From assembly GCA_021813125.1 (NCBI GenBank), contig JAKALT010000002.1, positions 75,424 through 112,265 on the forward strand: DNA of 36,842 nucleotides. Direction: 5' to 3'. The position numbers and the translations under genes were made by a program. Source of the DNA: a bacterium. GTDB taxonomy: Bacteria; Patescibacteriota; Microgenomatia; Curtissbacterales; GWA2-41-24. Shown here in pieces: positions 1-36,842 of this stretch (position 1 is its first letter; each line of letters opens with the position of its first letter). The notes below the pieces were generated by a model. The model saw only the letters and a program-made list of their open reading frames with translations. It was not told where the DNA came from and ran no database searches.

Positions 1-1358
1 GGTTATGGCTTGAATGGATTCCTGCCAGCGAACCGTCAAGAAGTTTTAAGCCTTCTTCGGGTACAGAAAGTTCTCCATTTGCCAAAACATCTATTTCGAG
101 TAAATTTAGTATTCTGATGTCTTTTTCCGAGGCTTTTATTTGTTCAATCACCTCTGTCCTGCGCTTAATCAGGTCTACAATCTGCTGTTTGCTATGATTA
201 CTAACGCTTGGCGAATGGTCTGATAGGCCAACATATTCATAACCAAGCTCCTTGCCTTTTTTGACAATAGCCTCAAGGGAGCCTGTTCCCAAATCATGAC
301 TAGGTTCAATCGGATAGCTCGAATGCAGATGGATATCGCCTTTTATATCTCCGATTTTTACTAAATTTGGCAATTTGCTCTTTAGCGCCGCCTCGATTTC
401 TCCGGAGTCTTCCCTGAGCTCCGGTTCGATATATTCCATGCCTAAAAATTTGTAAAATGATTTTTCATCTTTGAATTTATAGATTTTGCCGTGAAATTTA
501 ATGCCATGCTCGGAAAGGGACATGCCTTTTTTAAGGGCGTATTCCCTAAGAGCAATATTGTGGTTTTTTGAACCTGTAAAATGCTGCAGGAGTGCCCCAA
601 ACGAATCCTGCGCAAGAACCTTGAGATCTATTTGCATTCCATTTTTAAGAACCACCGAGGACGCCATAGGGCCAGCGCCCAAAATACGGGCATTTTCCTT
701 AAACTTTTTAAAGTGCTCTATGACCTTTTGCGGGTTATCCGACGACACCGCAATATCGATATCGCCAACTGTTGCTACCATTCTACGAAGCGAGCCCAAA
801 GGTATTGCTTCGTAGCAATACCTTTCCTGTTTCAGGTAATTTACTATGCGTTCAGCTACGGGGAAGGCGAATGTCAGCGGGTATCTATTTACCTTTTGTT
901 TGAACTGTGAAATAGAGGCTAAAATTTCGGTTTCGCTTTTTTCTCCAAAACCGGCTAATTTTCTGATTTTGCCGTTTCGGGCTGCGTTTTCAAGATCCGC
1001 AATATTTTTAAGTTTTAGCTTGGATGCCAAAATATAAGCAGTTTTTGGGCCCATGCCGGGTATATCTAAAAAATCAAACATTGCCGGAGGTAAATCTTTT
1101 TTGATCTCTTCGAAGTGTTTTACCTTGCCAGTTTTAAAAAGTTCGTCTAAGTGCCCCTTGATGCCTTTTCCAATTCCGGGCACAGAATCAAGGTTGCCTT
1201 CCTCCCATAAATCTTTAAGTTCGCTTGTGGCTTTTTCGGTACTGTCTGCCGCTTTTTCATAAGCCACGATTTTAAACCTGTCGCCGTTTTTTACGGTATA
1301 GGCAGCTGCTATTGAGTAGAAAAGTCTAGCGATGTCTTTGTTTGTTATATATTTCATT
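1..1358 (-). CDS. polX: DNA polymerase X family protein with C-terminal PHP domain (truncated at window start)
   Basis: My reverse-strand translation begins MKYITNKDIARLFYSIAAAYTVKNGDRFKIVAYEKAAD, has HhH-like VPGIGKGIKGHLDEL and IPGMGPKTAYILASKL, the nucleotidyltransferase motif GSLRRMVATVGDIDIAV and PHP motif GDIHLHSSYPIEPSHD. It runs off the window edge, so it is absent from the ORF track. Confidence 0.9.
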
Positions 1359-1492
1359 CTGCCGTTTTAATTATATACAATTTCAATTGACACCCAGGCA
1401 AGCTTGAGTGTAAACTACTTTACGATTGGCGGGATTGTCGCTTTGGATTGCCTTTTAATAAGGAGCAATTAGAGCTCGTGCCCACAAACCTT

Positions 1493-1570
1493 GGGCTCGT
1501 AGTGAAGTCGGCCTATCACGCCTCCCTGTCACGGAGGAGATCGCCGGTTCGAATCCGGTCGGGCCCGCCA
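1493..1570 (+). tRNA. tRNA-Asp (anticodon GTC)
   Basis: Acceptor GGGCTCG/CGGGCCC, anticodon arm CCTCC-CTGTCAC-GGAGG, T arm CCGGTTCGAATCCGG, encoded CCA. Confidence 0.93.
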
Positions 1571-1650
1571 TAATCAGGCTATAGTCAACAGTCTATAAAC
1601 GATAGCCAAAATATTTTCTGCCCCTAATTTCTGCCCAGGAAGGAGGGTTC

Positions 1651-2220
1651 ATGCCTCGAAAAAAGAAAGTTACTAAGGCAGCTACAAAAACAAAGGCTAA
1701 GTCAAAAGTAAATTGGCAGGAAAATTATGCAGGGCTTATACTCGGAGCAATCATTGTAGTCATATTAGGTCTTCTTGTTGCGAATTTCTTTTCCAAAAAA
1801 GGTCAGGAGATCGGAACTGGAGCTAATACCAGTTTAGGTGAAGAACAGCAGCAAGCAGAAAGCCCAAGTCAGTACAAAGTTGAAAGCGGCGATTCTCTTT
1901 CGGCAATTTCCGAAAAAACTTATGGAAGCCAAGACTTCTGGCCTGTTCTGGCACGGGTTAACAATATTGCAAACCCAAACATAATATACGCCGGCAATAA
2001 CCTGGAATTACCGTCTAAGGATAAGGCAAGCGAGATCAAGGCACAGATGACCCAAACGGCATATCAAGTACAATCCGGAGATACTCTTTTTCTGGTTGCA
2101 CAGAAGATGTATGGTGACGGGTCACAGTGGGTGAGAATAGATGTTGCCAATCATGTGGGAAGGTTGCCAAACGGTAACCCGCTGATTTTTGCCGGAAACA
2201 CGCTTATAATACCGCGTTAA
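1651..2220 (+). CDS. Membrane-anchored LysM-domain protein (two LysM repeats)
   Basis: N-terminal basic segment plus TM helix; YKVESGDSLSAISEKTYGSQDFWPVLARVNNIANPNIIYAGNNLELP and YQVQSGDTLFLVAQKMYGDGSQW; SD-like AGGAGG upstream. Confidence 0.88.
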   Translation: MPRKKKVTKAATKTKAKSKVNWQENYAGLILGAIIVVILGLLVANFFSKKGQEIGTGANTSLGEEQQQAESPSQYKVESGDSLSAISEKTYGSQDFWPVLARVNNIANPNIIYAGNNLELPSKDKASEIKAQMTQTAYQVQSGDTLFLVAQKMYGDGSQWVRIDVANHVGRLPNGNPLIFAGNTLIIPR

Positions 2221-2282
2221 TTTTAAGAAATCTTCGTTTTTTTGAGGCAGTAAATGCTGTATAATCTTTTGTGGTTTTAAAC

Positions 2283-2353
2283 GCGGGATTAATACAATGG
2301 TAGTATACTTGCTTCCCAAGCAAGAGACGCGAGTTCGATTCTCGTATCCCGCT
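2283..2353 (+). tRNA. tRNA-Gly (anticodon CCC)
   Basis: Acceptor GCGGGAT/ATCCCGC, anticodon arm CTTGC-TTCCCAA-GCAAG, T arm CGAGTTCGATTCTCG; no encoded CCA. Confidence 0.92.
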
Positions 2354-2376
2354 CTCGCTATAGACGGTAATTGCAT

Positions 2377-3696
2377 CTACCAAACGTCAACATCACTTTT
2401 TTCAGGACTTGCCAGAGGAACTTGGACAGATACTGAATCCTTTTTGGAACGAGAGAAGGGTGTATTTTCTCTTTCTTTAATATCTGCTTTTTCCTGAGCT
2501 ATCTTAGTAAGTGCCCTTTTTTCAAAACTGGCGAGTTTTTCTTGCCTTGCTTTTGCCAGTTGATCTTCTGTCCAACCATTTGTTTGTTGGTCTCTTTGTA
2601 ATACGTTCTCCCAGTAATTAGGGTTTTGAATAAAACTTCCATTTGTCTGATCTAGATAACCCTCGATGAATTCGGCTGGAACAACGTGCGAGTAGTCTAT
2701 GCCGGCGCCATGTAATTCAATCTTATTTTGAAGCTCTTCGACAAATAGTCCATCATATGGCAGTCTGCCGAAACCTGGATAGTAAACACCTCTCATCTCG
2801 TCAATTACTTGTTCGGTAGGTTGTGGCAAAGCGATTACGATACCATATTCATGGCCTCGATGCGTATTTGCCAGGTGTTGCAAATTATCTTCTAAGTTTT
2901 TCCCTAGTCCGACAGCCACTCCTGACAGGCCTTGATAAGGTTCATGCGCATGCAAGCCAGTTTGCATTATTTCTTGCGCAGTATTTTCAGAGGCTGTTGC
3001 ATGAACAAACCGCACTTTACTTTCTTGAGGCGTCGCTATTTCTCTAAAGGCTGGGAATTGCGCGAATTGCTCGCTTCTTTCTTGTTTTCGTTTTAAAAAC
3101 GCTTCTGTGGCTTCTTTTGCTGTCAAAAGCCTTTCTCCAGGTGTGAACGATACAATTTGCGCAGGGTTTAACTCCGAAAGCACTTCCCTTTGTCCTTCAG
3201 GGTCATCTTTTCGTTGCTTCTTAACGGCATCCAGAATCTCTTTAACTTCGTCTATTCTAATATCACTGTAGTCATATTCTGCCGGAGGAGCTTCTCCTAT
3301 GTCCTGTATCGCCAATGCATACTCTGTTCCGTGAAAATTTTTTAACCAATCGAAGTAGGCTTCGGGGTCGTCTATCGGCATTTTAGCTAACTGTTCTTCA
3401 ACAGTAGGCAATATCTCATCCCATTCAACTTTCTCCCCGCGGCTATTAATGCCTTTTCTGCGAATTGTCCGGCCCTGAATTTCATTTGCAGTTTTCGCTT
3501 TTATAGGCGTTCCAACCGACTCAGACACTTCTCTGGCTGGCTTTGAAGTCAGACGAGATATAATTGAGCTTCTTGCTCTTGCAATAGACGCTAAAAAGTT
3601 AGACTTATGCAAATTCTTTCTGGGTTCGGCTTGGGTCTGGTATGGCTTATCGACCGTCTCAGGCTTTAGTACTTCGTGGCTTAGGTCGCCTGGCAT
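2377..3696 (-). CDS. Hypothetical protein; central region faintly resembles ADP-ribosyltransferase-like folds
   Basis: 439-aa ORF; VRFVHATASENTAQEIMQTGLHAHEPYQGLSGVAVGL and VVPAEFIEGYLD are suggestive only. Confidence 0.6.
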   Translation of the reverse strand: MPGDLSHEVLKPETVDKPYQTQAEPRKNLHKSNFLASIARARSSIISRLTSKPAREVSESVGTPIKAKTANEIQGRTIRRKGINSRGEKVEWDEILPTVEEQLAKMPIDDPEAYFDWLKNFHGTEYALAIQDIGEAPPAEYDYSDIRIDEVKEILDAVKKQRKDDPEGQREVLSELNPAQIVSFTPGERLLTAKEATEAFLKRKQERSEQFAQFPAFREIATPQESKVRFVHATASENTAQEIMQTGLHAHEPYQGLSGVAVGLGKNLEDNLQHLANTHRGHEYGIVIALPQPTEQVIDEMRGVYYPGFGRLPYDGLFVEELQNKIELHGAGIDYSHVVPAEFIEGYLDQTNGSFIQNPNYWENVLQRDQQTNGWTEDQLAKARQEKLASFEKRALTKIAQEKADIKERENTPFSRSKKDSVSVQVPLASPEKSDVDVW

Positions 3697-3791
3697 ATCT
3701 AAAGATTAGCATATGAACACCTTTTTTCAAACATAATTTGAATCCAATTTTTCAAAAGATTAAAATATAAGTGCATTTTTGATAGAATGAT

Positions 3792-3863
3792 GCCGACCTA
3801 GCTCAACGGTAGAGCAATGCTTTCGTAAAGCAGAGGTTGTGGGTTCGATTCCCGCGGTCGGCT
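3792..3863 (+). tRNA. tRNA-Thr (anticodon CGT)
   Basis: Acceptor GCCGACC/GGTCGGC, anticodon loop TTCGTAA, T arm GTGGGTTCGATTCCCGC. Confidence 0.9.
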
Positions 3864-3936
3864 CAGTTTGACAGTGAATTCGTCTTTTTCGCTTAGCGAA
3901 AAATGTATTTTCTCACCGTCGGCTCAGAAAATTGCT

Positions 3937-4656
3937 GTGAAAAAAATTAGTCGAGTCCAAAGGCTTGCAAGAAAAGAAGAGGGCGATGTCATAAAAAGGA
4001 TTGTAGTCCTTTCTATTTTGAGTGTTGTAATCATTGTTCTCATTTTCACTTTAGGAATCCCGCTTTTAGGAAGCTTTGCAGATTTGCTTGGAAAAACGCT
4101 GGGCAATAAAGGCGGTTCCACCTCTTCGCAATCGCAAATTTCGTCTCCGCCGGTTCTCGAGAATTTACCTTCGGCAACAAATAGTGCCGCTCTTGCCGTT
4201 TCGGGGTTTGCCAGCGACGGAGACAAGGTAGAAATATTCCTAAACTCAACTAAAGTTGGAGAGGCAGACGTTTCGGACGGCAAATTTAAATACGAAAGCG
4301 TAAATCTGCAAAGCGGCGGTAATGAAATAAGTGCAAAGGCTGTATCGGCTTCGGGCAAAGAAAGTGATTCATCCGATCTTAGTAAAGTAACACTAGATAC
4401 AACCCCACCAAAGCTCTCACTAGATAATCCAAGTGAAGGCCAAAGTTTTTCGGGCGTTTCCAGGATAACAGTTGAAGGAACTTCGGACCCTAATGCGGAA
4501 GTTTTGGCAAACGGATTTTTAGCTAATGTCGGAAACGATGGCAAATTTGATGTTGCCATTCCCCTATCGAGCGGCGACAACACAATTGAAGTTAAGGCTA
4601 TTGATAACGCGGGAAATACTACAGTTTTAAAGATAAAAGTCCACGCGAGCCTTTAA
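3937..4656 (+). CDS. Membrane-anchored protein with two Ig-like/bacterial surface repeats
   Basis: TM helix VVLSILSVVIIVLIFTLGIPLLG followed by two beta-repeat units (VSGFASDGDKVEIFLNSTKVGEADVSDGKFKY..., VEGTSDPNAEVLANGFLANVGNDGKFDVAIPL...). The ORF track starts at TTG 3868; GTG at 3937 is my preferred start. Confidence 0.75.
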   Translation: MKKISRVQRLARKEEGDVIKRIVVLSILSVVIIVLIFTLGIPLLGSFADLLGKTLGNKGGSTSSQSQISSPPVLENLPSATNSAALAVSGFASDGDKVEIFLNSTKVGEADVSDGKFKYESVNLQSGGNEISAKAVSASGKESDSSDLSKVTLDTTPPKLSLDNPSEGQSFSGVSRITVEGTSDPNAEVLANGFLANVGNDGKFDVAIPLSSGDNTIEVKAIDNAGNTTVLKIKVHASL

Positions 4657-5735
4657 GCCACCCAAAACCCGTTTACAAACATTATTGCCAAGGCAGTTTG
4701 GGCTAAAAGAGAAATTGTCCAGATTATGAATCTTATTTTTTTCGCCTCAAGATAATTTCCGAGAATTATAAAAGTCCCAATTGATGAGAGCAAATATCGG
4801 GGCATACTTGTCAGGGTCCCTGTCGAGGCAGGGATAAGTATAGCCAGAGCACTAAAAATCCAGATAGGAACAGGTATTTTTTTGCGGCCAAGAATTAGCA
4901 CAAGTGCAAAAAAAAGTGTCAAATAGACATCCAAATAGTCGTTGAACGGCTTGTTATTTTGAAAAGTCGAAACGTATGCGTATATTGTTGTTATAGGATT
5001 TGTAAGTTGTCTATGCCATGTTGACTCTACTGTTAGAAAATACAAAGGGTCTTTGAACTTTTGAAGCAGGTACAGACAATAAGTGGCAAAAGGTATAAAA
5101 GCCACGGCCATAATTAAGACCCTGTTTATAATTTGTTTCAGGTTCCATTGGTATTCTTTTATTAAACCGATCAAAAGCGAAACTGATAGCGTGATACCGA
5201 CAAAACGCGTAAGGGATGCGGCTCCGACTAGAAACGCAGCGGTTAAATATTTTTTATTCTGAAGTTGCGCGAAAAATAGGGCAATTACTAGCAAAAATAA
5301 TCCTTCGGAATAAACAGCTACTGCAAAAAAAGCAGTAGGAAACATCATTAAGGTTACTGTTGCCGAAAAGGCTGTATTTTTGTTATGTAATTTTTCAGTT
5401 AGCTTGTAAAAGACGTAAAGAAAAATGATAAAAAAAATGTTTGAAACTAAAAGCGCGGCAAGAAGGATGTTGCCAAAAGTCAGTACACTTACGGCTTTTA
5501 TCAGAGCTGGGTATAGAGGAAAAAATGCGTATTCATTCGGCCCAAAATAGCCGTATTTTGCAATGTTTAAAAAATGGCCTCCGTCCCACTGGGCCCACGA
5601 TGCGAAAAAATTAAAATTCTTACCGGGGCCGATTGCTCCAATGCCACCGTTGGCGACCAACGGAAATATTTTGCTTCCTATGTAAGTTGCAATAAATAAT
5701 CCTATTCGCCAAACAAGAAATATTTTAATTATCAT
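4653..5735 (-). CDS. PIG-V-like mannosyltransferase / GT-C membrane glycosyltransferase
   Basis: Polytopic; ASWAQWDGGHFLNIAKYGYFGPNEYAFFPLYP matches the PIG-V WDG(G/V)HF...YAFFPLYP pattern. Confidence 0.8.
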   Translation of the reverse strand: MIIKIFLVWRIGLFIATYIGSKIFPLVANGGIGAIGPGKNFNFFASWAQWDGGHFLNIAKYGYFGPNEYAFFPLYPALIKAVSVLTFGNILLAALLVSNIFFIIFLYVFYKLTEKLHNKNTAFSATVTLMMFPTAFFAVAVYSEGLFLLVIALFFAQLQNKKYLTAAFLVGAASLTRFVGITLSVSLLIGLIKEYQWNLKQIINRVLIMAVAFIPFATYCLYLLQKFKDPLYFLTVESTWHRQLTNPITTIYAYVSTFQNNKPFNDYLDVYLTLFFALVLILGRKKIPVPIWIFSALAILIPASTGTLTSMPRYLLSSIGTFIILGNYLEAKKIRFIIWTISLLAQTALAIMFVNGFWVA

Positions 5736-6912
5736 TTTTTGTCGCCAGACCCAATATAAAATAAAATATTAGCATTACTTGGGGGAAAAATAAGGAGTTT
5801 ACAAATTGCGAATCAACGATTAAACCAAAAAAGGCAGCCAGCGCGCCCAGATGTAGAGGATTTTTGGTAGCTTTTGTTTTTAAAATTTTAAAGATGTCCA
5901 GAAGAAAATAAAAATAGATTAAAAGGCCTACTATGCCGGTTGTTGCAGCAACTAAAAGAATGCTCGAGTCGGATCCTCCGCCGGAGTGACCACCGAGAGG
6001 GTTGTCAAAAGAGAAAAAGCCATAATTTGCCTGGGTGTAGCGATAAGTGTTAAAGCCTACACCGACAAAAGGATTGTCTTTGGCAACTGTCAGGGCATTT
6101 TGCCAACTTTCCAACCTGGCCTCTGCCGTTTCGTCTATTGTGAGGGCCCCAATTATTCTATTTCTAACCTGAGGTATTAAAGAGAAGGAAGCGGCAAAAA
6201 CAAGAATTGACACTAAAAGAACTCTGGGTGCTTTTATGACCCCTAAAGTTGCCATAACAGTCGCAACCGCTAAATACGCGCTCCTGGAAAAGGTTAAGAT
6301 AATTGCCAAGACAAATACTATTAAACAAATAAGGTAATATTTTTTGCTTTTGTACAAATAAAAGGAAAGAGAGATAGCAGAAAGAATAACAAAAATCGAT
6401 CCTGAGAAGTTTGGATCCAGCACGGTTGAAACAAGCCTCATTTGATGAGGATCCCAACCGTACATTTGAAGCTGCGATAGATCCGAGAAAAAAATCAACT
6501 GAATAAATCCTATGAATGCATAAACCAATCCTAAAAAAAGAATTGTGTTAATCCATTTTTCTTGTGACTTTATTGCTATGGAGTTATAGACAATCACGCT
6601 TATTGCAAAGTAAGCTATAAAGCGAATTAAAAACAGAGATGAGACTAACACCTGGCCAAAGGTTAATCTGTCCAGTGCAATTATTGTGGAGGCTGTTGCT
6701 GCCAGGCAAAATAACACGAAGGGCTTTATGGAAAGAGGCGGAATTTTAATCGATTTTTTAATAAAAAGAGATCGGTAGAGAAATGCCAAAAGGGTTATTC
6801 CCAAGAAAATGTCCGTTAAGGTCACAGCGCCTGACTGGCCAAGGGGAAGTCTTATAATCTGTCCCGTCAGAAGGGTAGAGAGCGTTGTTACAAGAAGCAA
6901 ATTTACAAGCAT
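5725..6912 (-). CDS. O-antigen ligase-like (Wzy/WaaL family) membrane protein
   Basis: Polytopic; NPFVGVGFNTYR...GGHSGGGSDSSILLVAATTGIVGLLIYFYFLL pattern typical of the O-antigen ligase family. Confidence 0.8.
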   Translation of the reverse strand: MLVNLLLVTTLSTLLTGQIIRLPLGQSGAVTLTDIFLGITLLAFLYRSLFIKKSIKIPPLSIKPFVLFCLAATASTIIALDRLTFGQVLVSSLFLIRFIAYFAISVIVYNSIAIKSQEKWINTILFLGLVYAFIGFIQLIFFSDLSQLQMYGWDPHQMRLVSTVLDPNFSGSIFVILSAISLSFYLYKSKKYYLICLIVFVLAIILTFSRSAYLAVATVMATLGVIKAPRVLLVSILVFAASFSLIPQVRNRIIGALTIDETAEARLESWQNALTVAKDNPFVGVGFNTYRYTQANYGFFSFDNPLGGHSGGGSDSSILLVAATTGIVGLLIYFYFLLDIFKILKTKATKNPLHLGALAAFFGLIVDSQFVNSLFFPQVMLIFYFILGLATKNDN

Positions 6913-6934
6913 TTTAAAATCGGTGCATGCACTT

Positions 6935-6956
6935 GGATTTGAACCTGCGGCCTTCC
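6935..6956 (-). repeat. tRNA T-arm remnant (partial duplicate of tRNA-Val)
   Basis: ggatttgaacctgcggccttcc at 6935-6956 vs ggatttgaacctgtggcctttc at 6983-7004: 20/22 identical, offset 48 nt. Confidence 0.55.
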
Positions 6957-6971
6957 ATCGCCTTTATGGTG

Positions 6972-7044
6972 TGGAGTTGACAGGATTTGAACCTGTGGCC
7001 TTTCGTGTGTGATACGAACGCTCTGCCAACTGAGCTACAACTCC
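6972..7044 (-). tRNA. tRNA-Val (anticodon CAC)
   Basis: Reverse complement GGAGTTGTAGCTCAGTTGGCAGAGCGTTCGTATCACACACGAAAGGCCACAGGTTCAAATCCTGTCAACTCCA folds as a cloverleaf; anticodon loop ATCACAC. Confidence 0.92.
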
Positions 7045-7139
7045 AGATGGAGCAGGGATTACTCTGCCGCCTATTTTTGGCGTGCTTCAGATTGCCCCTT
7101 TTCGACTGGGGCAATTTTAACATAAAATTAAAAGACAAG

Positions 7140-7685
7140 ATGAAAGAAGGTCTTGCTTCAACCATAAAAGAAGTGGCGCAAACGCTTCTTGTTTCTTTTG
7201 GGATATTTTTGATTGTTTATATCTTTTTGATACAGCCCCACAGGGTAAAAGGGGAATCAATGTTCCCTACTTTTGTTGACGGGGAACTGCTTCTTACAGA
7301 AAAAGTTTCTTACCGGTTTTCCCAGCCTCAAAGGGGTGATGTTGTGGTTTTCGAGGCTCCGGTCGGACATAACATTGATTTTATAAAAAGAATTATCGGG
7401 CTTCCCGGCGAACAAATTTCGGTTCAAGACGGTTCTATCTTTATTAACGGGAAAAAACTGGATGAACCTTACCTAAACGTCGAATCACCCGGTGATATGC
7501 AAAAAACACTCGGAAAAAACGAATATTTTGTAATGGGAGACAACAGACCTTCATCTTCCGATTCGAGGGTTTTTGGACCAATAACTGAGGATAAAATTCA
7601 GGGAAGGGTATTTTTTGTTTACTGGCCAATCTTTAGAGGCAAAAGTTCGGACGGGATGAGAGTTATTTCAAGAGTTCATTACTAA
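7140..7685 (+). CDS. lepB: Signal peptidase I
   Basis: VKGESMFPTFVDGELLLTEKVSYRF (Ser), RGDVVVFEAPVGHNIDFIKRIIGLPGE (Lys), YFVMGDNRPSSSDSRVFGPI. Confidence 0.95.
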   Translation: MKEGLASTIKEVAQTLLVSFGIFLIVYIFLIQPHRVKGESMFPTFVDGELLLTEKVSYRFSQPQRGDVVVFEAPVGHNIDFIKRIIGLPGEQISVQDGSIFINGKKLDEPYLNVESPGDMQKTLGKNEYFVMGDNRPSSSDSRVFGPITEDKIQGRVFFVYWPIFRGKSSDGMRVISRVHY

Positions 7686-8498
7686 ATCGCGGATTTTTTT
7701 AATAATTTGCGAGGTATCTTCAACCTTTCCACGCACAACTATATGCATTTTGGATTCAACTCTCGACTGGCTGATTTTAACTTTAGTTTTCACGCTGTCA
7801 CTTGTTAATTTCTTTGAAAGTTCTTCTTCGTAATTGTCCAGTTCGTCATTTTGAAGCCTTAGAGCCGGTTTTTGCTGTTTGGGGCTGATGTTTTCACGCG
7901 CTTTGAGTTTTCGGGCAAGTTCTTCCGCGCCGCGGACTGAAAGGTTTTTGGCAAGAATTTCTTTGTATGCTTCAACAACCAGGTGAGGGTCTTCCAGTGA
8001 TGCCAACGCTCTGACGTGGCCTTCCGATGTTGCACCCGAGGCCAGCGCATCTTTGAGAACGTCCGGAACCGTTAAAAGTCTTAAGGTATTGGAAACATAC
8101 GGGGCGCTTTTGCCGACTTTTACGGCAATTTCGCCTGTTGAAAGGCCGAATTCGTCCATGAGCCTTCTGAATGCCTGTGCCCTTTCAAGCGGGTTGAGGT
8201 CGATTCTTTGGACATTTTCGATAATTGCCATTTCCAACATCCCCTGGGGAGTGGTTTCTTTGATAATAACGGGGACTTTTGCGAGGCCTGCTATTTTTGA
8301 AGCCCGCCATCTTCTTTCTCCGGCTATTATCTGATAACCGGCAGGAGTTTTGGCTACTACCAAAGGTTCAACTACACCATGCTCGCGAATGGAGTCTATG
8401 AGTTCATTTAAGGAATCGGGGGTAATCAGGCCACGGGGTTGCAGCGGATTTGGCTGCAACATGTCTATGTCTATATCAAAAATTTGGCTTTCTTCCAC
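7668..8498 (-). CDS. parB: ParB/Spo0J family chromosome partitioning protein
   Basis: LQPNPLQPRG...GVVEPLVVAKTPAGYQIIAGERRWRASKIAGL...NVQRIDLNPLERAQAFRRL; GKSAPYVSNTLRLL HTH. Confidence 0.94.
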   Translation of the reverse strand: MEESQIFDIDIDMLQPNPLQPRGLITPDSLNELIDSIREHGVVEPLVVAKTPAGYQIIAGERRWRASKIAGLAKVPVIIKETTPQGMLEMAIIENVQRIDLNPLERAQAFRRLMDEFGLSTGEIAVKVGKSAPYVSNTLRLLTVPDVLKDALASGATSEGHVRALASLEDPHLVVEAYKEILAKNLSVRGAEELARKLKARENISPKQQKPALRLQNDELDNYEEELSKKLTSDSVKTKVKISQSRVESKMHIVVRGKVEDTSQIIKKIRDLVMNS

Positions 8499-8515
8499 TT
8501 TTTTTAGGTTACAAA

Positions 8516-8542
8516 AGTATCACAAGTATCAGACGTATCAAA
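8516..8542. repeat. Three 9-bp direct repeats (AGTATCACA-AGTATCAGA-CGTATCAAA) between rpmA and parB
   Basis: Direct reading of the sequence; period 9, GTATCA conserved in all three. Confidence 0.6.
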
Positions 8543-8551
8543 AGTTGAACC

Positions 8552-8797
8552 CTATATTACGTCGATAAGTTTTTTCCCAAGTTTCTGCCTGAATTTCACT
8601 AAACCTTCTTTAATTGCAAATATTGTGTGGTCACGGCCAAGCATGGTTCCGATGCCGGGGTAAAATTTGGTTCCGCGCTGGCGAACGATAATGTTTCCCG
8701 GTTTTGCTGTTTGCCCGCCATAAACTTTAACGCCTAAGCGTTTGCCTGCCGAGTCTCTATTTTTTTTAGTTGCGCCGCCGCCTTTTTTATGAGCCAT
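8552..8797 (-). CDS. rpmA: 50S ribosomal protein bL27
   Basis: [48 protein letters not shown]. Confidence 0.97.
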
Positions 8798-8911
8798 TTT
8801 GAATGTTAATCGTTAACTGTAAATCGTTAATCGATAACAAAAAGATTCTAACGGGATTTTCACAAGATGTCAATGGATTATTACGTTATAGATTGATATA
8901 GTATGGTTTCC

Positions 8912-9163
8912 CTATGTCTTATTTGGCAAGGAATTATGCTGTTTTCTGAAGACTAACGGTACATGCTCACCATGATCTCTGCTCATAGCTAAAGTTTGTA
9001 CAGAATGTCTTACGGCGCTCTCATTGTAGCAAGGCTTAGAAATAGTAAGATCAATATTTAAACTGGGGCAATAGACACGGACACCTGCAGCTTCTTGCCT
9101 GATATAAACATTTTTCCTGACTTTTGAAGGCACTTCAGGTTTACTTTCGGGAGTGGAACCCAT
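8912..9163 (-). CDS. Hypothetical 83-aa protein between rplU and rpmA
   Basis: ORF only; no recognised motif. Confidence 0.4.
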   Translation of the reverse strand: MGSTPESKPEVPSKVRKNVYIRQEAAGVRVYCPSLNIDLTISKPCYNESAVRHSVQTLAMSRDHGEHVPLVFRKQHNSLPNKT

Positions 9164-9165
9164 TT

Positions 9166-9480
9166 TTAGCTTTCGATTTTTTCGATCTGTACCCTAGTTT
9201 TCTGGTGACGGTGACCGGTAGTTCTAAGATAACGGGATTTGGATTTAAATTTTACGACGCGAACCTTTTTGTCTTTTAAATCTCCAACGATTTTGGCTTT
9301 GACTTTGGCCTTTTCAATTAGTGGTTTTCCTACTTGGAGTTTGCCCTGGCTACTGATTAGTAAAACTTCGTCAAAACTGACAGTCTCCCCTTTGGCTGGA
9401 ATTTTTTCCACTGTCAAACTTTCGCCAACTGCGACTTTATACTGTTTCCCGCCAGTTCTTATTACTGCCCAAGTATCCAT
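9166..9480 (-). CDS. rplU: 50S ribosomal protein bL21
   Basis: MDTWAVIRTGGKQYKVAVGESLTVEKI...KFKSKSRYLRTTGHRHQKTRVQIEKI. Confidence 0.96.
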   Translation of the reverse strand: MDTWAVIRTGGKQYKVAVGESLTVEKIPAKGETVSFDEVLLISSQGKLQVGKPLIEKAKVKAKIVGDLKDKKVRVVKFKSKSRYLRTTGHRHQKTRVQIEKIES

Positions 9481-9612
9481 AACCGCTGAAATTGTACTTG
9501 ATGAGGCTTGAGATAGTCAATGATGCAACGATTGGTTAGGCGGATATAAGGGCAGAGGCCATAACTAGGGATTTTCTTGACAAAGGCCTGCCCCTTTGCC
9601 TAGTCGCTTTGA

Positions 9613-9665
9613 TAAGGTCAGGTCTTCTTCTATATGACGGCCGAGGTTAAGGCCTGACCTTTTTC
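9613..9665 (+). terminator. Strong hairpin followed by T-tract (intrinsic-terminator-like on + strand)
   Basis: AAGGTCAGGTC (9613-9623) pairs with GGCCTGACCTT (9651-9661), 11 bp with one G-U, followed by TTTT. Confidence 0.55.
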
Positions 9666-9666
9666 C

Positions 9667-10713
9667 CTAATATGTGCTTTTTTGGGAAACTGAAAAGACC
9701 AAACCCAGAAGAAAGAGGGTCGTCAAAAGTGAAGAACCTCCATATGAAACCATGGGGAGAGTAATGCCGGTTACGGGCAAAATTCCCATATTCATGCCAA
9801 CATTAACTAAAAACTGAAGGATTAGAAATGAAGCAACTCCGATTATAAGAAGCTGGGCAAATTTGTCTCTGTTTTTGGCAATTCCCAAAACTCTAATGAC
9901 CATCCAGGAAAAAACGGTAATTAATAGCCCTGCACCTAAAAAGCCAAGCTGCTCCGCAATGGATGCAAAGATAAAGTCGCTTTCTGCCTCCGGCAAAAAT
10001 TTCAGTTGAGATTGCGAACCGCGACTGTAGCCTTTTCCCCATAGGCCGCCGGATCCAACAGCAATTTTTGATTGAATTATATTATAGCCAGTACCCAGCG
10101 GGTCCGAACCGGGGTTTACGAAGCTTTCAATTCTCTGCCTTTGGTAGGGGGCTAAAAGCTCAAAAAGTAAAATGATAGAAACCGCAGCAATTATTGCAAG
10201 AGCCGCCATATGTTTGAATCTAAAACCAGCTGCAGTTGCAATGCCAAACCATATGCCAAAAAATGCCAGCGAATTGCCGATATCCGGTTGAATTAAAACT
10301 AAAGCTGCGGCAGGAATAATAATTACTAGGCCGCCAAAAAGATTTTTTAGATTCGAAGCTGGCCTAATGCTGTAATAGGCGGCAAGAATAATTATGCTCG
10401 CCGCTTTGGCAATTTCCGAAGGTTGAATACGAAAAAAACCGACATCTATCCAGCGGACAGACCCGCGAATCGGCGTCCCCACTACAAGGAGTGCGAGAAG
10501 TAAAATGAGTGACCCAATATAAATCGGGATTGCTAAATTTTTCCAGCTTAGATAGTCAAACTGGGAAAAAACGTAAAAAATAATAAGCCCAAGAAGCCAA
10601 AATATCAGCTGGTTTGTTGCTAAACTTTTCGAAATCGAGGAAATGATTAGAAGAGATATTGTGCCGACAGCCAAAATTTGCACAAAAAGGAGCCAATCCC
10701 AGGTTTTTCGCAT
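9667..10713 (-). CDS. rodA: RodA/FtsW/SpoVE family SEDS protein
   Basis: RWIDVGFFRIQPSEIAK, GGLWGKGYSRGSQSQLKFLPEAESDFIFASIAEQLGF, GILPVTGITLPMVSYGGSS. Confidence 0.93.
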   Translation of the reverse strand: MRKTWDWLLFVQILAVGTISLLIISSISKSLATNQLIFWLLGLIIFYVFSQFDYLSWKNLAIPIYIGSLILLLALLVVGTPIRGSVRWIDVGFFRIQPSEIAKAASIIILAAYYSIRPASNLKNLFGGLVIIIPAAALVLIQPDIGNSLAFFGIWFGIATAAGFRFKHMAALAIIAAVSIILLFELLAPYQRQRIESFVNPGSDPLGTGYNIIQSKIAVGSGGLWGKGYSRGSQSQLKFLPEAESDFIFASIAEQLGFLGAGLLITVFSWMVIRVLGIAKNRDKFAQLLIIGVASFLILQFLVNVGMNMGILPVTGITLPMVSYGGSSLLTTLFLLGLVFSVSQKSTY

Positions 10714-13599
10714 TTAATGCCTTACAATTTCGAGTTTTTCCGCTCTAATTAGTTTTGATGATAATGTCTGGTTTTTTATATATTTTTCGAATTTTGGCGG
10801 CCACTTTGGTAGTTTAACGATGATTTTCTCCGATAATTCGCACCCTGCCTCTTTTCTTGCCTGCTGAATATTGCGGATTATTTCACGCGCTTCGCCTGCT
10901 TTTAAATTGCGGTTATTTAAGTCCCCTGTAATATTTCCTGGCTCGTTAACTGAAAATTCTTTATCTTTCGTTTCACCTTTGTATATAATCTTTTCAACGT
11001 TTGTTTCATCTCTAACGATTTTTAATATCGCATCAGCGATTTTAGGCCCTTTGTATTCTATTACCTTATAGGGCGTTCTTACGTTTGGGCCAAATAATTT
11101 TCTGTGTGCGTGAATCACAGACGCAAGCTTCATTCCTGAATACATCCCTGCTTCCAACTCATTGTCGTATAATGCACGTTTAAACTCTGGCCAACTAGTT
11201 AAATGCACCGACTCCCCACCTGTTAGATTTGTGTAAATTTCTTCAGTTATAAAAGGAATAAATGGTGCGAGTGCTTTTGCGTATTCAGTTAACACAGTCC
11301 ATAATGTTTGGTAAGCATCGTCTTTATCCTTTCCATTAGCAACCGCAGGGCCTACTCTCTCGCGAATTCTTCTTATATACCAATTTGAAAGATCTGTAAC
11401 AATTAAGATTTCTGCATTGCCGTGAAATTTTGGCTCTTTTGATCTTCCCTGAAGGGTTTGCGGGTAATTAACATTTCCGACACAGTCTAAAGGGTTGTAA
11501 TTGTCTAATTGTCTTGCAATGTTAAGTATGTTTCCGTTTAGTCTCGAAAGAATCCACCTGTCTAGTACATTATCTGGTAAAAAATTATTTTTCGGCGACC
11601 AGTTATCAATATTCGCGTAAGTGATGAAAAAATTGTATATATTCCATAAATAAAGTAGTAGGCCTTTTACCGAATTTTTATAAGGCTCTTCTGATATAAG
11701 AATATCCTCGCCTTTTATAACAGGTGAGCCCATTAAATATAGCCTGAGAGCATCGCCGCCGTATTTTTGAAGCATTTCCTTTGGGTCCGGATAGTTTCCA
11801 TAGTTTTTGCTCATTTTCCTACCATCGGTTCCCAAAATCACACCGGAAACCAGAACGTTTTTAAAAGCCTTCGACTGGAATATGGCAGTTGATATAACGT
11901 GCAGGACATAAAACCAGGCCCGGATTTGGCCGGTATATTCGGTTATGAAATCGGGCGGGAAAAATTCGGAAAGTTCAATTTTTTCAAATGGAAAATGGCG
12001 TTCGGCATACGGCGCTGAACCAGCCTCTATCCAGCTATCTAAAACTTCCGTAACGCGCTTTGCACTGTTGCCACATTCTGGACATTTAATGGTGATGTTG
12101 TCTATTTCGGGTTTGTGCAGATCTTTTATTTTTTGACCTGATAATTTCTCAAGCTCGGCGATAGAGCCAGGGACAATTGTTTTACCACATTTGTTACACT
12201 CCCAAACCGGAACAGGCGAGCCCCAGTAGCGGCTTCTGGAAATACACCAATCAGGGGCGTTTTCCAGGCTTTTTAGGTACCTACCATATTTAAAGTGTTT
12301 GGGAACCCAATTAACTTCTTCGTTTGTTTTTTTCATCTGGGGTTTTAGTTTTTGGACGTTAACGTACCAGGCGTCCTGCGGTGCGTAAAATAAACGGGTT
12401 TGGCAGCGCCAGCAGGTTGGTACCGTGTGGGTGTATCCAGCTTCTTTATACATAAGGCCGCGTTCTGTTAAATCTTCGTTTACTAGTTTGTTAACTTTAA
12501 GGTAGTACTCCCCTTCCCAGGGAACACCTTTTTTAAGGATTCCTTCTTCGTCGACATGTAGGACTATTTGGATATTGTTTGTCTGCATGGCCTTTAAGTC
12601 ATCTTCACCGTAGGCTGCGATTGTGACTATTCCAGTCCCTTCGTCTGCAGTTACAAAATCGCCTGGAATTACAATGAAGCTTTTTTTACCTTTTTCTATT
12701 TCGTAAAAATCGTAATGGGGAACAAATTTCGTCCCGACTAAATCTTTACCTTTAAATTTTCCGATTATTTTATAAGGCTCGTTTCTCAGCATTTTCAAAG
12801 TTGACTGTGCCAAAATGTAATTTTCGCCTCCCTGCTTGACCTTAACGTAGGTCAGTTTAGGGTTTACCGCCAGAGCCGGGGTGGCAATTTTATTCCAAGG
12901 CGTTGTGGACCAAGCCAGTAAAAATGTTTCCCTTTCTTCAGCTAGCTGATATTTATACGTGTTTGCAGGCTCGGTAATTTCCTTGTAATTGTCTGCATCC
13001 ATTGCAACTTCAAAATTGGAAATAGGAGTTGAACAGTGGGGGCAAAATAAAGAAACTCGAAGGCCTTTGTAGATGTAGCCTTTGTCGTACATCTGCTTAA
13101 AAACCCACATGACCGATTCCATATAGGGAAGGTCCATCGTGCGGTAGGCATTTTTAAAATCAACCCAACGGCCGACATGGTTTATGTACCAATCCCATTC
13201 TTCGGAGGTTTTATTAACGTAAAGTTTGCATTCGTCAATAAACTTTTTGACGCCAATTTTTTCTTCGATATCCTTTTTGCGCTTAATGCCAAGTTTTTCT
13301 TCTACTTTGTTTTCGGCAGGAAGCCCGTGGCAATCCCAGCCCCAAACGCGGCGAACATAGTAGCCTTGCATTGTTTTGTAGCGAGGGAAAACGTCTTTTG
13401 GGATAGATGAAAGCAGGCTGCCATAGTGCGGAAGGCCTGTTATAAACGGCGGGCCGTCTAAAAATGTCCAGGAATTTGACTTGGGATTTTTAGCGAGGGA
13501 TTTTTCGAATATTTTATTTTCCTGCCAGTACCTTAAGATTTTTTCCTCGAGTTCCGGAAAATTCACCTGAGGCGAAACAGGTTTAAATTTGTGTGCCAT
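10714..13599 (-). CDS. ileS: Isoleucyl-tRNA synthetase
   Basis: DGPPFITGLPHYGSLLSS (HIGH-like), WGWDCHGLPAENKVEEKLG, DGRKMSKNYGNYPDP (KMSKS), zinc-binding CNKCGK...CPECGN. Confidence 0.97.
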   Translation of the reverse strand: MAHKFKPVSPQVNFPELEEKILRYWQENKIFEKSLAKNPKSNSWTFLDGPPFITGLPHYGSLLSSIPKDVFPRYKTMQGYYVRRVWGWDCHGLPAENKVEEKLGIKRKKDIEEKIGVKKFIDECKLYVNKTSEEWDWYINHVGRWVDFKNAYRTMDLPYMESVMWVFKQMYDKGYIYKGLRVSLFCPHCSTPISNFEVAMDADNYKEITEPANTYKYQLAEERETFLLAWSTTPWNKIATPALAVNPKLTYVKVKQGGENYILAQSTLKMLRNEPYKIIGKFKGKDLVGTKFVPHYDFYEIEKGKKSFIVIPGDFVTADEGTGIVTIAAYGEDDLKAMQTNNIQIVLHVDEEGILKKGVPWEGEYYLKVNKLVNEDLTERGLMYKEAGYTHTVPTCWRCQTRLFYAPQDAWYVNVQKLKPQMKKTNEEVNWVPKHFKYGRYLKSLENAPDWCISRSRYWGSPVPVWECNKCGKTIVPGSIAELEKLSGQKIKDLHKPEIDNITIKCPECGNSAKRVTEVLDSWIEAGSAPYAERHFPFEKIELSEFFPPDFITEYTGQIRAWFYVLHVISTAIFQSKAFKNVLVSGVILGTDGRKMSKNYGNYPDPKEMLQKYGGDALRLYLMGSPVIKGEDILISEEPYKNSVKGLLLYLWNIYNFFITYANIDNWSPKNNFLPDNVLDRWILSRLNGNILNIARQLDNYNPLDCVGNVNYPQTLQGRSKEPKFHGNAEILIVTDLSNWYIRRIRERVGPAVANGKDKDDAYQTLWTVLTEYAKALAPFIPFITEEIYTNLTGGESVHLTSWPEFKRALYDNELEAGMYSGMKLASVIHAHRKLFGPNVRTPYKVIEYKGPKIADAILKIVRDETNVEKIIYKGETKDKEFSVNEPGNITGDLNNRNLKAGEAREIIRNIQQARKEAGCELSEKIIVKLPKWPPKFEKYIKNQTLSSKLIRAEKLEIVRH

Positions 13600-13657
13600 A
13601 AGTTAGGTCTAATTATGGCAGAAGATTGTGTGAGCTTCAAGAAAGTTGTCGGAGTAA

Positions 13658-13930
13658 TTAAGCAGCCTCTGCTTCGGGGTCACGCAGAAGAGGATCCAAT
13701 GCCCCATGGGAATGTAAGAAGTCAGTATCATCAGGGTAATCTCGAAGCCGTTTCGCTACAACTTCGCTTTCATATCGCGGTATACCGGCTAATTTAGTGG
13801 CATGACCCTCTCTGCTGCAATCACCGTGGTATTTATAGGCTATTTGCGACGCTCTCAGTCTACTGGGGTCGCCATTTTCCAGCCGAAGAGCTAAATTCAT
13901 TGCACGCTCTTGTAATCTGTCGCAACACAT
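13658..13930 (-). CDS. Hypothetical 90-aa protein
   Basis: ORF only; weak N-terminal resemblance to the neighbouring 13934-14206 product. Confidence 0.45.
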   Translation of the reverse strand: MCCDRLQERAMNLALRLENGDPSRLRASQIAYKYHGDCSREGHATKLAGIPRYESEVVAKRLRDYPDDTDFLHSHGALDPLLRDPEAEAA

Positions 13931-13933
13931 AAT

Positions 13934-14206
13934 TTATATAATTCTGATTTTTCCGTGACGAAACAGAAGTCTGAAAGCAAATTGCTTCCAGTAGTCGAAA
14001 TCTTCTTTCTTCAGTCTTCGTTTTTCTGCAGCCGTGAGATGAATACCTTCGGCTTTCGCCAATGCGGCAGAGTGAGAGCTTGGCCTGTCGGGACAAGCTT
14101 TTTTAAGATATATTGACCCTTGGACCGCGTAAAATTCATCTGCAGCTCTTTCAGGAAGCTCATTTGCAAGTTGATCAAGCTTTTTGACTAAATTTTCGCA
14201 ACTCAT
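13934..14206 (-). CDS. Hypothetical 90-aa protein
   Basis: ORF only. Confidence 0.5.
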   Translation of the reverse strand: MSCENLVKKLDQLANELPERAADEFYAVQGSIYLKKACPDRPSSHSAALAKAEGIHLTAAEKRRLKKEDFDYWKQFAFRLLFRHGKIRII

Positions 14207-14250
14207 ACTATGGGGTAGTGTAACAAATTGAAGCTTATAGTGTCAACTCT

Positions 14251-14562
14251 TTATCCTATTTCAGTTTCAAGCCACTTTATGTAGTCTTTCCCGGCTTTTT
14301 CAACGTTTATGGAAATTATTTCCGGCAAGTCGTATGTGTGGAGTTTTTTGATTAGTTTTTCCACCTTTTCGAAATTTTCTTTTTTTGTTTTTAAAATTAC
14401 CTGAAATTCTTTGGCATTTACAATTTTACCCTTCCACCAATAGGAAGACTCCATGGGAATAATACTTGCGCAGGCGATTAGTTTTTGATCCAAAAGCGAT
14501 TTGGTGATTTTTTTTGCTATCGATTTTTTGTCTGTTGTGGTGAGAACCAAAATTATGGCCAT
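14251..14562 (-). CDS. cutA: CutA-like divalent cation tolerance protein
   Basis: KLIACASIIPMESSYWWKGKIVNAKEFQVILKTK...LHTYDLPEIISINVEKAGKDYIKWL. Confidence 0.93.
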   Translation of the reverse strand: MAIILVLTTTDKKSIAKKITKSLLDQKLIACASIIPMESSYWWKGKIVNAKEFQVILKTKKENFEKVEKLIKKLHTYDLPEIISINVEKAGKDYIKWLETEIG

Positions 14563-15617
14563 CGATCTACGGATTCCTGTTGCGGCAAATTATCCATCGG
14601 CAAATAAGCCACGGCCGCGTTCAAGCCAGCACCAAAGGTAGGTGCCAAAACAATGTGACCTCTTTTAAGACGATTTGTCTGGTATGCCTCGCTCATGGCA
14701 ACAGGTATTGAAGCGGCAGATGTATTTCCGTATCTGTCGATATTTATAACCGTTCTTTCAACAGGAAAGCCCAATTTTTTGCCGAGTTCGTAGATTATGT
14801 TGATATTTGCTTGGTGAGGTATTAACAGGTCTATGTCGGAAAGTTTGGCGCCGGCTTTTTCCAAAACTTCATTGCACGCCTGATACATTGAAGTAATTGC
14901 TTGTTCTGCAACCACTTTGCCGTCCATTACAATACTCCTTTTGCCATTTACATCTCTTCCTGCGCCTCCGGGGACATACAGCGATTTTAGAAACTGGCCT
15001 TTTGTTATATGTACAAATTGAGGTTTTGCCTGGCCGGGTTTAAGTTCCACGCGCTCGACAATAACAGCTCCTGCGCCGTCGCCGAATAGCGGATAAGTTG
15101 TCCGGTCCCGAGGATCAATCCCCTTGCTGCACGTTTCCGAAGCTACGCAAATTTGCGGACCCCCCAGACCATGTTCGGATTCTACATCTCCAAACGTTAA
15201 CCTTAGGGCATGAATGAAGGCGGGGCAACCTGCCGAAATATCCGCCCCGGCAATTGCCTCTGGAAGATCAAGCATTTGTTGCAAGATTACAGCTGTAGAG
15301 GAGCCTAGGTGGTCTCCAAGATTGGTAGCCACTTCGATTGCACGAATAGTGTTTTTATCCTTGCCCCACATTTCGAGGGCTCTTTTGACGGCAGGATAGG
15401 CTAAATCCGAACAAGCCTGATCTGATCTGACCCAACCTCTTTCAACTATTCCAACTTCTCTTGCAAGTTTATCTATGGCCTCTGCTCTTATTGGTTTATC
15501 ACCTGGCTGGCGTGCGCCTGACATTCTTTGGCCTACATCCAAATTGGTCATGTTGACTTCCCCACGATTATGGTAAAGAGCAACAATCGAGGCTGCGTAT
15601 TCCGTTCTTTCTGCCAT
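14553..15617 (-). CDS. 3-oxoacyl-ACP synthase III (FabH)-like ketosynthase
   Basis: Catalytic Cys/His/Asn contexts ADISAGCPAFIHAL, IPHQANINII, DRYGNTSAASIPVA; FGDGAGAVIVE. Start moved to the ATG at 15617 (preceded by a TAAAAT box). Confidence 0.88.
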   Translation of the reverse strand: MAERTEYAASIVALYHNRGEVNMTNLDVGQRMSGARQPGDKPIRAEAIDKLAREVGIVERGWVRSDQACSDLAYPAVKRALEMWGKDKNTIRAIEVATNLGDHLGSSTAVILQQMLDLPEAIAGADISAGCPAFIHALRLTFGDVESEHGLGGPQICVASETCSKGIDPRDRTTYPLFGDGAGAVIVERVELKPGQAKPQFVHITKGQFLKSLYVPGGAGRDVNGKRSIVMDGKVVAEQAITSMYQACNEVLEKAGAKLSDIDLLIPHQANINIIYELGKKLGFPVERTVINIDRYGNTSAASIPVAMSEAYQTNRLKRGHIVLAPTFGAGLNAAVAYLPMDNLPQQESVDRWP

Positions 15618-15703
15618 AGGGCGGATTTTAACGCCGGAAGCGTAAAAAAAGCAACTGCAAGTTTTTTGCAATTGCTTTTATCTTGAGCGAACTTGAACTT
15701 AAC

Positions 15704-15886
15704 CTAACCTTTGTTTACCGAATAATCGTAAATAACGCCGGCAACAAGAGCAACAATTCCCAAAACCAAGGCTGTGCCGCCCGAAATGGCCGGAACTACT
15801 CCGACCAAAATAAGACCGACTCCGAGACCGGAGATAGAATGAGCAATGTAGTGCGGCTTCATGCACTCTTTAAATTTTTTGTCCAC
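15704..15886 (-). CDS. Small two-TM membrane protein
   Basis: 60-aa ORF with two hydrophobic segments; GGTGAT SD-like sequence upstream. Confidence 0.6.
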   Translation of the reverse strand: MDKKFKECMKPHYIAHSISGLGVGLILVGVVPAISGGTALVLGIVALVAGVIYDYSVNKG

Positions 15887-15972
15887 TAAATATCACCTCC
15901 AATCTTTCATAATTTAGTCTAGGTCTAAAACTTTCAAAAAGCAATTTGGCAGAAAGCCCGGTTACCTTCGAT

Positions 15973-16024
15973 TAAGGCCTGATCTTAACCTGGGTCTTTT
16001 TCTAGCAAAGGCCAGGCCTTTTTT
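15973..16024 (+). terminator. Hairpin with T-tract, related to the 9613-9665 element
   Basis: AAGGCCTG (15973-15980) pairs with CAGGCCTT (16013-16020) followed by TTTT; shares TTAAGGCCTGA with the 9.6-kb element. Confidence 0.5.
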
Positions 16025-16035
16025 GGCACTGCCTG

Positions 16036-16416
16036 TTAATTAGCGCGCACCTGGACAAACTGAAAATAATTGCCGTCGGTGTCTATAAATGTAGCGATTA
16101 AGCCATAACCCTCGACATGGTAAATGTTCTGTTTTACTTTAACCTTGGCTTTTTTAAGACGTTTAACCTCGGCTTCGATATCGTCCACTTCAAAATTGAC
16201 AATCATTCTTTCCGGTTGTTTAGACTTCGTTTTAACTTTTGAATGGTCCAAGACGACAAAATTTGTACCTTTGAACTCAAAACCGTAAGCCATTTCACCC
16301 TTGTCGCTCATCTCCATTTCCATGGTTTGTTTGAGGCCAACTGTCTCCCTGTAGAACTTAGCAAGTTTTGTAGAATTCGGACTGCCTAAAAGAATACTTT
16401 CTATTCCTTTTATCAT
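16036..16416 (-). CDS. VOC/glyoxalase-like protein
   Basis: SILLGSPNSTKLAKFYRETVGLKQ...NFEVDDIEAEVKRLKKAKVKV...IATFIDTDGNYFQFVQ. Confidence 0.88.
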   Translation of the reverse strand: MIKGIESILLGSPNSTKLAKFYRETVGLKQTMEMEMSDKGEMAYGFEFKGTNFVVLDHSKVKTKSKQPERMIVNFEVDDIEAEVKRLKKAKVKVKQNIYHVEGYGLIATFIDTDGNYFQFVQVRAN

Positions 16417-16549
16417 TTTATTTCACCTCCTTTGCCTTAAACATGAAGGGTTAGTTTATATCGGGAAAAAGTAAAAGACAAGCTGTCAAAAATGTTTGAA
16501 AGCTGTAAGGGCGTTCCGGGTTAAAATTTGTGCTAAGATTGTTGTAGTA

Positions 16550-17089
16550 ATGCAAACTTTGCCTCTTGCTCTTGGTCTTCTTGTTACAAGCCTTTTTGCT
16601 TACGCTATCCCGCAACTTATATTCGGAGTCTATTCAGTTTGGAGTCGCGTTTTTGGAATTTTTCTTTTTTTTCTAGTCATCTTTGTTGCGATAATAATTA
16701 TAATTAAAAATTCTTTTAAGGCTAAATGGCTGAACTTTTTAAACCCCATTTTTCAAAATGTGCAAATTATATTAGGTTTAATTTTTTTAGTATTTTTTTT
16801 AGGATTGTATACCATTTATCTTGGATTTACGGCTTCCGAGGGTGGCGAATTTGCCTTAATATTTGGCCTACCCCCGATAGCGTTAAGCATTGCCCAACTT
16901 TTCTATATTTACAAACCAAATTATCCGAGCAACCAACTGGGCCAAACAGTGCCTGCTGAAGCTGGCCAAAGAAAATTTTCCGGCTTATCGATTGCTTTTA
17001 TATCTATCGGCGCTACAATAGCAATTTTTTTTTATTTATTTTACTGCGCACCGGATACAACGTTACTGAAAATTCAGCATATTCCTTGA
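16550..17089 (+). CDS. Polytopic membrane protein, unknown function
   Basis: Multiple hydrophobic helices; ATG at 16550 in frame. Confidence 0.65.
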   Translation: MQTLPLALGLLVTSLFAYAIPQLIFGVYSVWSRVFGIFLFFLVIFVAIIIIIKNSFKAKWLNFLNPIFQNVQIILGLIFLVFFLGLYTIYLGFTASEGGEFALIFGLPPIALSIAQLFYIYKPNYPSNQLGQTVPAEAGQRKFSGLSIAFISIGATIAIFFYLFYCAPDTTLLKIQHIP

Positions 17090-17397
17090 CACACTCCCCG
17101 CTACCAACCGGTCAGCCTGACCCCCCTCTTCCAATTGAATATCTCGAAGTCCGAACAGCGGGCTGCGAGAGTGATTCTTGTATTCTTGTTCGCTCAGAAG
17201 GAGGGGCGGACGATAAACTTCCTCTTTTATTAAATTCTTACAACAATAAAATACAACCTTCTACAATATATGAGGTTACCGTGTGTAAGCCTAATTGTCA
17301 ATCCGGCTCTTATGTTTCAGTTTGGAAAAGAAAACAATGCGTTTCTACCAAAGAAGGAACATTAACACTTCATATTTCGAATAACACCTGCTACTAA
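17086..17397 (+). CDS. Hypothetical Cys-containing small protein
   Basis: ORF overlapping the preceding stop by 4 nt; TTG start. Confidence 0.45.
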   Translation: MTHSPLPTGQPDPPLPIEYLEVRTAGCESDSCILVRSEGGADDKLPLLLNSYNNKIQPSTIYEVTVCKPNCQSGSYVSVWKRKQCVSTKEGTLTLHISNNTCY

Positions 17398-17436
17398 AGA
17401 TGCTTTGCTCGTTAGATATTCTATAGGTTAAAGGGA

Positions 17437-18216
17437 TTAGGCTACTTTGCCTTTTTCAGACCCGCTCGATGATTCAATAAAGGCCAAAATCGTTTCTAAC
17501 TCTTTAGACGTTAATCTTTTTCGAGGTTGAGGTTTAACATGATGTGAATTTCTTGAGCGGTTATCGCCGACCGCAAAACCATTTCGTGAACGCCCAGCTT
17601 TATTCTTTTTCGGTTTTAATCCTTTTGGTTTACTTTGCGGAGTAACAACTGTCCGCTCCCGTCTCTTCCTTTCTTCTTCAGCTTGTTTGAACTGATCCTC
17701 TAGTTTCTGATAGAATTTTCTTCTTTCAAGTCGCTTGTTAACTGTTTGCTGGTCAGATTTACCTAGAGGTATTCTCCTCTGAGCGCTGGCTTCATCCTCT
17801 TCTCTTTCGATTTGTGCTTCTTCTACTTTCCTTTGGATACTTTTTAGTAACATTTCTTTCCTTCTTTGAGTAAGACCGCTAGGAAGCGGCACAAAAAAAT
17901 CCATAACTGCCCTTTCTTCGGCGCTTAAGTATGGAAAGGGATCTTGCACATTAAAGCTGTCTACTTCTTGTGAGTTGCGAGGTTTTTCGGGATCTTCAAA
18001 AATAGACACTGAAAGTCTGCCAGTGCCATCTATTGCATTTTCTATCTGCATAAGATCTCTTTCCGTAGGCCCTTCAATAGCTTGCCCTGCAGGTTTGCCA
18101 TTTTGCTTTGAGTCAACGCTGGCAGGGTTTTTGCCAACCGGCCTTGCATCAACCCTTCTTAGGCTTGGGTCTTTTGCGGTGAGACGCATTTTGCTGAATC
18201 TTAAGGCTTCAACCAT
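17437..18216 (-). CDS. Hypothetical charged, probably disordered protein
   Basis: Lys/Arg/Glu-rich composition; clear -10 box TATAAT at 18224-18229, 7 nt before the ATG. Confidence 0.65.
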   Translation of the reverse strand: MVEALRFSKMRLTAKDPSLRRVDARPVGKNPASVDSKQNGKPAGQAIEGPTERDLMQIENAIDGTGRLSVSIFEDPEKPRNSQEVDSFNVQDPFPYLSAEERAVMDFFVPLPSGLTQRRKEMLLKSIQRKVEEAQIEREEDEASAQRRIPLGKSDQQTVNKRLERRKFYQKLEDQFKQAEEERKRRERTVVTPQSKPKGLKPKKNKAGRSRNGFAVGDNRSRNSHHVKPQPRKRLTSKELETILAFIESSSGSEKGKVA

Positions 18217-18249
18217 GGGGCGAATTATAACAAGCTGAGGTAGATTTAA

Positions 18250-18837
18250 TCAACTATGGGGTAATTCGTGGCTGCTGATCAGATTTCTAACCGTTTCTGC
18301 GGTAGCCTCAAGATCTTGCGAATCCAGAAGAATGGCCTGAGGCATAATTTCGAAACGCTCTCTAATACTTCTATACTGATTGGGGGTTGTGACATTGGAA
18401 AGGCTTCCCCGCCCATTTCGCTTGGCAAGTCTTGCCAGTGCTTCCTCTTCTGTGCATTCCAAAAGCATGAATTTTAGTGGAACTCCGGCTTTTTTGGCAA
18501 GGTCCCGAAGCATTTCATGATATACGGATCTTGTGTATGCGCCGGCTATGATAACAGGTTGTCCTTGCTGAAGAATGTCCTGTGCTTCTTGGTGGATAGC
18601 CTGATAGGAGGCTAACATAATGATTCTTTCCTCGTCCGGAGGATGCATCTTGCCAACTGCATCCGGGAAAAGCTTTGCTCTGGCTTCGTCTACGTCAAGC
18701 TGAACCAAATTTGATCTACCTGCCATTTCCGTGGCGAGTGTGGTTTTGCCGTGCAAAGGTGCCCCCGCAATCACCAGAATAAAAGGCCGGTACTGGGTTT
18801 TTGGCTCTTTGCCTTTTCTTTCGGCTTCTTCGACCAT
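18250..18837 (-). CDS. P-loop NTPase/kinase (zeta-toxin/AAA_33-like)
   Basis: FILVIAGAPLHGKTTLATEMAGRSNLVQLDVDEARAKLFP... VIIAGAYTRSVYHEMLRDLAKKAGVPLKFMLLECTEEEALARLAKRNGRG. Confidence 0.8.
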   Translation of the reverse strand: MVEEAERKGKEPKTQYRPFILVIAGAPLHGKTTLATEMAGRSNLVQLDVDEARAKLFPDAVGKMHPPDEERIIMLASYQAIHQEAQDILQQGQPVIIAGAYTRSVYHEMLRDLAKKAGVPLKFMLLECTEEEALARLAKRNGRGSLSNVTTPNQYRSIRERFEIMPQAILLDSQDLEATAETVRNLISSHELPHS

Positions 18838-19021
18838 AGGGCAAATTATAAACTTCCGAAGCCTAGGAGGCTTCGGTATTTATATCAAAGTTTACATGAG
18901 CGAGTAGCATGTTCCAAGTGCTTGGGAAGTATGTATTCTCTCGCATTAGTCCAGTATAACTCGACGGTTTTCTGCGAGCGAATATAACAAAAGACCTGTT
19001 TTTTGATACAATGCCAGTCTG

Positions 19022-19780
19022 ATGTTGAAAGAGCAAACCCCGTTCTCGCCTTCCGAGGGATTTCCCAAATCGGATTTACCCGCTTTAGGCATGGAATATT
19101 CCATGCGCCACTTCGCGGAGCAAATGTCTGCCGGACCGCTAAATCAATTTCTTCTGCCGTTTGCAAAAAAAGACGCGGTTTTGGAAGAAAGCTTTGTATT
19201 AAAAAATCTTTTAACGCGTGGCTGGCAATCCATTACCCAAATAGACCAGGGGCATTTTTACCTAGACGGAAATTTTTCGTTTGCCCTTGGATATAAACGA
19301 GGGAAAAAGCAAAAACCTTTATGGATTGCGGTTGCAAGCATTGCTACGGGAAAAATTTCAAAGGAATACCAATCCGCGCTTGTGAATAGGGGTGTAGAAA
19401 CAAACTATGACCCCCAATTACCACTTGTTGTTCAGCTACAAGGACCGTCGCGCTGGAGTTATACAAGCGACAGGCATTTACCGCAGGCTAAAAAGGTGCT
19501 AAGAAAGTTCAAGTGGGAAAGGAGCCTTGTTGCCCTGGTTTTGGATTGGGCAGAAAGAAACAATGTGCCTTCGGTGCATCTGGTGCCAAGCGAGTTGGTT
19601 CAACAGATGAATATAACCGAGCCAACCGATGAAGATGAGCCGGATAAGACGGAAAACAGGCGCAGACTCAAAGAAGCCGAAAGGCTTTATATGCGCTATA
19701 ACGTTACTGCCAAGCGCATGGGTTTTAAAAGACAAGGTGAGGGATTTTTCAAAAAAGAAATTAGGCAAGAGATTGCTTAA
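19022..19780 (+). CDS. Conserved-looking hypothetical protein
   Basis: 252-aa ORF with TACAAT 9 nt before the ATG; ...LYMRYNVTAKRMGFKRQGEGFFKKEI C-terminus; no family recognised. Confidence 0.6.
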   Translation: MLKEQTPFSPSEGFPKSDLPALGMEYSMRHFAEQMSAGPLNQFLLPFAKKDAVLEESFVLKNLLTRGWQSITQIDQGHFYLDGNFSFALGYKRGKKQKPLWIAVASIATGKISKEYQSALVNRGVETNYDPQLPLVVQLQGPSRWSYTSDRHLPQAKKVLRKFKWERSLVALVLDWAERNNVPSVHLVPSELVQQMNITEPTDEDEPDKTENRRRLKEAERLYMRYNVTAKRMGFKRQGEGFFKKEIRQEIA

Positions 19781-19801
19781 GCTTTTTTGTATAATCCAAA
19801 T

Positions 19802-20674
19802 ATGTGGTTTTGGTTTGCTTTCGGGTCCGCGATTTTGGGCGCTTTTGATGTTATCCTAAATAAAAAATTACTACACAAGGTTAGTGCTGCTGTTTTAACC
19901 TGGTCGCTTTTTGCTTTGACCTTGCCAATTGTTGCGGCGATTGTTTTGTTAAGCGGACCACCTTCTATCAACCAATTATTTTTCGTTGGAGTATTTGGCT
20001 CGGCATTTTCTTTCGTTTTTGCCAAAACAATTATAAACGAGACCCTAAAACAAAATCTTATTTCCAAAGTTTTTCCACTGACTGCTTTTGGCGGATTTTT
20101 TACTTATATTTTTGCACTTTTACTGCTTTCGGAAACAATACGGCCAATTCCGGTTTTGGGGCTATCGACAATTGTTGCCGGATCCTACTTTTTAAATTTG
20201 GATATGGCCCGAGAGAGTTTTTTGAAACCATTTAAGGTTTTGTTTTCGTCGAAAGCTTCTCTTTTGTACCTTTTCGCAATCATGTTAAGCAGTATAACTT
20301 CTGTTTTTGACAAAATGGGAATAATAAGCACAGCGCCCAATAGCCCGGTTTTTGTGATGCTTATTGAGCAAGCTACGATGTCTGCGCTTCTTTTTTTGTT
20401 TTTGGTGAAAAAGGAAAAAGCAACTTGGCTCCCTGAGCTTAAGGGCAATTTCGGCTTCTTATTTTTAAATAGTCTCCTTTTTCTTGTTGTTTCGTTTTTG
20501 GTTTTTTACGCTTTTGTTACGGGTCCCGTTGCGCTTGCGATGGCGGTAAAGCGGCTTCAGATATTTTTCATTCTTATCCTGAGTATTTTATTTTTCAAGG
20601 AAAAACCGGCAAGACATGTTTGGATTTCTACGGCAATTATGATTTTAGGGGCGATCCTTATTAAGGTTGGCTAG
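19802..20674 (+). CDS. EamA/DMT-superfamily transporter
   Basis: About ten hydrophobic helices; duplicated EamA architecture, ...GPVALAMAVKRLQIFFILILSILFFKEKPARHVWISTAIMILGAILI; TATAAT at 19790-19795. Confidence 0.85.
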   Translation: MWFWFAFGSAILGAFDVILNKKLLHKVSAAVLTWSLFALTLPIVAAIVLLSGPPSINQLFFVGVFGSAFSFVFAKTIINETLKQNLISKVFPLTAFGGFFTYIFALLLLSETIRPIPVLGLSTIVAGSYFLNLDMARESFLKPFKVLFSSKASLLYLFAIMLSSITSVFDKMGIISTAPNSPVFVMLIEQATMSALLFLFLVKKEKATWLPELKGNFGFLFLNSLLFLVVSFLVFYAFVTGPVALAMAVKRLQIFFILILSILFFKEKPARHVWISTAIMILGAILIKVG

Positions 20675-20704
20675 TTTGATTAATAGATAAATAAACTCTT
20701 CTCA

Positions 20705-23700
20705 CTATTTTACTTCGCCTTTATAGATTTGGTAGTAAACAACAGGAATGAAAAAGAGCATAATGGTCCCCGAAAATGTCAAGCCGGAAATGATTGCGCC
20801 GCCAAGGCCTCTCCAAAGCGGGTCGGAAAGAGTGATTGGTATTAGACCCAGGATTGCGGCAAGTGAAGTCAAGGCAATTGGTTCCAATCTGGATGCGGAA
20901 GCGTCACTTATGGCTTTTATGAGCGGCATCTTCTGATTCTGGTTTTTGACAATTTTATCTACTACCAAAATTGAATTTTTGACAACGATCCCAAACAGGG
21001 CCATAACGCCCACAAGCGCAGGGAATGACAATGACGTATGGGTAAGCGCGAAGATAATGAAGACTCCGGAAACGGAAAGCGGGATTACAAGCATAACAAT
21101 TAAGGCCCTTCTAAAAGAGGCAAACTGCAAAACCATTGTTGTGACAATTAAAAGGAAGGAAATTACCATTGCCTGCAGAATGGACTGCACAGACTTTTGG
21201 TTTTCTTCGTTTGCGCCACCTGTTTTCCAGCTGTAACCTTCGGCAAGGTTAAGCTTGGTGTCTGCGTATTTGCCAAGATTTGTGTTTATAGACTGCGGGT
21301 TAAACCCGGAAAGGACCGCTGCTGTTACCGAGATTGTCCTGTTACCGTCTTCGCGGGTGATAACTGTTGGGTTGGGCTCTAGGATTAATTTGCCAAGTGA
21401 AGACAGTGGTACGCTTGAACCGTTTGTCGGAATGTTTATAGAGTAGACGGATTTAGCGTCTTCGGTTTGAGAATTAAACCTTAAGGTGATATCTTTGTTT
21501 TCCGTCTCCCCTGCAAATTTGTTTTTATCGACAGAAAACCCGGCCCCGTAAGTTCTAAGATAAAGGGCAACCTGGTCAACCCCAATTTGGCTTTGGGCAA
21601 GCTGGGCCGGATCCGGGACAAAAACCAATTTACTTGTGCCTGCTTTTATGGATTTGTCGATATTGGTAACACCATTTTGGGTTTTCAGGTAATCTTCAAC
21701 TTTGTTTGCATAACTATCCAGCTGCGACAAGTCGTTACCCAAAAGTTTAATTTGGACATCCGCACCTGCCGGAGGCCCACCGCTTACTTCCTGCACTTTG
21801 ATTGTTCCGTCTTGGTAGTTATTAAACTTTTCCCTGACTTTTTGGGCAATTTCAAATGAAGGAATGTGCCTTTGTTTGTGCTTGGTTAAATTAATAGTGA
21901 AAAGTACATTATTTTGGCCTGACGAGGAAGGGCCCATATCGGAAAAAGCTTGGCCGATATTGGCAGTTATAAATGTGAGCTCTGACGTGTTTTGTAAATC
22001 TTTAAGGATACTTTGTGTTTTTTGACGCGCCACATCGAGTTTTGTGCCGGGCGGCAATTCCAATGTCATATAAATAGTATCCTGGTCGGTCCTTGGAAAA
22101 AATTCGTTTTTAACAAAACCGAAGATAAGAAGCGAAACAGAAAACAGGAGTAAAACCACGACCATTGCGATTACTTTTAAGCGGGTTGTTCGGGAAGTTA
22201 GAATACGCTCAATTAAGGAAACGTAACGCTTGTGAATTGCATCGAAGCTTAAAATGCCATGGTTAATTGTTGAAAAATCAATATTTTTTATTAGTTTTGA
22301 TTTTTTAATGTGGGTATTTATGACTGATATAATTTGTTTTTTCACAAGCGAGGTAACAGATAAAAGTATGGCCAGCGCAAGGATTGCTAAAAGGCCGAAG
22401 ATGTTTTTGGGGATGATAAGCGCGAAAAAGCCGATTGCTGATATAACAATGAGCGAAGCGACAAGGATTTTGACACGCCTGGGATATTTGCCTTCCAATA
22501 AAATGATGATTAAGGGCAGAGTCAAGAAAACGCTTACTAAAAATGATGCCGCAAGTGATGTTGAAACAACAATGGGCATGGATTTTATAAACTCCCCTAT
22601 TATTCCCGAAGACATAAGAAGCGGCAGAAATGCCCAGATTGTGGTGACAGTGGTTGTTAAAACGGGAACTAGAAAATCCCGCCAAACTAAAAGACCAGTT
22701 TGAAGAGGCGTAAAGCGGCCGGTTTTATAGTAGGAAGTCATGGCGCTCATGACAACAACCGTATCGTCGACCAAAAGCCCTAGTGCCAGAATCAGTGAAA
22801 AGAGTGAAAGGAAGTTTAATGTTATTCCCGTTAACCTCATTATTATAAAGGTGATTAGAAAGCTTAAAGGAGCAGACAAAGCGGAAACCAAAGCCTGTCT
22901 GGTCCCAAGGAAGATAAAAAGAACCAAAACTACCAGGATAATTGTAATTGTGAAATCTTTTTGCAGTTCGGCAAATTCATCGTTTATTTCTTCCGAAGTG
23001 TTTAAGATAATTGAACGTTTAAATTGGAGGTTTTTGGCAAGTTCTTTTCCAATCAAATCTTCCGATGCCGCAACCGCGGTGTCTATGCTTACCGATTTAC
23101 TTTTGTAAATGCTAAATGAAACCGCTCTTTGGGTTTCTCCTTTTGGATAAAGCAGGTAAGATTCGTTTTGGTCGGGTGATGAGTGTTCACTAATTTGGGC
23201 AATATCACCAAGGGCAACATTGGCATCTGAAAGGTTTATTCGAAGGTTTCTGATATCATCTACTGTTGTAACCTGGGGGTCTATTGAAAGCTGGAATGTG
23301 CTGTTTTTGGTTTGGACTACACCCAGGGGATAAGCTTTAAGAGCAGACTGGATTGTCGGCATAATCTGGAGCGGATTAATGTTGTAAGAAGATAATGCTT
23401 CCGGTTTAATTTCGACCTGGACTTCGCTTTTTTCCAGTCCGCCTACCGAGACATTGCCAATTTGTGAGAGGTTTTTTAGTTTTTTTTGTAGATCCGTGGA
23501 AAACCTAAAAAGTGAACCTTCATCGCTTTGAGTAGTTAAGTCAAAGATTAAAACCGGAGTGTTTTCGAAATCCAATTTCATGACCTTTGGTGTCTGGGCA
23601 TCTTTGGGAAGAGTGGTTACAGATTGGACTGCCGCTTGGACATCGGAACTGGCCTTTTCAACATCTGTTCCGGAGCGGAATTCTATTGTGATTGCCGATG

Positions 23701-24016
23701 CCGACTCGACAGATGATGACGTGACGGTCTTAACATTTTCGACAGCACGTATCGGCTCCTCTAAGGGAACCGTCACCAATTGTTCAATGTCACCGGGGTT
23801 TGCACCCGGTAAAATTGTCTGGACAAAAACAATCGGAATATTAACAGAGGGGTTTAAGTTTCTGGGGAGCGCCAAAAACGAACTGATACCGATAGTTACA
23901 ATAAAAAGCAGGATCAATATTACGAGTCTAGGATTTGAAAGGTAACGGGCGGTGAAAGTGTCCTTTAGCTTTTTATCAAATTTTAAACTTTTGAGGCTGA
24001 GTTTTGCTTCCGGCAT
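20705..24016 (-). CDS. RND-superfamily (HAE1/AcrB-like) efflux transporter
   Basis: 1103 aa; FVQTILPGANPGDIEQLVTVPLEEPI, SLFSLILALGLLVDDTVVVM, GVMALFGIVVKNSILVVDKI. Confidence 0.95.
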   Translation of the reverse strand: MPEAKLSLKSLKFDKKLKDTFTARYLSNPRLVILILLFIVTIGISSFLALPRNLNPSVNIPIVFVQTILPGANPGDIEQLVTVPLEEPIRAVENVKTVTSSSVESASAITIEFRSGTDVEKASSDVQAAVQSVTTLPKDAQTPKVMKLDFENTPVLIFDLTTQSDEGSLFRFSTDLQKKLKNLSQIGNVSVGGLEKSEVQVEIKPEALSSYNINPLQIMPTIQSALKAYPLGVVQTKNSTFQLSIDPQVTTVDDIRNLRINLSDANVALGDIAQISEHSSPDQNESYLLYPKGETQRAVSFSIYKSKSVSIDTAVAASEDLIGKELAKNLQFKRSIILNTSEEINDEFAELQKDFTITIILVVLVLFIFLGTRQALVSALSAPLSFLITFIIMRLTGITLNFLSLFSLILALGLLVDDTVVVMSAMTSYYKTGRFTPLQTGLLVWRDFLVPVLTTTVTTIWAFLPLLMSSGIIGEFIKSMPIVVSTSLAASFLVSVFLTLPLIIILLEGKYPRRVKILVASLIVISAIGFFALIIPKNIFGLLAILALAILLSVTSLVKKQIISVINTHIKKSKLIKNIDFSTINHGILSFDAIHKRYVSLIERILTSRTTRLKVIAMVVVLLLFSVSLLIFGFVKNEFFPRTDQDTIYMTLELPPGTKLDVARQKTQSILKDLQNTSELTFITANIGQAFSDMGPSSSGQNNVLFTINLTKHKQRHIPSFEIAQKVREKFNNYQDGTIKVQEVSGGPPAGADVQIKLLGNDLSQLDSYANKVEDYLKTQNGVTNIDKSIKAGTSKLVFVPDPAQLAQSQIGVDQVALYLRTYGAGFSVDKNKFAGETENKDITLRFNSQTEDAKSVYSINIPTNGSSVPLSSLGKLILEPNPTVITREDGNRTISVTAAVLSGFNPQSINTNLGKYADTKLNLAEGYSWKTGGANEENQKSVQSILQAMVISFLLIVTTMVLQFASFRRALIVMLVIPLSVSGVFIIFALTHTSLSFPALVGVMALFGIVVKNSILVVDKIVKNQNQKMPLIKAISDASASRLEPIALTSLAAILGLIPITLSDPLWRGLGGAIISGLTFSGTIMLFFIPVVYYQIYKGEVK

Positions 24017-24025
24017 ACATGTTCT

Positions 24026-25486
24026 TTAAATTTCAATTTTTATGCTGTCACCTGACAGCACATTCCTATTTAAAATTACCTGGTCGCCGTCTGAGAGGCC
24101 TGATTTTACTTCGACATTACCGCCTAAAACCTGCCCAAGTTCTACTTGTTTAGATTGGGCTTTGTCACCCTGGGCTACATAGACATAGGCCGCTTCCTGG
24201 GTTTGGTATACGGAGTCCAGGGGAATATAAGGGATAACCGAATTTGTGCCGGAGGCGGCAACTGGAATTTCGACTTTAATAAAACCCAAGTTGGAAACCG
24301 CGTCTTGCAAGTCTTCGGGGATTTCGTAAATTACCGAATAGAGCTGGCCGTCCGTTGTCTGGGTAGAGACGAATGTCGGCGTTTCGGAAATATTTTTGTC
24401 TCCAAACATAAGATTACTGTTTTCTATTTTGGAGATTGACTGGGCAATTGCTTGCGGGACTTTTGCATGGGCGGTGACATTACCCGTTTGGGAGTAGATT
24501 ACAACAAGCGTTGTCCCTGGAGTTACCGATTGGCCAACGTGGACATTTACTTTTTGTACAACGCCTGCGCACGGTGATACTGGATACATTAAAGCTTCGT
24601 TAACACGCGCCAGATTTAGCTGAATCTCGGATATTTTTTGGGAAAGGTCCAAGGCTTTTTCGGTAATATCCAATTGGGCAAGAGTCATGTCTTTGGTAGC
24701 GTTTGCCAGTTTGGTCGGAGGATTGTTGGTATTTGTCGAATAGCTAAGTCCCCTTTCCTGGGCATTAAGCTGGGCGTTTGCCGCAGAAAACGATGAAATC
24801 TGCTGCTGCGTTGCCAAAATTAAGGAATCGTTTGCGCCTCCAACATTTGTATCTTTTAGATTTTGAAGGTTTGTGTTCAATGTGTCCAAAATTCCATTGT
24901 TAAGGCTTATAAGAGAGCTGATATCGTCATGGGTTTTTTCGGAAATTTTTCTTAGCTCTTCGGTGTTATCGGAGGCGGCATTTGCAAGGTCTCGCTGTTT
25001 TTGGATTATGTCTTTTTGCGTGTCGTGGGTGTCTCTGACATTTTCAAATTGAACTTGTGCTAGTTGCCTGGAAAGAGACGCTGCGTTTCCGCCCTGGTAA
25101 TTTGAAGAGAGTGATATAAGGTTTGTACCGCGCGAAACAGAATCCCCTTCTTTGACAGCAACGTTTTGGACAATTCCGGGTGTTTGGGCAACTATGGTTA
25201 TTACCCCGTCTTTTTGGATTTGCGCCTGGGTTGTTATTGTCGGAGATTTGCCGATTGAAAAAACCTTAACTTGTTTTGGCTCCGGGGCAACTGCTGGAAT
25301 ATTTTTAGGTTTGGTTATAAAATTACCAACTACAATTATTCCCAACAGCAAGGCAAGCGCCACCAAAAACGAAGTCACCGGACGCTTTTTTACAACGTTT
25401 GTATAAAGCGCGTAATATTTAAGAGATTTCTTTTTACTGTTTTGAAAAACTCGGGCAGGCAAGCTTATTGGGCTTTGCCTAGTCAT
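24026..25486 (-). CDS. RND/HlyD-like periplasmic-adaptor-type membrane fusion protein
   Basis: Lipoyl-like halves (GIVQNVAVKEGDSVSRGTNLISL; GVVQKVNVHVGQSVTPGTTLVVI) around a long coiled coil; ATG at 25486 after a TATAAT box. Confidence 0.88.
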   Translation of the reverse strand: MTRQSPISLPARVFQNSKKKSLKYYALYTNVVKKRPVTSFLVALALLLGIIVVGNFITKPKNIPAVAPEPKQVKVFSIGKSPTITTQAQIQKDGVITIVAQTPGIVQNVAVKEGDSVSRGTNLISLSSNYQGGNAASLSRQLAQVQFENVRDTHDTQKDIIQKQRDLANAASDNTEELRKISEKTHDDISSLISLNNGILDTLNTNLQNLKDTNVGGANDSLILATQQQISSFSAANAQLNAQERGLSYSTNTNNPPTKLANATKDMTLAQLDITEKALDLSQKISEIQLNLARVNEALMYPVSPCAGVVQKVNVHVGQSVTPGTTLVVIYSQTGNVTAHAKVPQAIAQSISKIENSNLMFGDKNISETPTFVSTQTTDGQLYSVIYEIPEDLQDAVSNLGFIKVEIPVAASGTNSVIPYIPLDSVYQTQEAAYVYVAQGDKAQSKQVELGQVLGGNVEVKSGLSDGDQVILNRNVLSGDSIKIEI

Positions 25487-25704
25487 TGAGGGACAATTAT
25501 ATCTGCACTTTGTGCCCAAGTCTACTGGGAAATTTGGAGTAAATTGCCCCAATACGGTTTTTAGAGTAAAATAGGAATATTATGAAGGTGCAAACAAGCA
25601 CTTATTGGTACTACGAAATGAACTAACCCTTTGGTTGGTCGCTTTATGATGCCAAAATTCATGAACCAGACTCGCCAGAGGGCGAGTTTTTTTGTGGAAA
25701 AAAA

Positions 25705-26403
25705 ATGACAAAAAACAAAGGTGCTATTGCTATTTTAGGAGGTATGGGGCCGGAAGCCTCGGCAAAAATGCTGGAGGTTTTGGTTTCTATGGCCTCACGC
25801 GAATTTGGAGCCCAAAACGGACATGATTTTCCGGAAATTATTATAGATTCGGTGCCGGTCCCAGATTTTATTTCAGACCAAAGAAACCTTGATTTGGCTT
25901 CTAAAATGCTCACCAGCCGCATAAAAAAGCTCCAAGGCTTGGACATCTTTTGTTTTGCCATGGCCTGCAATACCGCACACATTATGCTTAGCAACCTATC
26001 TAAAGTTTCTGACAAACCGTTTGTTTCTATTATTGATAGTGTAGTTAGTAGTGTTAAGGCCAAAGATGTTAAAAAAGTCGGCCTCCTGGCAACGCCATCT
26101 ACTATTGGCGCGCGTTTGTACCAAGATGCCCTCGCCGGAGCAGATGTTGGGGTGACAATACCTAATCAAAAAGAGCTTTTGGTTATAGAAGGCATTATTA
26201 GAAAAGTAATTGCCGGGAAAACTTCAAAGACTGATGAAAGGAATCTAAGAAGGATTGCCGATTTCTTTGTGGCGAAAGGAGCACAAGGAATAATTTTAGG
26301 GTGCACTGAGCTTCCTTTGGTGTTTCCGCGGGATTTCCCCTTGCCGGTTTTTGATTCAATAGAAATTCTCTCGCGGAGACTGCTTACTAATTTCTTTGAA
26401 TAA
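25705..26403 (+). CDS. Aspartate/glutamate racemase family protein
   Basis: AILGGMGPEASAKMLEVL, FAMACNTAHIML, GIILGCTELPLVF. Confidence 0.94.
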   Translation: MTKNKGAIAILGGMGPEASAKMLEVLVSMASREFGAQNGHDFPEIIIDSVPVPDFISDQRNLDLASKMLTSRIKKLQGLDIFCFAMACNTAHIMLSNLSKVSDKPFVSIIDSVVSSVKAKDVKKVGLLATPSTIGARLYQDALAGADVGVTIPNQKELLVIEGIIRKVIAGKTSKTDERNLRRIADFFVAKGAQGIILGCTELPLVFPRDFPLPVFDSIEILSRRLLTNFFE

Positions 26404-26476
26404 ATTGAGGGTTCTGGGAAATGTCCTTTAATGTTAGGAGTATCAAAAAAAAGCCATAACTTTCATTTTTAACCTC

Positions 26477-28300
26477 TTAAATAACCTCAACCATATAGTC
26501 ATCTATTGAAGAAATAGGTGCATATCGTGGATCTTGTAGGGGAGCCATTAGCTCTATTGTGGGTAACAACGGAAATTTACTGCGGATTTTTTTCCCATCA
26601 CTATCTTGCTGTCTCCTGTTTGTAACATGTTCCCACACTGATTTCCCATCTATCTCTCTTTCTTCAAATGTGTGTACAAGTGGTTTAACGAGAACAGGGT
26701 TGTCAAATCCACCAGATGTCATTGAAACACCTGTCGCATAACTTGGCATAAACGCTGACATTATTGCCTGAGTTCTAGGGTAATTATTTCTCATATAATT
26801 GAACGTTAACGAAAACATACTGCTACTGGTATTGCCTGGCGTTCCTGGTCTACTGTAAAGTCTTGTTAAATCGAAACAGGTGCTAGGATTATACCCTTGC
26901 ATAAGTAGGACATTCTGTTTATAAGGACGGTCTATTTTTTCTAGTGCTAAAACAGAAAATGGTAAGTCTTCTCCTTTTATATATAAACCAAATGCTATGT
27001 CTGCCCGTGGAGTATGAATGTAATGTAAATCCTGCTGATATTGTTTTGCTAACTCCGGATCTATTTCCTTAAATTCTAAGGGAATTAATGCAGATGCAGC
27101 AGTAACTCCCTCCTCTTGCGCTGCAAATACAGAATTATTTTGCTTTTGTATTACCCATCCTTGTTCTGAAAAAATGCCTGACTTTTCTAGAATTCTCTCA
27201 ACTGGAAGTTGACTATTTTGTAACCTTTGCTTAATTAAAGTTTCCTGCTCTTCGATTGTTTTATTTAACAAGTCTGGATTAATTATAAATTGTTGGACAA
27301 ATTGCCGATCAAGTCGTAAAATATTGCGCCAATTTAAGTATGAACCGCTACTTTGAAGGTATTCATCTAATAAAGAACCATTTATATATACATCTGAGAC
27401 TTCATGGGTTGTTAGACGAAATAATGTTTGATATTTCAAGTCTTGCGGATCACAAATAATAGCATTTCTGCCAATATAATCAGATACAGTTATTGCAACC
27501 TGTCTTTGAGTGCTTGCCATGAGCCCGTCAGTTGGCCAATTATCTATTTTGAATTTAGGTAAAGCAATTATTTCTCGATTGTGGAGGGCTTTTTCAAGCT
27601 CATTCCTTCGTGCCTCAATTTGTCCTAGTCTTACTAATTCGCGCAGTATGCCGAACCTAACTGCTCTTGGAGTTGTTGTTTTAAGAACATGATCTGTTTT
27701 TTTATGCATATCAAGAGCTGCTTCAACATTTCCCTGTTGTAATAAAACTCTTGGACCTTTAACGGGAATTTGTCCAGGATGATTTTCTTCTACTGCTAAT
27801 AATGTTTTTGGGTTTACAAACGCTTTAATCCGCTGTAGTATTTTACCTAATACCATGGAGTCAGCCTCCAGAATAGAAACACTATCAGTTAAAACTTCGC
27901 AAAACTGTTGACCTTGGGCAATGATGTTCTGTGGCTCACCTTCTTTAGGAGCAACATTGGCTTGAAAATCTCCTTCTTCGTTCTTTCTAAATTCAAGTTT
28001 ATCTAGGATACTTTCTATAATTTTTCCTCTTTCTTGCTTTTGCTTTTTCCCAACAGGCAAGACTATACCTTCTGCGTGCATAAACCATGCGATGCCCAGC
28101 ATGAGATCATGAAGCCTGATCGGCGTGAACCCGAGCTCTTTCGCTTGTGAAAATGCATCTTGTATCTCTTGCCTGCCTGAACCGTAAGTGGTAATCGCAA
28201 GATTGAATTTTTGGAGGTGCTGTCTTTTGGCATCCTTGTCTAACCTGCTAAATGATTCAGTAGTTTTTGAATTTAGTAATGCTGATTCTGGTGCGTTCAT
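26477..28300 (-). CDS. Hypothetical 607-aa protein
   Basis: Long ORF with coding-like composition; no family recognised. Confidence 0.65.
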   Translation of the reverse strand: MNAPESALLNSKTTESFSRLDKDAKRQHLQKFNLAITTYGSGRQEIQDAFSQAKELGFTPIRLHDLMLGIAWFMHAEGIVLPVGKKQKQERGKIIESILDKLEFRKNEEGDFQANVAPKEGEPQNIIAQGQQFCEVLTDSVSILEADSMVLGKILQRIKAFVNPKTLLAVEENHPGQIPVKGPRVLLQQGNVEAALDMHKKTDHVLKTTTPRAVRFGILRELVRLGQIEARRNELEKALHNREIIALPKFKIDNWPTDGLMASTQRQVAITVSDYIGRNAIICDPQDLKYQTLFRLTTHEVSDVYINGSLLDEYLQSSGSYLNWRNILRLDRQFVQQFIINPDLLNKTIEEQETLIKQRLQNSQLPVERILEKSGIFSEQGWVIQKQNNSVFAAQEEGVTAASALIPLEFKEIDPELAKQYQQDLHYIHTPRADIAFGLYIKGEDLPFSVLALEKIDRPYKQNVLLMQGYNPSTCFDLTRLYSRPGTPGNTSSSMFSLTFNYMRNNYPRTQAIMSAFMPSYATGVSMTSGGFDNPVLVKPLVHTFEEREIDGKSVWEHVTNRRQQDSDGKKIRSKFPLLPTIELMAPLQDPRYAPISSIDDYMVEVI

Positions 28301-28406
28301 AAGATATTTTTTACAAAAACATGCAAAAGAGATATAATTATAGGGTTTTATTTGGAATAAATCAATACAAACACTATACTTATTATCAAATAAGCAACAA
28401 ATAATT

Positions 28407-29024
28407 ATGAGGTATATTGAGAGATATCATCCCAAGGAAGGTGATGGCCACAATAAAATTTTAGTCATTACCGGAGTTCCCGCTGTAGGGAAAGATTATC
28501 TTCTTTCAGAATCAAAAAGGTTGGGAATGATCCCGCCAAGTGTAAGGTCATTTAGCTTTGGTGAGGAATTATTTGTTTTTTTGCGAACTCTCTATCCTCA
28601 AGTTAAAACGCGAGATGATATACGCACACTTTTATCGCAAGATGTTATAAGAGCCGCTGTTGAGGGGATAATTTTTCGTATGATACAGGCACAACCATCA
28701 ATGCTTAATACTCATGTTGTTTACAGGCAAAAAGATAGTATCGTTACCAATCCCGATCTTGATAAACGTATACATCCGCATAGTTATTTATTTGTTTGGA
28801 GTGAACCTGACCAAATCGCCAAGTGGAGATCTCTTGACACATCAAGAACAAGACCGACTGAGTCAGTGACAAACATCGCGCTTCATCAAGACATTGCTTT
28901 AGAAGTAGTTTCTGTTGTTGCACGCCACACTGGAGCAAGTTTAAAAACTGTATGGAATAGAGCAGATAACACACAAGAAAATTTAGTTCTTATTCAAGAA
29001 AAAGTTCATGAAATAACTCTTTAA
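28407..29024 (+). CDS. P-loop nucleotide kinase-like protein
   Basis: KILVITGVPAVGKDYLLSES Walker A. Confidence 0.65.
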   Translation: MRYIERYHPKEGDGHNKILVITGVPAVGKDYLLSESKRLGMIPPSVRSFSFGEELFVFLRTLYPQVKTRDDIRTLLSQDVIRAAVEGIIFRMIQAQPSMLNTHVVYRQKDSIVTNPDLDKRIHPHSYLFVWSEPDQIAKWRSLDTSRTRPTESVTNIALHQDIALEVVSVVARHTGASLKTVWNRADNTQENLVLIQEKVHEITL

Positions 29025-29053
29025 GGAAAAAGTCTATTTGTCATAATACGCAT

Positions 29054-29617
29054 ATGAAAATTTACTTTGTTACGACGAACCAATACAAATTTGATAAATT
29101 TACGCAGGCTATTGATGCTCCGGGAATTGAAATTGAACAGTTAACCGAAGAAACACCAGAAATTCAGGCGGATAGTAATAAGCGAATTGCAGAATTTTCA
29201 GCTTGGAGCTTGGCTCACAAGTATAATCTTCCGATCTTGAAAGAAGATGTTGGAATGTATATTCGATCATTGAATGGTTTTCCCGGCCCATACATTAATC
29301 AGGTTGAGAAATGGATAGGGACAGCTGGGTTCATGCAATTATTGCTTCGCAAAAAAGATAGGCGTGCTTACTGGGAATACGCAATCGCATTCTGCGAACC
29401 AGGGAAAAAGGCAAAAACATTTATTACTAAATCAAAAGGGACTATCGCTTTAGAGGCTAGAGGTAACAATGGTTGGCGAGCTGATAAAATTTTTGTTCCT
29501 GAAAGACAAGATAAAACTATTGCTGAGCTTTTGGACGAAAATAAATATATTCGCAACGAACATCACTATAAAAAAATGATAAAGTTCCTAACGAAAAAAT
29601 ATGTCACACGACCATAG
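29054..29617 (+). CDS. Ham1/RdgB-like non-canonical purine NTP pyrophosphatase
   Basis: MKIYFVTTNQYKFDKFTQ...LPILKEDVGMYIRSLNGFPGPYINQVEKWIG...GNNGWRADKIFVPE...KTIAEL. Confidence 0.88.
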   Translation: MKIYFVTTNQYKFDKFTQAIDAPGIEIEQLTEETPEIQADSNKRIAEFSAWSLAHKYNLPILKEDVGMYIRSLNGFPGPYINQVEKWIGTAGFMQLLLRKKDRRAYWEYAIAFCEPGKKAKTFITKSKGTIALEARGNNGWRADKIFVPERQDKTIAELLDENKYIRNEHHYKKMIKFLTKKYVTRP

Positions 29618-29738
29618 AACTTTCATATATTCTTTTGTTTTTGCTTGAACCATCATCCCCATCAGCAATAACAATTTAAAGCCACAGAACCACAAGTTTC
29701 GATGTTTGGTCTATTTGATCCACTGGAATTAACGTTGT

Positions 29739-29755
29739 CGCAGAAATTGAAGGGG
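29739..29755 (+). repeat. Cassette-boundary repeat copy 1 (partial): cgcagaaattgaagggg
   Basis: 17/17 identical to the corresponding part of copy 8; lacks the GCGGG half. Confidence 0.7.
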
Positions 29756-29793
29756 TTGCCGTCAAAGATTGTCTTTGTTGAGATTTAATTTAT

Positions 29794-30207
29794 TTATCTT
29801 GGTTTTAACTCAATCTCGCTTTTTACCTGGTCGATGCATACTTTAAAATGGTCGAAGAACCCTTGCCTGCCCAGAATGCCGGATATCAGACCGTTCATTA
29901 ATAACCCATCTTTAAAACCGCATCTGGTTTTTATTTCTTCGCCACCGATGTTGATATAAATATTATCGAAATAATAAATGTCGGCGCTTTCACCGATTCC
30001 ACCTGTTTTTATAAATTCGCCATCTTTGATATTTAAACCCAAAAACACAGCAACATCTTTATCTAAAATACAATAATCCGCCCCGGAATCAACAAGCATT
30101 AAAAATTCCTTTTCCTCGTCGTTTGCCTTAACTTTTGCCGGTATCCAAGGAACGGAAATTGATTTCTTTTTCGGATCCGGGGTTGGGAAGTTTAAAATAA
30201 GGGAATT
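29794..30207 (-). CDS. Retropepsin-like aspartyl protease (copy A); start uncertain
   Basis: LMLVDSGADYCILDKDVAVFLGL...IGESADIYYFDNIYINIGG...GILGRQGFFDHFKVCIDQ. The frame is open upstream of the annotated ATG (30099) and encodes NFPTPDPKKKSISVPWIPAKVKANDEEKEF, matching the layout of copy B. Confidence 0.75.
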   Translation of the reverse strand, partial: NSLILNFPTPDPKKKSISVPWIPAKVKANDEEKEFLMLVDSGADYCILDKDVAVFLGLNIKDGEFIKTGGIGESADIYYFDNIYINIGGEEIKTRCGFKDGLLMNGLISGILGRQGFFDHFKVCIDQVKSEIELKPR

Positions 30208-30210
30208 TCA

Positions 30211-30402
30211 CTATGGGGCTACCGGACCGTAAGATTTCGCGGCCCGCATTAGAACAGGCTCTTTTACCCCTTGGGATTTGGCTTCACTGATTGCTTTATC
30301 TATTGTTTTGCCATGGCCGACTACTTTTTTATAGTCCGGGGATAATGCTAGCCAGCCACTGGTATATTTTTTTATAATCTTTGTCAGGTCTATTTGTTTC
30401 AT
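30211..30402 (-). CDS. DUF5678-like small protein (copy A)
   Basis: GWLALSPDYKKVVGHGKTIDKAISEAKSQGVKEPVLMRA; TATAAT at 30411-30416, 8 nt before the ATG. Confidence 0.78.
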   Translation of the reverse strand: MKQIDLTKIIKKYTSGWLALSPDYKKVVGHGKTIDKAISEAKSQGVKEPVLMRAAKSYGPVAP

Positions 30403-30410
30403 TTACAAAT

Positions 30411-30416
30411 ATTATA
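30411..30416 (-). promoter_or_regulatory. -10 box TATAAT, leaderless-type spacing (8 nt to start codon)
   Basis: TAGTATAAT followed by ATTTGTAA-ATG. Confidence 0.65.
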
Positions 30417-30432
30417 CTATAGATTTTTTGCA

Positions 30433-30451
30433 CGGGCGCAGAAATTGAGGG
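30433..30451 (+). repeat. Cassette-boundary repeat copy 2: cgggcgcagaaattgaggg
   Basis: Matches the consensus GCGGGCGCAGAAATTGAGGGG. Confidence 0.9.
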
Positions 30452-30462
30452 ATTATTTTTGT

Positions 30463-30675
30463 TCAGGCTGCTTGATGTTCGAGCTTTTCGACTCTTTTTT
30501 CAAGATTTTTCGTTTTTTCGCTAGTATCCTCGATGTAACTTTGTAAATCGACCAGCACATCGGTCTTTTTTTGAACATCTATCATGTCGAGTGTTAGGGA
30601 GTCGAGTTTTTGGTTGACAGGTTCCAGCTTAGTATCTAGTAGTTCTTCTATTTGCTTTAGGTCTGATTTATCCAT
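30463..30675 (-). CDS. Small coiled-coil protein
   Basis: Heptad-like MDKSDLKQIEELLDTKLEPVNQKLDSLTLDMIDVQKK...EKTKNLEKRVEKLEHQ; putative promoter TTGATT-N17-TAAATT. Confidence 0.7.
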   Translation of the reverse strand: MDKSDLKQIEELLDTKLEPVNQKLDSLTLDMIDVQKKTDVLVDLQSYIEDTSEKTKNLEKRVEKLEHQAA

Positions 30676-30728
30676 TGCTTATCTAATTTAGAGAGGTTAG
30701 GTTGAAAAATCAAGAGCCAGCTTAGCTT

Positions 30729-30748
30729 GCGGGCGCAGAAATTGAGGG
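30729..30748 (+). repeat. Cassette-boundary repeat copy 3: gcgggcgcagaaattgaggg
   Basis: Matches the consensus; extended identity ttagcttgcgggcgcagaaattgaggg with copy 7. Confidence 0.92.
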
Positions 30749-30785
30749 ATGATAAGAAATGTCTAGTATTTGCTCGTTAAGCCTT

Positions 30786-31217
30786 CTAAACAGAAATTAT
30801 TATTTCTTCTTCGCGCCTATTGAATGTAATTTGTTTAAATTTATCAAAAAAACCTTGTTGACCAAAAAGCGGTACGCTAATCTCCTCACCAAAATCTATT
30901 GTAGTTTCAAAACTGTAACCTTCTATAAATATTTTTATTCCAGAATGCCGGAAAGTCTTAACCCTTTTCCCGCCAATGCCTTCATTTATTTTTTCAATAC
31001 CTTTTCTTAGGCTTATTCCTAAAGCACTTGCAATTTCTGCAGGGAAAAGATTGTAGTCTGCTCCAGAATCAATAAGTGCGCCCATAGGCCCAAACATCTT
31101 TCCGTGTCTATAGTTTAAACTGAAATAAATTATTGGTCTTGCGACTTCCCCAATTTTCTTACCAGATTTATTGACTACAGGAAAAACTTGATAGTAAATT
31201 TTTACTGAGGCTGCCAT
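30786..31217 (-). CDS. Retropepsin-like aspartyl protease (copy B)
   Basis: PMGALIDSGADYNLFPAEIASALGI...EGIGGKRVKTFRHSGIKIFIEG...PLFGQQGFFDKFKQITFNRREEEIIISV; start overlaps the upstream stop (TGATG). Confidence 0.85.
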   Translation of the reverse strand: MAASVKIYYQVFPVVNKSGKKIGEVARPIIYFSLNYRHGKMFGPMGALIDSGADYNLFPAEIASALGISLRKGIEKINEGIGGKRVKTFRHSGIKIFIEGYSFETTIDFGEEISVPLFGQQGFFDKFKQITFNRREEEIIISV

Positions 31218-31402
31218 CAGGGAGAGAATGTAACGTCGAGGGGTGGCACCCTCATCAATACCGGCTTATCAACCTTCTTTGAAGCTTTCTCTAAAACTTC
31301 CTTAAGATTTTTACCGCCTGCGATAATAATTTTTCTATTTTTATCTAAGGCAACCCACTTGTCACTGTATTTTTCGATGCCTTTTATTGGCTTCTGTTTC
31401 AT
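31217..31402 (-). CDS. DUF5678-like small protein (copy B)
   Basis: KWVALDKNRKIIIAGGKNLKEVLEKASKKVDKPVLMRVPP; TATAAT at 31410-31415. Confidence 0.8.
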   Translation of the reverse strand: MKQKPIKGIEKYSDKWVALDKNRKIIIAGGKNLKEVLEKASKKVDKPVLMRVPPLDVTFSP

Positions 31403-31409
31403 GTAATTA

Positions 31410-31415
31410 ATTATA
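31410..31415 (-). promoter_or_regulatory. -10 box TATAAT, 7 nt to start codon
   Basis: GTAGTATAAT-TAATTAC-ATG. Confidence 0.65.
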
Positions 31416-31429
31416 CTACAGATTTTTTG

Positions 31430-31450
31430 GCGGGCGCAGAAATTGAGGGG
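31430..31450 (+). repeat. Cassette-boundary repeat copy 4: gcgggcgcagaaattgagggg
   Basis: Exact consensus. Confidence 0.93.
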
Positions 31451-31465
31451 CTTGGGAAAAAAATA

Positions 31466-33217
31466 TCAATTTTTTAGGCCAGCAGTTTTACTCTTTGCTT
31501 CTATTTCTATTTTCCGCCTGGCTTTAACATCTGCTATATAGTGTTTCAGATCTGCCTTTGTCGGTTTTTCTATATCAGCAAATCTTAGTGACCAAAAAAC
31601 ATATCTAATTTCATCAGGCGAAAAACCTTCTACTTCTTTCGCAAAAGAATCAATGAGTTCATCGGGAAGATCGTAACTATTCGCTTCTGCATGATACTTA
31701 GCTACTTCTTTTCGTTCTTCAACTGAGGGTTCCTGATAAACTAAAATCTTTGCTGTTCTTCCTGGCCTTGTAACAGCTGGGTCTATTACATCCGGCCTAT
31801 TAGTAGTGGCGAAAATGTGCAAATTTGGAGGATACGAATCTGATCCTATCGAGTCTATTTTTAAAAGTTCGCTCGTCGATGCGGAACGCAGACGATCCCC
31901 TGAAACAGCATCTATGTCCTCGACAATTGCGAAAATGTGCAAATCCGGATGATGATCAGCAATTCTTGCAACTGATCTAACATCTACCATATCGCCAGAT
32001 CGCGAAGCGTTCGGGTTAATGTTTAATATTAATCCTCTGGCGTTTTTAGGTAAATTGCTCAGGAATGCTCTAACACCTAAAGACTTGCCAAGCCCTGGTT
32101 TGCCAGCAGATATGATAATCCTCATCTCATCCAATGTTGGATTTTGCTCTTCGGTTTTTGCAATTAAAGCTCTTAGAAAACTTTTCTGGTCATCGTAGCC
32201 TGCTATATCATCAAACGATGCTTGAGTTATTTCTTCGGGAACAAGCTGCGTTTCTACCCCATATGGCGTTTTTTGAACAACAACTTTTAGGACTTTACCT
32301 CGCCTTAGAATTGTTTGGGAAAGTAGATTTTGAATCTCTTCCAAGGTATATTCACCGCTTAGCATTTTACCCGCTAATGCATAAGCTTTGGATATATATT
32401 TCTTGTCGAAAGATGGAATTTTAAAAGGACTAGCTTCCGGAGTCCACCTAACCGGGTATTTACTGCTGTTTTCCTCGAAAGTGGCTACCCTTGCATCAAA
32501 ATCGAATGATTCTACAAATTCTACCGCTTCTTGAAAATAAGCCCTCTGGCCTTCAATAACATCTTCATTGATAGGGACAGACGCAAGAGGGACAGTTTCT
32601 CGGTCATCATCATCGACTTGTTCCGGAATGATAGTGGAGCTAAAAGGTGCTGACAAAAGCAGCTCGGTTAATAAAGCCTGTTTGAAATTTACTTCACCAT
32701 ATAGGGCTACTAAATCACTTCGCACTCCGTGAATGCGTTCAAGGCAAGCCCTTTTGTTGAAAATCACGTCTTCGTCACGACCAATCTGTTTATAGCTTTC
32801 AAAACGCTGATCTCGACCTCTTTCTCTTTTTTGGCCGCTACCTAAGGATAATTGTCTTTTTTTATAGGCGAGATACTGCAGGGAATATTTGCCATCTTTC
32901 ATATCTGCTTGGAGTTGTTCAATGTCATCATCTGAGAGCAAAGTACCATTAGCATACCTATTGCGGATAAATCGGTTTAAAAATGACTGTTCGCTTGCCG
33001 GGTCTGTTTCATCTTGCTCGACAAACCCATAAAAAAGTTGCATTCCGTGTGCTATTTCGGGGTAAAGCCTGGAGATTGTGCTTATGTTGTAATTGGTGAG
33101 TATTCCTACGTAGTTTCCCGGCGGGTGTGTAGCAAAGAAATCTTCTTCTCTTGCCAATATTCCTTTTTCCTCTGCTATTTGGGAATCGCTATTTTGTCCT
33201 TCTGGGCGTTCAAGCAT
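31466..33217 (-). CDS. AAA+ ATPase (FtsH/proteasomal-ATPase-like module) with novel N-terminal region
   Basis: Walker A SAGKPGLGKSLG, Walker B HIFAIVEDIDAVSG, sensor/second-region IFATTNRPDVIDPAVTRPGRTAKI. Confidence 0.9.
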   Translation of the reverse strand: MLERPEGQNSDSQIAEEKGILAREEDFFATHPPGNYVGILTNYNISTISRLYPEIAHGMQLFYGFVEQDETDPASEQSFLNRFIRNRYANGTLLSDDDIEQLQADMKDGKYSLQYLAYKKRQLSLGSGQKRERGRDQRFESYKQIGRDEDVIFNKRACLERIHGVRSDLVALYGEVNFKQALLTELLLSAPFSSTIIPEQVDDDDRETVPLASVPINEDVIEGQRAYFQEAVEFVESFDFDARVATFEENSSKYPVRWTPEASPFKIPSFDKKYISKAYALAGKMLSGEYTLEEIQNLLSQTILRRGKVLKVVVQKTPYGVETQLVPEEITQASFDDIAGYDDQKSFLRALIAKTEEQNPTLDEMRIIISAGKPGLGKSLGVRAFLSNLPKNARGLILNINPNASRSGDMVDVRSVARIADHHPDLHIFAIVEDIDAVSGDRLRSASTSELLKIDSIGSDSYPPNLHIFATTNRPDVIDPAVTRPGRTAKILVYQEPSVEERKEVAKYHAEANSYDLPDELIDSFAKEVEGFSPDEIRYVFWSLRFADIEKPTKADLKHYIADVKARRKIEIEAKSKTAGLKN

Positions 33218-33276
33218 AAAAACTGGCAGGAATTTTTAGAATTATATGTTTAGTGGCTGCTTAAAGCAAATTTCGA

Positions 33277-33297
33277 GCGGGCGGAGAAATTGAGAGG
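33277..33297 (+). repeat. Cassette-boundary repeat copy 5: gcgggcggagaaattgagagg
   Basis: Matches the consensus with two substitutions; flank aaatttcga shared with copy 10. Confidence 0.9.
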
Positions 33298-33299
33298 AG

Positions 33300-33761
33300 T
33301 TAATCAACTGTTGGGTAACTTTTGGCTAATTTGGCAATTTGGGTGATAGCCCATTTTCCAAAAGGGCTATTTAGTAGAATTGTGTCTACATTAGGTGTGG
33401 TATATAAAATAGCTTCACCTGATTGTAAATGGGAAAGTGCGAGACAAAAGCGTCGCCCTGTACTCATTTTGAGAGCTGCTTCGGAGGTTGCAAGCCGAAT
33501 TTCCAATTTTTCTGCTGCTGTGTCCCTGGTGAGTGAAATCCAAGGATTTTCTTCATCAAAACCGGCAGCATTTGCTTCACCGCTAACTGTAGTTAAAATC
33601 CCATGTTTCGGATGAAGAAATCTTAAGCACGTATTGGTTGTTAGCTCGCCCTTTGTGTTTAATCTAAAAAATTCAGCCAACTTTGATTCATCTGGACCCA
33701 TCGCTCTAAATTCTTCTAAAACCTGGTCTGCTTCTGTTTGTGTTGAAGGAAGCTCGTTCAT
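33300..33761 (-). CDS. Hypothetical 153-aa protein
   Basis: ORF bounded by repeats; TATAAT at 33770-33775, 8 nt before the ATG. Confidence 0.65.
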   Translation of the reverse strand: MNELPSTQTEADQVLEEFRAMGPDESKLAEFFRLNTKGELTTNTCLRFLHPKHGILTTVSGEANAAGFDEENPWISLTRDTAAEKLEIRLATSEAALKMSTGRRFCLALSHLQSGEAILYTTPNVDTILLNSPFGKWAITQIAKLAKSYPTVD

Positions 33762-33807
33762 GATGGTGGATTATAAAACTATATATGGTAAACAGCAAAT
33801 TTTTAGT

Positions 33808-33828
33808 GCGGGCGGAGAAATTGAGGGG
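33808..33828 (+). repeat. Cassette-boundary repeat copy 6: gcgggcggagaaattgagggg
   Basis: Matches the consensus; shares agcaaattt...gcgggcggagaaattgag with copy 5. Confidence 0.92.
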
Positions 33829-33893
33829 GTGATTTTTGGACAATTAAATTTTGTTTGACTTAGCAGGCAAAAAACATTATATTCATAAACCAA

Positions 33894-34130
33894 ATGCCAG
33901 AAATATTAAGGTTGTTCCATTTATCTTCAAGACCTCGACGTATGTCCCCAGGTGAGCTTGGGGCAAATTTACGTTTGGCACATGAGGGGCAAGGATTAAG
34001 CCAAAAGGAAATTCTTGCATCGATAGACCAGACCGCTGCGCAAAAAGGTGAAGATCGTACTGCAGTTTTGCACGATTATGTTTCGCAAAACCTTCAATTG
34101 TACTTTGGTGCCCCAAAAACCAAAAGGTAG
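33894..34130 (+). CDS. Small HTH-like protein
   Basis: RMSPGELGANLRLAHEGQGLSQKEILASID resembles a HTH segment; chosen over the antisense ORF 33883-34116. Confidence 0.55.
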   Translation: MPEILRLFHLSSRPRRMSPGELGANLRLAHEGQGLSQKEILASIDQTAAQKGEDRTAVLHDYVSQNLQLYFGAPKTKR

Positions 34131-34170
34131 ATTATTATCCTTTAATTATTTTTAATTGCCGCTTTAGCTT

Positions 34171-34191
34171 GCGGGCGCAGAAATTGAGGGG
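34171..34191 (+). repeat. Cassette-boundary repeat copy 7: gcgggcgcagaaattgagggg
   Basis: Exact consensus. Confidence 0.93.
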
Positions 34192-34200
34192 GTTTAAAAT

Positions 34201-34764
34201 TTAAGAACTTGGGCTGGGCAATAACATCGGGAATGTTTCAATATGTTCGGTTGTCGCCTCGATTTGCCCTAGAAAAGTCTCGACCAAAGCTCTGTTATTT
34301 TCTATTTCTTCCGGAGTTTGTGCGGAAAGTATCTTAGCTAAGTTTTCTTTAGCCACCTGCATCATTCCATACCCACTGAGCCCAAACCGTTCATTTATTT
34401 CCGAAGGGGAATCTATATGGCCGATGCAGTAAGGGCTTTTAAGGTCTCCCAAGACGCAGCCTCCTTCTGTCCTATGGTAAGGACAATCAGTCAACTCGCT
34501 TTCACCCGGAGTTTGCGCATTCCTTACTTCGCGCAATTCTATTAGCGCATCTCTTGCGATGCCTACGAGTTCCTGCTCGGAAGATTCCCTATCCTGATTT
34601 CCACAGCTTCCAACCATATGATAATCATCGCCAGGTTTAGCCCATTTCCATAATTCATACTTTATTCTTGGGCTCATAGCCTCAAACATTTTTTGCAAAG
34701 CGCTAGTGACCTCGCGATATTGGCTTATAACGCCATCGACCGATTCTTGAGGAGTTCTCTCCAT
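34201..34764 (-). CDS. Hypothetical protein with Cys cluster (YkgJ-like spacing)
   Basis: DCPYHRTEGGCVLGDLKSPYCIGHI; TATAAT at 34773-34778, 8 nt before the ATG. Confidence 0.65.
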   Translation of the reverse strand: MERTPQESVDGVISQYREVTSALQKMFEAMSPRIKYELWKWAKPGDDYHMVGSCGNQDRESSEQELVGIARDALIELREVRNAQTPGESELTDCPYHRTEGGCVLGDLKSPYCIGHIDSPSEINERFGLSGYGMMQVAKENLAKILSAQTPEEIENNRALVETFLGQIEATTEHIETFPMLLPSPSS

Positions 34765-34800
34765 AACAGCGGATTATATCAAATTGAGGCTAATTTAGCG

Positions 34801-34822
34801 GCGGGCGCAGAAATTGAAGGGG
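34801..34822 (+). repeat. Cassette-boundary repeat copy 8: gcgggcgcagaaattgaagggg
   Basis: Consensus with one inserted A, shared with copy 1. Confidence 0.92.
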
Positions 34823-34831
34823 CTTTGGATT

Positions 34832-35158
34832 TTAAGAAAACTTATCAATAGCAATAATGGTAGCCGCTAGTGTAGTAGATACGTGATAAAAGGAAAAACC
34901 TACGTTTCTTATAGACATTGCTTGCTGTCTCATGAGAGCCCTCCAATTAGTCGGCTCCGGCCAGTCTTTTGTGCCTATACTCACAACATTATCTGGGTGT
35001 AATGTAGATGCTATTGATTCCCTTACGGATTCTCCCGATGCCCTTCTGTTTCTTTCAATGTAAGTTATGGCACCAACACCAGGAATTAAATCGGGGAATA
35101 TCCTAAAATTTGGCATTGAAATGTCGCTGTAGTCTGAAGTTCTTCGCTCAGCTGTCAT
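34832..35158 (-). CDS. Hypothetical 108-aa protein
   Basis: ORF bounded by repeats; TATAAT at 35167-35172, 8 nt before the ATG. Confidence 0.6.
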   Translation of the reverse strand: MTAERRTSDYSDISMPNFRIFPDLIPGVGAITYIERNRRASGESVRESIASTLHPDNVVSIGTKDWPEPTNWRALMRQQAMSIRNVGFSFYHVSTTLAATIIAIDKFS

Positions 35159-35179
35159 TGTGCAACATTATATCAAAAT

Positions 35180-35196
35180 GCGCGGAAATTGAGGGG
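35180..35196 (+). repeat. Cassette-boundary repeat copy 9 (5' shortened): gcgcggaaattgagggg
   Basis: Matches the right 17 nt of copy 10. Confidence 0.88.
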
Positions 35197-35210
35197 TGAA
35201 ATAATGAAAA

Positions 35211-35921
35211 CTAAATTTCTTTTCCTAATTTCCAGCGTTTTTCAAAGATGTCGCTCATCAGTTTAGCGTAAGGCGGATATTCAAACCTCATACCAATTGC
35301 TTCTTCCTTTATTTTTGCATTGTAGGAGGTAAAGTAAACAATTTTTTTATCAATTATAAAAATACGTGCTTCCATGTTGGAAAAATATTTTACTTTAACA
35401 CCTATTTTCTTCCAGTTTTTAAACATTTGGGAACTGGTTTCATCTAAGTTTTGAACAAGTGCCCTAATTTTTACTCCTCTGCGAGCAGCTTCTTTATATG
35501 AAAGAACTGCCTCCGCCGGTATTTCCAGACCGGATACGATAAAACTTACAGTTTCTTTGGCATTTTTTATGTCCCGACCTATTTCTTCGAGTAAATGTTG
35601 CCTATCTCTTATAAAAGAAATGTTAAGCGGTTTAGCGCTTGGGCCTTTTAAACTGAATGTTTCTTGAAAATCCTTCCGCAATGCAGATTGATAAAGATCA
35701 AAGGAGTCTTCGGCCGGCATTGCTTTAAATTGAACAGGATATTTGCCAACTTTCTGAACTATCCCAATTTCGATCAACGGTTTTGCTGCCCTGTAAACAG
35801 CCGGAGGCAACACATTAAGTTTTTCGGCAATTGCTTTTGCGCTTAGTGGCCCCTCACGAGAAAGCAGCGAATAAACGTTAAGTGCCTGCGGCGGTATGGT
35901 TTTTAATAAAAAGTTCGTCAT
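35211..35921 (-). CDS. TrmB-like transcriptional regulator (HTH + PLD-like sensor domain)
   Basis: PPQALNVYSLLSREGPLSAKAIAEKLNVLPPAVYRAAKPLIEIGIVQKV...ETVSFIVSGLEIPAEAVLSYKEAARRGVKIRALVQ. Confidence 0.85.
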   Translation of the reverse strand: MTNFLLKTIPPQALNVYSLLSREGPLSAKAIAEKLNVLPPAVYRAAKPLIEIGIVQKVGKYPVQFKAMPAEDSFDLYQSALRKDFQETFSLKGPSAKPLNISFIRDRQHLLEEIGRDIKNAKETVSFIVSGLEIPAEAVLSYKEAARRGVKIRALVQNLDETSSQMFKNWKKIGVKVKYFSNMEARIFIIDKKIVYFTSYNAKIKEEAIGMRFEYPPYAKLMSDIFEKRWKLGKEI

Positions 35922-35980
35922 TTGCTGCGTATTTTAACATATTTTGGTTAAAACTTGCCAAAAAGTTAAAATTTCACGAT

Positions 35981-36670
35981 ATGAGCAAAAAGCCCTATAA
36001 GTATTTGGACTTAATAATCTTTTTAAGTGTGACGATGATGGCAATTGTCAACGTCATCTCCGGAAAAATAATCCGTGTTTCCGTTTTTACGCTTTCTGCA
36101 GCTTCGCTTTGTATTCCTGTAAATTACATTTTTGCGGACGTTTTAACGGAAGTTTACGGCTACAAGCAGGCGCGGCGTGCTACCTGGATACTAATCTTTT
36201 CCACCATATTAATGGCTATATTTTTTCAGCTAGCAATACTTTTGCCACCCGCTCCCGGTTTTAAGGGAAATGACGCTTATACTTTGGTTTTAGGCCAAGT
36301 CCCCAGGGTCGTTGTTGGTGCGTGGATTGCGTTATTTGCCGGCCAAATTACAAACGATTTTGTTCTGGCAAAAATGAAACTTTTTACAGGAGGAAAATAT
36401 TTGTGGACGAGGACGGTTGGTTCAACTGTTGCCGGACAAGCGGTTGATTCGTCGCTCTTTTATACAATCGCCCTATACAACGTTATTCCGGCCGGTTTTT
36501 TAATGAAAAGTATTTTGTCTGCGTGGTTTCTTAAAGTTTTTATCGAAATTGTTATGACTCCTGTTACCTATTTTGTTATAAGAAAGCTAAAGAAGGCCGA
36601 AGATGAAGATTATTTTGACCGCAACACTAACTTCAACCCCCTTTTGGTTAAACTAAGGCAAGAAAAATAG
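35981..36670 (+). CDS. Queuosine precursor transporter (YhhQ/VUT family)-like
   Basis: SAASLCIPVNYIFADVLTEVYGYKQARRATWI...GQITNDFVLAKMKLFTGGKYLWTRTVGSTVAGQAVDSSLFYTIAL. Confidence 0.9.
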   Translation: MSKKPYKYLDLIIFLSVTMMAIVNVISGKIIRVSVFTLSAASLCIPVNYIFADVLTEVYGYKQARRATWILIFSTILMAIFFQLAILLPPAPGFKGNDAYTLVLGQVPRVVVGAWIALFAGQITNDFVLAKMKLFTGGKYLWTRTVGSTVAGQAVDSSLFYTIALYNVIPAGFLMKSILSAWFLKVFIEIVMTPVTYFVIRKLKKAEDEDYFDRNTNFNPLLVKLRQEK

Positions 36671-36688
36671 AACGATGGAAAATTTCGA

Positions 36689-36709
36689 GCGGGCGCGGAA
36701 ATTGAGGGG
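36689..36709 (+). repeat. Cassette-boundary repeat copy 10: gcgggcgcggaaattgagggg
   Basis: Matches the consensus with one substitution; preceded by aaatttcga as in copy 5. Confidence 0.93.
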
Positions 36710-36717
36710 TTTGAAAT

Positions 36718-36842
36718 TTATTTTTTTACGACGGCGATTACTTCGATTTCTAAAACACAACCAACTTTGACCAATTTGCTTACTTCTACTAAAGTCGATA
36801 CCGGTTCGGAATTTTTGAAATATTGATTCCGAACTTCGCTAA
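36718..36842 (-). CDS. RidA/YjgF family protein (C-terminal part only)
   Basis: Reverse translation SEVRNQYFKNSEPVSTLVEVSKLVKVGCVLEIEVIAVVKK*. Confidence 0.85.
   Translation of the reverse strand, partial: SEVRNQYFKNSEPVSTLVEVSKLVKVGCVLEIEVIAVVKK

Follow-up and report, generated by a model that had tools for sequence, protein, structure and literature searches.

Some elements insert into the 3′ end of a protein-coding gene and rebuild that end. In integron arrays, an integrase (IntI) moves cassettes with attC sites, and the arrays are rows of small genes with a site of fixed orientation just past the stop codon and a content that varies between relatives. The dif (pdif) modules of Acinetobacter plasmids are small modules with short recombinase-type sites between them; they have no recombinase of their own, their content is shuffled (PMC6449649, PMC13141974), and they often carry toxin–antitoxin pairs (PMC6449649). 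Among the bacterial retropepsin-like aspartic proteases, RC1339/APRc (PMC4140852) and Pseudomonas enzymes (PMC12239564) are single-domain clan AA proteases with a D-S/T-G motif. The papers searched contained nothing on a DUF5678 partner of such proteases, and literature searches for DUF5678, and for integrons among Patescibacteria, returned nothing relevant.

The window, that is, the whole stretch of 36,842 nt analysed here (G000:C11:75424–112265), ends exactly at the end of its contig. Contig C16 opens with the rest of the RidA gene cut at that point, followed by ftsZ, ftsA, murG, and the remaining division cluster, placing the array described below downstream of ftsZ via the C11/C16 join. 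Like an integron array, the locus is a row of small genes with a fixed-orientation site just past the stop codon and a content that differs between relatives; unlike one, it has no attC boxes or hairpin and no array integrase, its units have promoters, and its genes lie on both strands. It shares with the pdif modules the small units separated by short sites, the lack of a recombinase of its own, and shuffled content, but it is a chromosomal locus behind ftsZ with one site orientation and a GC-rich 21-nt repeat in which dif arms are not visible. We propose, with a probability of roughly two in three, that this locus downstream of ftsZ is a cassette-like hotspot specific to the genus, in which units are gained, lost, or exchanged at or next to the repeat, and that its two DUF5678–protease units (copies 1 and 2) arrived separately. 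The bacterium has a small genome and, judged by that and by its gene content, is probably a member of the Patescibacteria.

A 7-kb array of small genes and same-facing repeats

Ten same-facing direct repeats of ~21 nt (consensus GCGGGCGCAGAAATTGAGGGG) and about ten small gene units make up a 7-kb array at 29736–36709 of the window (Table 1). All ten repeats are in the plus orientation and all are intergenic, though genes occupy 89% of the stretch; 0.03 would be expected by chance in the window at up to 3 mismatches, and none of 100 shuffled controls reached ten. The orientation of the repeat is independent of that of the array genes, which lie on both strands. Relative to minus-strand genes, the repeat is mostly found 2–15 nt past stop codons and 17–59 nt ahead of starts.

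Table 1. Features of the repeat array, in window coordinates
Feature	Position	Strand	Evidence
Boundary repeat R1, degenerate (3 mismatches)	29736..29755	+	repeat search
Protease-1, clan AA (retropepsin-like), frame apparently broken between 30178 and 30199	29794..30211	-	
DUF5678-1	30211..30402	-	profile E = 9.3e-4, under Pfam cut-off
Leader/promoter of unit 1, TATAAT-type, common to unit 2	30403..30431	-	
Boundary repeat R2	30432..30452	+	repeat search
70-aa coiled-coil ORF, forming the unit bounded by R2 and R3	30463..30675	-	
Boundary repeat R3	30729..30749	+	repeat search
Protease-2, clan AA (retropepsin-like), 143 aa	30786..31217	-	
DUF5678-2	31217..31402	-	profile E = 2.3e-9, over cut-off
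Unit 2 leader/promoter, with homology to modules behind ftsZ in other genera	31403..31429	-	
Boundary repeat R4	31430..31450	+	repeat search
AAA ATPase unit	31466..33217	-	profile search
Boundary repeat R5	33277..33297	+	repeat search
153-aa protein, no family matched in profile searches	33300..33761	-	
Boundary repeat R6	33808..33828	+	repeat search
Small 78-aa protein, strand opposite to most units	33894..34130	+	
Boundary repeat R7	34171..34191	+	repeat search
187-aa protein, function not assigned	34201..34764	-	ORF
Boundary repeat R8	34801..34821	+	repeat search
108-aa protein, function not assigned	34832..35158	-	ORF
Boundary repeat R9 (3 mismatches)	35176..35196	+	repeat search
TrmB-type HTH + PLD-like protein	35211..35921	-	profile search
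Queuosine precursor transporter (TIGR00697)	35978..36670	+	profile match
Boundary repeat R10; high identity to congener begins here	36689..36709	+	
RidA-family gene, 3′ part, cut by contig end; 5′ part on C16:1-237	36717..36842	-	

The repeat was not found elsewhere in its own genome at up to 2 mismatches, nor downstream of ftsZ in other genera (twelve loci read). Across 382 genomes of the class, clusters of it occur in this genus only, and elsewhere there are single, chance-level matches that do not exceed the reversed control. It is carried by two genomes only, G000 and its congener G001, and gain or loss of units is read from that one comparison. GTDB genomes gave 30 matches and IMG/VR two, all compatible with chance save three in one Verrucomicrobia assembly. 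In that assembly (JAPLUI01; L049, L052, and L061), a repeated sequence with GGGCGCGGAAATTGAGGGG is present on three contigs, its flanks being unlike the array repeat; we did not accept these matches as true copies, as they are embedded in unrelated, locally repeated sequence.

Might the repeat instead be a regulatory or transcript-end motif, such as an operator, a processing site, or a terminator-like element, with the turnover of units being that of an ordinary hotspot? Its spacing from stops and minus-strand starts would suit this, as would the lack of a recombinase nearby, but its orientation is unchanged beside the two plus-strand genes, the genome has no copy elsewhere, and sequence identity between genomes starts exactly at the repeat. 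Nor do the repeats show a stable hairpin or attC-like strand folding (z between −1.8 and +1.5). On this balance, we regard the regulatory explanation as unlikely.

Somewhat less probable still is that host Xer recombinases move the units at dif-like sites, as in the Acinetobacter plasmids. G000 encodes three tyrosine recombinases, for which Xer models give the best match and the integron model only a weak one, and two core Xer proteins are kept in both G000 and G001. In addition, a weak dyad, CAATTTC-N11-GAAATTTG, is present in some repeat copies only; compared with a 28-bp XerC/XerD-type site with a 6-bp centre, no clear dif site was seen beyond this dyad. Against this, the left half of the repeat is poorly conserved, all copies face one way, and the repeat is to our knowledge unlike known dif arms. 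No recombinase is encoded within the array and no integron integrase in the array or on the start of the joined contig, the recombinases being on other contigs. The extra, 339-aa tyrosine recombinase of G000 was rejected as a dedicated enzyme, as it is absent from G001.

The same locus in a congener

At the same chromosomal place, G001 carries a smaller version of the array with 2–3 repeats and other genes. The RidA unit is common to both genomes, and high identity between them begins exactly at the last repeat of the array. In G000, this gene is split by the C11/C16 break (window 36842 / L067:1–237) with ~57 coding bases missing between the parts, and a recognisable repeat is present at one side of it only. 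Third-position differences between the congeners amount to 12/115 (10%) in RidA, a comparison that spans 344 aligned coding bases of the split gene, versus 142/368 in ftsZ and 180/426 in ftsA (about 40%). Since the RidA value is far below those of ftsZ and ftsA, the RidA unit was probably exchanged recently.

Two further observations concern this congener. In G001, the coding sequence of one gene (L064:14489–15187) ends within a repeat, from which it takes its final residues (SGRGN) and its stop codon. Outside the array, an EamA-type transporter gene has switched sides of RND efflux genes between the congeners (window 19787–20674; L064:16018–16890).

Two DUF5678–protease units with a common leader

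The initial annotation had described the two units, each with a DSGADY protease and separated by a coiled-coil unit, as a tandem duplication of the whole, including promoter and boundary repeat. The layout was present as described: each unit consists of a 61–63-aa DUF5678 gene overlapping a clan AA protease gene on the minus strand, with the DSGADY motif in both proteases. The unusual gap between repeat and protease stop was likewise confirmed (38 and 36 nt, against 2–15 nt at other minus-strand genes). So was the upstream similarity, with 50 of 57 columns agreeing across repeat, promoter, and ATGAAACA; of the 1326 pairs of upstream regions given by 52 DUF5678 genes, two rank above this one. 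However, the DNA alignment of the two units ends right after ATGAAACA, once the start codon is passed, so that the similarity is not one of whole units. At the protein level, the copies are 38% (DUF5678) and 27–35% (protease) identical.

Phylogenetic analysis gave the same picture. In the protease tree, copy 2 grouped with ftsZ-linked modules (support 92/97) and copy 1 was placed elsewhere. Forcing the two copies into one clade was rejected for the proteases (AU p = 0.0099) and, more weakly given its 62 columns, for DUF5678 (AU p = 0.027). Both trees were built before the relatives in G014 and G013 described below were found and thus lack them; adding these could only strengthen the non-sisterhood, because both are far closer to copy 1 than copy 2 is.

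Among the 382 genomes, the best relatives of the copy 1 protease are in G014 (70% identity) and G013 (56%), copy 2 reaching just 35%. The G014 module, which belongs to another genus and stands behind groEL, matches window 29791–30402 at 73% of the DNA, from the DUF5678 ATG to just past the protease stop. Homology ends at the DUF5678 start codon and the unit 1 leader is absent from the G014 module, which argues that the leader of copy 1 is not that of its own lineage. On the simplest view, this leader is that of the copy 2 lineage and was copied or recombined ahead of copy 1, with the direction being inferred. A position within codon 3 of DUF5678-1 was weighed for a chimeric junction between leader and body and then given up, since natural relatives likewise begin MK(P/A)ID; the junction can thus be assigned only to the start codon or its vicinity.

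The expected GTG start of protease-1, which overlaps the DUF5678 stop, runs into a stop after 27 codons, and the first usable start in the conserved frame is an ATG at 30099 (MLVDSGADY). The G014 relative has one open frame across the corresponding region. The protease-1 reading frame thus looks broken, which may reflect real decay, an assembly error, or a programmed shift.

For the copy 2 protease, the nearest relative is a G008 module (52%), followed by ftsZ-linked modules of other genera (42–45%). Four other genera have a DUF5678–protease module directly behind ftsZ, without a repeat array, and the leaders of ftsZ-linked modules in other genera match that of copy 2 as far as the repeat edge. 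These matches are best explained if copy 2 descends from the module lineage that immediately follows ftsZ in related genera. G007 also has a DUF5678 gene (L114:2356–2541) with 85% identity to copy 2, with no protease after it.

A whole-unit tandem duplication with leader and repeat, followed by fast coding divergence, would account for the identical gene order, the similar spacing to the repeat, and the matching leader. It is nevertheless very improbable, because copy 1 is nearer to a module of another genus than to copy 2 and the AU tests reject sisterhood; moreover, divergence is far greater in the coding parts than in the non-coding leader, whereas a duplication would give the opposite. Judged from these alignments and trees, the two units are separate acquisitions and not duplicates of each other. 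Of the initial proposal that the unit plus its repeat is the item copied, the repeat/promoter leader stands, whereas the coding bodies are not copies.

DUF5678–protease modules elsewhere in the class

DUF5678 is present in 103 of the 382 genomes of the class (27%), and in 51 of the 59 loci read a clan AA protease gene follows it immediately. DUF5678-2 scores 37.4 bits against a PF18929 cut-off of 23.2, which places it in the family; DUF5678-1, at 19.4 bits, is under the cut-off but shares 38% identity with copy 2 and can be aligned with the family. DSG is invariant in the protease family, PF13650 was matched in 6 of 10 members, and the family profile reaches Ddi1 (PDB, E = 9e-4) and retroviral proteases, each window protease singly falling just under the Pfam cut-off. 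On the D-S/T-G motif and the family profile match, we assign the proteases to the predicted retropepsin-like members of clan AA. The predicted protease model (pLDDT 37) was unusable for judging fold or homodimer, and the DUF5678 model, of medium confidence, had no structural match in the PDB.

In motif and single-domain organisation, these proteases resemble RC1339/APRc and the Pseudomonas enzymes; unlike those, they are ~140 aa long and, we infer, coupled to a small DUF5678 partner, which at a guess could be a substrate, an inhibitor, or an adaptor of the protease. A defence role was considered from weak matches to the PADLOC candidate models PDC-M08B and PDC-M52B (best E 1.6e-4), which we did not rely on.

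Flanking direct repeats with a score of at least 30 were found at 5 of 44 modules, the window's copy 2 being one of the five, versus 20 of 6000 random placements (0.33%), a control that mixes coding and intergenic DNA. In G008 (contig C16 of that genome; L116:3149–5014), four repeats of a DUF4012 gene's 3′ end (58 nt, 67–74% identical) bound two DUF5678–protease modules and a DUF433 gene; this is a second, independent module array. In G004 (C19; L129:2300–3130), a gene of 291 aa has a module at its 3′ end, and a displaced 80-nt copy of this end lies past the protease stop; in G018, direct repeats of the preceding gene's 3′ end stand on both sides of a module. The modules at L097:1436–2176 and L105:1438–2176, from two genera, are 93% identical in DNA with a matching flank near 78%, indicating that the module was recently exchanged as a block.

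Direct repeats of the upstream gene's 3′ end, as in G004, G008, and G018, recall elements that integrate at 3′ ends; unlike those, the modules measure 0.6 kb and have no integrase, and the repeated 3′ ends are divergent (67–75%), as if brought by a donor. The G008 and G004 repeats match the 21-nt repeat neither in sequence nor in length, and the process may differ as well. From these loci, a small module and its flanking repeat do seem to be added as one item. That part of the initial idea gained independent support in three other genera, while copies 1 and 2 themselves are not duplicates.

Discussion

Under the cassette-like hotspot proposed here, each unit would comprise a single gene or short operon that has its own promoter, and its boundary would be a ~21-nt direct repeat, always in one orientation. 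Recombination at or beside this repeat, the putative crossover site, would add, remove, or swap units between relatives. The copy 1 body would have come from a different lineage, whose nearest known relative lies behind groEL in another genus, and would have been placed behind a leader of repeat and promoter that was either copied from copy 2 or shared with it through recombination. The incoming body could then have been expressed from this ready-made leader, its protease frame now appearing broken. Candidate enzymes are the host Xer system with its two core proteins, another recombinase, or RecA-type exchange of transformed DNA; 21 nt is short for RecA-type exchange and the array encodes no recombinase, both of which count against the hotspot explanation.

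Least probable of all is an integron, in which cassettes would be moved at attC sites by an integron integrase: small genes closely trailed by a conserved site of fixed orientation and a genome with three tyrosine recombinases would fit it, but it failed on the features tested (attC sites and an integrase adjoining the array), with no RYYYAAC/GTTRRRY boxes in the repeat, no attC-like folding, recombinases closer to Xer than to integron models, and units that carry their own promoters.

Returning to the hotspot, a broader and more tentative possibility is an integrase-less cassette system, in which a short direct repeat, alone or together with a ready-made promoter, would be the landing site for small units moved by host recombinases or natural transformation, so that coding bodies on arrival come to lie behind a leader already present, and which would be common across the class with different repeats. 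If right, the hotspot explanation would offer a concrete route by which reduced-genome bacteria without visible integrons acquire single genes, through self-contained small modules that insert between short direct repeats, in many cases where a resident gene ends. The locus also illustrates an annotation trap, in that an apparent fresh tandem duplication can consist of independent arrivals behind a copied promoter. The DUF5678–protease pair, on which our literature search gave no paper, is a recurrent two-gene module.
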